In this document: piece by piece, positions 1-64,000 of the stretch
Layout: every line of letters begins with the position of its first letter
Position numbering within the stretch: position 1 is the stretch's first letter
NCBI RefSeq assembly: GCF_008641105.1
Contig: NZ_VTTI01000008.1
Location: forward strand, 62,001 to 126,000
Origin: Halopseudomonas salina
GTDB lineage: Bacteria > Pseudomonadota > Gammaproteobacteria > Pseudomonadales > Pseudomonadaceae
Reading direction: 5' to 3'
Length of the DNA stretch: 64,000 nt
Position numbers and translations under genes: made by a program
Notes under the pieces: model-generated
The model's input: only the letters and a program-made list of their open reading frames with translations
Told to the model about the DNA's origin: nothing
Database searches by the model: none

Positions 1-738
1 GGAAACATCGGCCGCGTCCCTGCCAGTGCCGATTCGTAGCAACCCCATTGTGGGCGAGACTCCACTGGGGTCGAACAGGTACCAGCGGCCACTCAGAAAC
101 ACCTCAACGTAGGCATGGAAATCCGAAGGACCCATTGCAGGGTCAGCACCATAGTCAATCCCGGAGACAAAGCGCGCAGGGATGTTCAGGGCGCGGCAGG
201 TAGCAATCATCAAATGGGCAAAATCACGGCAAACACCAACGTGATCAGTCAGCGTATCCACGGCCGAAGTGCTGCCACCTGAGCAGCCTAAGGTAAACCT
301 GGTTCTCCGGTACACCCAGTCACGAATGGCGAGCACGCGCTGATACCCCGGCGGCATATTGCCGAACTCATGGTTAGCCAGCGCCTGAAAGCGGTCTGAC
401 TGACAGTACCTGCTTGGATAGATATAACTGAACAAATCCATCGGCAGATCGGCCACAGCCATTTCCTTGAGGGTCTCTGGCTGAGCTACCCGGTGATGAA
501 TTTCTACCAGGCCCTCATAACGAACCAGCAAAGCTCCGTTGTTGGCTCGTATTCTCATCCATCGCGTGCCGTCATCTTTCTGTACGAACAGTTGCTGTTC
601 AACAGGTTGATTGATGGTCACTGTCTCACCGAGGACGCGCTGGCTTTCCGTAAGGGCAGGATGGATGTTGAAGAGAAAATCACAGGATGCATCAAGCACC
701 GTATAAGCCAGCTCTATGGAAAACTTTAATCGAACCAT
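1..738 (-). CDS. Transglutaminase-like cysteine peptidase-fold protein (3' end outside window)
   Basis: The translated minus strand gives an N-terminal beta-rich domain (about residues 1-100) followed by a transglutaminase-like core. The core has the expected triad: Cys170 in GVCRDFAHL, His208 in DFHAYVEV and Asp223 in LFDPSG. Proteins of this family are often encoded with alpha-E or circularly permuted ATP-grasp proteins, but no such partner lies inside the window. The ATG at 738 is chosen because MVRLKFSIELAYTV matches how these proteins usually begin. The frame stays open for about 70 codons upstream but offers no good start there, and the ribosome site is weak. The C terminus is lost at the window edge. 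Substrate and role are unknown. Confidence 0.85.
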   Translation of the reverse strand, partial: MVRLKFSIELAYTVLDASCDFLFNIHPALTESQRVLGETVTINQPVEQQLFVQKDDGTRWMRIRANNGALLVRYEGLVEIHHRVAQPETLKEMAVADLPMDLFSYIYPSRYCQSDRFQALANHEFGNMPPGYQRVLAIRDWVYRRTRFTLGCSGGSTSAVDTLTDHVGVCRDFAHLMIATCRALNIPARFVSGIDYGADPAMGPSDFHAYVEVFLSGRWYLFDPSGVSPTMGLLRIGTGRDAADVS

Positions 739-898
739 GACGGTGAATTCTCTGGTGATACAGGACAATAGGCGGAGCTGAGCCCCGTGCAGCACTTTGC
801 CATCCGTGACCGAGATAGCGTCCTCAGGGAGAGGAAACACTGTTAAGACTGCACCGCCGGCCCCATGTTCAAACTCTTGCGCGGAAAATGTCTGGTCA

Positions 899-1951
899 TC
901 ATGGGATAGCTCTTCGCCCCGGATCAGTTGACGTGAAATCCCTTTTCCCTTGCGTCAGATTCCCACGGTATTCACCAGGCGTCATGCCGGTCCAGCTGCG
1001 AAAGGCGCGAATAAACGAACTTTGCTCGGAATAGCCAAGCAACAGGGCGACATCGGTCTGCGCCAACGCGGGGTCTGCCAGGTATTGCCGCGCCAGAGTA
1101 TGGCGGGTGTGCGCCAGCAAGCCTCGGTAGCTGTAGCCCGCACTACTCAGCTGCCGGTAAAAGGTTCGCAGGGAGCAGCCAAGCATCCGGGCGACAGCCT
1201 CAGCGCTGACATCACCGTTTTTCATCGACTCGACTATCTGCTCCTGCACCTGCGTAAAGAACGCCCCTGTTTGCCCGCCCTCGATGAGCGGCTGCTGTTT
1301 GAGTAGGGCCTGTGCCTGCTGCTCAAGCAGGCGCAGCAAATAGGGGTCCTTACTGAAAATCGGCAACGCCAGTAGATGTGCCGGGAGCACCAACTCAATC
1401 GCGTTGCAGTCAAAGTCCACCGGGCAACCAAGGAGCACCGGATAGACAGCAGCATCCTCAGGTCTGGAAAAAGGCAAGCCGGCACGCAACGGGGTAATCG
1501 GCCGGCCAACCAATGCCTGACACAGGCTGACAAATACCGCGAGGCTGAACTCGCTGGCCAGCGGTGTATTTGCCACCGATTGCGTCCAGCGCATGAAAAG
1601 CACCCCGTCCTTGAGCCAGGCGCGGGAGGAGAGCCCGGCCTGCAAAAGTCCTTGATAGCGGTGGTAACGCGCCAGTGCCTGGCCAAGGGTGCCGCAGGAA
1701 GACACCATATAACCCACCACGCCAAACTGACTGGGCCTGACCGCCAGACCCAGGCGCACCCCCAGGGCATTGACCGGATCAAGCTGCCGGACTGACTCCA
1801 GCAGGTCGCAGAATCGCAGCGCCGAAACGCTTGGTGACTCAAGCTCCAGGCTCATCTCATCCAGAAGCACAGGCGCAGGCAACCCACGCTCACGCACATA
1901 GACTTGCAGCGTCTCGATAAAACCTGAGGGGATGTAATCGGTTTTGCTCAT
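899..1951 (-). CDS. AraC-family transcriptional regulator with Arabinose_bd-type sensor domain
   Basis: About 350 residues. The N-terminal ~200 residues resemble the ligand-sensing domain of OruR/ArgR-like AraC regulators (PF12625 type, with GVVGYMVSSCGTLGQAL). The C-terminal ~100 residues carry two helix-turn-helix motifs: SAEAVARMLGCSLRTFYRQL and then DVALLLGYSEQSSFIRAFRSWTGMTPGEYR, the AraC signature. The ATG at 1951 (MSKTDYIPSG) is preferred over an upstream TTG at 1987. The gene is divergent from the ferredoxin/molybdoenzyme fusion with a 115-bp shared upstream region, so that fusion is its most likely target. This is inference from position; the effector is not visible. Confidence 0.88.
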   Translation of the reverse strand: MSKTDYIPSGFIETLQVYVRERGLPAPVLLDEMSLELESPSVSALRFCDLLESVRQLDPVNALGVRLGLAVRPSQFGVVGYMVSSCGTLGQALARYHRYQGLLQAGLSSRAWLKDGVLFMRWTQSVANTPLASEFSLAVFVSLCQALVGRPITPLRAGLPFSRPEDAAVYPVLLGCPVDFDCNAIELVLPAHLLALPIFSKDPYLLRLLEQQAQALLKQQPLIEGGQTGAFFTQVQEQIVESMKNGDVSAEAVARMLGCSLRTFYRQLSSAGYSYRGLLAHTRHTLARQYLADPALAQTDVALLLGYSEQSSFIRAFRSWTGMTPGEYRGNLTQGKRDFTSTDPGRRAIP

Positions 1952-2066
1952 GATTGGCACTATCGGGACGCTGGCACAAAATGTCAATCAGGCACTTGTT
2001 GCCAATACGAATCAGCAAATCCCGACATAACATGCGGGTTTTGTTGTCCCATGCGTGGAGAAGATC

Positions 2067-5000
2067 ATGGCGTACGTAGTCACTCAGAGCTGTATCGGCA
2101 ACAAACACACCAGTTGCGTCGATGTGTGCCCGGTTGAAGCCTTTCGTGAGGCCCCCGAGATGCTGTTTATCGATCCGGATGTTTGCATTGACTGTAACGC
2201 CTGCGTCTCCGCCTGTCCCGAAGGGGCCATCTTCCCGCGGAGTATGGTGCCAGAGGACCAACAATCCTTCATTGCCCTGAACGCCGAAGGGGCCAAGACC
2301 CATCCGGTGATTCGCGAGAGCATCCAGGCTGGTCAACAAGCGGCTAGCCCACTGGCTCGCCTGCCCGGCCGCTTTGCCATTGTCGGTTCCGGCCCAAGCG
2401 GGTTCTATGCCGCTGAGGCACTGATGAAGCAGATGCCTGCCGCGCAGGTAGACATGTTTGAACGCCTGCCCACGCCTTTTGGTCTTGTGCGTTATGGTGT
2501 GGCCCCAGATCACCCACGCATCAAGTCCGTCACGGCCGGGTTTGAACGTATCGCCGAGTCGCCACAGTTTCGTTTTTTCGGCAACGTGCAGATCGGTCGC
2601 GATCTGACCAGCGCCGATCTGCGCCAGTATTATCATGGCGTCATCTACGCTACCGGCGGCTCCCAGAGCCGCCCGTTGACATTGCCGGGGGCCGATAGCG
2701 GCAACATCTTTGGCTCTTCGAATTTTGTCGGCTGGTATAACGGCCATCCAGATGAGGCCGCCCTGGCCCCAGCCCTGACCGGACCCACCGCGGTGATCAT
2801 AGGTATTGGCAACGTGGCGCTGGATATCGCCCGGTTGCTGGTGCTGCCAAATGATCAGCTAGCCAAGACGGACATAGCCGATGATGCCCTTCGGGCACTG
2901 GCAGCCAGCGGCATTGAAGAAGTACAACTGTTAGCTCGCCGAGGACCTGCGCAGGCGGCGTTCACGCCGAAAGAACTGGAACAGCTCATGGCCATAGATG
3001 GGCTGCAGTTGTTAGTCGATCCCGCTGACCTCGAACTGGACGACGCTACCGCGCACCAGCTGGAACAACCTGAGTATGCCGAGGCTCGCCTGAACCTCGG
3101 CCTGCTTCGCGAAATCGCCGGCCGGCCCCGTGGCCCGGGCAAACGCATCCGGTTCATGTTCTACACCAGCCCTACCTCCTTTAGCGCCAGCGACGGGAAG
3201 GTAAGCACCGTGCATGCCCAGCGCACAGAGCTGGTCCGCAACGAAACAGGGCAACTGGTGGCCCAGCCATCGGAACAGACACTGGATATTCCCGCCACAC
3301 TGGTGGTGCATGCCATCGGCTATCAGGGTTCGGCAATCGACGAATTGCCCTTTGATACCGGCCGCGGAGTTATGCAACACGACCAGGGACGTGTCAGCGG
3401 CCATATCGAGAGCCGCGATTACGTCGCGGGCTGGATCAAGCGGGGCGCCAGCGGCGTGATCGGCAGTAACCGTCAGTGCGCAACCGAAAGCGTTCAGCGC
3501 CTGCTGGACGACTTGGGCAACAGCCTGCCCGAGCTGGCTAATGCCGCAATCACTACCCTGCTGCAAGCGCGCGATGTGAATACCGTCAGCATGGCTGACT
3601 GGCGCCTGCTGGATCAGCACGAACAGGCACGGGGCCGAATCGAGGGCAGAACCCGCCGCAAGATAGTCAAGATCGAGGAGATGCTGGGCGTTATTCATGA
3701 GGCACGGGAGCGTGAGGCAGAACAGGCCAGGATGCCGGTCAAAACCCATCACCGTGCATGCACCCTGTGCGAGGCCATGTGTGGCGTCGTCATCGAAACC
3801 CGGGGCGAACAGATTCTATCGATCAATGGCGACCCGGATGACCCTCACAGCGAAGGGCACATCTGTCCGAAAGGCTATGCCTTGCAGGATTTGCATACCG
3901 ACCCGGACCGCCTGCGTACGCCGCTGGAAAAGGTCAATGGCGAGTGGTTGCCCATAGACTGGGACAGCGCTCTGGACAAGGTCGCAGCCAAACTGGTGGA
4001 TATTCAGCAACGCCATGGCGATGACGCCATTTCCGGCTACTGGGGCAACCCCTCTTCGCACAACCTGGGTCTGATGCTGGCATCCGGCTCCTTGCGCAAG
4101 GCAATAGGTACTCGCAATATCTCCTCAGCAGCATCACTGGATCAGATGCCGCACCAGTTGGTGTCCTATCTGATGTTCGGCCACAGCCAGCTATTTACCA
4201 TTCCAGATATTGACCGCACACAATACATGCTGATGCTCGGTGCCAACCCGGCAGCCTCCAACGGCAGCCTGATGACAGCCGGCGATATTCTCAAACGCCT
4301 CGAGCGAATTCGTGAGCGCGGTGGCAAAGTGATCCTCGTCGACCCACGTCGCACAGAGTCCGCGCGCTATGTGGACCAGCACCTGTTTATCCGTCCCGGC
4401 ACTGACGCTTTCTTCCTGCTCGGCCTGATCCGTCACGTGCTCGACAAGGACCTGACCAAGCCTGGCCGATTGCATGAACTGGCTGATAACTGGGATGCCC
4501 TTGCGCCACTGTTTGAGGGTGTAACGCTTGAGCAGGTCAGCACCCGTTGTGGTATTGCTGTCGATGAGATCAAGCGCATAGCTGAAGACTTTGCCGCCGC
4601 CGAATGTGCCGTCTGCTACGGCCGCATGGGTGTTTCCACCCAGAGCTATGGCGCGCTAAACCACTGGCTGATGCTGGTACTGAACATCCTCACCGGCAAT
4701 CTCGACAGCCCCGGCGGCATGATGTTTACCACGCCGGCCTTCAACAAGGCCCAAAGCCGACCCATGGGTAGTTTCAATACTTATCAAAGCCGGGCGCGTG
4801 GCCTGCCGGAATTCGATAGCTACTTTCCCGCAGTTACCCTGGCCGAGGAAATGCTCACCCCCGGCGAAGGCCAGGTACGCGGCTTTGTTTGCGTGGCGGG
4901 TAATCCGGTATTGTCCACGCCCAACGGACGGCAGATGGATGAGGCGCTGGAACAACTCGAATTCATGGTATCGATCGACTTCTATCTGAACGAAACTTCA

Positions 5001-5876
5001 CGGCATGCCGACATCATCCTGCCACCTACCGGACCGCTGGAGCACGAACAGTACGACATCGTGTTCAACATGCTCGCCGTGCGTAACCTGGCACGCTTCA
5101 GCGACCCGGTCTTCGCGCCGGCCGCGGGCGCCCGTTGTGACTGGGATATTGTGCAGGGCCTGGCCGAGCGTATTGCTGCGCTGAAAAACCCCGATGGCGC
5201 ACCAGGACGCAAAATGCCCAGCCCCGAGCAGATTCTCGATCATGGCCTGAAGACCGGCCCCTACGGTCAGGGCTTCAGTGAATACAACAGTGGCCAGCCA
5301 GTAAAGCGTGAAGAGCCCTTGAGCGTCGAGGTACTCAAGCGTTACCCACATGGCCTGGATCTTGGACCCATGCGCGAGTCCTTCCCCGGCTACCTGTTTA
5401 CCCCTGACAAGAAACTGCACCTGACGCCGGCCGAACTGGTCGCGGACCTGGGCCGTGCCATGGCCGAGTTGCGTGGAGCCCAGAACGGCGAGCTGATGCT
5501 TATCGGCCGGCGTGACCTGCGTACCAACAATTCCTGGATGCACAACAGTCAGCGTCTGGTCAAAGGCAACGATCGCTGCGCCCTGCTGATCAACCCCGCT
5601 GACGCTGAACGCCTGGGTCTGGCCAATGGCAAACAGGCACGCATCATGTCGCGCACCGGTGAGCTGCTGGTCAGCGTGCAGGTCAGTGACGACATCATGC
5701 CAGGGGTAGTCTGCCTGCCACATGGCTGGGGTCACGACCGCGAGGGTGTCAGTCTGCGCGTCGCCCAGAGCAACCCGGGCATCAACGTCAACGACATAAC
5801 AGATGATCAGGTGGTTGACGTGTTATCAGGTAACGCGGTGCTCAACGGGATACCTGTGTCGGTTGTGGCGGCCTGA
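2067..5876 (+). CDS. Fused 7Fe ferredoxin / ferredoxin-NADP reductase / molybdopterin oxidoreductase
   Basis: A 1269-residue single chain with three enzymatic parts. Residues ~1-60 form a 7Fe ferredoxin: Cys9, 17, 50 fit a 3Fe-4S cluster and Cys21, 40, 43, 46 a 4Fe-4S cluster. Residues ~100-540 are an FprB/adrenodoxin-reductase-like flavoprotein with an FAD motif (VGSGPSG, ~105-111) and an NADP motif (GIGNVALD, ~245-252). Residues ~560-1269 are a COG0243 molybdopterin enzyme with a further cluster (Cys565, 568, 572, 600) and a C-terminal dinucleotide-binding domain (LMLIGRRDLRTNNSWMHN). There is no Tat signal, so it is cytoplasmic. The first two parts match mycobacterial FprB architecture; the molybdoenzyme fused behind them is unusual. 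ATG 2067 is preceded by GGAGAAG. Electrons could run NADPH-FAD-FeS-Mo or the reverse; the substrate is unknown. Confidence 0.9.
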   Translation: MAYVVTQSCIGNKHTSCVDVCPVEAFREAPEMLFIDPDVCIDCNACVSACPEGAIFPRSMVPEDQQSFIALNAEGAKTHPVIRESIQAGQQAASPLARLPGRFAIVGSGPSGFYAAEALMKQMPAAQVDMFERLPTPFGLVRYGVAPDHPRIKSVTAGFERIAESPQFRFFGNVQIGRDLTSADLRQYYHGVIYATGGSQSRPLTLPGADSGNIFGSSNFVGWYNGHPDEAALAPALTGPTAVIIGIGNVALDIARLLVLPNDQLAKTDIADDALRALAASGIEEVQLLARRGPAQAAFTPKELEQLMAIDGLQLLVDPADLELDDATAHQLEQPEYAEARLNLGLLREIAGRPRGPGKRIRFMFYTSPTSFSASDGKVSTVHAQRTELVRNETGQLVAQPSEQTLDIPATLVVHAIGYQGSAIDELPFDTGRGVMQHDQGRVSGHIESRDYVAGWIKRGASGVIGSNRQCATESVQRLLDDLGNSLPELANAAITTLLQARDVNTVSMADWRLLDQHEQARGRIEGRTRRKIVKIEEMLGVIHEAREREAEQARMPVKTHHRACTLCEAMCGVVIETRGEQILSINGDPDDPHSEGHICPKGYALQDLHTDPDRLRTPLEKVNGEWLPIDWDSALDKVAAKLVDIQQRHGDDAISGYWGNPSSHNLGLMLASGSLRKAIGTRNISSAASLDQMPHQLVSYLMFGHSQLFTIPDIDRTQYMLMLGANPAASNGSLMTAGDILKRLERIRERGGKVILVDPRRTESARYVDQHLFIRPGTDAFFLLGLIRHVLDKDLTKPGRLHELADNWDALAPLFEGVTLEQVSTRCGIAVDEIKRIAEDFAAAECAVCYGRMGVSTQSYGALNHWLMLVLNILTGNLDSPGGMMFTTPAFNKAQSRPMGSFNTYQSRARGLPEFDSYFPAVTLAEEMLTPGEGQVRGFVCVAGNPVLSTPNGRQMDEALEQLEFMVSIDFYLNETSRHADIILPPTGPLEHEQYDIVFNMLAVRNLARFSDPVFAPAAGARCDWDIVQGLAERIAALKNPDGAPGRKMPSPEQILDHGLKTGPYGQGFSEYNSGQPVKREEPLSVEVLKRYPHGLDLGPMRESFPGYLFTPDKKLHLTPAELVADLGRAMAELRGAQNGELMLIGRRDLRTNNSWMHNSQRLVKGNDRCALLINPADAERLGLANGKQARIMSRTGELLVSVQVSDDIMPGVVCLPHGWGHDREGVSLRVAQSNPGINVNDITDDQVVDVLSGNAVLNGIPVSVVAA

Positions 5877-5963
5877 GACGCCATCGCCCGGCGCATTCAT
5901 CACTATCTTGTATCTGGCATGGCAAAGCGCTACTTTGAACAAATAATAAAAAGAGCAAAGAAA

Positions 5964-6011
5964 ATGAATATCTATGGCTTGGTGGCCAGCGCACCCTGGC
6001 AGACATCCTGA
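5964..6011 (+). CDS. Possible 15-codon upstream ORF coupled to the next gene
   Basis: An ATG follows the purine-rich AAGAGCAAAGAAA. The 15-codon frame ends in a TGA that overlaps the ATG of the PAS-GGDEF-EAL gene (TGATG at 6009-6013). The downstream gene itself has no visible Shine-Dalgarno sequence, so translation may be coupled through this leader. The call is inferred from sequence layout only and could be chance. Confidence 0.3.
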   Translation: MNIYGLVASAPWQTS

Positions 6012-8119
6012 TGAGCGGCCGCGAACAAGACGATAACTTTTTCGTTTTGCTCCAGCGGCTGCCTGTTGCCTGCATGCTTACCCGTATTGAAGACAGCCGC
6101 GTTCTGGTGATCAATCCGGCATTCGAGCGGCTGTTTGGCTGGGATGCCGAAGACATCGTCAACCGGCATTCCGCCGAACTTCCGATATGGGTCAACGCTC
6201 AACAGCGCGACGAATTCATCGAGCGCTTTTCCCGAACTGGCCGCGTGCAGCAGTGCGAAGCCCGATTCAAATGCCTGGACGGTCAAACCAAACCCTGCCT
6301 CGTTTATGTTGAACAGATTGATCTCAATGGTCAGGCCTGCCGTCTGGCCATGGCCCACGACATGTCCGAGCGCAGCAACGCCGAACTGACTCTGAAACAG
6401 AGTGAAGCCAAGTTCTCCGCGCTATTCATAGACTCACCCGAACCCTATGTACTCTTTGCCAAGCGCAGCGCGCAAATAGCCGATATCAACCATCGATTTA
6501 CAGAGGTCTTCGGTTATGTACCTCAGGATGTCATCGGCAAAACCGCAATGGATATCGGGCTCTGGCGTTATCCGGAGAAACGCGCTGCGATCATCGACAA
6601 GCTGATGCGCGAGCGCTGTCTGCGCAACGAGCCCATCGACTTCATTGCCAAAGACGGCCGGGTGCTGAATTGCGAAGTATCGAGCAACTTTATCCTGATT
6701 GGTGACGATCGTTGCACTCTTTCCTGCTTCAAGGATGTAACCGAACAGAAAAACATCGAAGCACGAATCAAGCATCAGGCCTATCACGACGCGCTGACCG
6801 ATCTGCCCAATCGAATGCTCCTTCAGGACCGATTACAACAGCACCTGGCCCTTGGCGAACGCCATGGTCTCGGCTGCGCCCTCCTGTTCTTTGACCTGGA
6901 CCACTTCAAGCGCGTGAACGACTCCCTGGGCCACGGCTGTGGCGATGCCGTGCTGCAGGAGGTAAGTAGACGTCTCCAAGAGGGGGTGCGAAAAGCCGAC
7001 ACGGTCGCGCGGCTGGGCGGCGACGAATTCGTCATCCTGCTCACCGGGCTTTCAGGAGACCACGGGCAAATTGCCGAGCATGCCAGAGCAAGCGCGGCTG
7101 ATTTACTTGAGGCCGTTTCTGCGCCCATGCGCATCGAGGGCCACGGATTGCAGTTGAGTTGCAGCATTGGCATTGCGCTGTCGTCCGAACATGGCAACAC
7201 GCCGGAGGATCTGCTCAAGCATGCCGACACCGCGCTCTATGGGGTCAAGGCAAGTGGTCGCAACAACATTGCTTTTTTCGAACCGCAGATGCAGGTGGTG
7301 GTGAGTCAGCGTCTGCAACTGGAAACCGAACTGCGCAACGCCTTGATCGCCCAGGAGTTCGAGCTGCATTACCAGCCGCAAGTTGACGCCCGCACGCAAC
7401 AGATCATCGGCGCGGAGGCTCTCCTGAGGTGGCAGCACCCCGAACAGGGTTTGATCAGCCCCGCCACCTTCATGCATGTTCTGGAGGAAAGTGGCATGAT
7501 TCTGGAGGCCGGCCACGGTGTCGTTCTCCAGGCGTGCGGCTTTATTGCTCACCTGCTCAAGCAGGGCCTGATCACTGCAGACAGCTTCAGCCTCAGCATC
7601 AATATCAGCCCACGGCAATTTCGTCAGGCCGACTTCGTGGCCCGTGTTGCAGCCGCCATTGAGGCCCAGCAAATTCCGACCCAATGCCTGAAGCTGGAAA
7701 TCACCGAAGGAATCATGATCCACAACATTACCGACACCGTGGAAAAAATGAACGAACTGCGCGATATAGGCATTCGTTTTGCCATTGACGACTTTGGCAC
7801 CGGCTATTCGTCGCTCAGCTATCTCAAACGCCTGCCCGTGGATCTTCTGAAAATTGATCAGTCATTCATCAACGACTGCACCCACGACAGTAACGATGCA
7901 GAAATTGTTCGCGCCATTATTGCCATGGCCCGCAGTCTGAAAATGGAACTGATTGCTGAAGGTGTGGAAACGGCCGAACAGCTGGCCTTCCTGCAACAAC
8001 AGGACTGCCATATCTATCAGGGCTACTATTTCAGCTGCGCGGTGACCAGTGAGGCTTTCTGCACCCTGCTCGGCCCTTCACCCGGGCCAGGCAATGTACT
8101 CCAACAGAACGTCACCTGA
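6011..8119 (+). CDS. PAS-PAS-GGDEF-EAL cyclic-di-GMP signalling protein
   Basis: 702 residues with no membrane segment. Two PAS sensor domains (about 12-120 and 130-250) are followed by a diguanylate cyclase domain with intact RLGGDEF (~334-340). A phosphodiesterase domain follows, with EALLRW (~468-473), the DDFGTGYSSLSYL loop and the KIDQSFI motif. Both catalytic signatures are preserved, so it could make and degrade cyclic-di-GMP; which activity dominates cannot be read from sequence. It starts directly at the end of a short upstream ORF and lacks its own clear ribosome site. Neighbours are a histidine kinase and a second GGDEF-EAL protein, which makes this a small signalling cluster. Confidence 0.93.
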   Translation: MSGREQDDNFFVLLQRLPVACMLTRIEDSRVLVINPAFERLFGWDAEDIVNRHSAELPIWVNAQQRDEFIERFSRTGRVQQCEARFKCLDGQTKPCLVYVEQIDLNGQACRLAMAHDMSERSNAELTLKQSEAKFSALFIDSPEPYVLFAKRSAQIADINHRFTEVFGYVPQDVIGKTAMDIGLWRYPEKRAAIIDKLMRERCLRNEPIDFIAKDGRVLNCEVSSNFILIGDDRCTLSCFKDVTEQKNIEARIKHQAYHDALTDLPNRMLLQDRLQQHLALGERHGLGCALLFFDLDHFKRVNDSLGHGCGDAVLQEVSRRLQEGVRKADTVARLGGDEFVILLTGLSGDHGQIAEHARASAADLLEAVSAPMRIEGHGLQLSCSIGIALSSEHGNTPEDLLKHADTALYGVKASGRNNIAFFEPQMQVVVSQRLQLETELRNALIAQEFELHYQPQVDARTQQIIGAEALLRWQHPEQGLISPATFMHVLEESGMILEAGHGVVLQACGFIAHLLKQGLITADSFSLSINISPRQFRQADFVARVAAAIEAQQIPTQCLKLEITEGIMIHNITDTVEKMNELRDIGIRFAIDDFGTGYSSLSYLKRLPVDLLKIDQSFINDCTHDSNDAEIVRAIIAMARSLKMELIAEGVETAEQLAFLQQQDCHIYQGYYFSCAVTSEAFCTLLGPSPGPGNVLQQNVT

Positions 8120-8388
8120 GGCAAGCAAGGGAGCATGATGGCTCCGGCAAAACGTATTCGACTCAACTCAGGTGCCCCCCAACAGCAAACAAACTTCGTA
8201 CGACCAATAATTTTCGGTTTTACGGCTAAAAAGTGGTGGCCCAGTCACTGGCTTTGAGCGATTCGCCGCCGTATAGTCAATAAGCTTCCTGTTGGCACAG
8301 CTTTTGACTGAGCCCGCCCGTCGCGGCAATCCGGGCCTAGATATTTCGCCCTGTGAACTTTCATCAATCAGGCCAGAGCCCGCACGCC

Positions 8389-9519
8389 ATGCGACTACAC
8401 AAGTTTATCTCCTCAAACATGGAAGCCATACTCAAGGAATGGGAGGACTTCGCCCGGATCATCCAGCCGCCTGGCGGGGAAATGGAGGTAATCGAGTTAC
8501 GCGACCACGCCAGAGACCTGTTGAATAACATTGTCCGAGACATGGATACGGCCCAGACCGAACAGGAACGGAAAAAAAAGTCACACGGTAAAAGCACCGC
8601 CACGGATCCTGAAGCAGACACAGCCGCCGAAGTGCATGCCGATGAGCGCTTGGGCGCAGGATTTTCTATCAGCCTTCTGGTAGCGGAATATCGAGCGCTG
8701 CGTGCCAGCGTGCTCCGTCTGTGGTTCAAGGGTGAAAGCACACGCCAGCATGAGTATGCCGACGAAATGGAAGATCTTATCCGCTTCAATGAAGCCATAG
8801 ACCAGGCCCTGGCAGAATCCGTTGCACGATACACGGAAGCAGTGACCGAGAACTCCGATATTTTTGTCGGAATGCTCGGCCATGATCTTCGATCGCCGTT
8901 GCAAGTTCTCAGTTTTGGCGCGGCCAAGCTAAAGAATATGGAAGATGCCGATAACAGCCTGAACCAGCTCGGGTCTACCATGATAGCCAGCGTACAGCGC
9001 ATGAAGGAAATGCTGGACAATCTGATGGACTTCACCGAAAGCCGGATCGGGGAAGGCCTGAATATTCAGCTGGAGCCTTCCGATCTCGCTGAGATTACTC
9101 GTCAATTGGTCGAGGAGTTTCGCTCCGCCACGCTCAACCACACCTTGACTCGCGTGGTGACTGGTGACTGCACCGGGAACTGGGATGCCAGTCGTATCGG
9201 GCAGATTTGTCAGAACCTGATCAATAATGCCTTGCAGCACGGCGCCGCGGATGGCGAAATAATCGTTAGCTGTGAAGGCAAGGACGACAGCGTGACCCTC
9301 GCAGTCAAAAGCCAGGGAGCGCCCATACCGCAATCCCAGCATCAGGAGATCTTCGAGATTTCGAACCGTAAGCATGTCGGTAAAGGCAACCCGAACAAGA
9401 ATCTCGGTCTGGGACTCTATATCGTCAAGGAACTGGCTCAGGCGCATAACGGCAGCGTTGAAGTGGAGTCCAGCAGCGCAGGAACAGTATTCAGGGTCGA
9501 ATTACCCAGAGGAGCCTAG
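8389..9519 (+). CDS. Sensor histidine kinase without membrane segments
   Basis: 376 residues. The N-terminal ~150 residues are helical and resemble an RsbRD-like sensor region (MRLHKFISSNMEAILKEW...). A dimerisation/phosphoacceptor helix follows with His165 in GMLGHDLRSPLQVLSFG. The ATPase domain has an N box (NLINNALQH) and a G box (NLGLGLYIVKELAQAHNG). No transmembrane helix is visible, so it probably senses a cytosolic signal. No response regulator is adjacent, which makes it an orphan kinase. ATG 8389 is chosen; a GTG at 8353 would add 12 residues. Neither has a strong ribosome site. About 230 bp upstream hold no recognisable gene. Confidence 0.88.
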   Translation: MRLHKFISSNMEAILKEWEDFARIIQPPGGEMEVIELRDHARDLLNNIVRDMDTAQTEQERKKKSHGKSTATDPEADTAAEVHADERLGAGFSISLLVAEYRALRASVLRLWFKGESTRQHEYADEMEDLIRFNEAIDQALAESVARYTEAVTENSDIFVGMLGHDLRSPLQVLSFGAAKLKNMEDADNSLNQLGSTMIASVQRMKEMLDNLMDFTESRIGEGLNIQLEPSDLAEITRQLVEEFRSATLNHTLTRVVTGDCTGNWDASRIGQICQNLINNALQHGAADGEIIVSCEGKDDSVTLAVKSQGAPIPQSQHQEIFEISNRKHVGKGNPNKNLGLGLYIVKELAQAHNGSVEVESSSAGTVFRVELPRGA

Positions 9520-9577
9520 GCGACTAGCCTCTAGTACTCCTATCATTGAGGGCTCGGGGCAATAACGGAGGGAACCC

Positions 9578-10450
9578 ATGCAGAAAGTCGGCACAGTTCA
9601 ATCAATCTGGCGTTACCCGGTCAAAGGCATGGCAGGGGAAAGCATGCAGCAATGCCATCTCTCAGCGAACGGCCTGCTCGGGGACCGTACCTGGGCAGTA
9701 CAGGACCTGGAGCGCCAGGAAATCCAGAGCTGCAAGTTTCGGCCAGACCTGCTGAAATGCCGGGCGAGCCAACGACTGGATAATCATGGCGATCTGAGTG
9801 GGCAGGTAGATGTGAGCTTCCCGGGTGGGATAGTACTGGGCAGTGATGACCCCTCGGTACATAAACAGGTGTCCGACACCATCGGCTACGCTAGTACCTT
9901 GCAGTCGTTGCGGCCCTTCCCTGAAAACGCGGCTTTCTTCAGACGTCACAAGGCCGATGCGACCACCTGGCTCAAGGAATTGAAGGCTACCTTTACACGT
10001 GAACCTGGCGAGCCGCTGCCGGATCTGGATAACCTCCCCCCGGACATGCAGGAATTTGTATCGCTACCCGGTACTTTTTTCCTCGTCTCGCCATTTCACA
10101 TATTGACCAGCGCCAGCCTGCAACACATGCAGCAGATCAACAGTAACGCCGACTGGGACGTGGAGCGGTTCCGGCCCAACCTGGTGATTGAGACCTTGCC
10201 TGGCATGGAGGGACTGATCGAACAGACCTGGTTGGGTAAACAATTGCGCATTGGCGACACGACCATTCAATGCACCGGGACCGCCCCTCGATGTGGCGCC
10301 GTCACCCGCGCCCAGGCCAATCTGCAGACTGACAAAAGTATCCTGCGCAGCATCGTGCAGGCTGCGGAACAGAATCTCGGAATATACGGGGCAATCGACG
10401 GGAACAGTTTGCTGAATGTGGGCGAGGAAGTGTGGCTGGAAACGCTCTGA
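9578..10450 (+). CDS. MOSC-domain protein (YcbX/mARC-like)
   Basis: 290 residues. An N-terminal beta-barrel MOSC_N domain (IWRYPVKGMAGESM...GLLGDRTWAVQD) precedes a MOSC domain. Its conserved Cys239 lies in TAPRCGAVTRAQ, the residue that ligates molybdenum in YcbX/mARC-type enzymes. Such proteins bind the molybdenum cofactor and in studied cases reduce N-hydroxylated compounds using a flavoprotein reductase as partner. A GGAGGG ribosome site lies just before ATG 9578. The gene ends 6 bp from the convergent GGDEF-EAL gene. The nearby molybdoenzyme fused to a reductase hints at a shared cofactor theme, but there is no operon link. Confidence 0.88.
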   Translation: MQKVGTVQSIWRYPVKGMAGESMQQCHLSANGLLGDRTWAVQDLERQEIQSCKFRPDLLKCRASQRLDNHGDLSGQVDVSFPGGIVLGSDDPSVHKQVSDTIGYASTLQSLRPFPENAAFFRRHKADATTWLKELKATFTREPGEPLPDLDNLPPDMQEFVSLPGTFFLVSPFHILTSASLQHMQQINSNADWDVERFRPNLVIETLPGMEGLIEQTWLGKQLRIGDTTIQCTGTAPRCGAVTRAQANLQTDKSILRSIVQAAEQNLGIYGAIDGNSLLNVGEEVWLETL

Positions 10451-10456
10451 CCTGAA

Positions 10457-12349
10457 TCACCCCACAGCCAGCTCGGCAAAATCTTCTGCCACCAGAGGTT
10501 TGGCAAACAGATACCCCTGACCCCGGTCACAACCCAGGTCTGCGAGGAGCTGTCTGGTAGGCAGATCCTCTATCCCCTCGGCAATGGTGCGCAAATTTAG
10601 GCTGTGAGCCATCTGGATGATGGCATTTACAATGGCCCGATGTTGCTCATTTTCACCGATATTCTGAACAAAAGATTTATCTATCTTCAGGGTGTCGACC
10701 TGAAAGCGTTGCAGGTAGGACAGGTTCGAATAACCTGTACCGAAATCATCAATCGACAACTTCACTCCCAGCCCTTTGAGATTCTGCAACAGCACCAGGG
10801 AAGCATCCGAGTCCTGCAGCAGCATGGACTCGGTAAGCTCCAGCTCCAGATATTGTGGCGGCAACCCCGAACTTGTCAGCGCTGCGCGCACCACTGCTTC
10901 AAGATTTCCCCTGCGCAACTGAACAGCCGAAAGATTGACTGACATGACCAGATCCGGCAAACCCGCTGCGCGCCAAGCCATCGCCTGGCGACAGGCTTCA
11001 TGCAGAACCCATTCGCCAATTTCGACGATTAGCCCCATCTGCTCTGCCACCCCGACGAACAGGGTGGGCCCGACCAGTCCCCGCTCTGGCTGGTGCCAGC
11101 GTATCAACGCCTCCACCGCGATGACGCGATCACCGCTCTGCAGATCGACAATCGGCTGATACTGCAGCTTGAACTCCTCGCGCCCCAGAGCCTGACGCAA
11201 ATCCTGCTCGATACCCAAACGCTCGTAGGTATTGGTACTCATCTCCTCGCTGAACAGACAATAGGCGTTTCGCCCTGCCGCCTTGGCTTGATACATGGCC
11301 AGTTCGGCTTTTTTCAATAGCGTCCCGAAATCCTCACCGTCATCCGGATACACTGATATGCCGATCGACAGCGAGGTCACCAGCTCGATATCGTCAAGCA
11401 CAAGCGGCCGGGCAACCAGCTCCTGGAATCTGCGTGCGACCAGCTCAAGAGTCTCACGGGTGTCCACATCTCCCAGCAACACCAGAAATTCGTCACCACC
11501 TTGCCGGCTGACCGTATCGGAGCCGCGAATCAAGCCCTTGAGGCGCTCAGCGATACGCCGAAGCAACTCATCGCCCGCAGCATGGCCGAGTGAATCGTTG
11601 ATGATCTTGAAGTTGTCCAGATCGAAACTCATCAGCGCTACCCGTGTACCCTCTTCCTCGGCCAGCATAATGGCTTCTGCGAAACGTTCCTGCATCAGTA
11701 GCCGGTTGGGTAGATCGGTCAAGGCGTCATGTCTGCTCAGGTGTGTCAGGTTCGCCTGGGAATCCTTTACCCGCAGCATCTCGTCATCCAGGTGAACCCG
11801 CGTCACCTGCAGGTCACGGATCAGGACCCAGACAACCGACGCACACATGAGCAAGAGGCTACTCACCACCACGAAGCGGCCCAGGCCATGGGGAGCTGCC
11901 TGATAATCCTGCAGCCCACTCATAGATGACCATGTGACAACCGCCACGGTAGACAGCATGATTACCAGTAAAGAAATAAAGAGCCGGGCCGAGGCGATAA
12001 TGCCTGCCACTACCAGCAATGCCGGGTAGGCAAGCAAACCACCGCTATACAGTCCCTGGTTGAACCACAGCGACATGCTCACTATCACCGCAAGAATAAC
12101 CAGAAGAAGCGGAACGGCAATCTCGCTCTCTCTCCTGCACAACAGAAAACGGCATACCAGAGCAGAACCCAAACCAACCCCGATCAACGAGGCGTCCAAC
12201 CACCCACCCATTGCAATCGCTCGAGCCCCCACAAGCGTCATTACCACACACAGGATGTTGACTAGAACCCTGGCTTGCTTGCCGGCTGCCAGCTTCACTG
12301 ATGCGCGAGACGTATTGACTTCATCATTCTGATTGGGTGTTAAAGACAT
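10457..12349 (-). CDS. Membrane-bound GGDEF-EAL cyclic-di-GMP protein
   Basis: 630 residues. Five or six hydrophobic helices in the first ~190 residues (LVNILCVVMTLVGARAIAM, IAVPLLLVILAVIVSMSLWF and others) form a membrane sensor module. A GGDEF domain follows with intact RQGGDEF (~282-288), then an EAL domain with VEALIRW (~410-416), DDFGTGYSNLSYL and KIDKSFVQNI. Both active sites look complete. ATG 12349 follows AGAGGG; a TTG at 12385 would add 12 residues. It is convergent with the MOSC gene. It differs from the other GGDEF-EAL protein in this window by having a membrane anchor instead of PAS domains. Confidence 0.93.
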   Translation of the reverse strand: MSLTPNQNDEVNTSRASVKLAAGKQARVLVNILCVVMTLVGARAIAMGGWLDASLIGVGLGSALVCRFLLCRRESEIAVPLLLVILAVIVSMSLWFNQGLYSGGLLAYPALLVVAGIIASARLFISLLVIMLSTVAVVTWSSMSGLQDYQAAPHGLGRFVVVSSLLLMCASVVWVLIRDLQVTRVHLDDEMLRVKDSQANLTHLSRHDALTDLPNRLLMQERFAEAIMLAEEEGTRVALMSFDLDNFKIINDSLGHAAGDELLRRIAERLKGLIRGSDTVSRQGGDEFLVLLGDVDTRETLELVARRFQELVARPLVLDDIELVTSLSIGISVYPDDGEDFGTLLKKAELAMYQAKAAGRNAYCLFSEEMSTNTYERLGIEQDLRQALGREEFKLQYQPIVDLQSGDRVIAVEALIRWHQPERGLVGPTLFVGVAEQMGLIVEIGEWVLHEACRQAMAWRAAGLPDLVMSVNLSAVQLRRGNLEAVVRAALTSSGLPPQYLELELTESMLLQDSDASLVLLQNLKGLGVKLSIDDFGTGYSNLSYLQRFQVDTLKIDKSFVQNIGENEQHRAIVNAIIQMAHSLNLRTIAEGIEDLPTRQLLADLGCDRGQGYLFAKPLVAEDFAELAVG

Positions 12350-12513
12350 GGGCCCTCTATTTCCTTGAGGCAATAACTCCGTCAAGCGGACGTGTGAATG
12401 GGAATGCTAACTAGTTCGCTAGTCTACGACATTCGTTCTTCATTCAGGTAGAGGGAGAGGGCTTCATCGCATCGACTTTACTCGTAAGAATGCATCAGCC
12501 AGCCACCCTCAAC

Positions 12514-13212
12514 CTACTTGTTCAACTCTGAAACCATCTCGTCAAAACCGACAAAGGTCGCCACCTCATTGACGTCACGACGCTTGGATACCACAGCGTT
12601 AGCTGGAAATTCTTCATCCGGGTAGCCCATTGCCACGCAGATCAGAATCACCTGGTCCTCGGGAATACCCGCATGCTCGCGAACCACCGGAGAGTGCATG
12701 ATGCCCTGACTGTTAACTACACAGCCCAGCCCGCGAGACCAGGCCGCATTCACCAGGCCATTAACCAGAGCACCACAATCGAACTGGGCGATATCGCCCT
12801 CCTGCAAGACCCGGTCGTAGGTCACCACAATGGAGACAGGTGCATCAAACTGCCGAAAACCTCGGAGGATCCAATCCTGACGCTTTTCCTTGTCGTCACG
12901 GGCGATGCCCATGGCCTTGAACAGCTGCACAGCAATCTCCACCTGCCGGTCACGGTGTTCACCCTCGTAGGCACCCACGCCCCGGCTTTCCTTGGAGGGC
13001 GGCACGCCCTTGAGCATTCGCTCGGTATTCTCCGCCCGGATACGATCCAACGGCTCACCGGTGAGCACATGCAGGTGCCAGGGCTGGGTATTCATCGATG
13101 AAGGCGCGCGGGAGGCAAGCGCAATGACTTCCTCAATCACGTTACGTGGAACGGCTTGCTGCTTGAAAGCGCGAATACTGCGGCGTCCAAAGACGACATC
13201 TTCGTAATTCAA
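12514..13212 (-). CDS. Nitroreductase-family FMN oxidoreductase
   Basis: 232 residues. The flavin-binding start FGRRSIRAFKQQAVP, the SRAPSSMNTQPWHLHVL segment and the C-terminal AMGYPDEEFPANAV loop are typical of NAD(P)H-dependent FMN nitroreductases, which reduce nitroaromatics, quinones or related electrophiles. A TTG start at 13212 is chosen because GAGGAGA lies 7 bp upstream; longer forms up to 13296 lack such a site and would add a non-homologous tail. The gene is divergent from the catalase, and a near-palindrome lies between them. The physiological substrate is unknown. Confidence 0.9.
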   Translation of the reverse strand: MNYEDVVFGRRSIRAFKQQAVPRNVIEEVIALASRAPSSMNTQPWHLHVLTGEPLDRIRAENTERMLKGVPPSKESRGVGAYEGEHRDRQVEIAVQLFKAMGIARDDKEKRQDWILRGFRQFDAPVSIVVTYDRVLQEGDIAQFDCGALVNGLVNAAWSRGLGCVVNSQGIMHSPVVREHAGIPEDQVILICVAMGYPDEEFPANAVVSKRRDVNEVATFVGFDEMVSELNK

Positions 13213-13253
13213 ACCCTGTCTCCTCAGTGAGTTTTTGAGAACCAAATGTATAA

Positions 13254-13265
13254 CCGAACATTCGG
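13254..13265. promoter_or_regulatory. CCGAA-CA-TTCGG inverted repeat upstream of the nitroreductase
   Basis: A 12-bp dyad with 5-bp arms, CCGAA and TTCGG, lies in the nitroreductase/catalase divergent region, 42 bp upstream of the nitroreductase start. Its size and position would suit a dimeric repressor such as a TetR- or MarR-type protein. No regulator gene lies next to it. The assignment is a guess from symmetry. Confidence 0.3.
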
Positions 13266-13454
13266 GTAAATCAATCAAGGTCATGGTTAACCGCAATCAG
13301 CCACAACTGGTTACATATTTATTTTTGATTTATACCCAATCCACGAGTCGAACGGATCAGCCAGAGAAAAGAACTGGTGATCATTTTTAGTCCGGGAGCC
13401 AAGAGACTGACAGGTTTACTGCCCGGCCCGCAACAAATCGAATGGAGAGCTGAT

Positions 13455-14909
13455 ATGTCTGATGACAAGCCGAAACCAACAACCAATGATGCAGGCATTC
13501 CCGTATCCAGCGACGAGCATTCGCTGACAATCGGCCCCAACGGCCCCATCATGCTCCACGACCATTATCTGATCGAGCAAATGGCGCAGTTCAACCGTGA
13601 GCGCATTCCGGAGCGTCAGCCTCACGCCAAGGGCGGTGGCGGTTTTGGTCACTTTGAGGTGACCCATGACGTCAGTGCTTTTACCAAGGCGGCCGTGTTT
13701 CAACCCGGCACCAGAACTGATGTCCTGATGCGTTTCTCGACCGTTGCCGGTGAGCGTGGCAGCCCGGATACCTGGCGAGATCCCCGAGGTTTTTCGGTGA
13801 AGTTCTACACAAGCGAAGGTAACTACGACATGGTGGGCAACAACACCCCCGTGTTCTTCGTGCGTGACCCCATGAAGTTTCAGCACTTCATCCGCTCGCA
13901 GAAGCGCCGCGCCGACACCAATCTGCGTGACCATGATATGCAGTGGGATTTCTGGTCCCTGTCACCCGAGTCCGCCCACCAGGTCACCTGGCTGATGGGT
14001 GATCGCGGCATTCCGAAAACCTGGCGCCACATGAATGGCTACAGCAGCCACACCTACATGTGGGTCAATGCCCAGGGCGAGAAGTTCTGGGTGAAGTATC
14101 ACTTCAAGACCGACCAGGGCATCGAATGCATGACCCAGGAAGAAGCCGACAAGATGGCCGGCATGGATGCGGACTATCACACCCGCGACCTCTACCAAGC
14201 GCTCAAGGGCGGCGATCACCCGAGCTGGACGCTGCACATGCAGATCATGCCGTTCGAAGACGCAGAGACTTATCGCTTCAACCCCTTCGACCTGACCAAG
14301 GTCTGGCCGCATGGCGACTACCCGCTCATCCCAGTAGGGAAACTGACACTCGATCGCAACCCAACGGATTACCACACGGAAATCGAACAGGCCGCATTCG
14401 AACCCAGTAATCTGGTGGCCGGTATTGGCCTCAGCCCAGACAAGATGCTGCTCGGCAGGGTATTCGCTTATGCCGATGCACACCGTGCGCGCCTGGGCGT
14501 CAATTACAAGCAGATCCCAGTCAACCGCCCCAGGAGCCCCGTGAACAGTTACAGCAAGGATGGCGCCATGCGCATGGATAACGTCACCGATCCTGTGTAC
14601 GCACCCAACTCCAAGGGCGGACCGGCAGCTGACCCGACGCTGAACCCAACCGTAGACACCTGGAGTGCAAGCGGCAACATGGTACGCGAGGCCTATACCC
14701 TGCATGCAGAAGATGATGACTTTGGCCAGGCCGGCACCATGGTTCGGGAGGTAATGGACGATGCGGCACGCGAGCGACTTGTCAACAACGTCGCTGGCCA
14801 CCTAAAAGATGGCGTGACACCTCCGGTGCTGGAGCGTTCACTGCAATACTGGCGCAATATTGACCAGGACATCGGTGATCGCATCGCCTTGAAGATAAAA
14901 ACCAGCTGA
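13455..14909 (+). CDS. Monofunctional haem catalase
   Basis: 484 residues, the size of small-subunit catalases; it converts hydrogen peroxide to water and oxygen. Visible key residues are distal His57 ([11 protein letters not shown]), Asn130 ([11 protein letters not shown]) and the proximal haem ligand Tyr339 ([14 protein letters not shown]). There is no signal peptide, so it is probably cytoplasmic. ATG 13455 has GGAGAG 5 bp upstream; the longer in-frame extension to 13377 is not supported. A strong terminator follows, so it is monocistronic. The exact paralogue (KatA or KatB type) cannot be settled by eye. No OxyR-like site was identified with confidence. Confidence 0.97.
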
Positions 14910-14928
14910 GCCATTTCCTGAAACGAGC

Positions 14929-14955
14929 AGACCCGCCTTGAAGGCGGGTCTTTTC
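14929..14955 (+). terminator. Rho-independent terminator after catalase
   Basis: A perfect 9-bp stem (AGACCCGCC / GGCGGGTCT) with a 5-base loop, continuing into TTTT. It lies 19 bp after the catalase stop. The remaining ~130 bp to the next gene show no feature. Confidence 0.9.
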
Positions 14956-15083
14956 ATTTCAGAGTGATCACTTGAATGAGCGAACTTAGCGCCGTCCTGG
15001 GAGAAGCACCTCGTCAAGCTACCAGCCCTACCAACTCATTAATTAATGAGGCCGCCCCCAGACACGCCATACGACCCCGATAC

Positions 15084-16325
15084 TTAACTGAACCAGAACA
15101 GCAGCGGCAAGCCAATAACGACAAACACAGACCAGCCCGTGTACACCGCTAAATAGCCAGTCACCGACTCAACCAGTGCCTCACTGGTGACACGTAGCTT
15201 CTTATAAGCCAGATAGTCTTTGAGGAGAATCAGCAGGTGGATAAAGACCAGAAGGTTGACGCCAGTAACGGCAACGCGGTTTGGCGTAATACCAAATTCG
15301 GCCCAACGGAACACGATAGCGGACAAGGCAAACGCGTCTATAACCAGGGTCAAAGTGATCATGATCATGTTGATCATGTCCGAAGAGCGGCTCCCTGACT
15401 CCGTGATTTTCCCGGTTACCGAGTAGATGACGATGGCCAGCACGACCAGCAGCAAACCATTAATCGTGATCAGAAAATCCCGGTCAGAATAAGGAGTCGT
15501 ACCCTGGAGCAGAATCGCAAGCAGGTAGATACCGATGGTCAGCAGAATCAGGGGCGCGAAGAGATTGGCGATGAGTGTCGCAATCCGACTATCGCGGTTC
15601 AGCGGCACGTCGTACAGGTAGGTAGCGACCAGCGGCGAGGCAACCAGGCCATACACAACAACGTATTTCGCATACCACTCATCAATATTGATATTGATAA
15701 GCTGGAACAAGCCAAAGGTCAGCAGCGTTAACACTATCCCGCCCAGCAGAATGATGGCGGTATAGATGAGCATCTCGCCCAGATAACGTACGTAAAGCGA
15801 CCTGGACCAGGAAGATCGCCAGTCATCACCCATAAAAGCCAGAGCCAGTACGGACAACACAACCAGTGGCAGGTGAATGAACGCCATGGTGACTGTATCA
15901 GAGCCCTCCGCAGACGGCAGTAACGCCGCTAACGCAACACAGGCTGCCAGACCACTCAATGACATGCGGGAGCTACTACGCGCAGATGTTGCCAGAAAGT
16001 AGACAATCAAGGTGCCGATTACGATCAAGGGTACAAAGCGGGGCAGATACCATTCATCCTCCACAAACGGGAGCGCATGAAGCTTCACCAGTGTTCCGGC
16101 TATCAACGCAACGACAATAACAAACAGCTTGGTGCCAAAAGCGTCGGCGGAAGGTGCATGCTCAGCAAAGCTGAGCCTCGCTTCCCAGACACGGAGGGTT
16201 TCAGAAGCGGGCTGGTGAAAAATCGCCTCGTCCAGCCACTTTCTGAACCGGGCCGGCTCAGCTCGATAAAGGCTTTCAAGTGTCTCGGGCTCACCAAGAT
16301 CACGAATTACGGGATTATCCTGCAC
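15084..16325 (-). CDS. Multi-spanning inner-membrane protein (DUF4153-like)
   Basis: 413 residues. A soluble N-terminal ~65 residues is followed by roughly ten to eleven hydrophobic helices, for example LFVIVVALIAGTLVKL, FVPLIVIGTLIVYFLA and MLIYTAIILLGGIVLTLLTFGLF. The pattern and the loop DVPLNRDSRIATLIANLFAPLILL resemble the DUF4153 family of unknown function. A GTG start at 16325 is supported by GGAAGGAA upstream. The gene is alone, with the pnp terminator upstream of it. No transport or enzymatic motif was recognised. Confidence 0.75.
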   Translation of the reverse strand: MQDNPVIRDLGEPETLESLYRAEPARFRKWLDEAIFHQPASETLRVWEARLSFAEHAPSADAFGTKLFVIVVALIAGTLVKLHALPFVEDEWYLPRFVPLIVIGTLIVYFLATSARSSSRMSLSGLAACVALAALLPSAEGSDTVTMAFIHLPLVVLSVLALAFMGDDWRSSWSRSLYVRYLGEMLIYTAIILLGGIVLTLLTFGLFQLININIDEWYAKYVVVYGLVASPLVATYLYDVPLNRDSRIATLIANLFAPLILLTIGIYLLAILLQGTTPYSDRDFLITINGLLLVVLAIVIYSVTGKITESGSRSSDMINMIMITLTLVIDAFALSAIVFRWAEFGITPNRVAVTGVNLLVFIHLLILLKDYLAYKKLRVTSEALVESVTGYLAVYTGWSVFVVIGLPLLFWFS

Positions 16326-16454
16326 AGCGTTCCTTCCGTTGATTTATCTGTGACGTTTCCCCCGAAGTAGAGTGCTGGCAAGCGGGCTTGGCCAGTGATG
16401 TAGATATAGCACGGGGGGTGGCGTTAGCAAAGTTGGGGCGTTTTCTGCAGGCAT

Positions 16455-16480
16455 AAAAAACCCCGGTTTTGAGGCCGGGG
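16455..16480 (-). terminator. Rho-independent terminator of the rpsO-pnp transcript
   Basis: Read on the minus strand, CCCCGG / CCGGGG pairs around an 8-base loop and is followed by six T residues. It lies 22 bp after the pnp stop codon. Confidence 0.9.
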
Positions 16481-16502
16481 CTTGTGTGGCGCGGGGCGTG
16501 GT

Positions 16503-18611
16503 TTAGACGCCGCTGGCCTCGGCTGCTTCAACGTCCTTGATGGATAGCTTGATACGGCCGCGGTTGTCGACGTCCAGCACCAGAACCTTGACCATCTGGC
16601 CTTCGGTCAGCACGTCAGTGACTTTCTCGATGCGGGTGTTGGCGAGCTGGGAGATGTGAACCAGACCGTCCTTGCCCGGCAGGATGTTGACGAATGCGCC
16701 GAAGTCGACGATGCGCTCTACCTTGCCTTCGTAGATCTTGCCGATTTCCGCCTCTGCGGTGATCTCGTCAACCCGTGCCTTGGCTGCGTTGGCGGCGTCC
16801 TTGGTGGGCGCGAAGATCTTGACCGAGCCGTCATCGGTGATGTCGATGGAGGCGCCGGTTTCTTCACAGATACCGCGGATGGTTGCGCCACCCTTGCCGA
16901 TCACGTCACGGATCTTGTCGGAGTCGATCTTCATGCTGATCATGGTCGGAGCGTTGGAGGACAGCTCCTTGCGTGAGGCTGGCAGTACTTCGTTCATCTG
17001 CTGAAGGATGTTCATGCGCGCGTCCAGAGCCTGGGCCAACGCGTTTTCCATGATCTCTTCGGTGATGCCCTTGATCTTGATGTCCATCTGCAGAGCGGTG
17101 ACGCCCTTGGCGGTACCGGCCACCTTGAAGTCCATGTCGCCGAGGTGGTCTTCGTCACCCAGGATGTCGGTCAGGATCGCGTACTTGTCGCCTTCCTTGA
17201 CCAGACCCATGGCGATACCGGCTACCGGGGCAGTCAGCGGTACACCAGCGTCCATCAGAGCCAGAGAAGCGCCACAGACCGAGGCCATGGAGCTGGAGCC
17301 GTTGGACTCGGTGATTTCCGATACCACGCGGATGGTGTAGGGAAAGTCATCCATGTTCGGCATCACGGCGGCTATACCACGACGCGCGAGACGGCCGTGA
17401 CCAACCTCACGACGACCGGTGCCGCCCATACGACCGCACTCGCCTACCGAGTAGGGAGGGAAGTTGTAGTGCAGCATGAAGGGATCTTTCTTCTCGCCTT
17501 CCAGGGTGTCCAGCAGCTGTGCGTCGCGTGCAGTACCCAGAGTGGTAACCACCAGGGCCTGGGTCTCGCCACGGGTAAACAGTGCCGAGCCGTGGGTGCG
17601 GCCCAGTACGCCGACTTCAATGTTCAGCGGGCGCACAGTCTTGGTGTCGCGACCGTCAATACGGGGGTTGCCGTTGACAATGCTTTCACGCACGGTGCGG
17701 TATTCGATAACGCCAAAGGCATCTTTGACGTCGCTGGCAGAGGGCTTGCCCTCTTCGTCACCGGACAGGGCTTCGATGGTCTGGTTACGCAGTTCGCCCA
17801 GGCGGGTATAGCGGGCCATCTTGTCGGTAATGGTATAAGCCTCGGAGATACCGGCACCAAACTGGCCCTTGATGGCATCCAGTAGTGCGGTATTTTCCGG
17901 AGCGGGCTGCCAATCCCAACGCGGCTTGCCCGTTTCAGCAGCCAGCTCCTTGATGGCCTGGACCGCTGGCTGGAATTCCATGTGGGCGAAGAGTACGGCG
18001 CCCAGCATCTGATCTTCAGTCAGCTCTTGAGCTTCGGATTCAACCATCAGCACGGCGTCTTCAGTACCGGCAACGATCATGTCCAGACGCGAGGTCTTCT
18101 GCTCTTCGTAGGTCGGGTTGAGGATGTAACCGTTGTTGGCGTCAAAGCCAACGCGTGCGCCGGCAATCGGGCCATCAAACGGAATACCGGAAATGGCCAG
18201 AGCCGCGGAGGTACCGATCAGCGCGGCGATATCCGGATCAGTGGTCTTGTCGGTGGAGACGACAGTACAGACCACCTGGACTTCGTTCATGAAGCCGTCG
18301 GCAAACAGCGGACGAATCGGACGGTCGATCAGGCGCGAGGTCAGGGTCTCTTTTTCGGTAGGACGGCCTTCACGCTTGAAGAAACCGCCGGGAATGCGGC
18401 CGGCGGCGTAGGTTTTTTCGATATAGAACACGGACAGGGGGAAGAAGTCGCGACCGGCGTCGGCTTTCTTGGCTCCGACTACGGTACACAAAACGCTGAC
18501 TGCATCATCGACGCTGACCAGAACGGCACCAGAAGCCTGGCGGGCCATGCGGCCGGTCTCCAGGGTGATGGTGTTTTTGCCTAATTTGAATTGCTTGATA
18601 ACCGGTTTCAC
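16503..18611 (-). CDS. pnp: Polyribonucleotide nucleotidyltransferase (PNPase)
   Basis: 702 residues, the normal length. It degrades RNA 3' to 5' by phosphorolysis and is a core part of the degradosome. Two RNase PH-type domains are visible: the first with [16 protein letters not shown], and the catalytic second with [27 protein letters not shown] and [19 protein letters not shown] domain ([13 protein letters not shown]) and an S1 domain ([33 protein letters not shown]) follow. The start is GTG 18611 behind a purine-rich AGAGAGAAG stretch. It is co-directional with rpsO and separated from it by a stem-loop typical of this junction. Confidence 0.99.
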
Positions 18612-18650
18612 GGTGTCTTCTCTCTCTGTTTTTGCCTTTGGGAAACTCTG

Positions 18651-18682
18651 GGCACGACCGGGTTTCGGACCCGATCATGTCC
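18651..18682 (-). promoter_or_regulatory. rpsO-pnp intercistronic stem-loop
   Basis: On the minus strand GATCGGGT pairs with ACCCGGTC (one G-T pair) around a CCGAA loop, with weaker outer pairing. In E. coli a stem-loop in the pnp leader is cut by RNase III and mediates PNPase autocontrol. The position here suggests the same, but no T tract follows, so it is not a plain terminator. Confidence 0.55.
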
Positions 18683-18698
18683 AAATGGGGCTTGTCGC

Positions 18699-18968
18699 TT
18701 AGCGACGCAGACCCAGACTGCTGATCAAGCTGCTGTAACGCGGAATGTCTTTCGACTTCAGGTAATCCAGCAACTTACGACGCTGGTTTACCATCCGGAT
18801 CAGACCGCGACGGGAATGGTGATCCTTCTTGTTTTCCTTGAAGTGACCCTGGAGCTTGTTGATGTTTGCAGTCAACAGCGCTACCTGGACTTCCGGAGAA
18901 CCGGTGTCACCTTCGCCACGGGCATATTCAGTTACGATTGCAGCTTTCTCTTCGACGCTCAGTGCCAT
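18699..18968 (-). CDS. rpsO: 30S ribosomal protein S15
   Basis: 89 residues, the standard length, beginning [18 protein letters not shown] and containing the signature [23 protein letters not shown] and the RR(K)LLDYLK helix. It binds 16S rRNA early in small-subunit assembly. The start at 18968 is preceded by GAGGAAAG; the longer frame to 19001 adds 11 unrelated residues. It lies between the REP-like array upstream and pnp downstream. Confidence 0.99.
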
Positions 18969-19127
18969 GATAGCTTTCCTCTGAGTGAACAGGCCGGGCA
19001 CATCACTTGGAGTGACCCGTGTTTTAAATCGAGGTATGACCGTGCCTGTTAACAGCCACCCTCGTCGCGACCCTGATGGGTCAACTTCTTTGCTGCTGAC
19101 TCGGCGTATTGGCCCAGGTCAACATGG

Positions 19128-19363
19128 TTTCCCGCGTTCGCGGGAATGACGCTAAATCGGGGCTCAGTGTAGTTCGTCTGAGTCCGCCTGGATTCCCGCC
19201 TTCGCGGGAATGACGCTAATTCGGGGCTCAGTGTAGTTCAGCTGAGTCCGCCTGGATTCCCGCCTGCGCGGGAATGACGTTTATTCCGGGCCGGCGTGTT
19301 TCTGTTGACCGAGTCAGGTGCTTCCTGACTCCCACCCCGTCATTCCCGCGCAGGCGGGAATCC
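19128..19363. repeat. REP-like array: three 64-bp direct units plus one inverted copy
   Basis: A hairpin-forming core (TTCCCGC...GCGGGAA followed by TGAC) recurs at 19128, 19192 and 19256, exactly 64 bp apart. Nearly identical filler (GGGGCTCAGTGTAGTTC, then GAGTCCGCCTGG) joins the copies. The fourth copy at 19339-19361 is the exact reverse complement of the third core. This resembles bacterial interspersed mosaic elements built from REP sequences. It fills the truB-rpsO gap, about 400 bp where these genes are usually close. No RAYT transposase lies in the window. Confidence 0.85.
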
Positions 19364-19368
19364 ATTGT

Positions 19369-20289
19369 CTATCCGTTGAAGCGCATTAACCGCTTCGGTG
19401 CTACACGGGCGTCGTCGGTAATCTCGCCGATACCAATAAACTGTCCGGTGTGGTCGCGCAAACGCACCATGCCGAATGCCGGACTGTCCGGAACCATGAC
19501 CGCTTGACCGTGGTTCAAATAATAGGCCGTCTGCTCGGTGAGCTCGACTGAGGGCCAGTCTTCCAGCCCACTGTCGCTGGGCAGCAGCAAGTGATCCAGT
19601 GCCTCATGTCCGCCCTCGGCGTGCAACGCTTCGAGGGTTTCCAGGGTCACGGATTGGCTCAGGTCAAAAGGCCCGGCCTGTATGCGTCGCAGTTCCGACA
19701 CATGCGCGCCACATCCCAGGGCCTCGGCCAGATCCTCGACCAGCGTGCGAATATAGGTGCCTTTGGTGCAGTGCACTTCAAGCCGCAGGCGGTCGCCTTC
19801 CAGGCTCAAAATCTTTAACTTGCTGATGGTAACAGATCGCGCCTTGCGCTCCACTGTTTCCCCCGCGCGGGCCAGCTTGTACAGGGGCTGGCCCTCGTGC
19901 TTTAGCGCAGAATACATAGGCGGAATCTGTTCGATCGGACCGGTGAACTGCGGGAGCAATGCCTCGACGTCAGCCAGGGTGACATTCACCGGGCGGGTCT
20001 GCAGCACATCGCCTTCGGCGTCTCCGGTGGTGGTGGTCATGCCCAGGCGCGCTTCGGTTATGTAGGCCTTGTCCGCATCCAGCAAATACTGGGAAAACTT
20101 GGTAGCTTCACCGAGACACAGGGGCAAAACGCCGCTGGCCAGGGGGTCCAGGCTGCCAGTATGTCCACCCTTGGCCGCGTTGAACAACCAGCGGACCTTT
20201 TGCAGGGCGGCGTTGGACGTCATCCCCAAGGGCTTATCAAAAATCAGTACGCCGTCGATATCCCGGCGTTTGCTGCGTGGTGCCGACAA
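19369..20289 (-). CDS. truB: tRNA pseudouridine-55 synthase
   Basis: 306 residues. It isomerises U55 in the T loop of tRNAs. The catalytic motif [24 protein letters not shown] carries the active-site Asp, and [21 protein letters not shown] and [13 protein letters not shown] follow in the expected order. The C-terminal region ends in a PUA-like domain. The start is TTG 20289, with GGAG overlapping the rbfA stop, 7 bp upstream, so translation is probably coupled to rbfA. The 3' end abuts the REP-like array. Confidence 0.98.
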
Positions 20290-20293
20290 AAGC

Positions 20294-20680
20294 CTACTCC
20301 TCGCCGTCCGATTGGTGCTCGCGATCTTCCGCTACAGCACGTTCGATCAACGATGACAGATGCACACCACGGCGTACGCTTTCGTCGTAGTGAAAGTGCA
20401 GTTGCGGAACACTGCGCAGCTTCATGACCTTGCCCAGCTGCATACGCAGAAAGCCGGCCACGTTCTTGAGGATCGCAAGGTTCTCGGCAATCTCCTCATC
20501 GCTGTCCTTGTTCATCAACGTGATATAGACCTTGGCATGCGCCAGGTCGCGGCTCACATCGACCGCAGTAATGGTGATCATCCCGAGCCGCGGGTCGCGG
20601 ATCTCGCGCTGGATCAACAATGCCAGCTCGCGCTGCATCTGATCGGCTACGCGGTGGGTACGACTGTTTTCATTCGCCAT
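20294..20680 (-). CDS. rbfA: Ribosome-binding factor A
   Basis: 128 residues with the small KH-like fold ([70 protein letters not shown]). It helps mature the 5' end of 16S rRNA in the 30S subunit. It lies 123 bp after infB and 4 bp before truB, in the usual operon order. Confidence 0.98.
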
Positions 20681-20803
20681 AAAATCTGTCTCTGGCTGCC
20701 CGCAGGCGGCCTAAAAAAGCGGAACATCGCAAACGTGAACGGCAAGCACCCGGATCAGCTTGCGCTGAGCCCGATGCCTGCCGTGTATCACCGCCTGCAG
20801 CTA

Positions 20804-23350
20804 TTACAGGCTGCGTTGTACCTGGATGCGCTCGAATACTTCGATGCGGTCACCGGGCTTGACGTCATTGTAGTTCTTCACGCCGATACCGCACTCCATG
20901 CCGTTACGCACTTCGCCGATGTCATCCTTGAAGCGACGCAGGGATTCCAGCTCGCCTTCGTAGATAACCACGTCTTCGCGCAGTACACGGATAGGGCGGT
21001 TACGATAGACGGTACCTTCAATGACCATGCAACCAGCAATCGCGCCAAACTTCGGCGAACGGAACACGTCGCGCACTTCGGCAACACCGAGGATCTGTTC
21101 GCGAACGTCGCTGCCCAGCATACCGCCGAGGGCTTTCTTGACGTCGTCGATGATCTCGTAAATGACGCTGTAGTAGCGCAGGTCAATGCTTTCGGATTCG
21201 ACGATCTTGCGTGCAGTAGCATCGGCACGGACGTTGAAACCGAAGATCACGGCATTGGATGCCAAGGCCAGGTTGGCGTCGGTTTCAGTAATACCACCTA
21301 CGCCACCGGAGATGATCTTGACCTGCACTTCGTCATTACCCAGCTCGCTCAAGGAACCCTGCAGGGCTTCCAGCGAACCACGCACATCGGACTTGAGTAC
21401 GATGTTGAGGGTCTTCTTCTCGTCCTGTCCCATGTTTTCGAACATGTTCTCGAGCTTGGAAGACTGCTGGCGAGCCAGCTTGATCTCACGGAACTTGCCC
21501 TGACGGAACAGCGCCACTTCCCGCGCCTTCTTCTCGTCAGTAACCACAGTGAGTTCATCACCGGCATCCGGCGTGCCATCCAGACCCAGAATCTCTACAG
21601 GGATAGACGGGCCTGCTTCCTTGATCGACTTGCCGTTTTCGTCATACATCGCACGAACGCGGCCGTAGTTCACGCCAGCCAGGACGATATCGCCCTGACG
21701 CAGGGTGCCATTCTGAACCAGAACGGTGGCAACCGGGCCACGGCCCTTGTCCAGACGCGACTCAACCACAACACCACGGCCTGGAGCTGAAGGCTGGGCC
21801 TGCAGTTCAAGTACTTCGGCCTGCAGCAGAACTGCTTCGAGCAGGTCGTCGATGCCGGTACCCTCTTTGGCAGACACATGCATGAACATGGTATCGCCAC
21901 CCCACTCTTCAGGGATGACGTCCAGTGCGGCCAGGGCGTTCTTGATGCGGTCCGGATCGGCGTCTTCCTTGTCGATCTTGTTCACAGCAACAACCAGCGG
22001 TACACCGGCAGCCTTGGCGTGGGCCACGGCTTCTTCAGTCTGCGGCATAACACCGTCGTCAGCAGCAACCACCAGAATCACGATGTCGGTAGCCTTGGCA
22101 CCACGGGCACGCATTGCGGTAAACGCAGCGTGGCCGGGGGTGTCGAGGAAAGTGACCATGCCGCGATCGGTTTCAACGTGGTAAGCACCAATGTGCTGGG
22201 TAATACCACCGGCCTCGCCAGAGGCGACCTTGGCACGACGGATGTAGTCCAGCAGCGAGGTCTTACCATGGTCAACGTGACCCATAACGGTTACAACCGG
22301 TGCACGATTGACCATCTCGCCTTCGTGCGCCTGGGACTCGGAAACCAGCGCGTCTTCCAGCTCGCTTTCGCTGGTCTGCTTGACCTTGTGGCCCATGTCC
22401 TCGGCAATAATGCTGGCCGTGTCCTGATCCAGCACCTGGTTGATGGTTACCATGTTGCCGGCCTTGAACATGTACTTGATGACTTCGGCCGCCTTGATCG
22501 ACATCTTCTGGGCCAGTTCGGCCACGGTGATGGTCTCGCCAATTACAACTTCTCGCACTATAGGTCCTGTCGGCTTTTCGAAGCCGTGTACATTGCGTTT
22601 CTTGTTCGCCTTGAGTTTGCCACCACCACCACGACGACGGGCACCGCCATCGTCGTCATCGTTGCCACGCGGGGCATTACGGCCCTTGGCACTGTTGCCA
22701 CCGGCACGTTTGCGGCTACGCTCTTCCTCTTCCTCGGCGCGAGTCGGCTTGCGATGCGCGTCCTTTTTCTTGGAATGGTCAGGCTTGTCTGCCGGCGGTG
22801 CGATAACCACAGGGGCGGCTGGCGGCTCGGGGGCTGCAGCCGGCGCTTCAGGTTCGACCTTGGCGGGCTGCTCGGGAGCAGCGGCTGGAGGAGTAGCAGG
22901 AGCTGCCGCTTCAGGCGCCTTGGCCGCAGCCTCAGCAGCAATGCGAGCTTCTTCATCAGCCTTGCGCTTGGCTTCAGCAGCCACCGCAGCAATCCGGGCT
23001 TCCTCGGCGGCACGCAGCTCATCGGCCTCACGCTGACGCTCAGCTTCGAGATCAACCGGGTCGCGCTTGACGTAGGTCTTCTTCTTGCGCACTTCAACGT
23101 TGACCGTCTTGCTACCTGCTACCCGCAGGGTGCTGACCGTCTTGCGCTTGAGGGTAATCTTGCGCGGCTCGCCGGCAGATTCACCACCATGGGAATTCTT
23201 GAGAAAGGCCAGTAATGCCTGCTTTTCCTCATCGCTCACACGCTGATCCGCGCTGGTTTGGGGCAAACCGGCTTCCTGCATCTGCTGTAGCAGGCGCTCC
23301 AGGGGGGTTCCCACTACCTGGGCCAACTCTTTGACCGTTACTTCCGCCAT
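20804..23350 (-). CDS. infB: Translation initiation factor IF-2
   Basis: 848 residues. It brings fMet-tRNA to the 30S subunit and promotes subunit joining. An N-terminal IF2_N helix bundle is followed by a long Ala/Glu/Pro/Lys-rich linker (about 90-245). The GTPase domain has G1 GHVDHGKT, G3 DTPGH and G4 NKID, and domains II, III and IV end in [14 protein letters not shown]. The low-complexity linker gives many spurious overlapping frames. It lies 60 bp after nusA in the conserved operon. Confidence 0.99.
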
Positions 23351-23410
23351 TCAATTCTCTCCTCAGTCGGGTACCTGCTTACGCGCAGGGTAAAAGTACT
23401 AACCGACCGG

Positions 23411-24892
23411 TTATGCAAACCAGGGTGCCCGTGCGGCCATGATCAAGGCACCGGCACGTTCTTCGTCAATACTTTCAATCTCCAGCAGTTCGTCAATTGA
23501 CTGTTCTGCCAGATCTTCCATGGTGATGATGCCTTTTGCGGCCAGATGGAACGCCAGTGAGCGGTCCATCCCTTCCATGTTCAACAGATCGTCTGCTGGC
23601 TGCACTTCATCCAGCTTCTCTTCACTGGCAAGCGCCTTCGTCAGCAGCAGATCCTTGGCCCGCGAACGCAGCTCGGTGACGATGTCTTCGTCAAAGCCGT
23701 CGATCGCCAGCATCTCCTCCATGGGTACGTAGGCAATTTCCTCCAGGGAGGTAAAGCCTTCTTCTACCAGGAGTTGCGCCAGATCGTCTTCGATATCCAG
23801 CTCATCGACGAAAGTACGCAGGATATCGCCAGTCTCGGCTTCCTGCTTGGCGCGGATATCATCTTCGGTCATCACGTTCAGGGTCCAGCCGGTCAGCATG
23901 CTGGCCAGGCGTACGTTCTGGCCGCTGCGCCCGATTGCCTGAGCGAGATTATCCTCGGCCACGGCGATGTCGATGGTGTGCGCATCTTCATCCAGAATGA
24001 TCGACGCCACTTCGGCCGGAGCCATGGCGTTGATCACGAACTGGGCGAAGTTGTCATCCCACAATACGATGTCCACGCGCTCGCCACCCAGCTCGCCAGA
24101 TACGGCCTGTACGCGGGAACCGCGCATACCAATGCAGGCGCCCTGGGGATCAATACGCTTGTCCTTGGAGCGGACGGCGATCTTGGCCCGCGAGCCTGGG
24201 TCACGAGCAGCGCCCATGACTTCGATAAGCTCTTCGGCGATTTCCGGCACTTCAATGCGGAACAGCTCGATGATCATCTCCGGACAGCTGCGCGACAATA
24301 CCAACTGAGGACCGCGGTTCTCGGTACGGATGTCCTTGAGCAGTGCGCGAATACGAGTGCCGGTGCGGAAAGTCTCGCGCGGAATCATCTCTTCGCGGGG
24401 CAATACCGCTTCGGCATTATTACCCAGGTCAACGATAACGCTGTCGCGTGTCACCTTCTTGACCGTACCGCTGATAATTTCACCCAACCGGTCACGGTAG
24501 GCATCAACGACCTGAGCACGCTCAGCCTCGCGAACCTTCTGGACAATAACCTGCTTGGCGATCTGCGCAGCAATACGACCGAATTCGACCGACTCGATCT
24601 TGTCTTCGATCACGTCGCCAAACTTGATGTCGGGATCACGCTCCTGGCCCTGGTCGAGGGTCATTTGCATGCCGGGCTCTTCGAAATCCTCATCGGCAAC
24701 CACAGTCCAGCGCATGAAAGTCTCGTAGCTGCCGGTGTGACGATCGATCGCCACGCGCACATCTACTTCATCCTCATAACGCTTCTTGGTAGCTGTTGCC
24801 AATGCCAGTTCCAACGCTTCAAAAATCACGCCGGGCGGTACGCCCTTCTCATTGGAAACGGATTCCACAACCAGCAGCACTTCTTTGCTCAT
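23411..24892 (-). CDS. nusA: Transcription termination/antitermination factor NusA
   Basis: 493 residues. It binds RNA polymerase and controls pausing, termination and antitermination. The N-terminal polymerase-binding domain ([21 protein letters not shown]) is followed by S1 ([18 protein letters not shown]) and two KH domains ([44 protein letters not shown]). Two C-terminal acidic repeats of the gammaproteobacterial type complete it. It lies 53 bp downstream of rimP. Confidence 0.99.
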
Positions 24893-24945
24893 CGTATGCC
24901 TCGCCTAACGCCATCCATTGGGGCCACTGGAGCCCGAAATAATGC

Positions 24946-25401
24946 TCAAAACCGTGGAATGATATTGCTCTTGTCGATTGTGTCGATCGGCAGCAGGTAC
25001 TCATGCTCTTCTACCTGCAATATGACCTCATCACCTTCGACTCCACGGATGACACCTTGAAAATTCCGCCGCCCCTCATAGGGGACGCGTAACTTGATCT
25101 TGGCCTGCTCACCAACATGACTGGCGAACTGCTCAAGTGTAAACAAAGGCCGGTCCATACCTGGGGAGGAAACCTCCAGGGTGTAATCACCTGAAATCGG
25201 ATCCTCGACATCCAGTACAGCGCTAACCTGTCGGCTGACCGCCGCGCACGCCTCGACACTCACACCCTCGGGATGGTCGATATACACGCGCAAAAGACTA
25301 TGTCGCCCCTGGGACAAATATTCCACACCCCAACAACGATAGCCCAAAGCTTCGACAATCGGGACCGCAATGGCCTCCAACTCAGTCACTTTGCCGGACA
25401 A
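24946..25401 (-). CDS. rimP: Ribosome maturation factor RimP
   Basis: 151 residues. It is required for early 30S assembly. Conserved segments are [58 protein letters not shown] and the C-terminal [23 protein letters not shown] start at 25401 is chosen because AGGCGG lies 5-6 bp upstream and the protein then begins at the same place as Pseudomonas RimP ([21 protein letters not shown]). The frame to 25491 extends into the intergenic region and is not supported. Confidence 0.95.
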
Positions 25402-25537
25402 ATTAACCGCCTCGCTTTCAAAATAATAAACGGCCTGAAAACAGTCTGATTTATACAGCCTGAAAAACATGCACCAATAAAAAATGGGCATTGAAGCCCA
25501 TCCCGTTTTACACCGCCCGAGCGAACAGGACAGCTAA

Positions 25538-25560
25538 TAAAAAGCCCCTGAAAAGGGGCC
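25538..25560 (-). terminator. Terminator downstream of tRNA-fMet
   Basis: Minus-strand GCCCCT / AGGGGC stem with a 4-base loop and a following run of five T residues. It separates the tRNA transcript from rimP-nusA-infB, unless there is read-through. Confidence 0.85.
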
Positions 25561-25567
25561 TTGAAAC

Positions 25568-25644
<77 letters not shown>

Positions 25645-25715
25645 TCGAATCTAGGGCGCTCATTATACGCCCGGATGCCTGACAAGACAACCGGCGTACT
25701 TAGCCCTGAAATATG

Positions 25716-25739
25716 CAGGGCCTGCAAATGCAGGCCCTG
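25716..25739 (-). other. Strong hairpin 3' of tRNA-Leu
   Basis: Arms CAGGGCCTGCA and TGCAGGCCCTG (11 bp) begin 6 bases after the tRNA-Leu CCA end. There is no proper T tract. A further GCCCTG at 25703-25708 can pair with the same CAGGGC arm, giving two mutually exclusive folds. It could be a processing or partial termination element between the two tRNAs. Confidence 0.5.
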
Positions 25740-25745
25740 TTTGAT

Positions 25746-25830
25746 TGGTGCGGAAGATGGGACTCGAACCCATACACCCTAAGGCACTACCCCCTCAAGA
25801 TAGCGTGTCTACCAATTCCACCACTTCCGC
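25746..25830 (-). tRNA. tRNA-Leu (GAG)
   Basis: 85 bases with encoded CCA and a long variable arm, as expected for leucine tRNAs. The anticodon loop TTGAGGG gives GAG. The order secG - tRNA-Leu - tRNA-fMet - rimP is the conserved one. Confidence 0.97.
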
Positions 25831-25842
25831 AAAACTGTTGGC

Positions 25843-26241
25843 TTACTCGACCGGAGGTACATCGTCCGTCGCGTCTGCCTGAGGAGTCTGCTCTTCAAGA
25901 ACAGGTACATCTTCCTGCAATACAGGAACATCTTCTTCAATGCTCTGCGGAGCAAAATCCCGCTGCATTGCCGGCGCAGGCAAACCTGCATCACGAATCA
26001 CATCCGCCTTGTTGCTGGCATAAAATGCCAAGCCCAGCGAGGTGATGAAGAATACAGCGGCCAACACAGCTGTCAAGCGGCTAAGGAAAGTTGCCGAACC
26101 CTGACTGCCAAAAACAGTGCCAGATGCGCCGGACCCGAAGGACGCGCCAGTCTCGGCACCCTTACCCTGCTGAATCAGCACGAGGCCGACCAGCGCGAGC
26201 GCTGCCATCAGGTGAATAACCACTACCACGGTCTCAATCAT
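25843..26241 (-). CDS. secG: Preprotein translocase subunit SecG
   Basis: 132 residues. It is an accessory subunit of the SecYEG channel. Two transmembrane helices ([24 protein letters not shown] and [24 protein letters not shown]) flank the conserved [21 protein letters not shown] loop. The tail is acidic and Pro/Gln/Val-rich, with a repeated [14 protein letters not shown] pattern that is longer than in E. coli. Its ATG overlaps the tpiA stop (TAATG), so the two are translationally coupled. Confidence 0.97.
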
Positions 26242-26999
26242 TACACTCGTCCTGCGGCACGTGCTATCGCACCAAATTCATCTGCGTTGAGGGAAGCTCC
26301 ACCTACCAGCCCCCCATCGATATCCGGCATGGCGAAAAGTGCTTCGGCGTTATCCGCCTTGACGCTGCCGCCGTAAACAATCTGAACCAGCTGCGCCTGC
26401 TCATCGTCAAGCATCGCAAGCCGCGCCCGGATCATCGCGTGCACATCCTGGGCCTGGTCAGGCTCGGCTGTCAATCCGGTACCTATTGCCCAGACCGGCT
26501 CGTAAGCCACCACACCCTGGGCCAATCCTCCTACGCCAAAGGCATCAAGAATCACTTTCAGCTGAGTACCCACTACTTCGGCGGTCCGCCCGGCATCTCG
26601 CTGCTCGAGCGTCTCGCCTACACAGAGTACCGGGCGCAAACCGCAAGCCAATGCTGCAGCAAATTTCTTGCGCACTACCTCGTCAGTTTCACCAAACAGA
26701 CTGCGACGTTCGGAGTGACCAACGAGTACAAATTCACATCCCGCATCTCGCAACTGGGCTGCCGATATCTCGCCTGTCAGAGCACCAGGCTCAGCCTGAT
26801 AAGCGCAGCTTTGGCCGCCGACATACAGCGGAGAGCCAGACAGACGCTCCAGACAATGCTGAATGTACAGTGACGGCGGGGCAATCATGAGATCTACGTT
26901 ATCCGGCCAGTCCTGCTGATTCAGCCCTTTCAGAAGGCTGTCAACGGATTGCCGAGTCCCATGCATTTTCCAGTTACCGGCGACGAGCAGACGACGCAT
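26241..26999 (-). CDS. tpiA: Triosephosphate isomerase
   Basis: 252 residues. It interconverts dihydroxyacetone phosphate and glyceraldehyde 3-phosphate. The substrate Lys in GNWKMHG, the catalytic His in [10 protein letters not shown] and the catalytic Glu in [12 protein letters not shown] are all present, and [15 protein letters not shown] binds phosphate. The start at 26999 ([14 protein letters not shown]) matches family practice; the frame continues 30 bp further upstream. It lies 82 bp after glmM and overlaps secG by one base. Confidence 0.98.
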
Positions 27000-27081
27000 C
27001 CTCAACCTCTCAGTTCGAGCGGGCGCCAATGTTAACCAAGTTGCCCCACTGACACAACCGCATTTTCAATATGCCGATGGG

Positions 27082-28422
27082 TCAGGCAAACAAGGCACGC
27101 ACTTCAGCCGCCAGGGTTTCCGCCTGAGCTGAAACCAGCGCCGCGTCCTGCCCCTCCACCATCACGCGAATCAGCGGCTCGGTACCAGACAGCCGCAAGA
27201 GAACACGCCCGCTGGCACCAAGACGATCCTCGGCGGCTTTAACCGCAGACTGCAGACCAGGGTCAGCCAATGGTGACGCACTGCCACGCTGATAACGCAC
27301 GTTGATCAGTACCTGCGGGCATTTCTGCATACCCTGTCGCGCCTCTGACAACGTCTGACCAGAGCCCTGCAGGGCCTTCAGAACCTGTAGTGCGGCAATG
27401 ATGCCGTCACCGGTACTGCTGTGATGCAGACACACAAGGTGCCCGGAAGCCTCGCCACCAAGGACCCAGTCACGCTCACGCAACTCTGCCATGACGTAGC
27501 GATCACCGACCTTGGCCCGCACGAAATCAATGCCTTTTTCACGCAACGCCAGCTCGAGCCCCAGATTGCTCATCAGCGTACCCACCACACCGCCACGCAA
27601 TGCCTCGCGCTGCTGCAATTCCAGGGCAAGGATAAAGAGCAACTCGTCACCGTCGACCTCGACACCCTGGTTGTCGACCATCAGAACGCGGTCACCGTCG
27701 CCATCCAGAGCGATCCCGATATCCGCCCCGCGGGACAACACCTCGGCACGCAACGCCGTCAGATCAGTAGAGCCCACGCCATCATTGATATTCACACCGT
27801 TGGGCGAGGCGCCAATCACGAACACCTCGGCACCCAGCTCGCGGAAAACACTCGGAGCCACCTTGTAGGTAGCCCCGTTGGCGCAATCAAGCACGATTCT
27901 CATGCCTTTGAAGCTGGTACTGGTCGGCACACTACTTTTGCAGAACTCGATATAGCGCCCGGAGGCGTCCTCGACCCGGAAGACCTTACCCAGCGAAGCC
28001 GAATCGACCACTTCCATCGGTGTGTCCACCAGTCGCTCTATTTCCAGCTCGAGATCATCAGGCAGTTTGCTGCCCGCAGCAGAGAAAAACTTGATGCCGT
28101 TATCATAATAGGGGTTATGCGAGGCGCTGATGACGATGCCAGCGCTTGCCTGAAAGGTACGGGTCAGGTAAGCGATGGCCGGCGTTGGCATGGGCCCCAA
28201 CAACTGAACGTGGGCACCAGCAGCCGACAGCCCGGCCTCCAGTGCCGACTCGAACATATACCCGGAAATTCGCGTGTCCTTGCCGATCATCACCCGGCAC
28301 TCGCCTTTCTTCCTGAAGGCAGTACCGACAGCCCAGCCAAGCTTCAGAATAAATTCTGGGGTGATGGGTGCAACACCGACCTGCCCGCGAATGCCATCCG
28401 TGCCGAAATATTTCTTTTCCAT
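27082..28422 (-). CDS. glmM: Phosphoglucosamine mutase
   Basis: 446 residues. It converts glucosamine 6-phosphate to glucosamine 1-phosphate for UDP-GlcNAc, peptidoglycan and LPS. The phosphoserine loop [19 protein letters not shown], the metal-binding DGDGDR and the C-terminal phosphate-binding [16 protein letters not shown] are visible. ATG 28422 gives [13 protein letters not shown], the normal start; an upstream TTG at 28431 is too close to the ribosome site. It follows folP, as in most gammaproteobacteria. Confidence 0.98.
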
Positions 28423-28470
28423 AATGCGCAAAATCCTGATCAGTTCTTTGTTGGGTGATTTCTTATGTAT

Positions 28471-29349
28471 TTAGGACGAGACGATAGCTTCTTCACCCGC
28501 CGCTATCACAGCTTCTGTCATTCTTACCGCATCAACCGTCTGAGCCACGTCATGCGCGCGAATAATTCGCGCGCCAGCCTGCACCGCCATTACGGCCAGC
28601 GCCAAACTGCCGGAAAGACGCTGATCAACTGGCCGATTCAACAACTGGCCAATCATGCTCTTGCGTGACACCCCGACCAACAGCGGCAAACCCTGCGGCA
28701 GCAGACGCCGCATACCGGCAAACAACTGCAGATTATGCTCCAGTGTCTTGCCAAAGCCGAAGCCAGGGTCAAGCAGCAACCTCTCCTCAGGTATACCAGT
28801 CTGCGTAGAAGCTGCCACACGCTCAATCAGAAAGGCGCTGACCTCCTCAACAATCGAATCATATTGCGGGGCCTGCTGCATATCCTGAGGACTGCCCTGC
28901 ATGTGCATCAGGCATACCGGCAACCCTGTGGCAGCCGCCGCCGCAAGGGCTCCGGGACGGCGCAGAGCGCGAACGTCATTGATCAGCCCGGCGCCCGCTG
29001 CAGCAGATTCGGTGATGACCTGTGGGGTGCTGGTGTCTACTGAAACAACGGTATCAAAACGCTGCTTGATCGCCTCGACAACCGGGACCACGCGTTCGAC
29101 TTCCTGCTCGGCACTGACCGGATCTGCTCCAGGCCGGGTGGACTCGCCACCCACATCGATCAGCGTGGCGCCGTCGGCGAGCATCTGCTCGACATGGCGC
29201 ATTGCCTGATCGAAACGCATAAAGCGTCCACCATCAGAAAAGGAGTCAGGGGTCACATTGAGGATGCCCATGACATGGGCACTGGAGAGGTCAAGCTCCC
29301 GATCGCCGCAAGGCAACCGGGAACCAGATTTTACACTTGGCATCTGCAT
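28471..29349 (-). CDS. folP: Dihydropteroate synthase
   Basis: 292 residues. It condenses p-aminobenzoate with dihydropterin pyrophosphate in folate synthesis and is the sulphonamide target. Signatures are MGILNVTPDSFSDGGRF, LIDVGGESTRPGA and the C-terminal RAHDVAQTVDAVRM. The ATG at 29349 starts 16 bp after the ftsH stop. The frame is open into ftsH as far as 29493, but those codons overlap the FtsH tail and are not needed. It lies in the conserved ftsH-folP-glmM operon. Confidence 0.97.
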   Translation of the reverse strand: MQMPSVKSGSRLPCGDRELDLSSAHVMGILNVTPDSFSDGGRFMRFDQAMRHVEQMLADGATLIDVGGESTRPGADPVSAEQEVERVVPVVEAIKQRFDTVVSVDTSTPQVITESAAAGAGLINDVRALRRPGALAAAAATGLPVCLMHMQGSPQDMQQAPQYDSIVEEVSAFLIERVAASTQTGIPEERLLLDPGFGFGKTLEHNLQLFAGMRRLLPQGLPLLVGVSRKSMIGQLLNRPVDQRLSGSLALAVMAVQAGARIIRAHDVAQTVDAVRMTEAVIAAGEEAIVSS

Positions 29350-29365
29350 GCTGGGTATATCCGGA

Positions 29366-31309
29366 TCAGTGCTCTCCTGCCGGCCCACCAATAATGCTGT
29401 CGCCACGTTTGTCGGAGGGCTCTTCATCCGGAGAGGACCCTGCTGCTGCGCCTGGGCCCGCCTTGTCATCGGAGTTCCAGTCCTTTGGCTCACGCGCCGG
29501 CTTGCCGGTCATGATGTCCTGGATCTGGTCAGCATCAATGGTTTCGTACTTCATCAACGCCTGGGCCATCAGGTCCAGCTTGTCGCGGTTATCCTTGAGC
29601 AACTGCTGGGCAGTAGCATAGCAGTCGTCAATGATCCGACGGACCTCCTGATCGATCTGCTTGGCAGTCTCACCGGAGATTCCGCTGGTTCCGCCACCGC
29701 CCTGGCGACCCAGATAGCCCTGATCCTCGTCTTCACCGTACATCAATGGCCCCAACTTCTCGGACAGCCCCCACTTGGTGACCATGTTCTTCGCCAACTG
29801 GGTGGCGCGCTGGATATCATTGGAGGCACCGGTGGTGACCCCATCAAAGCCCAGAGTCATTTCTTCGGCGATACGCCCACCAAACAGCGAACAGATCTGG
29901 CTGGTCAGCGCACGCTTGGACAGGCTGTAGCGGTCCTCCTCGGGGAGGAACATGGTCACACCCAGGGCCCGGCCACGGGGAATGATAGAGACCTTGTAGA
30001 CCGGATCATGCTCGGGCACCAGACGACCGATAATCGCGTGGCCTGACTCGTGATATGCCGTGTTGAGTTTTTCCTTGTCAGACATGACCATGGATTTGCG
30101 CTCGGCGCCCATCATGATCTTGTCCTTGGCCATCTCGAACTCTTTCATCTCGACCAGACGCTTGCCTGCGCGGGCCGCGAACAGCGAGGCCTCGTTTACC
30201 AGGTTGGCCAAGTCGGCACCGGAGAATCCGGGCGTACCGCGCGCAATATTGCCGGGCATCACGTCATCGCCGAGCGGAACCTTGCGCATGTGCACCTTGA
30301 GAATCTGCTCACGCCCGCGGATGTCGGGCAGGCCGACGACAACCTGACGGTCGAAACGACCGGGTCGCAGCAAAGCGGGGTCAAGCACGTCAGGGCGGTT
30401 AGTTGCGGCAACAACGATAATGCCATCGTTTGGCTCAAAACCGTCCATCTCAACCAGCAACTGGTTCAGGGTCTGTTCACGTTCGTCGTGACCACCGCCC
30501 ATCCCCGAGCCACGGTGACGGCCGACAGCATCAATCTCGTCGATAAAGATAATGCACGGAGCATGCTTCTTGGCCTGCTCGAACATGTCGCGCACACGGC
30601 TCGCACCCACACCGACAAACATTTCGACGAAGTCGGAACCAGAGATAGTAAAGAAAGGTACCTTGGCCTCGCCCGCTACCGCCTTGGCCAGCAACGTCTT
30701 ACCCGTACCCGGCTGACCGACCATCAGTACGCCGCGGGGAATATGCCCGCCCAGGCGCTGGAACTTGCCCGGATCGCGCAGAAACTCAACCAGCTCGCTG
30801 ACCTCTTCCTTCGCTTCGTCGCAACCGGCAACGTCAGCAAAGGTAGTCTTTACCTGATCTTCCGACAGCATGCGCGCCTTGCTCTTGCCGAAGCTCATCG
30901 GGCCGCCCTTGCCGCCCGCACCGCCCTGCATCTGCCGCATGAAGAACATGAAGATGGCGATGATGATCAGGATCGGGAAACTGGCAATCAGCAGCTGGGT
31001 CCAGATGCTTTGCTGCTCTGGTTGCTTGCCTTCGATCACCACGTTGTTTTCCAGCAGATCACCGATCAGGCCGCTGTCCTGAATTGCCGGCCGCACAGTC
31101 TTGAACTGGCTACCGTCACTCTTGACGCCCGTGATCTCGAAACCATCAACAGTAACCCGTTCTACCTGGCCCTGTTTGACCTGCTCGATAAACTGGGAAT
31201 AGTTGAGGGAGTTGGTCGTTTCACTGGGACCACTGAAGTTGTTCATCACCGTGACCAGTACGGCCGCGATGATCAACCACAGGATGAGATTCTTTGCCAT
31301 GTCATTCAA
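29366..31309 (-). CDS. ftsH: ATP-dependent zinc metalloprotease FtsH
   Basis: 647 residues. It degrades unassembled membrane proteins and short-lived regulators. Two N-terminal membrane helices ([15 protein letters not shown] and [19 protein letters not shown]) flank a periplasmic domain. The AAA domain has Walker A GQPGTGKT (usually GPPGTGKT), Walker [12 protein letters not shown] and the SRH arginines. The zinc motif is HESGH rather than the common HEAGH, with HExxH intact. A TTG at 31309 has GAGGG 7 bp upstream; an ATG at 31300 (MAKNLILWL) is the alternative used in many annotations. Confidence 0.98.
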
Positions 31310-31427
31310 ATTGCTACCCTCTTGCCCAGTTGGCTGGTTAGCCAGGGCCTGACTGAGTCTTGATTGCCTCAGGATACATTACACTAAACTGCCATGCCGC
31401 TGCAGAGAACCCAGTGTAACGCTCTGT

Positions 31428-31449
31428 GTCGCCCGTTTGCCGGGGCGAC
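31428..31449 (-). other. Hairpin between rlmE and ftsH
   Basis: GTCGCCC / GGGCGAC arms around an 8-base spacer lie 26 bp after the rlmE stop. No T run follows, so it may be a weak terminator or stabilising stem. The rest of the 165-bp gap shows nothing clear. Confidence 0.4.
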
Positions 31450-31474
31450 TCCCTCTTTATCTGACAGACCAGAG

Positions 31475-32113
31475 TCACTCCTGGCCCTTGTAACCTTTAC
31501 CCAGCAGATAGGTCTCCCTCGACCTGCCCCTCGATGCATCGGGTTTGCGGGTTACCACCTTGTCGAAGCGACTGCGCATCAACTTGAAATATTCATCGAA
31601 GCCTTCGCCGTGAAACACCTTGATCAGGAAGTCTCCACCCGGCTTCAACACCCTCTCAGCCATATCCAACGCCAACTCGCACAAATAAATGGCCGCAGGC
31701 TGATCTACTTCAGGTGTTCCACTCATATTGGGGGCCATATCGGAAATAACAAGGTCAACCGGCTGTTCGTCAATGGCGGCGAGGATCGCTTCAAATACGC
31801 TGTCCTCGGTAAAATCGCCTTCGATGAAGGTCACATCGGCGATACTGTCCATCGGCAAGATGTCGGAGGCAATGATGCGACCCTTCTCGCCGATCAGTCG
31901 GCTGGCAACCTGGGACCAACCCCCGGGAGCCGAGCCCAGATCGACAACAGTCATGCCGGGTCGGAACAAGCGATCCTTTTCCTGAACTTCCAGGAGCTTG
32001 TAGCTCGCCCGCGACCGATATCCATCCTTTTGCGCCTGCTTGACGAAAGGGTCATCAAAATGCTCTTTCAGCCAGCCCTTGCTGGTCTTGCTCTGTGCCA
32101 CGGAATACCCCAT
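31475..32113 (-). CDS. rlmE: 23S rRNA 2'-O-ribose methyltransferase (U2552)
   Basis: 212 residues of the RrmJ/FtsJ family. The catalytic K-D-K-E tetrad is visible in [35 protein letters not shown] and SRETYLL. The SAM motif is [14 protein letters not shown]. It is heat-inducible in E. coli and sits upstream of ftsH there as here. It is divergent from yhbY. Confidence 0.97.
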
Positions 32114-32209
32114 GCAGCGAAGCGCGCCGCCTGTTAAACTGCTTCCTGTCTATATGGACAGCAGCGTTGCATTTAAATTCTCATCAATACTGGTAAGCAC
32201 CCGATCATT

Positions 32210-32524
32210 ATGACCCTCAGCTCAGCTCAGAAGAAAGACTACAAACGTATTGGCCATCATCTCAAGCCAGTGGTCATCGTCAGCGACCAGGGCGCCAGCG
32301 AAGGCGTCATATCTGAGCTTGACCGCGCACTGACTGATCATGAACTGATCAAGATACGCATCAGCGTTGCTGACCGGGAGACCAAACAGGCTCTGATTCA
32401 GCAAGTGTGCAAGGCTACAGGCGCCGAACTGGTTCAAGTCATTGGCAAGATGGCAATTCTGTTGCGTCCCAACAAGAAGGCCAATCCCAACTTGTCGAAT
32501 CTGGTTCGCTTCAAGGAAATCTGA
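32210..32524 (+). CDS. yhbY: CRM-domain RNA-binding protein YhbY
   Basis: 104 residues forming a single CRM domain. The KKDYKRIGHHLKPVVIVSDQGAS start, the ELIKIRIS strand and the final GKMAILLRPNKK are typical. YhbY associates with pre-50S ribosomal particles. It is divergent from rlmE, a linkage conserved in gammaproteobacteria. Its stop is 4 bp from the convergent stop of the DUF4149 gene. Confidence 0.95.
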   Translation: MTLSSAQKKDYKRIGHHLKPVVIVSDQGASEGVISELDRALTDHELIKIRISVADRETKQALIQQVCKATGAELVQVIGKMAILLRPNKKANPNLSNLVRFKEI

Positions 32525-32528
32525 GCGG

Positions 32529-32945
32529 TCACCCCTCGTCCGGGCGAGGCTGGAGTACCAGCACTAGCCCGGCGAAGGCAATTATCAGATAACCGAAAAT
32601 CTGCAGATACTCCGTTCCCGAGAACTGCCGCAGGCCGAAGACAGCCCCCACACTGACCAGCACCAGCAGCAACAACTGGCTGCGCAGGTCACGCCAGATG
32701 CGTTTACCAAGCGCCACACCAATCACCAGCAACTGCAAAAGCGCGCACACCCCTGCAAATCCGACCATCAGTGGCCGCATGAAATCGGCGATAGCGTTAA
32801 CCAGCATCGGCGCCATGCCGAACTGCTCAAGCGCTGGCATCAGGACAAAATGGGTCACCCATACCCCACCAACCCACAGGGTCTGGGTCAGTTGCCAGGC
32901 GATGCGACCTCCATGCAATGTCGTACGCCCGGCCCCTGCAGTCAC
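32529..32945 (-). CDS. Small membrane protein, DUF4149-like
   Basis: 138 residues with four hydrophobic helices ([60 protein letters not shown] and [16 protein letters not shown]). The WVGGVW...FVLMP motif fits DUF4149. The GTG start overlaps the greA stop (GTGA), so it is the last gene of the carA-carB-greA transcript. The function is unknown; the conserved link with greA is the only clue. Confidence 0.85.
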
Positions 32946-33415
32946 TTGTGGCTCACCTCGAGAATTTCATACTCGACAACGCCGCCCGGCGTCTTGACCG
33001 CCACCACATCGTCCACTTCCTTGCCGATCAGAGCGCGGGCAATGGGTGAACTGACCGATATCTTGCCTATCTTGATATCAGCTTCATCGTCGCCGACGAT
33101 CTGATAGACAACAGACTCGTCGGTATCGACGTTGACGATCTCAACGGTGGTACCGAAGATGATCTTGCCGGTGGGCGGTATGCTGGTCACGTCAATCACC
33201 TGGGCATTGGCCAGACGACCTTCGATATCCCGGATGCGTGCTTCGACCATGCCCTGTTGCTCGCGGGCCGCATGGTACTCGGCGTTTTCCTTGAGATCAC
33301 CCAGTTCGCGTGCCTCGGCGATTGCCTGGGTGATCTGCGGACGCATAGTGCTTTTCAGGTGCTTGAGCTCGGATTCCAGGGCTTCTGCACCCTGCTTGGT
33401 CATCGGATATTTCAT
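32942..33415 (-). CDS. greA: Transcript cleavage factor GreA
   Basis: 157 residues. The N-terminal coiled coil ([46 protein letters not shown]) carries the acidic DLKENAEYH tip that enters the RNA polymerase secondary channel. The C-terminal FKBP-like domain has the [16 protein letters not shown] motif. It starts 2 bp after the carB stop; carAB-greA is a known Pseudomonas operon. Confidence 0.98.
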
Positions 33416-33417
33416 GA

Positions 33418-36400
33418 TCAGATACCTGCGTGCAAATCCTGGAGGCGGCGAACCGTTTTCTCCGGACCAAATTTCAATGCCATGCAGATGGCTTCACCAC
33501 CTGCCAGGGTCGTGGTAGAGCAGACCTTGTGCTGCAGCGCGTTACGACGGATCGAATAAGAGTCGGCCATCGACTGGCGACCCTCTGTGGTGTTGATAAC
33601 CATGCTGATCTCGTCGTTCTTGATCATATCGACAATGTGCGGCCGACCTTCGGTTACCTTGTTCACCCGGCGAACCTGCAGGCCAGCGGCCGCGATCACC
33701 TTGGCGGTACCACTGGTGGCGACAATCTCGAAGCCCAGCTCGATCAGTGAGCGCGCAACATCGACCACGAACGGCTTGTCGTCATCGCGCACACTCATGA
33801 ACGCTGTGCCACCGGTCGGCAGTGTCTCGCCAGCGCCGACCTGGGCCTTGGCAAAGGCTTCAGCGAAGGAGTCGCCCACGCCCATCACCTCACCGGTGGA
33901 TTTCATCTCCGGCCCAAGGATCGGATCCACACCAGGAAACTTGGCGAATGGGAAGACCGCTTCCTTGACGCTGAAGTAAGTAGGAACGACTTCCTTGGTA
34001 AAGCCGATTTCCTTCAGCGTCTTACCGGCCATGACCCGAGCGGCAATCTTGGCCAGGGACTGACCGATGCACTTGGATACAAAGGGCACGGTGCGAGAGG
34101 CGCGCGGATTTACTTCGATGATGTAGATCGTCTCGCCCTGCAGCGCGAGCTGCACGTTCATCAGACCGACTACGCCCAGTTCGAGGGCCATCTTCTTCAC
34201 CTGATCACGCATCTCGTCCTGGATATGCGCAGGCAGCGAGTACGGCGGCAGCGAGCAAGCAGAGTCGCCGGAGTGCACACCGGCCTGCTCGATATGCTGC
34301 ATGATCGCGCCTATCACTACATCGGTACCGTCACACACGGCGTCGATGTCGACTTCAATCGCACAATTGAGGAAGTGGTCGAGCAACACGGGGCTATCGT
34401 TGGAGACTTTCACCGCGTCGCGCAGGTAACGCTTGAGCTCTTCTTCCTGATAGACGATCTCCATCGCCCGACCGCCCAGTACATAGGACGGGCGCACCAC
34501 TAGCGGGTAGCCGATCTTGCCGGCAGCACGGATAGCTTCTTCTTCACTGCGCACAGTCGCGTTCGGCGGCTGACGCAGATTGAGTCGCTCGACCATCTGC
34601 TGGAAACGCTCACGGTCTTCGGCGCGGTCAATCGCTTCAGGGCTGGTACCGATGATCGGCACACCAGCTTCTTCCAGCGCCCGCGCAAGCTTCAATGGGG
34701 TCTGGCCACCATATTGCACGATCACGCCCTTGGGCTTCTCGACACGGACGATTTCCAGCACATCTTCCAGGGTAACCGGCTCGAAATACAGGCGGTCGGA
34801 AGTGTCGTAATCGGTAGAGACGGTTTCCGGGTTGCAGTTGACCATGATGGTCTCGTAACCGTCTTCACGCATGGCCAGCGCCGCATGCACACAGCAGTAA
34901 TCAAACTCGATGCCCTGGCCAATCCGGTTCGGACCGCCACCCAGCACCATGATCTTGTCCCGATCGGTCGGGTTGGCTTCGCACTCTTCCTCGTAGGTGG
35001 AGTACATGTACGCCGTATCGGTAGCGAACTCCGCCGCGCAGGTATCTACCCGCTTGTAGACCGGAAACACGTTCAGCTTGTGGCGATAGCGACGCAGGCT
35101 TTTCTCGCTGACAGCCAGCAATTCAGCCAGACGCGTGTCGGAAAAGCCCTTGCGCTTGAGGCAGAACATCAGATCATGGTCGATATCGGCCAGACCCAGG
35201 GTCTTGATACGCTCCTCGTCCTTGATCAGGTCTTCGATCTGGATCAGGAACCAGGGATCAATCTTGGTCAGGTCGAAAATCTCTTCACGGCTCATGCCAA
35301 AGCGGAAGGCGTCGGCCAGATACCAGATGCGATCGGCACCGGGTACGGTCAGCTCGCGAGTCAGCTCGGTACGTGCATCGCTGGACTTGAGATCCACCTT
35401 GGGATCGAAACCACTGACGCCCACTTCCAGACCGCGCAATGCTTTCTGCAAGGACTCCTGGAAAGTACGGCCGATGGCCATGACTTCACCGACGGATTTC
35501 ATCTGGGTAGTCAGACGCGCGTCGGCGCTCGGGAATTTCTCGAAAGCGAAGCGCGGAATCTTGGTTACGACGTAGTCGATCGACGGCTCGAAGGATGCCG
35601 GCGTGCGACCACCGGTAATATCGTTCTGCAATTCATCCAGGGTGTAACCCACGGCGAGCTTGGCTGCGATCTTGGCAATCGGGAAGCCGGTAGCCTTGGA
35701 GGCCAAAGCAGAGGAACGGGATACCCGAGGGTTCATTTCGATCACGACCATACGGCCATCAACCGGGTTAATGCCGAACTGTACGTTCGAGCCGCCAGTT
35801 TCCACGCCGATTTCACGCAGTACCGCCAAAGAGGCGTTACGCATGATCTGGTATTCCTTGTCAGTCAGCGTCTGAGCCGGGGCCACGGTGATCGAGTCGC
35901 CGGTGTGCACACCCATGGGATCGAAGTTCTCGATCGCGCAGACGATGATGCAGTTGTCCTTCTTGTCACGGACAACTTCCATCTCGTATTCCTTCCAGCC
36001 GATCAGCGACTCATCGATCAGCAGCTCCTTGGTCGGCGACAGATCCAGACCCCGGGCGCAGATTTCTTCGAACTCTTCACGATTGTAAGCGATACCGCCG
36101 CCGGTGCCACCCATGGTGAACGACGGCCGGATGATGCACGGGAATCCAACCTGATCGAGTACCGCGTTGGCTTCCTGCATGTCGTGGGCAATACCCGAAA
36201 CCGGACAAGCCAGACCGATGGATTTCATCGCCTTGTCAAAGCGCGAGCGATCCTCGGCCTTGTCGATGGTATCGGCATTGGCGCCAATCATTTCGACGTT
36301 GTATTTCTTCAGCACGCCGTACTTTTCCAGATCCAGCGCACAGTTGAGTGCCGTCTGGCCACCCATAGTCGGGAGCACCGCGTCGGGACGCTCCTTGGCG

Positions 36401-36633
36401 ATGATCTTTTCCACCGTCTGCCACTTGATTGGCTCGATGTAGGTCGCATCGGCCATGGCCGGGTCGGTCATGATGGTCGCGGGGTTGGAGTTGACCAGGA
36501 TGACGCGAAAGCCTTCTTCCTGCAGCGCCTTGCAGGCCTGGGCACCGGAGTAATCAAACTCGCAGGCCTGGCCGATCACGATGGGGCCGGCGCCGAGGAT
36601 CAGGATACTTTTGATATCTGTACGTTTTGGCAT
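33418..36633 (-). CDS. carB: Carbamoyl-phosphate synthase large subunit
   Basis: 1071 residues, the normal length, with two homologous ATP-grasp halves. The first starts [30 protein letters not shown]; the second has [26 protein letters not shown]-terminal MGS-like allosteric domain ([34 protein letters not shown]) follows. It makes carbamoyl phosphate for arginine and pyrimidine synthesis with CarA. It begins 26 bp after the carA stop, leaving no room for the extra small ORF reported between carA and carB in P. aeruginosa. Confidence 0.99.
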
Positions 36634-36659
36634 AGTCGTCTACTAAATCCTTGGGGAGT

Positions 36660-37796
36660 TCAAAGGCGCTCGGCCATGGCCTTGATGAAACGGTCAAATA
36701 GCGGTGCCACGTCATGCGGGCCGGGGCTCGCCTCGGGGTGCCCCTGGAAACTGAAAGCGGTCTTGTCGGTACGCTCGATGCCCTGCAGGGTGCCATCAAA
36801 CAGCGACTTGTGGGTCGCGCGCACATTGGCCGGCAACGTCGCCTCGTCCACGGCAAAGCCGTGGTTCTGGCTGGTGATCATGACTTCGCCGGTATCCACG
36901 TTAACCACCGGGTGGTTAGCGCCGTGATGACCGTTGGGCATTTTCACGGTGCGCGCGCCGGACGCCAGGGCAAGCAACTGGTGACCCAGGCAGATGCCGA
37001 ACACCGGCGTGTCCGTTTCCAGAATTTCCTGGATCGCCTTGATTGCGTAATCGCAAGGCTCCGGGTCGCCCGGGCCGTTGCCCAGCAATATGCCGTTGGG
37101 CTTGAGCGCAAGCGCTTCGGCTGCGGTAGTCTGCGCCGGCAGCACGGTGATGCGACAGCCACGGTCGACCAGCATGCGCAGGATGTTGTACTTGATACCG
37201 TAATCGAAGGTGACCACGTGATAAGGCAACTCACTGGCCGGTATCTCGACATGGGCGTTGGCTTCAAGGGACCAGACGCTGGAGCGCCATTCGTAGGTTT
37301 CCTTGACGCTGACTTCCTTGGCCAGATCCATACCCTTCAGGCCGGGAAACTCGCGGGCCAGTTGCAGGGCCTTTTCCTCGGTTGCATCGTCACCGGCCAG
37401 AATGCAGCCATTCTGGGCGCCCTTCTCACGAAGAATGCGAGTCAGGCGGCGCGTGTCGATACCGGCAATAGCAACGGTCCCGTTGTCCTTCAGGTAATCG
37501 GGTAGTGACTTGGTGCTGCGCCAGTTGCTGGCCATCAGCGGCAAGTCTCGAATGACCAGACCGGCAGCCCAGACCTGAAAGGACTCGCTGTCATCCGGCA
37601 CGGTGCCGGTATTGCCGATATGGGGATAGGTAAGGGTTACGATCTGGCGAGCATATGAGGGATCGGTGAGGATCTCCTGATAACCGGTCATGGCCGTGTT
37701 GAATACGACCTCACCGACGGTGTGACCGTCGGCGCCGATAGCCTCACCACGGAAGATACTTCCGTCGGCAAGGGCGAGAATGGCTGGCTTGGACAA
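36660..37796 (-). CDS. carA: Carbamoyl-phosphate synthase small (glutaminase) subunit
   Basis: 378 residues. The amidotransferase triad is seen in [16 protein letters not shown] (Cys) and [15 protein letters not shown] (His-x-Glu). The N-terminal part ([38 protein letters not shown]) contacts CarB. A TTG start at 37796 is chosen: GGAGG lies 5 bp upstream and the length equals that of Pseudomonas CarA. The frame to 37820 lacks support. The gene is followed by carB-greA; dapB, normally just upstream, is displaced by about 8.7 kb. Confidence 0.97.
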
Positions 37797-37896
37797 GAAA
37801 ACCTCCGATAGGGCTGACACATTTTACCAAACGCGGGCTGCACAAAAGCGGGAATGGAGTGCGTAACACTTCATCCCGCCGCAATGCATTGTCAGA

Positions 37897-37925
37897 TGCG
37901 CGCTGAATAGACAGATTAGCGCGCA
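37897..37925. promoter_or_regulatory. Inverted repeat in the carA upstream region
   Basis: TGCGCGCT and AGCGCGCA form a perfect 8-bp dyad with a 13-base spacer, about 100 bp upstream of carA. There is no T tract. It could be an operator or a leader stem; arginine and pyrimidine control of carAB is known in Pseudomonas. The remainder of this 326-bp gap (37797-38122) shows no gene. Confidence 0.35.
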
Positions 37926-38122
37926 ATTGTAACCACTTGCCTACAGAATATCCAGCGCCCAGACGCTCTCCGGGACAACGCTCGAGGGTCAATGTTCCAC
38001 AACCAGGGGAACTGTGATAAAACGGCAGTTGCAAAGCCCGCACCCGGCACACGCTTACCAACGGAACGCTCGCCAGGTCGCGAATGGACTAGAAGAACAA
38101 TAAAGTACTCGGGGAATACACC

Positions 38123-38881
38123 ATGTTATTGCGCCTGAAAGGACTGATCGTACTCACGCTGCTGTTTCTGGCGCCCTTCGCCAATGCAAATCTCGAACGA
38201 CTGCAAACCGCTCACGAGTTTCGCAGTGAAGGCTACACCGTTGGTACCTATCTGCTGATCGACAACAATCTGTTCGAGCGCATCAGGGAACCGGGCAACC
38301 GGGAGACCTATCGCGAAGCCTTGTCGCGTATGGAAAACCTGCTCAGACAGATGGACAGCCCGGCTCAGCTACGGGTGCCCTTCGACACCTTTGTCAATTT
38401 GATCCGCGAGCTTGAAGCTCTGCCAGGTGAAGAAGCCCACTACGGCCTGGCAACAGTCAACCGCATCATGAAAGCCCACGGAGATGTGGATAGCGCCGCC
38501 GCAGCAATGTATGACGAGCTAAAAGAAGCGGCCAGTGAAGACCTGCTTGCGCTCCACCGCCAGAGCATCGAGACCAGCCAGATTCTGACCCTTTACCAGA
38601 ACAATATGTTCAGCTCCATCGGAGTGTACTTCCTGGAGAACAAAGAAGGCCTGTTCGACGATCTCGACCAGAGCATCGTCAGCCGCTCCGATGAGCTGAA
38701 GAAGCTCTACCCGGATCAGGCAGGCGCCTTCGCCCGGATGGACAAGCAGTATCAGTTCATTCAGCCACGCCTGCAGAACCCCCTGTATGACTGGGTGCCG
38801 ACCATTGCCGCCTTCTACCTGCAGCGCAATATCGAAACCCTCAATGACATGGCCCGCGAGCAGGTGCAGAGCGGCGCCTGA
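38123..38881 (+). CDS. Exported protein of unknown function
   Basis: 252 residues. A clear signal peptide (LKGLIVLTLLFLAPFANA, cleavage likely after residue ~23) is followed by a mostly helical, charged domain without cysteines and without a lipobox. No family was recognised. The final VPTIAAFYLQRNIETLN segment is amphipathic, so the product is probably soluble in the periplasm. It is divergent from carA and convergent with the FixJ-type regulator 21 bp downstream. Codon usage looks like its neighbours. It could be a native gene at the edge of the inserted segment or part of it. Confidence 0.8.
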   Translation: MLLRLKGLIVLTLLFLAPFANANLERLQTAHEFRSEGYTVGTYLLIDNNLFERIREPGNRETYREALSRMENLLRQMDSPAQLRVPFDTFVNLIRELEALPGEEAHYGLATVNRIMKAHGDVDSAAAAMYDELKEAASEDLLALHRQSIETSQILTLYQNNMFSSIGVYFLENKEGLFDDLDQSIVSRSDELKKLYPDQAGAFARMDKQYQFIQPRLQNPLYDWVPTIAAFYLQRNIETLNDMAREQVQSGA

Positions 38882-38902
38882 GCGCTGACACCAGCAACAG
38901 GA

Positions 38903-39547
38903 TCAGGCGCTCGGCTCAAGACTGAAGGGCTCAACCAATCCAGCGCCAATGGCCATACCTACGAGCGCAGGCAGACTGGCTGCCTGCATTCGTTTCATTA
39001 CCCGGGAGCGATACAGATCAACCGTCTTGACACTGACTCCCAGTCGCTCGGCAATTTCACGATTATTGAAACCCTGGACCAGTGGCAGCAAGATGTCGCG
39101 TTCACGCGGTGTCAGGCTGTCTAGCCGAGCCTTGACCTCATTCTGCACCCGCTGATTGGTCGCCACCACAGGCTGGCGGCTCAGCGCGCGCTGCACGCTG
39201 TCCAGCAGCAGCTGTTCATTGTAGGGCTTTTCAATGAAGTCCAGCGCACCCCCACGAAAGGCACGCACTACAATAGGCACGTCGGCATGACCACTGACAA
39301 AGATCACCGGCAAATCGATTCCTTTGGCGCGCATGGCTTCCTGTACCGCCAGACCGCCCATACCCGGCATGCGAATATCCAGCAGAACACAGGCCGGCGC
39401 GGCCGGATCGCAGGCGTCCAGAAAGGCTTGCCCACTGGTAAAAGGCTTAGCCTTGAGGCCTACCGACTCGAACAACCATACGGTCGAATCAAGCATGCCC
39501 TGATCGTCATCGACCACATAGACGAGTTGCTGAGATAGATCGGGCAT
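38903..39547 (-). CDS. FixJ/NarL-type response regulator
   Basis: 214 residues. The receiver domain has the acidic pair (VYVVDDDQGM), the phosphoacceptor Asp in CVLLDIRMPGMGG, FVSGHADV and the conserved Lys in DFIEKPY. The C-terminal LuxR-type helix-turn-helix reads LTPRERDILLPLVQGFNNREIAERLGVSVKTVDLYRSRVMKRM. The ATG at 39547 has GAGGAA 6 bp upstream; the longer frame to 39658 overlaps the kinase gene and is rejected. It lies 28 bp after the kinase gene and is the obvious partner of that protein. It probably controls the divergent acyl-CoA ligase operon. Confidence 0.95.
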   Translation of the reverse strand: MPDLSQQLVYVVDDDQGMLDSTVWLFESVGLKAKPFTSGQAFLDACDPAAPACVLLDIRMPGMGGLAVQEAMRAKGIDLPVIFVSGHADVPIVVRAFRGGALDFIEKPYNEQLLLDSVQRALSRQPVVATNQRVQNEVKARLDSLTPRERDILLPLVQGFNNREIAERLGVSVKTVDLYRSRVMKRMQAASLPALVGMAIGAGLVEPFSLEPSA

Positions 39548-39575
39548 TCGCGTTCCTCGTTGTTTCACCTTGCTC

Positions 39576-41042
39576 CTAATCGGAGCTGACCACTGGCAAC
39601 CAGCAATGCAGGCACAGCCCTGCGCTGTCAGCCGGCACAGCCTCCAAGCCGCCACCAAAACCCTCTACGATACCCTGACTCATCGAGAGCCCCAAGCCCA
39701 GCCCATCCGGCTTACTGGTATAGAAAGGCGTGAACAGGCGCGCCCTCGACGCTTCATCCACACCTGGGCCTTGATCCGAGACCCTTATATGCAGTCTGTT
39801 CCCATGCTCACTCAGGCCCAGCCTTACCAGAGAGGGAGTATCCGGATGTTGTTCCCGATTCGCCTCAATGGCGTTACGCAGCAAATTAAGTAACACCTGT
39901 TGCAACAGAATCGGGTCGACCATAACCGCCGGCAAGGGCCCATCGACCTGCTCGACAATCTCGACCTGATGCTGCCCCGCCTCCCAGGCGCACAGACCTA
40001 CCGCCTCACGGGCCAGCTGCAAAGGATCAACACACTGCTGCCGGCGCTGCCCCTTGCGCAGAAAACCGCGCAGCCGGCGAATGACCTCCGCCGCGTGTTG
40101 CGCGTGCTCGGCAATGCGCGCCAAGCCCTGGGCAACCTTGTCAGACTCCTCGCCATTACGCCCTTCTTCAGTCTGTGACAAAGCCGCCAGATAACGCTGA
40201 CTGGCATTGGCATAATTGAGGATGGCGGCAAGCGGCTGATTGAGCTCGTGAGCAATACCGGAAGCAAGCTCACCCAGTGTCGCCAGCCGCGCTGCATGCG
40301 CGAGCTCGTCCTGGAGACGGCGGTTATTTTCTTCACTCTGAATCCGCGCAGTAATGTCCCGCGATACGCTGATCACCTCAACAACGCCGCCGGTGTAGGT
40401 CTCCCGTATAGCGCGGCTGGCCGTTTCAAACCACAGGTAATGCCCAACCTGATGGCGAATGCGATAGGTCAGCGTCAGGTAACCGTCCTGCTCCAGCGCG
40501 CGCTGAAAGCGCTCGATCAGTTGCTCCCGCTCCTGCGGGTGCAACAGCTCGGCCATCGACTCGCCGCGCAACTGCTCTGGCCAATAGCCCAGCAGAGTCC
40601 AGGCGGCGGGCGAGGCATCCAGAAAACGTCCATCAGGCGTATGCCGGGAGATCAGATCAGTCGTGTTCTCGATGATCAGTCGGTACAGACGGCTGGCACG
40701 CATGGCTTCATGCTGTAAACGCAGGCTCTCACTGGCATCACGCCCGCGCACCAGCACGGCCTGCAGTGCCGGCTGGGGAATGTATGTCCAGAGCAGATAG
40801 CGATCGCCGACACTTACCTCGACATCTTCAATGCAGCGCTGCTGACGCTGACAGGCTGCCACCAGGGGCGCATGGTTGGCAGGCAACAACGCTGCCAAGG
40901 GCGCCACCTGATCAATCAACTGTTGCATAGCAGGATTGGGTGGCCGCACTTCACCTCGAGCCGGAATCAACAACGCCGGTAGCGGTTCGCTTTCGAGCAA
41001 AAGACTGGCTACAGCACAGCGTAGATCAGGGTTTTCAGTCAC
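39576..41042 (-). CDS. PAS-containing sensor histidine kinase (FixL-like)
   Basis: 488 residues with no membrane helix. A degenerate N-terminal sensor region (about 1-110) is followed by a PAS domain (LYRLIIENTTDLISRHTPDGRFLDASPAAWTLLGY). The HisKA box is GELASGIAHELNQPLAAILNYA, with the His phosphoacceptor. The ATPase domain has LLNLLRNAIEA (N box) and DGLGLGLSMSQGIVEGFGG (G box). The HELNQPL type pairs with FixJ-class regulators, as here. The start is GTG 41042. Its upstream region is shared with the acyl-CoA ligase operon and carries two dyads. Confidence 0.93.
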   Translation of the reverse strand: MTENPDLRCAVASLLLESEPLPALLIPARGEVRPPNPAMQQLIDQVAPLAALLPANHAPLVAACQRQQRCIEDVEVSVGDRYLLWTYIPQPALQAVLVRGRDASESLRLQHEAMRASRLYRLIIENTTDLISRHTPDGRFLDASPAAWTLLGYWPEQLRGESMAELLHPQEREQLIERFQRALEQDGYLTLTYRIRHQVGHYLWFETASRAIRETYTGGVVEVISVSRDITARIQSEENNRRLQDELAHAARLATLGELASGIAHELNQPLAAILNYANASQRYLAALSQTEEGRNGEESDKVAQGLARIAEHAQHAAEVIRRLRGFLRKGQRRQQCVDPLQLAREAVGLCAWEAGQHQVEIVEQVDGPLPAVMVDPILLQQVLLNLLRNAIEANREQHPDTPSLVRLGLSEHGNRLHIRVSDQGPGVDEASRARLFTPFYTSKPDGLGLGLSMSQGIVEGFGGGLEAVPADSAGLCLHCWLPVVSSD

Positions 41043-41051
41043 TGAAACACC

Positions 41052-41114
41052 TTATAGTAGTTTTACTATAATACCTTAGACATGTTTCTATATCAGTCAA
41101 CTTTACACTATAGT
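41052..41114. promoter_or_regulatory. Paired dyads in the kinase / acyl-CoA ligase divergent region
   Basis: TTATAGTA-GTTT-TACTATAA (41052-41071) and the perfect palindrome ACTATAGT (41107-41114) share the ACTATA core and have centres 49 bp apart. They sit in an AT-rich stretch between two divergent operons. They are good candidate binding sites for the adjacent LuxR-type response regulator. This is inference from symmetry and position. Confidence 0.5.
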
Positions 41115-41197
41115 TCTTCCGATCAAATGCTGAACGCCTTGACCCTCACGGCAAGTATGCACCCAGAGCCAATAAATAATCAGCCACAGGTATTGCC

Positions 41198-42817
41198 ATG
41201 TCGATCTTCCAGGAAGGCCTGTCTCCGAACCCGGCCAACCACATAGCCCTCACCCCTCTCAGCTTCATCGAGCGCACCGCCAGCGTCTACCCGCATTATC
41301 CCGCCGTCATCCACGGAGGGATTCGTCGTGACTGGCAGCAAACCTATCAGCGCTGCCGCCGTCTGGCCTCGGCGCTGCATGGGCGCGGCGTCAACGCAGG
41401 GGATACCGTAGCGGTGATGCTGCCAAATATTCCCGCCATGCTCGAGGCGCACTTTGGCGTTCCGATGATCGGCGCCGTGCTCAATACCCTGAATGTGCGG
41501 CTGGATGCGGAAGCAATTGCCTTCATGCTCAATCATGGCGAAGCCCGTGCACTCATCACTGACCGTGAGTTTCATGATGTCGTGCGTGAGGCGCTAACCC
41601 TGATCAAACGCCCGATTCTGGTGATCGATGTCGACGATCCCGAGTATGGTGAAGGCGAGGCCGTCAGTGACCTTGATTACGAGGGCTTTCTGGCTGAAGG
41701 CGATCCGGACTTCGACTGGCACTGGCCCAGCGACGAATGGCAGGCCATTTCACTCAACTACACCTCCGGCACTACCGGCAACCCCAAGGGCGTGGTCTAC
41801 CATCACCGCGGTGCATACCTGAATGCCCTGGGCAACCAGGCAACCTGGGGCATGGGCCAGCACCCGGTCTATTTGTGGACACTGCCGATGTTCCACTGCA
41901 ACGGCTGGTGCTACCCCTGGACCATCACCGCGATGGCCGGCGTACATGTGTTCCTGCGCCGGGTGGATCCGCAAAAAATCCTCAACCTGATCCATGAGCA
42001 TCAGGTCACTCACCTGTGCGGTGCACCCATCGTACTCAACGCGCTGGTCAACATGCCCGACTCAGCCAAAGCCGCCATCGACCATCCCGTCAAGGCCATG
42101 GTCGCCGGTGCAGCACCGCCAGCCAAGATCATCGGCGCTGTTGAAGCCATGGGCATTGCAGTCACTCACGTTTACGGACTGACCGAAGTCTACGGACCGG
42201 TAACCGTTTGTGCCTGGCATGACGAATGGAACACCTTGCCACTGGAAGAACGCGCCCGCCTCAAATCACGCCAGGGGGTGCGCTATCTGACGCTGGAAGG
42301 CGTCATGGTGGCGGATTCAGAGACGCTACAGCCAGTCCCGCGTGACGGCGAAACCATCGGTGAAATATTCATGCGCGGTAACACGGTGATGAAGGGCTAT
42401 CTGAAAAATCCGGAAGCAACAGCGGAAGCCTTTGAAGGCGGCTGGTTTCACACTGGCGACCTGGCAGTGTGTCATCCCAACGGCTATGTGGAAATCCGCG
42501 ACCGTCTGAAGGACATCATCATCTCCGGCGGTGAAAATATCTCCACCATCGAGGTTGAAGATACGCTGTACAAACACCCCGCCGTATTGGAAGCAGCCGT
42601 TGTGTCTAGGCCTGACGAGAAATGGGGCGAAACCCCCTGTGCTTTTATCACCCTTAAAAGCGGCCAGCAGGCCAGCGACACAGACATCATGAACTACTGC
42701 CGCGAGCACCTGGCGGGATTCAAGGTGCCCAAGACCGTGGTCTTCACCGAGCTGCCCAAGACCTCGACCGGCAAGATTCAGAAATACGTGCTGCGCGATC
42801 GAGCCAAGGCGCTCTAG
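41198..42817 (+). CDS. Acyl-CoA synthetase (AMP-forming, DmdB/medium-chain type)
   Basis: 539 residues of the ANL superfamily. Motifs are the P-loop-like YTSGTTGNPKGVVYHHRG, the adenylation motif VYGLTEVYGPV, HTGDLAV, RLKDIIISGGENIS and the catalytic Lys in LPKTSTGKIQKYVLR. It activates a carboxylic acid to its CoA thioester through an acyl-adenylate. The sequence looks closest to the DmdB/medium-chain ligase group, so a short- to medium-chain or aryl acid is likely. It is the first gene of the operon with the permease, porin and hydrolase. The exact substrate cannot be read. Confidence 0.95.
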   Translation: MSIFQEGLSPNPANHIALTPLSFIERTASVYPHYPAVIHGGIRRDWQQTYQRCRRLASALHGRGVNAGDTVAVMLPNIPAMLEAHFGVPMIGAVLNTLNVRLDAEAIAFMLNHGEARALITDREFHDVVREALTLIKRPILVIDVDDPEYGEGEAVSDLDYEGFLAEGDPDFDWHWPSDEWQAISLNYTSGTTGNPKGVVYHHRGAYLNALGNQATWGMGQHPVYLWTLPMFHCNGWCYPWTITAMAGVHVFLRRVDPQKILNLIHEHQVTHLCGAPIVLNALVNMPDSAKAAIDHPVKAMVAGAAPPAKIIGAVEAMGIAVTHVYGLTEVYGPVTVCAWHDEWNTLPLEERARLKSRQGVRYLTLEGVMVADSETLQPVPRDGETIGEIFMRGNTVMKGYLKNPEATAEAFEGGWFHTGDLAVCHPNGYVEIRDRLKDIIISGGENISTIEVEDTLYKHPAVLEAAVVSRPDEKWGETPCAFITLKSGQQASDTDIMNYCREHLAGFKVPKTVVFTELPKTSTGKIQKYVLRDRAKAL

Positions 42818-42861
42818 CTCAACCCAGCCAACTTCGCATAACCCTTTTTACAACAACAATA

Positions 42862-42880
42862 AGCCGGGCTCTGCCCGGCT
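42862..42880 (+). other. Intercistronic hairpin in the acyl-CoA ligase operon
   Basis: AGCCGGGC-TCT-GCCCGGCT, a perfect 8-bp stem, ends just before the GGAGG ribosome site of the permease gene. With no T tract it may stabilise the upstream mRNA or tune expression of the permease. Confidence 0.5.
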
Positions 42881-42894
42881 GACGGAGGCTTATC

Positions 42895-44280
42895 ATGCAA
42901 GTTTACAAGCGCGCTGACGGCGCGGAGCAACCCTACTGGCCATGCGGGCCGTTCAAGATTCGTCTGCCCTTTGTACATTACCGCTGGGAAACCGCGGAGA
43001 TGCTGCAGGCCCTGATCATGTTTGTGGTCAGTTTGGCGATGATTCCCCTGCTGGAAAGATTCCTTGGCCTGCCCTATGACGTTGCCCTGGCCTATGTGGT
43101 GGTCGGGGGAATTGGCTTCATGTTACCTGCGCTGCTGGGGGTGCCCATGGTGCCTGGCTGGATTACCCCGGCGATTCCGGTGGTGCTACTGTTTCTGGGC
43201 GACTTCGAACCCGGCCCGGAGGCCATTCAAGCGCTGTTCGCGCTGCAGCTTCTGGTCTTTCTGATTTTTCTGATACTCGGTATTACCCGGCTCGGCAGCG
43301 TCATGGTACGTATCGTCCCCAACTCGATGAAAGGCGGGATCATCATCGGCGCCGGCATTGCAGCCCTGATGGGCGAGATATCCAGCGGCGGGCGGCTGGC
43401 CAATACGCCAATTTCACTGGTACTGGGCAGCCTGATCTGCCTGTATCTGATGTTCTCGGTTTCTTTCAAGGGGCTCACCGAACGCGTGCCGTTCACCCGC
43501 AAGATCGTCAACTACGGCATGGTCCCGGGCATGTTGATTGCCATTATCGTGGGCATTGTGGTGGGCGAATACGAGATGCCAGATGTGCGCTGGGGCATTA
43601 CCACACCCGCCTTCGGCGAACTGTGGAACTACCTACCGCTGGTCATCGGCATCCCGGATGCCAAGGTGTTCATGCTCGCCATTCCCACCGCCGTTATCGC
43701 CTACATCATCGCCTTTGGTGACATTATTGTTGGCCAGTCGCTGATGCAGCGAGCCGATGAACTGCGCCCGGATGAAGTGATCGAGAACAACATTGATCGG
43801 GTGCATCTGGTCACCGCCCTGCGCAATGGCCTGCATGCCTTCTTCGCACCCTACCCTGGCCTCGCCGGGCCCATCTGGACCGCAGTGGCCGCGACCATGG
43901 CCGAGCGTTACAAGTATGGCCGCAAAGCGATGGACTCAATCTACAGTGGCGGCGGCACGTTCTGGATCACCGGCTTTATCGCCCTGTTCACGCTGCCGCT
44001 GGTCAGCTTCTTCCAACCGGTGCTGCCGATTGCGCTGTCGCTGACGCTGATCCTGACCGGCTATATCTGCCTGATGGTCGGCTTCGAGCAACTCAACAAC
44101 AACACCGAACGCGGTATCGCCGGCACCATGGGCGTGGTCCTGGCGGTCTATGGCGCCGGCTGGGGGCTGGCGGCGGGCGCTGCGCTGTACCTCCTGATCG
44201 AGCGCACCCACATCCTGCGTTTCCGTAGCATCAAGGACAGCGCAGAGAACACAGACAACGCCTCTGAAAGCCGCGACTGA
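42895..44280 (+). CDS. Putative inner-membrane permease, NCS2/SulP-like fold
   Basis: 461 residues with about twelve hydrophobic segments (ALIMFVVSLAMIPLLERFL, VALAYVVVGGIGFMLPALLGVPMVPGW, MKGGIIIGAGIAALMGEI, VFMLAIPTAVIAYIIAFGDIIVGQSL and others). The repeated topology and the GITRLGSVMVRIVPNSMKGGIIIGAG segment recall the solute carrier 23/26 group (perhaps DUF3360); no closer family is certain. A GGAGG site precedes ATG 42895. The place between an acyl-CoA ligase and an outer-membrane porin suggests it imports the acid that the ligase activates. Confidence 0.8.
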   Translation: MQVYKRADGAEQPYWPCGPFKIRLPFVHYRWETAEMLQALIMFVVSLAMIPLLERFLGLPYDVALAYVVVGGIGFMLPALLGVPMVPGWITPAIPVVLLFLGDFEPGPEAIQALFALQLLVFLIFLILGITRLGSVMVRIVPNSMKGGIIIGAGIAALMGEISSGGRLANTPISLVLGSLICLYLMFSVSFKGLTERVPFTRKIVNYGMVPGMLIAIIVGIVVGEYEMPDVRWGITTPAFGELWNYLPLVIGIPDAKVFMLAIPTAVIAYIIAFGDIIVGQSLMQRADELRPDEVIENNIDRVHLVTALRNGLHAFFAPYPGLAGPIWTAVAATMAERYKYGRKAMDSIYSGGGTFWITGFIALFTLPLVSFFQPVLPIALSLTLILTGYICLMVGFEQLNNNTERGIAGTMGVVLAVYGAGWGLAAGAALYLLIERTHILRFRSIKDSAENTDNASESRD

Positions 44281-44305
44281 CACAACAACAAGAGACAATA
44301 CCCCA

Positions 44306-45544
44306 ATGAACATACTGCATACCGCTAGCCTGGCGACCCTGAGCACGCTGCTGGCCCTACCGGCCAGTGCCAGCTTTCTGAAGGACAGCCAGAGCCGCAT
44401 CGAGTTGCGCAACTTTTACTTCAACCGCGATTTTCGCCAGTCCGATGCACCCCAAAGCAAGGCCGACGAATGGGCTCAGGGCCTTCGTGGCTACTGGCAG
44501 TCGGGTTATACCGACGGCCGGGTCGGCGTCGGCCTGGACGCCCTGGCGCTGGTCGGCATCAAGCTCGACTCCAGTCCTGATCGCACCGGCACCGGCCTGC
44601 TCAAGCGCGACCGCAGTGACAACCGAGCGATGGATGAATACGGCCAACTGGGCCTGACCGCCAAACTGCGACTGGATCAGCATGTACTGCGTCTGGGCAC
44701 CTTGCTGCCTCAATTGCCACTGGCCATGCACAACGATTCCCGGCTGCTGCCGCAGACCTTCCGCGGCGGCTGGCTACAAGCCAAGGGCAACGAGGCATTG
44801 AGCTTTGACCTCGGACGCTTCGATGCAATCAACCTGCGCGACTCCTCCGACCACCAGCGCATGGCACCGGTGCAGGGCGGCGCGCGCAATGTGATTGTCA
44901 GCGGCAAACCAGACAGCAATGCCTTTGACTTCGCCGGAGCCACCTACCGCTTCAGTGACAACACCCGGGCCAGCTACCACTATGGCGAACTCGACGGCGT
45001 CTATCGTCAGCACTACCTGGTACTCAACCACAGCCAGCAGCTGAATATCGGCAAGCTGGATACCAACCTGCGCTATGCCGACAGCAACAATGCCGGGCGC
45101 AGCAACATCGACAACCGCATGACCAGCCTGACTTTAGCCTGGCAGCACAACATGCACCGTCTGGGTACCAGCTATCAGCAGATGAACGGACGTACCGGCT
45201 TCGCTTACCTGAGCGGCACGGATCCGTTCCTGACCCATCTGGTGCAGATCAATGACTTTGCCAATCGCGACGAGCGCAGCTGGCAGGTACGCCACGACTA
45301 CAGTTTTACCGATATTGGCCTGCCCGGACTGAGTCTGATGAACCGTTACACCCACGGTGACAACATCAAGCTGGTCACGGGGCGTGGCAATGAGTGGGAA
45401 CGCAATACCGATCTGGCCTATACCCTGCAGAACGGCCCGCTGAAGAATCTGTCCCTGCATTGGCGCAACGCAACCTACCGCAGCAGCTTTGCCAGCGACA
45501 TGGATGAGAACCGGATTATTGTTGGCTACGCCATGTCGTTTTGA
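44306..45544 (+). CDS. OprD-family outer-membrane porin
   Basis: 412 residues. A signal peptide ([22 protein letters not shown]) precedes [21 protein letters not shown], the typical mature start of OprD porins, and the chain ends in a C-terminal Phe (VGYAMSF). OprD-conserved stretches include [34 protein letters not shown] and [13 protein letters not shown]. These porins admit specific small carboxylates or amino acids. It lies 25 bp after the permease, so it probably supplies the outer-membrane step of the same uptake route. Confidence 0.95.
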
Positions 45545-45588
45545 TGCATGCCATACAGCCACACTCAATAGAGAAAACAGGAGCCCCA

Positions 45589-46455
45589 ATGCGTACATTC
45601 ACCACTCTGGAAGGCAACAGCCAGCGGCTCGATGGCGGCGCCATGTTCGGCAACGCGCCCAAAGCTTTATGGTCGCGCTGGGTTGAAACCGATGAACAGA
45701 ACCGCATCAGTCTGAGCTGCCGAGCGCTACTGGTGCAGGAAGAAGGTCGCAACATCCTGGTGGAAACCGGCATTGGCGCCTTCTTCGAGCCACGACTGAA
45801 AGAGCGTTATGGGATAGTCGAAGACCACCACGTACTGCTCGACAGCCTCAGCGAAGTCGGTCTGACCCATGAGGACATACAGGTTGTTGTACTCACACAC
45901 CTGCATTTTGATCACGCCGGCGGCCTGCTCAGCACCTGGGATCAGGGCCAGCCATCGACGCTTTTGTTCCCCAACGCCACTTTCATTACCGGTCAGCGTC
46001 ACTGGCACCGCGCCAAGCGCCCACATCCGCGCGATCAGGCTTCATTCATACCGGAGCTGCTTGAGCTGCTTGAAACCAGCGGGCGACTGGAACTGATCGA
46101 AGATGGCCGACATTCATCGACTCTGGGCAAAAGCTGGCGATTCCACTTCAGCGACGGCCATACGCCCGGCCTGATGATTCCCGAGTTCGACATGCCTGAG
46201 GGCCCCGTGGTCTTCCCCGGAGACCTGATACCTGGCACCCCATGGGTACACCTGCCAATCACCATGGGCTATGACCGATTCCCGGAAACCCTGATCGATG
46301 AAAAAGAAGGCCTTTTAGATACTTTGGTGGACCGTCACGGACGACTGGTATTCACCCATGACCCCTTGGTCGCAGTCGCCTATGTCGAGCGCGATAACGA
46401 TGGACGCTATCGGGTCAGTGCCCCACAAGGCAACCTGAAAATGGTCTGCCGCTAA
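45589..46455 (+). CDS. Metallo-beta-lactamase-fold hydrolase
   Basis: 288 residues. The dinuclear metal site is visible: HLHFDHAGG, a further His in [15 protein letters not shown], Asp in VVFPGDLIP and a final His in LVFTHDPL. The overall form resembles lactonase/glyoxalase-type hydrolases. ATG 45589 is chosen because AGGAG lies 5 bp upstream; the frame extends upstream to 45541 with a weak TTG. Last gene of the operon, ahead of a terminator. It might hydrolyse an ester, lactone or thioester linked to the acid handled by the operon; this is inference. Confidence 0.92.
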
Positions 46456-46474
46456 CCAGCAACCTGGCCACATA

Positions 46475-46510
46475 AAAAGGGCGGCACGCTACACGTGGTC
46501 GCCCTTTTCT
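46475..46510. terminator. Bidirectional terminator between hydrolase gene and dapB
   Basis: AAAAGGGCG and CGCCCTTTT pair around a 16-base spacer, with T-rich flanks on both strands. It serves the two convergent transcripts and marks the right end of the inserted segment. Confidence 0.8.
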
Positions 46511-46525
46511 GTTTTTGCTCGTCAC

Positions 46526-48488
<1,963 letters not shown>

Positions 48489-48532
48489 CGTTCAGATTTC
48501 CTTTACCGGGACTTGTCCCTTTGACACAAACA

Positions 48533-48596
48533 GCAACGCGGGATGAGCTCCCGCGTTGCCTTGCAATGGTATGTCGTGCGCTTTGTAACGCACGAC
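48533..48596 (-). other. Two hairpins in the dnaK-dnaJ gap
   Basis: GCAACGCGGGA / TCCCGCGTTGC (48533-48559, 11-bp arms) and GTCGTGCG / CGCACGAC (48573-48596, 8-bp arms) lie back to back. Neither is followed by a good T tract on the minus strand. They may attenuate read-through into dnaJ or protect dnaK mRNA. Confidence 0.55.
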
Positions 48597-48614
48597 TGCC
48601 TGTCGCTGAAAGAC

Positions 48615-50537
48615 TTACTTCTTGTTGTCTTTCACTTCTTCGAACTCGGCATCGACCACGTCGTCACCGGCGTCCTTCTGGCTGTCGCCCTGAGCTTCTT
48701 CGCCCTGGCCAGCCTGCGCCTGCTCGGCATACATCTTCTGTACCAGCGGGCCGGACGCTTCGGACAGCGCGTTGATCTTGGCTTCGATCTCAGCCTTGTC
48801 GTCAGACTTGATGGCCGTTTCCAGATCAGCCAGTGCCGCTTCGATTGCAGTCTTCTCTTCCTCGGTAGCCTTGTCACCTGCCTCGGTCAGAGTCTTGCGG
48901 GTGGCGTGCACCAGCTGGTCAGCCTGGTTACGGGTAGTTACCAGCTCTTCGAACTTGCGATCTTCATCGGCATTGGCCTCGGCATCACGCACCATCTGAT
49001 CGATCTCTTCATCGGTCAGACCGGAAGAGGCCTTGATGATGATCGACTGCTGCTTGCCGGTTGCCTTGTCCTTCGCCGACACGTTGAGGATACCGTTGGC
49101 GTCCAGATCAAAGCTGACTTCAACCTGTGGCACACCGCGTGGTGCGGGCGGAATGTCTGCCAGGTCGAAGCGGCCCAGTGACTTGTTCTGCGTCGCCTGC
49201 TTGCGCTCACCCTGCATCACGTGAATGGTCACGGCGGTCTGGTTGTCATCGGCGGTCGAGAATACCTGCGATTTCTTGGTAGGAATCGTGGTGTTCTTCT
49301 CAATCAGCGTGGTCATCACACCGCCCATGGTTTCGATACCCAGCGACAGCGGCGTCACGTCGAGCAGCAGTACGTCTTTCACGTCACCAGCCAGCACGGC
49401 ACCCTGGATCGCAGCACCTACGGCCACTGCTTCATCGGGGTTAACGTCCTTGCGCGGCTCTTTACCGAAGAAGTCGGCAACGGTCTTCTGTACCAGCGGC
49501 ATACGTGTCTGACCGCCAACCAGAATCACGTCGTTGATCTCGGAAACATCCAGGCCGGCGTCTTTCATGGCTACACGGCATGGCTCGATGCTGCGCTTGA
49601 CCAGCTCTTCAACCAGAGACTCCAGTTTGGCGCGGGTCACCTTGACGTTCAAGTGCTTGGGACCAGTCGCATCGGCCGTGATGTACGGCAGGTTGACGTC
49701 AGTCTGGTTGCTCGAGGACAGCTCAATCTTGGCCTTCTCAGCCGCTTCCTTCAGACGCTGCAGCGCCAGCGGATCGGTGTGCAGGTCGATGCCGTTCTCT
49801 TTCTTGAACTCGTCGGCCAGATAGTCGATCAGGCGCATGTCGAAATCTTCGCCACCCAGGAAGGTGTCGCCGTTGGTCGCCAACACTTCGAACTGGTGCT
49901 CGCCATCTACTTCGGCAATTTCGATCACGGAAATGTCAAAGGTACCGCCACCCAGGTCGTATACGACGATGGTGGAGTCGCCACGGGACTTGTCCATACC
50001 GTAGGCCAGTGCGGCAGCGGTCGGCTCGTTGATGATCCGCTTGACGTCCAGACCGGCGATGCGACCGGCGTCCTTGGTAGCTTGACGCTGGCTGTCGTTG
50101 AAGTAGGCCGGAACGGTAATAACCGCTTCGGTTACTTTCTCGCCGAGGTAATCTTCAGCGGTCTTCTTCATTTTCTTCAGCACTTCGGCAGAAATCTGCG
50201 GTGGTGCGATCTTCTCGCCCTTCACTTCGACCCAGGCATCGCCGTTATCGGCTTTGACGATCTTGTAGGGGACGAGCTTGATGTCCTTCTGTACGACTTC
50301 TTCCTCGAAGCGACGGCCGATAAGACGCTTGACCGCGTTCAGGGTGTTCTGCGGGTTGGTGACCGACTGGCGCTTGGCCGACTGGCCGACCAGGGTCTCG
50401 CCATCATTGGTGTATGCAACGATGGAAGGCGTGGTACGAGTACCTTCCGAGTTCTCAATTACCTTGGCTACACCGTTTTCCATCACTGCAACGCAGGAGT
50501 TGGTGGTTCCGAGGTCAATACCGATAATCTTGCCCAT
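48615..50537 (-). CDS. dnaK: Chaperone protein DnaK (Hsp70)
   Basis: 640 residues, the usual length. The nucleotide-binding domain starts [21 protein letters not shown] and contains [16 protein letters not shown] and [11 protein letters not shown]. The linker [16 protein letters not shown] leads to the substrate-binding domain and helical lid, ending in an acidic tail ([16 protein letters not shown]). It works with DnaJ and GrpE. It has its own sigma-32 promoter that overlaps the grpE stop codon. Confidence 0.99.
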
Positions 50538-50603
50538 ATGTAAATCTCCGATTCAGCTTTGCCGCGGCTGGCCGGCGGCAGGGGTTTATCTATCTATGCA
50601 CCC

Positions 50604-50632
50604 TAGATGGGGGCAGCAAAATCAATTTCAAG
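50604..50632 (-). promoter_or_regulatory. Sigma-32 heat-shock promoter of dnaK
   Basis: Read on the minus strand: CTTGAAA (-35), a 13-bp spacer, CCCCATCTA (-10). This fits the RpoH consensus CTTGAAA-N11-16-CCCCATnT well. The -35 element overlaps the grpE TGA. Confidence 0.85.
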
Positions 50633-51206
50633 CCTGCTCATCAATCGAGGGAGTGTCAGGCTTGTCCGCCGGAGTCTTGCTCACAACGACCATCGCCGGA
50701 CGCAACAGACGGCCGCTCAGGGTGTAACCCTTCTGAAATACACGGATGACGGTATTGGGCTCGACATTGTCGCGCTCCTCCATCGCCATTGCCTGATGCA
50801 GCTCCGGATTGAAGGGCTCGCCATGGGGGTCAACCGCCACGATCTGGAAGCGCTCCAGGGTTTCACCGAACATTTTCAGCGTCAGCTCCATGCCGTCGCG
50901 CATCGGCTTGATCGTCGAGTCATTCGGATCAGCCAGCTCAACACCGCGTTCCAGGCTTTCGAGCACCGGCAGCAGATCGTTGGCAAAGCGTTCTAGCGCA
51001 AACTTGTGCGCCTTCTCGACTTCCTGCTCGGCGCGTCGACGGGCGTTCTGCACGTCCGCAGCGGCGCGCAGCGCCTGATCCTTCGCAGCGGCCAGCTCAT
51101 CCTCGAGGACGCTAACCCGCGCAGCCAGATCCTCGGGAGCCTCCGACGAGAGCATGTCTTCCGTCTCTTCAGGGCCAGCAGGATCCTGTCTGTGTTCGTC
51201 TGCCAT
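50628..51206 (-). CDS. grpE: Nucleotide exchange factor GrpE
   Basis: 192 residues. A long N-terminal coiled coil ([44 protein letters not shown]) precedes the beta-rich head with [30 protein letters not shown] and [25 protein letters not shown]. It releases ADP from DnaK. First gene of the minus-strand heat-shock cluster, with a sigma-32 promoter upstream, and divergent from recN. Confidence 0.98.
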
Positions 51207-51229
51207 CTGTGTCTCCTATTCTGACTGCG

Positions 51230-51245
51230 GGGCGCTCGAGCGCCC
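51230..51245. other. Perfect 16-bp palindrome in the grpE leader
   Basis: GGGCGCTCGAGCGCCC lies between the sigma-32 promoter and the grpE ribosome site. In the transcript it would form a short stem. A role in leader structure is possible but unproven. Confidence 0.45.
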
Positions 51246-51264
51246 GTTGACTGGTATCAGCACC

Positions 51265-51294
51265 TTATATGGGGTCTTTCCCGCGGGCTTCAAG
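51265..51294 (-). promoter_or_regulatory. Sigma-32 heat-shock promoter of grpE
   Basis: Minus-strand CTTGAAG (-35), 13-bp spacer, CCCCATATAA (-10), about 60 bp upstream of the grpE ATG. Near-consensus for RpoH. Confidence 0.85.
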
Positions 51295-51343
51295 GGGTAG
51301 AAACCGCATGCATGCAGAGTACTTGTCGACAGAACGGAAACTA

Positions 51344-51359
51344 CTGTATAAATAACCAG
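51344..51359. promoter_or_regulatory. LexA (SOS) box upstream of recN
   Basis: CTGTATAAATAACCAG keeps the CTG-N10-CAG frame of the LexA operator with an AT-rich centre, 24 bp before the recN start. recN is a classic SOS gene. Confidence 0.8.
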
Positions 51360-51382
51360 ACCAAACTTGCAGGAGCCTGGCC

Positions 51383-53056
51383 ATGCTCGTCCACCTGGCG
51401 GTGAACAACTACGCGATCGTCGACCATCTTGAACTGGAGATCAGCAGCGGAATGACTGCGATCACCGGGGAGACCGGTGCCGGCAAGTCGATCATGCTCG
51501 ACGCCCTCGCGCTGACCCTGGGTGACCGGGCAGACAGCGGCGCCGTGCGCCCGGGCACCGACAAGGCCGACATCCTGGCGACCTTCGACATCAGCCAGAT
51601 TCCCGAAGCCACCGCCTGGCTTACCGAGCGCGACCTGGCGGGTGACGACCAGCAGGTGATCTTGCGCCGGGTGATTACCGCCGAAGGACGCTCCCGCGGC
51701 TACATCAATGGCAGCCCCTGCCCGCAGCAGGACCTGAAAACCCTGGGCGGCATGCTTATCGATATTCACAGCCAGCACGAGCATCAGTCGCTGCTCAAGC
51801 CCGATACCCACCGCCGCTTACTCGACGACTACGCCGGAAGTCGCGAGCTCGCCCGCCAGGTGCAACTGGCTGCGCAGCGCTGCAAGCAGACCGAACAGGC
51901 ATTGCAGCAAGCCAGTCAACAGGGTGACGAGAAGAGCTCACGGCTTCAACTGCTGACCTACCAGCTTGAAGAGCTGGATAACCTCAGCCTGCAGGAAGGC
52001 GAAATCGAGGAGCTGGAAAACGACCAGCGTCAGCTGGCCAACGCCGAGCAGATCATGCAGTCGTGCCAGCAGGTCATCAACCTGTGCAGCGAGAACGACA
52101 GTGGTAGCGTGCTACAGGCGCTAACAGCCAGCCAACAGCGCCTGACTGCTTTCAAGAACAACCATCACAGCCTGGATGAAGCCAACGGCATGCTCGCCAG
52201 TGCGCAGATCCAGATCGAGGAAGCGGTGGGCGAGCTGACCCGCTACCTGGACCATTTCGAGGCAGACCCCGAGCGCCAGCAACAGGTGGAGGAGCGCCTT
52301 GGCGTGATCCATGACCTGGCACGCAAGCACCGGGTCAATCCGGACGAATTACCGGCCCTGCAGCAAAAATTGATCGACGAACTGGAGAGCATGCAGCAAC
52401 AGGATCTGGACGCCGAGCGCCTGGGTGAGGAGCTTGAGGCATTCCGCGAACACTACCGGCAGCTGGCCGTGGAGCTCAGCGGGGTGCGCCATGAGGCTGC
52501 TATTCGCCTGGGTGAAGCCGTTACCGGCCAGATCCAGCAACTGGGCATGCCCGGAGGCCAGGTCAAGGTGCAGCTGCAGCCCCACGCTGCCGAAGCCATA
52601 ATGCCCCATGGACAGGAGGCGGTTGAGCTCCTGGTCAGCGCCAACCCTGGTCAGCCCGCCAAGCCACTGGCCAAGGTCGCCTCCGGCGGCGAATTATCGC
52701 GCATCAGCCTGGGCATCCAGGTCACCACCGTGCAAACCTCACGCGTGCCGACGCTGGTGTTTGATGAGGTCGATGTGGGTATCGGCGGCCCTACGGCCGA
52801 AATTGTGGGCAGCATGCTGCGCAAGCTGGGCAGCAATGGCCAGGTCCTCACCGTCACTCACCTGCCCCAGGTGGCCGCCCATGGTCACCAGCACCTATTC
52901 GTGCGCAAGGAACAGACCGATGAATCCACCAGTACGCGCATCGACCGGCTAAGCCAGGAAGGCCGGGTGCAGGAGATTGCGCGGATGCTGGGCGGCATCG
53001 ACATGACCGAGGAATCCCTGGCCCATGCCCGCAAACTGATGTCGGTCGCACAATAA
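51383..53056 (+). CDS. recN: DNA repair protein RecN
   Basis: 557 residues of the SMC-like family acting in double-strand-break repair. The N-terminal Walker A is ITGETGAGKSIMLDAL, a long coiled coil spans about 150-360, and the C-terminal half has the ABC signature ASGGELSRISLGIQ and Walker B TLVFDEVDVGIGG. AGGAG precedes ATG 51383, with a LexA box just upstream. It ends at a terminator shared with fur. Confidence 0.98.
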   Translation: MLVHLAVNNYAIVDHLELEISSGMTAITGETGAGKSIMLDALALTLGDRADSGAVRPGTDKADILATFDISQIPEATAWLTERDLAGDDQQVILRRVITAEGRSRGYINGSPCPQQDLKTLGGMLIDIHSQHEHQSLLKPDTHRRLLDDYAGSRELARQVQLAAQRCKQTEQALQQASQQGDEKSSRLQLLTYQLEELDNLSLQEGEIEELENDQRQLANAEQIMQSCQQVINLCSENDSGSVLQALTASQQRLTAFKNNHHSLDEANGMLASAQIQIEEAVGELTRYLDHFEADPERQQQVEERLGVIHDLARKHRVNPDELPALQQKLIDELESMQQQDLDAERLGEELEAFREHYRQLAVELSGVRHEAAIRLGEAVTGQIQQLGMPGGQVKVQLQPHAAEAIMPHGQEAVELLVSANPGQPAKPLAKVASGGELSRISLGIQVTTVQTSRVPTLVFDEVDVGIGGPTAEIVGSMLRKLGSNGQVLTVTHLPQVAAHGHQHLFVRKEQTDESTSTRIDRLSQEGRVQEIARMLGGIDMTEESLAHARKLMSVAQ

Positions 53057-53080
53057 ACCAACGCAAAACGAGCGCTCACA

Positions 53081-53109
53081 AAAAAGCCAGGCTCGAGGCC
53101 TGGCTTTTT
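53081..53109. terminator. Bidirectional terminator between recN and fur
   Basis: AAAAAGCCAGG and CCTGGCTTTTT (11-bp arms) around a 7-base loop, with A and T tracts built into the arms. It serves both convergent genes. Confidence 0.92.
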
Positions 53110-53136
53110 GATCAGCTGACGCGTTCGCTGTCCGCT

Positions 53137-53541
53137 TTATTTGGTCTTCTTCACGTACAAAACCAGATTGTGATCAACCATTTCAAAACCGTGTTGTTTC
53201 ACGATTTCCTTCTGCCGACGCTCAATCTCCGCGTCGAAGAACTCGATCACTTCACCGGTATCGACGCAGACCATATGATCATGGTGCTCGGAGTCGGCAA
53301 GTTCGAAGACTGCGTGGCCACCATCGAAGTTATGCCGCTCGACCAGACCGGCCGTCTCGAACTGGGTAAGCACCCGGTATACTGTCGCAAGCCCGACGTC
53401 CTCACCCGCCTCCATCAACGCCTTGTACACATCTTCGGCGCTCAGGTGGCGTTCCGGGGAACTGTCCAGCATCTGCAGGATCTTTACACGCGGCAGGGTT
53501 ACTTTCAGGCCGGCTTTACGGAGTTCTTGATTTTCAACCAT
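53137..53541 (-). CDS. fur: Ferric uptake regulator Fur
   Basis: 134 residues. The winged-helix DNA-binding domain (MVENQELRKAGLKVTLPRVKILQML, HLSAEDVYKALMEAGEDVGLATVYRVL) is followed by the metal-binding dimerisation domain with HNFDGGHAVFEL and SEHHDHMVCVDTGEVIEF. As in other Pseudomonas Fur proteins, the C-terminal cysteine pair of E. coli Fur is missing. With Fe2+ it represses iron-uptake genes. It is divergent from bamE, with only 92 bp between them. Confidence 0.98.
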   Translation of the reverse strand: MVENQELRKAGLKVTLPRVKILQMLDSSPERHLSAEDVYKALMEAGEDVGLATVYRVLTQFETAGLVERHNFDGGHAVFELADSEHHDHMVCVDTGEVIEFFDAEIERRQKEIVKQHGFEMVDHNLVLYVKKTK

Positions 53542-53633
53542 GTCAGTTTCTCGTTCAGCGCTTCGCAGGGCGGGATCAGTCGGGTATGATTCTCGGCTAT
53601 TAACCGCTTCAAGATAATGGATGTTAACACGTC

Positions 53634-54071
53634 ATGCCGAACAGCCTATACCGAATCCTCTGTATCCTCGTGTGTCTCTCGGCGCTCGGCCTTGCTGGCT
53701 GCAGCTTCCCCGGGGTGTACAAGATTGATGTGCAACAAGGGAATGTAGTGACCCAGGAAATGGTCAACCAACTGCGCCCCGGCATGACCACCCGGCAGGT
53801 GCGTTTCATAATGGGTACACCACTGATTCAGGATACGTTCCACCCTGAGCGCTGGGACTACCTGTACAGCATGAAGGCCGGTCACCAGAAACGCGAGCAG
53901 GAACGCGTGGTACTCACCTTCGAAAATGATCTACTGGTCGGTCTGGGTGGCGATTTCGTACCTGGCGCAAGCCGCGAACAACAGATCATGGACAACGGCT
54001 CAGCTGCCGAGTCCGATGACGTACAGAGCTACCCGGTTGATCTTGGCGCCCCACTGGGCACAGGCGAATAA
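53634..54071 (+). CDS. bamE: Outer-membrane assembly lipoprotein BamE (OmlA)
   Basis: 145 residues. The signal peptide ends in a lipobox (LAGC) with the lipidated Cys near residue 23. The SmpA/OmlA domain contains [42 protein letters not shown] and RWDYLYSM. It is a component of the BAM complex that inserts beta-barrel proteins. In Pseudomonas it is divergent from fur with overlapping promoters, and the same layout is seen here. Confidence 0.97.
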
Positions 54072-54096
54072 GACTCCCGATCACCAGGAAGCCGGC

Positions 54097-54405
54097 TCAG
54101 GTTTCCTTGGCTGCCTTGTTCTTTGCCGCCCGCTGCTTGCGAACCTCCTTGGGATCGGCAATCAGCGGACGATATATTTCCACCCGCTCCCCTGAATTGA
54201 TACGCCGCTCATCAGGCTTGGGCACCGCCTTGCCAAAAATCCCCACCGGACAGCTCTGCAGGTCTACCTCGGGAAAATGCTCGTTGATGCCTGAAGCCAT
54301 GACTGCCTGACGCACTGTCGTGCCTTCGCTGACTGTCAGACTGAGAATCTTCTGCTTGTGCGGAAGCGCGTATGCCACCTCCACCATCATCGTCTTATCG
54401 ACCAC
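54097..54405 (-). CDS. rnfH: RnfH-family ubiquitin-like protein
   Basis: 102 residues with a beta-grasp fold (MMVEVAYALPHKQKILSLTVSEGTTVRQAVMASGI; CPVGIFGKAVPKPDERRINSGERVEIYRPLIADPKE). A GTG start at 54405 has AAGGAG 7 bp upstream and overlaps the end of ratA; the frame to 54441 is rejected. The function is unclear: RnfH/YfjF proteins are toxin-like in name only, being linked to ratA as the conserved ratA-ratB pair. The tail is basic (RKQRAAKNKAAKET). Confidence 0.93.
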   Translation of the reverse strand: MVDKTMMVEVAYALPHKQKILSLTVSEGTTVRQAVMASGINEHFPEVDLQSCPVGIFGKAVPKPDERRINSGERVEIYRPLIADPKEVRKQRAAKNKAAKET

Positions 54406-54832
54406 CGTACAACTCCTTTGCACGCTGACAAAATGCTTCAACCATATTGTTGGCAGCCTGATTGAACAGCGGCCCCAGCGTAGCCTTGACCACCGGTCCC
54501 GCGTAATGGAAATTCAGGTCCAGGGTTATCTTGCAGGCATGCTCACCCAGTGCCTTGAACTCCCACACACCGTTCAGATCACTGAAAGGGCCGTCTTCCA
54601 GACGCAACTCGATCCGCTCACCGGGTACCAGGCTGTTACGGGTAACAAAAGCCGAGCTGATACCCGCCTTGGCAACGGTCAAGCGTGCGCGCATCTCGAT
54701 TTGCGTCTCATCCAGCACCTCTGCCCGGGAGCACCAGGGCAGAAACTCCGGATAATGTTCGACCCGATTAACCAGCTCGAAGAGTCGATGCGCAGGATAG
54801 GGCAGCAGGGCCGAGCGATGAATATGCGTCAT
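54395..54832 (-). CDS. ratA: START-like protein RatA (ubiquinone-binding/Coq10 type)
   Basis: 145 residues. The fold starts MTHIHRSALLPYPAHRLFELVNRVEHYPEFLPWCSRAEVL and ends GPLFNQAANNMVEAFCQRAKELYG, the polyketide-cyclase/START pattern. RatA was described as a 50S-binding translation inhibitor in E. coli, while homologues (Coq10) bind ubiquinone. It overlaps rnfH by 11 bp. Its placement near smpB and ssrA is conserved. Confidence 0.95.
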   Translation of the reverse strand: MTHIHRSALLPYPAHRLFELVNRVEHYPEFLPWCSRAEVLDETQIEMRARLTVAKAGISSAFVTRNSLVPGERIELRLEDGPFSDLNGVWEFKALGEHACKITLDLNFHYAGPVVKATLGPLFNQAANNMVEAFCQRAKELYGGR

Positions 54833-54852
54833 GGGTGGTAGACAGAGCCTCG

Positions 54853-56256
54853 TTACTTGAACAGTTCAGTGACAAACACGACCAGCACTCCCAGCGGAGC
54901 GACGTAGCGTAGCAGGCAATATACCACCGGAAACAGCCGCGGATGCCGCAGAGCCAGTTCCGCGCGGAATACATCACGGCCCAGCACCCACCCGGCAAAT
55001 ACCGCAAACAGCAACCCACCCAGGGGAAGCATGATCCTGCTGGTCAGGTAATCCACACTTTCGAAGAACGTCTTGCCGCCCTGCTCGGTCCACTTGAACA
55101 GGTGCCAACCGGCCTCATCGGTTACGAAGAAGCGGGCATCAGCCAGCAGATTGAAAGACAGCACGGTACCCAGACCAACCACCCAGCACAGGAAAGCTAC
55201 AAGGCAGGTAATGCGTACACGGGTCCAGCCCGTCCGTTCTACCCAGTACGCCACGGCAGGCTCCAGCATCGAGATAGCCGAGCTCCAGGCCGCCACCGCC
55301 ACCAGTACAAAGAACAGCAGACCAAACACCTGCCCGAGCATGATATTGCCGAAGGCGATTGGCAGGGTCACGAACATCAGGCCCGGCCCGGCGGACGGCT
55401 CCAGCCCGGCAGCAAATACAATCGGAAAGAGTGCCAGCCCGGCGGTCAGCGCTACCGCCGTATCCAGCAACGCCACAGTAATAACGGTACCGCCAATGGA
55501 GGACTTCTTCGGCATGTAGGAACCAAACACCATGATCGACCCCACGCCCACGCTCAGGGTAAAAAAGGCATGCCCCATGGCCGCAAGAATGCCGTCCGGC
55601 ACACTGGCCAGATCAAAATGAAAGAGAAACTCTACACCCTGCATGAAATGCCCAGTGGTCAGGCTGTAGCCCAGCAAAATGATCAGCAGCACAAACAACA
55701 GCGGCATCATGATCCGCAGGCTGCGCTCCAGACCAGCTACCACACCCCTGGCGATAATGAATGCAGTCACCAGCATGAACAGCGTATGCCACAGGCTCAG
55801 GCGCAGCGGGTCGGCCGTCAGGGCGCCAAAGCGGGCCCCGGCACCCTCACCGTCGATCCCGACAAAATCACCACGCCCCATACCGATGATGTAATCCAGC
55901 GACCAACCAGCGACAACGCTGTAAAAAGACAAAATCAGCAAGGCCGCAATCATCCCCATGACCGCCGCCCAGGACCAGCGCGCCGAGGCACCCGCCTGTA
56001 TGGCCAGATTGCGTAAGGTATTCACCGGACTGCGACGCCCCCGCCGACCCAGCACGGTTTCCGCCAGCATGATCGGCAAACCGACCAGCGCGATACAGAT
56101 CAGATAAACCAGCACGAAAGCGCCGCCACCGTAGACGCCGGCCATATAGGGAAACTTCCATATATTCCCCAGACCCACCGCCGAACCGGTAGCCGCCAGG
56201 ATGAAAACCCAGCGGCTTGCCCAGATACCGTGAATGGAAACATTGTCCTGCGACAT
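54853..56256 (-). CDS. Sodium-dependent transporter, neurotransmitter:sodium symporter family
   Basis: 467 residues with twelve predicted helices. The first contains the sodium-site signature [54 protein letters not shown] lies in the middle. The family takes up amino acids or similar solutes with Na+. ATG 56256 ([16 protein letters not shown]) is chosen; the longer frame to 56349 would run through the smpB promoter region. It is divergent from smpB. The substrate is unknown. Confidence 0.93.
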
Positions 56257-56353
56257 GGCGAGAAACCTGTGGGGTAGAGAAAAAAGGAACGGCATTGTCC
56301 AGATTTTGACCAACACGGACAAGGCCCGTATAGCCGAACCTTCCCCCAACCCC

Positions 56354-56359
56354 TATAAT
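56354..56359 (+). promoter_or_regulatory. Consensus -10 element immediately before smpB
   Basis: A perfect TATAAT ends 9 bp before the smpB ATG. If used, the start site would be within a few bases of the start codon, so the smpB mRNA would be leaderless or nearly so. No good -35 hexamer is seen. Confidence 0.5.
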
Positions 56360-56368
56360 GCGCCCCCT

Positions 56369-56851
56369 ATGAGCAACCAAAAGAAACCCAAGGCCAACAG
56401 CGGCACCATTGCGCTGAACAAGAAGGCCAAACACGATTATTTTGTCGAAGCCCGTTTTGAGGCAGGCGTTGCGCTGACCGGATGGGAAGTGAAAAGTCTG
56501 CGCGCGAGCAAGGTGCAGCTGGTCGACAGTTACATTCTCCTCAAGAACAATGAGGCCTTTCTGCTGGGAGCGCATATCACGCCCCTGCAGACTGCCAGCG
56601 CTCACGTGGTAGCCGACCCCACCCGCACCCGCAAGCTGCTACTGCATGCCCGTGAGCTGGACAAGCTGATCACCGGCGTGCAGCAGAAAGGCTTCGCCTG
56701 CGTACCGCTAGCGCTTTACTGGAAAGGCCACCTGGTCAAATGCGAGATCGCCCTGGTGCGCGGCAAGAAGGAGTTCGACAAGCGCCAGGTCGAGAAGGAA
56801 CGCGACTGGACCAGGGAGAAAGCCCGGGTGGTTCGCGACAACAGCCGCTGA
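56369..56851 (+). CDS. smpB: SsrA-binding protein SmpB
   Basis: 160 residues. The OB-fold has [38 protein letters not shown] and [27 protein letters not shown]; the C-terminal tail ([14 protein letters not shown]) enters the ribosome decoding path. It binds tmRNA and starts trans-translation. ATG 56369 is the family start; no Shine-Dalgarno is visible and a -10 box lies just upstream. ssrA follows 79 bp later. Confidence 0.98.
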
Positions 56852-56930
56852 CCAATCACGGGCGTTCTATCAACCAGGGAACTTTTGCGGTACAATCCGG
56901 TCTGATCTTGTAAGAGACCTAAACAGTTTT

Positions 56931-57319
56931 GGGGCCGATTTGGATTCGACGACGGTTACAAAGCTTGAAGGGCATGCCGAGTTGGTAACAGAACTCGTAA
57001 ATCCACTGTTGCAAACCTATATAATTGCCAATGACGACAATTATGGTGCTCAACTAGCAGCGTAAGCTGCCTAGATAGCACTTCTGGTAGCTTCGGCTCC
57101 AGCGATCATTAGAGGATGCCTGTAAACTCGAAGTGATTGTCAGATAGAACAGGATCGCCGCTTAGTATGTCGTGGACGATGCGGCTAAACATTACACGAC
57201 TCGCTCCAAACACCCTGCCACTCGGGCGGTGCGGAGTTAACTTAATTGAGATGGCTAAGCATGTAGAACTGATAGTGGCGGACTGGCGGACGGGGGTTCA
57301 AATCCCCCCGGCTCCACCA
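56931..57319 (+). ncRNA. ssrA: Transfer-messenger RNA (tmRNA)
   Basis: 389 bases from GGGGCCGATTTGG to the encoded CCA. The tRNA-like end has the T arm GGTTCAAATCC and a 3' acceptor pairing with the 5' end. The tag reading frame starts at GCC 57027 and encodes ANDDNYGAQLAA, ending at TAA 57063-57065; the final Leu-Ala-Ala is the degradation signal. A TACAAT at 56891 is a plausible -10. An intrinsic terminator follows. Protein frames called across this RNA on either strand are artefacts. Confidence 0.98.
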
Positions 57320-57329
57320 AATACCAAAG

Positions 57330-57355
57330 AAAGACGTCTTCGGACGTCTTTTTTT
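57330..57355 (+). terminator. Terminator of ssrA
   Basis: AAAGACGTC-TTCG-GACGTCTTT: a 9-bp stem, stable UUCG-type loop and a run of T residues, 10 bp after the tmRNA 3' end. Confidence 0.95.
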
Positions 57356-57409
57356 GTGCCTGCCGTTCGGCGGGTGCCCAGCCCCAAGTGGCTCGAAATC
57401 CGATTTAAC

Positions 57410-58864
57410 ATGGGCGTCAGGCAGAACAGCCGCTCCTGGGTTACTATCCCAGCAGTGAAAACCGCCGCATTCAGCAGCCCAGACCCTATCAGCCCTGGCC
57501 ACCCTCATGATTCAGAACTCGCCTTGAAAGGCACCCCTGCTTCAACGTCTCTGACAAGCGGCTCCGTCTCAGCCCACATCATTAGACTGTCTATCCCGGC
57601 ATCCATGGGGATGGTGTTCAACACCCTCTATAACCTCACAGACATCTGGTTCGCAGGTTACCTGGGTGATGATTCACTGGCCGCCTTGTCCATTGCAGGC
57701 AGCGTGTTTTTCCTGCTGCTCTCCATTGGCATAGGTATACAGACGGGTGCGTCAGCCATGATTGCACCTGAGGTCGGACGGGGTGCCATGCATGACGGCA
57801 CAAGTCAGATCAAGGAGTGGGTCGACAACATAATCGGAATGGCGATTGCCTTCAGTGTCGTATCCCTGTTGCTCGGAGCCGTCGCCGCACGCCCTCTGGT
57901 GGTATTGCTCGGTGCAGAGCCTCACATTGAGCCGTTGGCCATGGAGTATCTGTGGGTAACCTTGGCTGGCTCTATCGGTTTCACTCTCTCTTTTGCTGCA
58001 GCGGGTGCCTTGATGGCCCTGGGCGATACCCACTCCAATCGCAACGCCCTGGCCATTGGCTTTTTCGCGAACTTTGCGTTGAATCCCCTTTTCACGTTCG
58101 GCCTTGGGCTTGGCGTAACGGGCATAGCGTTAGCGACCGTTACCATCAAACTGGCAACCGCTTTCTACTTGCTATACGTGCTTGCCAAGCGGCTGAATAT
58201 CCGAATAAGACCTGCGTTCGACTGGCCTCGTTGGCAAGCCTTGCTCAAGCAGGTACTGCCCGCCAGCTTCAACATGCTCACCATCGTTCTGGGTGGCTTC
58301 ATTACCGTAGCCCTCATCGGGCAGTTTGGCAGCCAACACGTGGCGGGTTACACAGTAGGCTTGAGGCTGGAACAGCTGTTATTACTGCCGGCCCTGGGTT
58401 TGAACAGTGCGGTCATGGCTATCGCCGGCCAGAATATGGGGGCGGGACATAATTCGAGAGTCGCCGAGACCTACCAGAAAAGCCTGTCGATTGGGCTGGT
58501 GATGGCACTGATGTCCGTCCCTGTGATGTACTTTTTATCTCCTCTGATGGTGGGCTTTTTCACCGATGCAGAGGCAATACGACAGACCGGCGTGACCTAC
58601 CTCAGAATCGATGCCTTGGCGTTTTATGCCTATGTCGTTCTGTTTCAGAGCGTCGCGGTGCTGCAGGCAATACGCAAACCCCTGTTTCCGATGTACCTGG
58701 GTATAGCGAGGCAATTGGTGATCCCCGCACTGATCAACTATGTCCTCATCGTGGTTTGGGACTATCCCATGGTGTCAATGTTCTACACCATCGTCGCGGT
58801 GGTGATAGGCAGCGCAGTGATAGCGCACTTTTATACCAGACGCGAGATCGGCAGGCTGCCTTGA
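57410..58864 (+). CDS. MATE-family efflux transporter
   Basis: About 484 residues if started at ATG 57410. Twelve helices follow an unusually long, polar N-terminal stretch of roughly 60 residues; typical family members begin 15-25 residues before the first helix (SIPASMGMVFNTLYNLTDIWFAGYLG), so a later GTG or TTG start is quite possible. MATE features are LADIWFAG-like helix 1, AIAGQNMGAGHNSR and the pseudo-repeat at AGALMALGDTHSNRNALAIG. It probably exports cationic drugs or metabolites using Na+ or H+. The frame running upstream into ssrA is not coding. Confidence 0.88.
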   Translation: MGVRQNSRSWVTIPAVKTAAFSSPDPISPGHPHDSELALKGTPASTSLTSGSVSAHIIRLSIPASMGMVFNTLYNLTDIWFAGYLGDDSLAALSIAGSVFFLLLSIGIGIQTGASAMIAPEVGRGAMHDGTSQIKEWVDNIIGMAIAFSVVSLLLGAVAARPLVVLLGAEPHIEPLAMEYLWVTLAGSIGFTLSFAAAGALMALGDTHSNRNALAIGFFANFALNPLFTFGLGLGVTGIALATVTIKLATAFYLLYVLAKRLNIRIRPAFDWPRWQALLKQVLPASFNMLTIVLGGFITVALIGQFGSQHVAGYTVGLRLEQLLLLPALGLNSAVMAIAGQNMGAGHNSRVAETYQKSLSIGLVMALMSVPVMYFLSPLMVGFFTDAEAIRQTGVTYLRIDALAFYAYVVLFQSVAVLQAIRKPLFPMYLGIARQLVIPALINYVLIVVWDYPMVSMFYTIVAVVIGSAVIAHFYTRREIGRLP

Positions 58865-58909
58865 CATACGCCGACATCGGATAAAGCATCCTGATCACTC
58901 GTCCGCCTG

Positions 58910-59887
58910 TTACAGGGTCCAACCGTCCTCCTCACATAGCGAAATCAGCCTACGGCGCAGCGGTGCGTATGCCTCGTAAGCCCGGTCGAACTCAGCGCGG
59001 TCAGTAGCCAGCTCGAGTGTTGCTGCCACGCCTGCCAAACGGCTTTTCTCGCTGTCGCCGAGCTCCGCCGATGCGGTGCCTGCTCTGCTGAATTCGGCAA
59101 AGTTGTTGATGCTGCTTCGCAGCACCCGTGTGATGCCCTGGAGCGATGTGGAGTCTTCAAGATCAAGCAGAAAAAGCGTGTCGCCCAGCAACAGCATTGC
59201 CCTGGCAGGGGAAAGCTCCGCTCTGGTGGCGTGGCAGTATTTGAGCACCGGATAGGCGAGATGGCGCAGCGCCTGCTGATCGATAGCCGAAGACAGGCTG
59301 AACAGATAGTTCTTCAAGGAGCCCTCCGGATCACGCAGGCTCGCGTTGCGGATAATGTCCTCTTCGGTTTTCCCCATGGCAAAGATACCGGTGGCCAGAC
59401 TTCGCCGCTCAACCGCAGCCGATATAACGGAGATCACGTAGGAAAGAGACACGGTAATAACTATGGTCGCCAAAAGAGTCGCCAGCGTGCTGACAAAAGT
59501 CCAGGGCGGCCCCGAGGGAACCCAGTCACCATATCCCAGGCTCGACAGTGTGGTGCTGGTAAAATACAGCGTCTCCATGGCATCAGCGGATGCGATGGAG
59601 ACGTTATTAATGACCGACCCGGGGTGAGCGACAAGGACCAGGAAAAGCGCCAGCACCAGCATGAGATACCAGGTCACAATACTCAGCAAGATCATCGCGG
59701 GACCGGCATACTTCAGAACGCGATGGATGGGTTGCCTCCGGTGAATAAGCAGCAGAACATGCCAGAGCCCCTGGTAGGCTCTCTGACTCAGGGGGCCGGC
59801 GCCACCTGTACTGAATACAGTGACAAACTGATCCCACAAGGTCACGCCAGCAATCAACCCTGCGAGGAGCGTCAGTAAAATTTCCAT
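58910..59887 (-). CDS. Two-helix potassium channel protein
   Basis: 325 residues. A short N-terminal helix and a second hydrophobic segment (MILLSIVTWYLMLVLALFLVLVAHPG) precede the pore loop with selectivity filter TLSSLGYGDW, then a last helix (LLATIVITVSLSYVISVISAAVE). The C-terminal ~170 residues are soluble and helical, without an obvious RCK/TrkA-N nucleotide motif, so the gating signal is unknown. It is convergent with the MATE gene and divergent from the transporter gene. Confidence 0.88.
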   Translation of the reverse strand: MEILLTLLAGLIAGVTLWDQFVTVFSTGGAGPLSQRAYQGLWHVLLLIHRRQPIHRVLKYAGPAMILLSIVTWYLMLVLALFLVLVAHPGSVINNVSIASADAMETLYFTSTTLSSLGYGDWVPSGPPWTFVSTLATLLATIVITVSLSYVISVISAAVERRSLATGIFAMGKTEEDIIRNASLRDPEGSLKNYLFSLSSAIDQQALRHLAYPVLKYCHATRAELSPARAMLLLGDTLFLLDLEDSTSLQGITRVLRSSINNFAEFSRAGTASAELGDSEKSRLAGVAATLELATDRAEFDRAYEAYAPLRRRLISLCEEDGWTL

Positions 59888-60010
59888 GGGTCCTCCGTGC
59901 TTACACCCTGGGTATGTGACTCCCGAGACCCTTCATTGTTCGCTTGATATGCGAGTACATCCCCAAAACGACCGGAGCATGCAGCGCTCTGATTGCAGGA
60001 GCCGATACTA

Positions 60011-60991
60011 TTGAGCCGAGACTGTCTGGAACGTCATCAGGTGTGGATCTATCTAGCCGCTATCCTCAGTGGCCTGGCGCTGGGCACGGTTGCACCCGTT
60101 GTCGCACCGCTGTTCGAGAGCGTGCTCTGGCCCGTTCTGGCTGTGCTGCTGTATGCCACCTTTGTGCAGGTGCCTCTGCTACATGTGCGTGAAGCCTTTC
60201 GGGACCGGCGCTTTGTGGTGGCCGTGGTGCTCGGCAATTTCCTGTTTATCCCGCTTCTGGTCTGGATCATGCTGCCGCTGCTACCCGATGATCCCGCCTT
60301 GCGTTTGGGCGTACTGCTGGTTCTGCTGGTGCCTTGCACAGACTGGTTTATGACCTTTACTCAGCTCGGCCGCGGCAATACTGCCAAGGCCGTTGCCATC
60401 ACGCCGTTGAACCTGCTGTTGCAGTTACTGCTGTTACCGGTCTATCTCTGGCTGATGTTGCCTGCGACAGAACTGGGTGCAGCCCTTATAACCGCCGCCA
60501 TGTTACCCGCGGCCCTAACGCTGATTGCCCTGCCGTTACTGCTGGCAGGGGTGACTGAACGCTGGGTCGAGGCCCGCCGAGGGCGTGAGGTCTGGCGGGA
60601 GCGTCTTGCCTGGTGGCCGGTGCCCTTGCTGGGTTTGGTCGTATTCATGATTGCTGGGGCGCAGGTCAACACGGTAATCTCCGCTGGTCCGGCCCTACTG
60701 GCGGTGCTACCGGTATTTATCGGCTTTCTGCTGGTTTGCGCCCTGCTGGCGCGCGGCCTTACGCGTTGGTTGCGGCTGCCCCTGGAAACCGGTCGCACGC
60801 TGGCTTTCAGCATGGGTACCCGCAACTCCTTCGTGGTATTACCCCTGGCGCTGGCTTTACCCGCCGGCTGGGAAACCACGGTGGTTGTGATCGTGTTCCA
60901 GTCCCTGGTGGAGCTATTCGGAATGGTGTTTTACCTGTGGTGGGTACCGCGCCGTCTGTTCAAGCCAGCTATTAACGATTCGATGGATTAA
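60011..60991 (+). CDS. Bile acid:sodium symporter / ACR3-superfamily transporter
   Basis: 326 residues with about ten helices. The LLVLLVPCTDWFMTFTQLGRGNTAKAVAITPLNLLLQLLLLP segment resembles the arsenite-permease ACR3 region around its essential Cys; other ACR3 markers are less clear. The late GTRNSFVVLPLALAL motif fits the superfamily. A TTG start at 60011 is preferred since AGGAG lies 9 bp upstream; a TTG at 59993 would add six residues. No arsR or arsC lies nearby, so an arsenic role is not supported by context. Confidence 0.85.
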   Translation: MSRDCLERHQVWIYLAAILSGLALGTVAPVVAPLFESVLWPVLAVLLYATFVQVPLLHVREAFRDRRFVVAVVLGNFLFIPLLVWIMLPLLPDDPALRLGVLLVLLVPCTDWFMTFTQLGRGNTAKAVAITPLNLLLQLLLLPVYLWLMLPATELGAALITAAMLPAALTLIALPLLLAGVTERWVEARRGREVWRERLAWWPVPLLGLVVFMIAGAQVNTVISAGPALLAVLPVFIGFLLVCALLARGLTRWLRLPLETGRTLAFSMGTRNSFVVLPLALALPAGWETTVVVIVFQSLVELFGMVFYLWWVPRRLFKPAINDSMD

Positions 60992-60994
60992 ACA

Positions 60995-61648
60995 ATGTCT
61001 GCTGATTTTCCCTGCCCCGTTTGCCGCAGCAGCGATTGCACGCATTTCATGCTGGTTGAGTCACTGGATTACTGGCGATGCCAGCATTGCCAGGCCACCT
61101 TTCTGGATCCCTCGCAGCTACCGGACGGATCAACCGAGGAGCAGCAATACCGCCTGCACCGTAACGAAGTAGAGGATGAGGGATACCGGCGTTTTCTCGG
61201 TCGGGTGGCCACGCCCCTGCTGGCGCGACTGGAGCCGGGGCTATCCGGGCTGGATTACGGTTGCGGGCCCGGCCCCGCGCTGGCGGCCATGCTGACCGAT
61301 GCGGGTCATGGCATGGCTATTTACGACCCCTTGTTTTTTGACCAGCCCGAGGTTCTGGAGCAGCGCTATGACTTCATTACCTGCACCGAGGTGGCCGAGC
61401 ATTTCCATCATCCGTTCGATGAGTTCGTTCTGCTGGATCGCCTGCTCAAGCCCGGCGGCTGGCTGGCCATCATGACGATGTTCCAGACCGACGACAGCGC
61501 CTTTGCCAAGTGGCACTACCGCCGCGATCCCACCCATGTGGTGTTCTATCGGGAAAACACCTTCCAGGCCATCGCCCGGCAGCGCAACTGGCATTGCGAG
61601 ATACCCTGCGCCAATGTCGCGTTACTGAAGAAACCTGATAACGCCTAG
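60995..61648 (+). CDS. SAM-dependent methyltransferase with N-terminal zinc ribbon
   Basis: 217 residues. The first ~35 carry two Cys pairs (CPVCRSSDC... and CQHC) typical of a zinc ribbon. The class I methyltransferase fold has motif I GLDYGCGPGPAL and later GGWLAIMTMF. The architecture matches the Methyltransf_23-type family whose substrates are mostly unknown. It starts 4 bp after the transporter stop, so the two are likely co-transcribed. Its stop overlaps the convergent stop of the FadR-type regulator (CTAG). Confidence 0.9.
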   Translation: MSADFPCPVCRSSDCTHFMLVESLDYWRCQHCQATFLDPSQLPDGSTEEQQYRLHRNEVEDEGYRRFLGRVATPLLARLEPGLSGLDYGCGPGPALAAMLTDAGHGMAIYDPLFFDQPEVLEQRYDFITCTEVAEHFHHPFDEFVLLDRLLKPGGWLAIMTMFQTDDSAFAKWHYRRDPTHVVFYRENTFQAIARQRNWHCEIPCANVALLKKPDNA

Positions 61649-62412
61649 AGCCCCTGGCGGCGCTGGGCCCGGGCGACGCGGTGACTTTCTTCCAGCACGT
61701 CGGCGAGCACTTCCTGAACGTAGTGGATATGGCTGTCGGAGAAAGCGCGCGCCTTTTGCGCTTCGCCGGCCATAATCGCCTGATACAGCTCGCTGTGTTG
61801 CTTCATAAGCATGTCGCGGGTTTCGGTACGTTGGGCGTACATGCCGCCTATGTTGGTTACCACGTTGCGCTTGAGCAGATCAAACAGCCCACGGATGGTA
61901 TGCAGCAATACGGCGTTATGGCTGGCCTCGGCAATCGCCAGGTGGAAGCGCGCATCGGCGGCGCCCTCCTCCGCCCGGCTGACCTCGCCCACCCGTGAGT
62001 AACAGTTCTGCAGCGCTGCAAATGCCTCGGTCAGACGCTGGCGATCCGGCTCGGTGGCCCGCTGCGCAGCATAAAAGGCGCAGGATCCTTCCAAAGTATG
62101 TCGGAACTCGAGCAGATCACGTTGGGCTTCGGGGTTGTCTTCCAGCAAGGGCAACAGTGGGTCGCTAAAGGTAGAGCCCAGGGACTCGGCAACATAGTTA
62201 CCGCCGCCCTGACGGCTGATCAGCAGCCCTTTGGCCGCCAGTTTCTGAATTGCTTCACGCAGTGATGGGCGCGATACGCCGAACTGTTCGGCCAATACCC
62301 GCTCTGCGGGGAGGCGTTCGCCAGCCTTGAGCGTACCCTCGAGAATCATGCCCTCGAGCTTGGTGACGATGTCATCCGACAAACGGCGTGCCTGTATCTG
62401 ACCAAAACCCAT
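61645..62412 (-). CDS. FadR-subfamily GntR regulator of the lactate permease (LldR-like)
   Basis: 255 residues. The N-terminal winged helix is RRLSDDIVTKLEGMILEGTLKAGERLPAERVLAEQFGVSRPSLREAIQKLAAKGLL; the FCD ligand-binding domain has the metal-type histidines in ARFHLAIAEASHN and SHIHYVQEVL. ATG 62412 follows GGAGA; the much longer frame to 63405 runs antisense through the permease and is rejected. It is divergent from lldP, with a perfect FadR-type operator between. An LldR-type repressor released by lactate is the simplest reading; a PdhR- or GlcC-like regulator is possible. Confidence 0.93.
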   Translation of the reverse strand: MGFGQIQARRLSDDIVTKLEGMILEGTLKAGERLPAERVLAEQFGVSRPSLREAIQKLAAKGLLISRQGGGNYVAESLGSTFSDPLLPLLEDNPEAQRDLLEFRHTLEGSCAFYAAQRATEPDRQRLTEAFAALQNCYSRVGEVSRAEEGAADARFHLAIAEASHNAVLLHTIRGLFDLLKRNVVTNIGGMYAQRTETRDMLMKQHSELYQAIMAGEAQKARAFSDSHIHYVQEVLADVLEESHRVARAQRRQGL

Positions 62413-62591
62413 ATTTTTCTCCAGAGCTTCTAAACCCTTGTCGGCGCTCTGATGCGCACTAGCACGCCAGTCTAACCAGCCACCGAAACACCCACAACAC
62501 GCTTCAAGACAAGCCCCACACGACCAAAGTCGTACATCTGCGGGATTGACACCTTGATCGCACACTTTTAGTCTGGGGCCTGCTAATTGTA

Positions 62592-62608
62592 AATTGGTCT
62601 TACCAATT
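62592..62608. promoter_or_regulatory. LldR/FadR-type operator
   Basis: AATTGGT-CTT-ACCAATT, a perfect 7-bp dyad with the TGGT-N3-ACCA core bound by PdhR/LldR-type regulators. It sits between the regulator gene and lldP. The rest of the 319-bp gap holds a short leader ORF and no other gene. Confidence 0.85.
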
Positions 62609-62652
62609 AAACAAACCTGACAATAATTCCAACAATCAGCCGAGGTTTTCCC

Positions 62653-62718
62653 ATGTTGATCGCATTCATCCATCCTGATCGTGCTGTGGCTGTGTTCTGC
62701 CGCTGCGCGGCCCTTTGA
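62653..62718 (+). CDS. Possible 21-residue leader ORF before lldP
   Basis: An ATG with GAGG 7 bp upstream opens a 21-codon frame (MLIAFIHPDRAVAVFCRCAAL) that stops 13 bp before the permease start. It overlaps the lldP ribosome-site region, so translation of this leader could affect permease translation. Coding status is uncertain. Confidence 0.35.
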   Translation: MLIAFIHPDRAVAVFCRCAAL

Positions 62719-62731
62719 GCGGAGAACCGAC

Positions 62732-64000
62732 ATGTCTAACGGACTCCTCGCGCTCCTGGCGTTTTCACCCATTCTGTTGGCCGCCATCCTGCTGGTAGGT
62801 CTGCGCTGGCCAGCCAGACGAGCCATGCCGCTGGTATATCTGGTCACCGCCGCCGTGGGACTTTTTGCCTGGGACATGAGTTTCAACCGGGTGCTGGCGT
62901 CTACGCTCCAGGGCCTGGTGATCACCATCGGTCTGCTGTGGATCATTTTTGGCGCCATCCTGCTGCTCAATACGCTCAAGCATTCCGGTGGTATCACTGC
63001 AATCCGCGCGGGTTTCGCCACCATAAGCCCCGATCGCCGCATCCAGGCCATTATCATCGCCTGGCTGTTCGGTTGCTTTATAGAAGGCGCATCAGGCTTT
63101 GGTACGCCGGCGGCAATTGCCGCTCCGCTGCTGGTCGCGATCGGTTTTCCGGCCATGGCCGCCGTTCTGATGGGCATGCTGGTACAGAGCACGCCGGTGT
63201 CATTCGGTGCGGTGGGCACACCAATTGTGGTGGGTGTGAGTACTGGTCTGGATTCAGCAGCTATCGGCGCACAGCTGATCGAACAGGGTTCTTCATGGGC
63301 GCAGTTTCTGCAGTTGATCACCAGTGAAGTAGCGATCATCCATGCCATAGTCGGTACGGCGATGCCACTGATCATGGTGCTGATGCTCACGCGCTTTTTC
63401 GGCACTGAAAAGAGCTGGAAAGCAGGCTTTGAGGTATTGCCGTTCGCCTTGTTTGCCGGCCTGGCCTTTACCCTGCCCTACGCGGCGACTGGTATTTTCC
63501 TGGGTCCCGAGTTTCCATCCCTGGGCGGCGGACTGATCGGTCTGGCCATTGTTACCACAGCGGCGCGCAAAGGCTTTTTACTGCCAAAGACCACCTGGGA
63601 TTTTGCTCCCGCAAAAGACTGGCCCACTGAGTGGTTGGGTTCTGTGGAAATGAAACTGGACCAGTTGACTGCCAAATCAATGAGCAGCCTGCGTGCCTGG
63701 TTGCCCTATGTGCTGGTCGGCCTGTTGCTGGTGCTCAGCCGCGTGGTGCCTGAAGTTAGTGCGGCACTGAAAGCAGTCATGCTCAACTTCCCTGACCTGC
63801 TTGGCGAAACCGGTGTCAGTGCCAACTTCATGCCCCTGTATTTGCCTGGCGGTATTCTGGTTGCGGTGGTAATCGCCACCTTTTTCCTGCACGGCATGAA
63901 GCCCCGTGAGCTGGGCGTGGCGATCAAGGAGTCTTCGGGCGTGCTGCTCAGTGCCGGCTTCGTTTTGCTGTTCACCGTGCCCATGGTGCGCATCCTTATC
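62732..64000 (+). CDS. lldP: L-lactate permease (3' end outside window)
   Basis: 423 codons are present of about 560 expected. Hydrophobic helices run throughout; the family signature FGCFIEGASGFGTPAAIAAPLLVAIGFPAMAAV and VQSTPVSFGAVGTPIVVGVSTGL are clear. It imports L-lactate (and often D-lactate or glycolate) with protons across the inner membrane. GGAGAA lies 5 bp before ATG 62732. lldD/dld dehydrogenase genes would be expected downstream, beyond the window. Confidence 0.95.
   Translation, partial: MSNGLLALLAFSPILLAAILLVGLRWPARRAMPLVYLVTAAVGLFAWDMSFNRVLASTLQGLVITIGLLWIIFGAILLLNTLKHSGGITAIRAGFATISPDRRIQAIIIAWLFGCFIEGASGFGTPAAIAAPLLVAIGFPAMAAVLMGMLVQSTPVSFGAVGTPIVVGVSTGLDSAAIGAQLIEQGSSWAQFLQLITSEVAIIHAIVGTAMPLIMVLMLTRFFGTEKSWKAGFEVLPFALFAGLAFTLPYAATGIFLGPEFPSLGGGLIGLAIVTTAARKGFLLPKTTWDFAPAKDWPTEWLGSVEMKLDQLTAKSMSSLRAWLPYVLVGLLLVLSRVVPEVSAALKAVMLNFPDLLGETGVSANFMPLYLPGGILVAVVIATFFLHGMKPRELGVAIKESSGVLLSAGFVLLFTVPMVRILI

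Follow-up and report, generated by a model that had tools for sequence, protein, structure and literature searches.

A single reading frame joins a ferredoxin, an FAD/NADP(H) reductase and a molybdoenzyme

The window, the whole 64,000-nucleotide stretch of Halopseudomonas salina DNA that was analysed, carries a fusion gene for a protein of 1,269 aa at 2067–5876 (+ strand), with a divergent AraC-family gene and an operator-like element beside it. The gene was delineated from the open reading frame list, Pfam, phmmer searches of the PDB, its relatives and a selection test. ATG 2067 was taken as its start, the frame ends at 5876, and GGAG at 2057–2060 (+) is the likely ribosome-binding site. The mechanically called frame opens earlier, at the in-frame GTG 2055 upstream of this GGAG. 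No signal peptide was seen on the protein by eye.

The N-terminal part has two modules. Residues 1–85 (2067–2321, +) form a 7Fe ferredoxin module, in agreement with phmmer matches of PDB 7Fe ferredoxins to about the same residues, and contain the cluster cysteines C9, C17, C21, C40, C43, C46 and C50. Residues 100–541 (2364–3689, +) form an FAD/NADP(H) module of the FprA/adrenodoxin-reductase type, which is matched by FprA (1lqt) with an E-value of 3e-104 and by Foldseek with a TMt of 0.89–0.90 at 42% identity. Pfam places Fer4 at residues 34–55 and Pyr_redox_2 at 103–258. The seven cluster cysteines and the reductase (FNR) module with its FAD and NADP(H) motifs are those of an FprB-type ferredoxin-NADP reductase. 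The ferredoxin part scored under the cut-off of the NCBIfam FdxA equivalogs (98.1 versus 135).

A linker (residues 542–558, 3690–3740, +) leads to the Mo half, which has the 4Fe-4S, core and dinucleotide-binding domains of the DMSO reductase (molybdopterin) superfamily. All three were found by Pfam above the cut-offs: Molybdop_Fe4S4 at residues 559–607 (3741–3887, +), Molybdopterin at 615–1035 (3909–5171, +) and Molydop_binding at 1143–1257 (5493–5837, +). The structural model of the core (pLDDT 85, pTM 0.89) agrees with this assignment and matched formate dehydrogenase (FDH) and NapA folds in Foldseek; the model of residues 1–1140 has a pTM of 0.58, with low confidence for the ferredoxin part. 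The 4Fe-4S cysteines C565, C568, C572 and C600 are invariant wherever the alignment has letters. Across 50 aligned fusions all 11 cluster cysteines, K602, the predicted Mo ligand D692 and R291 of the FNR module are invariant.

The original prediction of one frame holding a 7Fe ferredoxin, an FAD/NADP reductase and a complete 4Fe-4S molybdopterin oxidoreductase was thus right for each part in the domain search. Because the cluster cysteines, R291 and the aspartate at the Mo position are invariant in the 50 fusions, the proposed self-contained chain from NADP(H) to molybdenum would be the natural reading of these sequences. A transhydrogenase-like scaffold as in StnC/NfnC, with a Mo half that has lost metal binding, would follow the same broad plan, an NAD(P)H flavin domain combined with an FDH-like domain on one chain, and 9bov and 8oh5 align along the fusion chain. 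However, the whole-chain Foldseek match is weak (TM about 0.33), the Mo half retains the Pfam core and dinucleotide domains with invariant cluster Cys, Lys and Asp, and paired relatives adjoin moaA or glp, whereas the FDH-like domain of StnC is described as catalytically inactive (PMC10482914). Such a scaffold is very improbable.

The join is kept among relatives

Among the 120 homologues listed from 7,999 scored matches, 103 align over 97% or more of the query, and the fusion is a single open frame, with its linker region, in 18 of 19 independent full-length genome loci. In the remaining locus, L021, the break lies around query residue 890 rather than 545. These two results exclude the sequencing error near residue 545 that had been named as a threat to the original prediction. 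High-identity relatives with the Mo part only do occur among the matches listed, such as P0093 (92%, 731 aa), and would fit two genes fused by a sequencing or assembly error, but the full-length homologues and loci leave this explanation a negligible probability. In the five pairs compared, purifying selection was found on all three modules, and in every pair dN was higher for the linker than for any module.

Some Mo-only rows lie inside the fusion clade. The label "fusion" needs three changes there, at least two of them by well-supported branches. One such row, from Halomonadaceae (L018/P0118, 72%), probably represents a fusion split during assembly, because its Mo part begins at the edge of a contig and the same genome has an FprB half that runs up to the edge of another. 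Another is the 735-aa protein of Marinobacter lacisalsi (P0120).

The molybdenum half carries aspartate at the predicted ligand position

The Mo half sits in a large clade that carries only names like "molybdopterin-dependent oxidoreductase". The Asp692 codon (4140–4142, +) aligns with the Sec/Cys of FDH and NapA and the Asp of NarG. By alignment, aspartate, the type II ligand, occupies this predicted ligand position in all 369 alignment rows, in which the cluster Cys and Lys are also invariant, and the next residue is Gln in 364 of the 369 rows, where FdhF has His. In the tree, the Asp clade groups with Cys/Sec (FDH/NapA-like) enzymes rather than with NarG and its kin, and a 98/92 branch separates it from NarG, DmsA and BisC. 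The test is a limited one, since the tree contains a single type II row and its branches are long. In the published rule for the DMSO reductase family, Cys/Sec marks type I, Asp type II and Ser type III. As aligned here, an Asp-ligated clade on the FDH/NapA-like side would depart from this rule.

The closest profile, sequences and folds all belong to FDHs. In contrast to the Sec or Cys followed by His of those enzymes, the clade has Asp-Gln, and the score with the NCBIfam FDH profile was 234.6 bits where 666.25 are required, which makes an FDH highly improbable. An assimilatory nitrate reductase, with NADPH, FNR, ferredoxin and a NarB part on a single chain, could be considered from the second-best NCBIfam profile, NasC. 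Its score of 209.1 bits is far below the equivalog cut-off of 1100. NasA-type enzymes use a Cys ligand, as would be expected of the NasC/NasA/NarB group, and the fusion has Asp at the position where NapA carries Cys. The neighbouring regulator belongs to the AraC family, and a reading by eye of the sequence starts of the window's open reading frames picked out no nitrite-reductase gene next to the fusion. Mycobacterium smegmatis NasN does provide a precedent for a monomeric NADPH nitrate reductase (PMC7816997), yet this function is improbable for the fusion.

Selenocysteine in Nocardia relatives was considered from one-TGA flags on some matches and rejected for the 30 Nocardia loci examined: no stop lies inside their aligned stretches, all 30 have Asp at the ligand position, and the flagged codons are probably natural ends. 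In the first alignment, the ligand column had a gap in the Agrobacterium and Thioclava rows and Cys in CB3090; the later alignment alone puts Cys there for Agrobacterium and Thioclava.

A divergent AraC gene and an operator-like element accompany the fusion

The predicted divergent AraC gene with a ligand-sensing domain is present at 899–1951 (− strand), with Arabinose_bd and AraC HTH domains in Pfam. Its likely start is ATG 1951; the first listed start, TTG 1987, would allow an extension. The regulator scored under the equivalog cut-offs of QhpR (180.7 versus 250), GliR (147.7 versus 570) and CypR (105.3 versus 500). A divergent AraC orthologue adjoins the fusion in 17 of the 18 loci with enough flank.

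An operator-like element, GGCACAAAATGTCAAY-N11-TGYCRATAC, lies at 1973–2008 (+), where relatives have a conserved footprint between the AraC and fusion genes. It has one match in the window and none in 100 shuffles. Of 19 fusion genes, 17 are preceded by the exact core, which occurs once per genome, at the fusion locus, in 10 of 13 relatives' genomes; allowing up to one mismatch added only one site, in G006. The full 36-bp pattern is present in only 7 of 12 genomes; the others differ in the spacing or in the second half. Rhodanobacter (L011) has the fusion without the AraC gene and without the element, and in L019 the core is present only in a variant form. A half-site with two mismatches was seen at window position 26017. 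The earlier suggestion of control by the AraC protein gains from this element, since in most relatives' genomes it is found at the fusion locus alone, and the AraC gene seems devoted to the fusion gene.

Neighbourhoods and split versions

Neighbours were clustered for 78 genome loci, and for 106 after plasmid and further Pseudomonadales-order loci were added. In both clusterings, the AraC gene was the only widely conserved partner of the fusion and no conserved neighbour naming a substrate was found. SDR, acyl-CoA, DUF1330-like (3 loci) and housekeeping genes are scattered across loci. A missing neighbour at L005 or L007 is weak evidence, because the mechanical ORF calling took antisense frames there.

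The ferredoxin/FNR and Mo halves are adjacent genes in all three Nocardia genomes with that type, a pairing that apparently arose independently. Alphaproteobacterial rows pair Cys-type Mo proteins with ferredoxin-FNR, and moaA or glp is also present.

The fusion could run in reverse, as a Mo dehydrogenase or hydroxylase that takes oxygen from water and oxidises an organic compound, with electrons passing via ferredoxin and FAD to NADP+. Enzymes of the FprA/adrenodoxin-reductase type usually oxidise NADPH and run from it to ferredoxin, which argues against this direction. Lipid or acyl-CoA genes lie near some relatives (Deinococcus L080, Nocardia L054), but such surroundings are not conserved: the acyl-CoA cluster is missing from Deinococcus L085, and the clusterings gave no shared substrate genes. 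The reverse reaction would resemble that of ethylbenzene dehydrogenase in taking oxygen from water; this enzyme also has an Asp ligand (PMC7759655). We consider the reverse direction unlikely, though deserving of some weight.

A putative NADPH-dependent molybdenum reductase

We slightly favour the reading that the fusion is an inducible, cytosolic, single-chain NADPH-dependent Mo reductase and the only member of its own regulon. The enzyme part of this reading is based on the domains, invariant ligands, purifying selection and the recurrent pairing in Nocardia and alphaproteobacteria, and the regulon part on the divergent AraC gene and the single upstream core described above. The FAD of the FprA-type module would take electrons from NADPH, and the fused 7Fe ferredoxin would relay them via the [4Fe-4S] cluster in the Mo half to a Mo-bis-pterin centre with Asp692 as its ligand. 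By analogy, this predicted centre would work reductively, on a small oxidised compound such as an N-oxide, an S-oxide or an oxyanion. The regulator may sense this substrate or a derivative, bind the intergenic element and turn on the fusion enzyme alone. As predicted, the enzyme is not recognisable as a characterised one: neither the profile libraries nor the literature searched, which mostly excluded subscription papers, yielded a characterised orthologue.

More broadly, the aspartate-ligated clade on the FDH/NapA scaffold may be a distinct cytosolic class fed by NADPH via FprB-type ferredoxin-FNR, whether fused, adjacent or in trans, a view we rate just short of even. Asp-type molybdoenzymes annotated merely as oxidoreductases occur in genomes of several phyla, and no donor, substrate or function for the clade was found in the literature searched. 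If the proposal is true, the fusion reveals the electron donor that a very large clade of orphan enzymes has been lacking, the ligand-to-clade rule (types I–III) needs a further class with its own chemistry, and the Asp-class enzyme at the fusion locus is turned on by an AraC sensor with a single target. Since this natural fusion carries the entire chain in a single polypeptide that can be expressed, NADPH oxidation could serve as a direct substrate-screening assay, and the AraC sensor could be used together with its element as a reporter for finding the inducer. Either could settle the role of this orphan enzyme class and test whether the Mo ligand truly tracks phylogeny in the DMSO reductase family.

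Comparison with known systems

Residues 1–541 resemble M. tuberculosis FprA (1lqt) and adrenodoxin reductase (1cjc) as a ferredoxin plus FAD/NADP(H) module. FprA/FprB-type enzymes end at a separate acceptor, whereas here the module is joined to a molybdoenzyme.

The reductase part of NasN (MSMEG_4206, M. smegmatis) is of the diflavin kind, not FprB. Like the fusion, NasN is a Mo-dependent single chain with NADPH as donor; PMC7816997 gives it 1,351 aa, a "distinct domain architecture" and the annotation nitrate reductase/sulfite reductase, and describes MSMEG_2237 and MSMEG_6816 as without a nitrate role. NasN is GlnR-regulated, whereas the fusion gene lies beside an AraC regulator.

Like the fusion, StnC (Sporomusa ovata) and NfnC (Caldicellulosiruptor; 8oh5, 9bov) combine an NADPH flavin domain with an FDH-like domain on one chain. 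According to PMC10482914, theirs are a GltD/NfnB-type flavin domain, NuoG parts and an inactive FDH-like domain in a bifurcating complex, whereas the fusion has an FprA-type FNR and a complete Mo half.

The type II enzymes, NarG and others, share Asp at the Mo-ligand position. In contrast to them, the fusion does not group with NarG, and no four-cluster or membrane subunit gene is in view. FDH and NapA (type I) are nearest to the Mo half in fold and sequence, but they have Sec/Cys-His or Cys-Met where the fusion has Asp-Gln.

The Agrobacterium/Thioclava rows (L079, L081, L082, L086) and the Rhizobium CB3090 row (L083) have the same three electron-chain parts, but as separate genes with about 32% identity to the fusion. 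The ligand column is Cys in all three rows tested (L079, L081, L083), in contrast to Asp in the fusion. As at the fusion locus, L079, L081, L082 and L086 have a divergent AraC gene, whose product is related to the fusion-locus regulator through the HTH only; L083 has a LysR gene in its place.

The fusion protein is genuine and conserved

The fusion gene (2067–5876, + strand) starts at ATG 2067 with GGAG in front and encodes 1,269 residues. Pfam and PDB searches identified a 7Fe ferredoxin (residues ~1–85), an FprA/adrenodoxin-reductase-type FAD/NADP(H) module (FNR, residues 100–541) and, after a short linker, a complete molybdopterin oxidoreductase with its Fe4S4 domain (residues 559–607), molybdopterin core (residues 615–1035) and dinucleotide-binding domain (residues 1143–1257). 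The domain reading of the original prediction, a ferredoxin and FAD/NADP reductase joined to a complete molybdoenzyme, is thus correct. No signal peptide was seen on the fusion by eye. Across 50 aligned fusions, the other 49 of which share 51–94% identity with the window protein, the seven ferredoxin Cys, the four Mo-side cluster Cys, K602, D692, Q693 and R291 are invariant.

It had also been considered that a sequencing error might have joined two separate proteins. Among the best 120 of 7,999 matches, 103 align with 97% or more of the query. Full-length fusions were found in 19 of 78 genome loci (L006, L009, L017 and L018 are truncated by contig ends), and 18 of the 19 have a single open frame of 1,268–1,328 residues. 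The exception is L021, whose frame stops after 922 residues, at about query residue 890. Pairwise comparison with close relatives (five pairs) gave dN/dS values of 0.01–0.05 for the ferredoxin, 0.06–0.13 for the FNR and 0.04–0.07 for the Mo half; the linker had the highest dN, and its dS was not computable in three of the five pairs. The unbroken frames in relatives and the low dN/dS of all three modules rule out an artefactual join, and the fusion architecture is genuine and conserved. L021 (8001–11869) is the Alkalilimnicola ehrlichii AK92 copy, in which the break is either real or an assembly error.

A common enzyme gave rise to the fusion

The fusions cluster on a FastTree of 134 Mo-domain rows, where their neighbours are standalone proteobacterial enzymes, among them those of Emcibacter and Kordiimonadaceae. 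The label 'fusion' costs three changes on this tree because Mo-only rows nest within the group, namely L018 and P0118 (one sequence) and the database protein P0120. L018/P0118 is probably a fusion cut by assembly; P0120 may be truly Mo-only. Of 293 genomes sampled from the order of Halopseudomonas pelagia, 121 contain a relative (E up to 1e-100) and 8 a full-length fusion; among these 8, at least 5 have a standalone relative besides. In a second sample, 37 of 121 genomes contained a relative (E up to 1e-180), and G383, the genome of L018, was the only one of these with fusion parts. With fusions scarce and relatives frequent in both samples, the fusion must be regarded as derived from an enzyme that is itself common.

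A divergent AraC gene and an operator-like element accompany the fusion

An AraC orthologue is divergent and adjoining in 17 of the 18 fusion loci with enough flank (the flank of L002 was too short for this count). The intergenic region of the window contains a conserved element, GGCACAAAATGTCAAY-N11-TGYCRATAC (1973–2008), whose pattern matched once in the window and never in 100 shuffles. With up to three mismatches, the full pattern occurs in 7 of 12 relatives' genomes, one copy each; its second half is shifted or altered in distant loci. An exact copy of the 15-base core precedes 17 of 19 fusion genes, with a variant in L019 and none in L011. When 16 bases and up to one mismatch were used, the core was present in 11 of 13 whole genomes, with exactly one site in 10 of them and one exact plus one 1-mismatch site in G006. 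By coordinates, all 11 exact sites lie just upstream of the fusion gene of the respective genome. The AraC regulator is apparently devoted to a single enzyme, and we infer that its protein binds the putative operator. The Rhodanobacter fusion (L011) has neither the AraC gene nor the element, therefore its control must differ. The nearest curated profiles (QhpR, GliR and CypR) all scored under cut-off against the regulator and did not name an inducer. In two standalone Mo loci, L126 and L135, an AraC gene of the same cluster lies three or four ORFs away.

The Asp clade is placed on the type I side

The prediction of D692 as the Mo ligand rests on alignment. HMMER aligned it with the Sec (printed X) of an F420-linked formate dehydrogenase. 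In the MAFFT alignment it shares a column with Sec/Cys in E. coli FdhF and NapA and with Asp in NarG. A set of 369 rows was compared, made up of 131 tree rows (three outgroups removed) and another 238 database proteins, with many near copies or duplicates of one gene among them. All 369 have Asp at the ligand position, and 364 have Gln next to it; K602 and the cluster Cys are kept wherever letters exist. A metal-free scaffold like StnC (available portion of PMC10482914) is unlikely.

The Asp clade is monophyletic with 100/100 support (IQ-TREE, 33 rows). A 98/92 branch groups it with FdhF, NapA and Cys-type rhizobial proteins against NarG, DmsA and BisC, in a tree whose branches are long and in which type II is represented by one row. 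This agrees with the Mo-half model (pLDDT 85.1, pTM 0.89), whose best fold matches are formate dehydrogenases and NapA. A formate dehydrogenase is unlikely, as Asp-Gln stands here instead of Sec/Cys-His; a nitrate reductase is possible but unsupported. In the accessible part of a review, Cys/Sec, Asp and Ser ligands are linked to types I, II and III, respectively (PMC7759655), and in the available text of a family phylogeny Asp and Ser enzymes group together (PMC7331816). The sequence-based placement of the Asp clade departs from this picture.

On a Deinococcus plasmid (L080), genes for SDR, MaoC, thioesterase, acyl-CoA dehydrogenase, phosphotransferase and histidine phosphatase lie directly ahead of a standalone Asp-type Mo gene (5953–8091), an arrangement absent from a second Deinococcus plasmid (L085). 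In three standalone relatives near the fusion clade (L023, L047 and L069), the Mo gene is immediately followed by a small DUF1330-like gene; the Pfam score in L023, the sole locus run, was 23.1 against a cut-off of 23.0.

FprB-type modules are paired with Mo enzymes repeatedly

Relatives at E up to 1e-150 are present in 65 of 78 Nocardia genomes. A type close to the Nocardia locus L054 (at least 73%) occurs in three of them, each with an FprB gene (ferredoxin plus FNR) directly downstream; the remaining 27 Nocardia loci examined showed no FprB within flanks of ~1.5 kb. Because this type is on a different tree branch from the fusions, the pairing seems to have arisen independently. The L054 genome (G304, Nocardia rhizosphaerihabitans) encodes five FprB-length homologues and one shorter FNR.

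More distant from the fusion are gene rows on alphaproteobacterial plasmids. Those of Agrobacterium, Allorhizobium and Thioclava (L079, L081, L082 and L086) carry genes for Mo oxidoreductase, ferredoxin and FAD reductase together with the Mo-cofactor gene moaA or glp, and an AraC gene diverges from each row. The Rhizobium row (L083) has ferredoxin, FAD reductase, Mo oxidoreductase and moaA, accompanied by LysR and aldehyde dehydrogenase genes. All three plasmid Mo proteins tested have Cys at the ligand column. Judged from their genes, these rows are a second uncharacterised NADPH-Mo system. The recurrent pairing is good evidence that the FprB-type module feeds, or drains, such Mo enzymes.

Proposed electron path and comparison with known systems

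FprA/adrenodoxin-reductase enzymes usually carry electrons from NADPH to ferredoxin. Electrons would pass from NADPH through FAD, the ferredoxin clusters and [4Fe-4S] to Mo-Asp692, which is the most economical chain. By analogy with these enzymes, and because the gene is lone and apparently inducible, the fusion would work reductively; the reverse direction, from the Mo site toward NADP+, is a possible alternative. Such a gene suits a one-step conversion or detoxification. In a model of residues 1–1140 (pTM 0.58), the ferredoxin was poorly predicted.

Two other genes of the window may be mentioned. A MOSC/MOSC_N protein of 290 aa (9578–10450, + strand) is encoded 3.7 kb downstream of the fusion gene. 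YcbX, mARC and similar MOSC proteins bear Mo cofactor; no sign was seen that this gene belongs to the fusion unit. A nitroreductase-family protein (12514–13296, − strand) is encoded a few genes away.

Where names are given to these proteins, they are molybdopterin oxidoreductase, dehydrogenase or similar, with no substrate. Literature searches of open-licence papers found no characterised orthologue, and within that scope the fusion is an uncharacterised enzyme architecture. Its larger interest is that the orphan Asp clade becomes testable through it. The nearest working analogue is NasN, described in the portion of PMC7816997 available as a monomeric NADPH nitrate reductase, although its build differs from that of the fusion.
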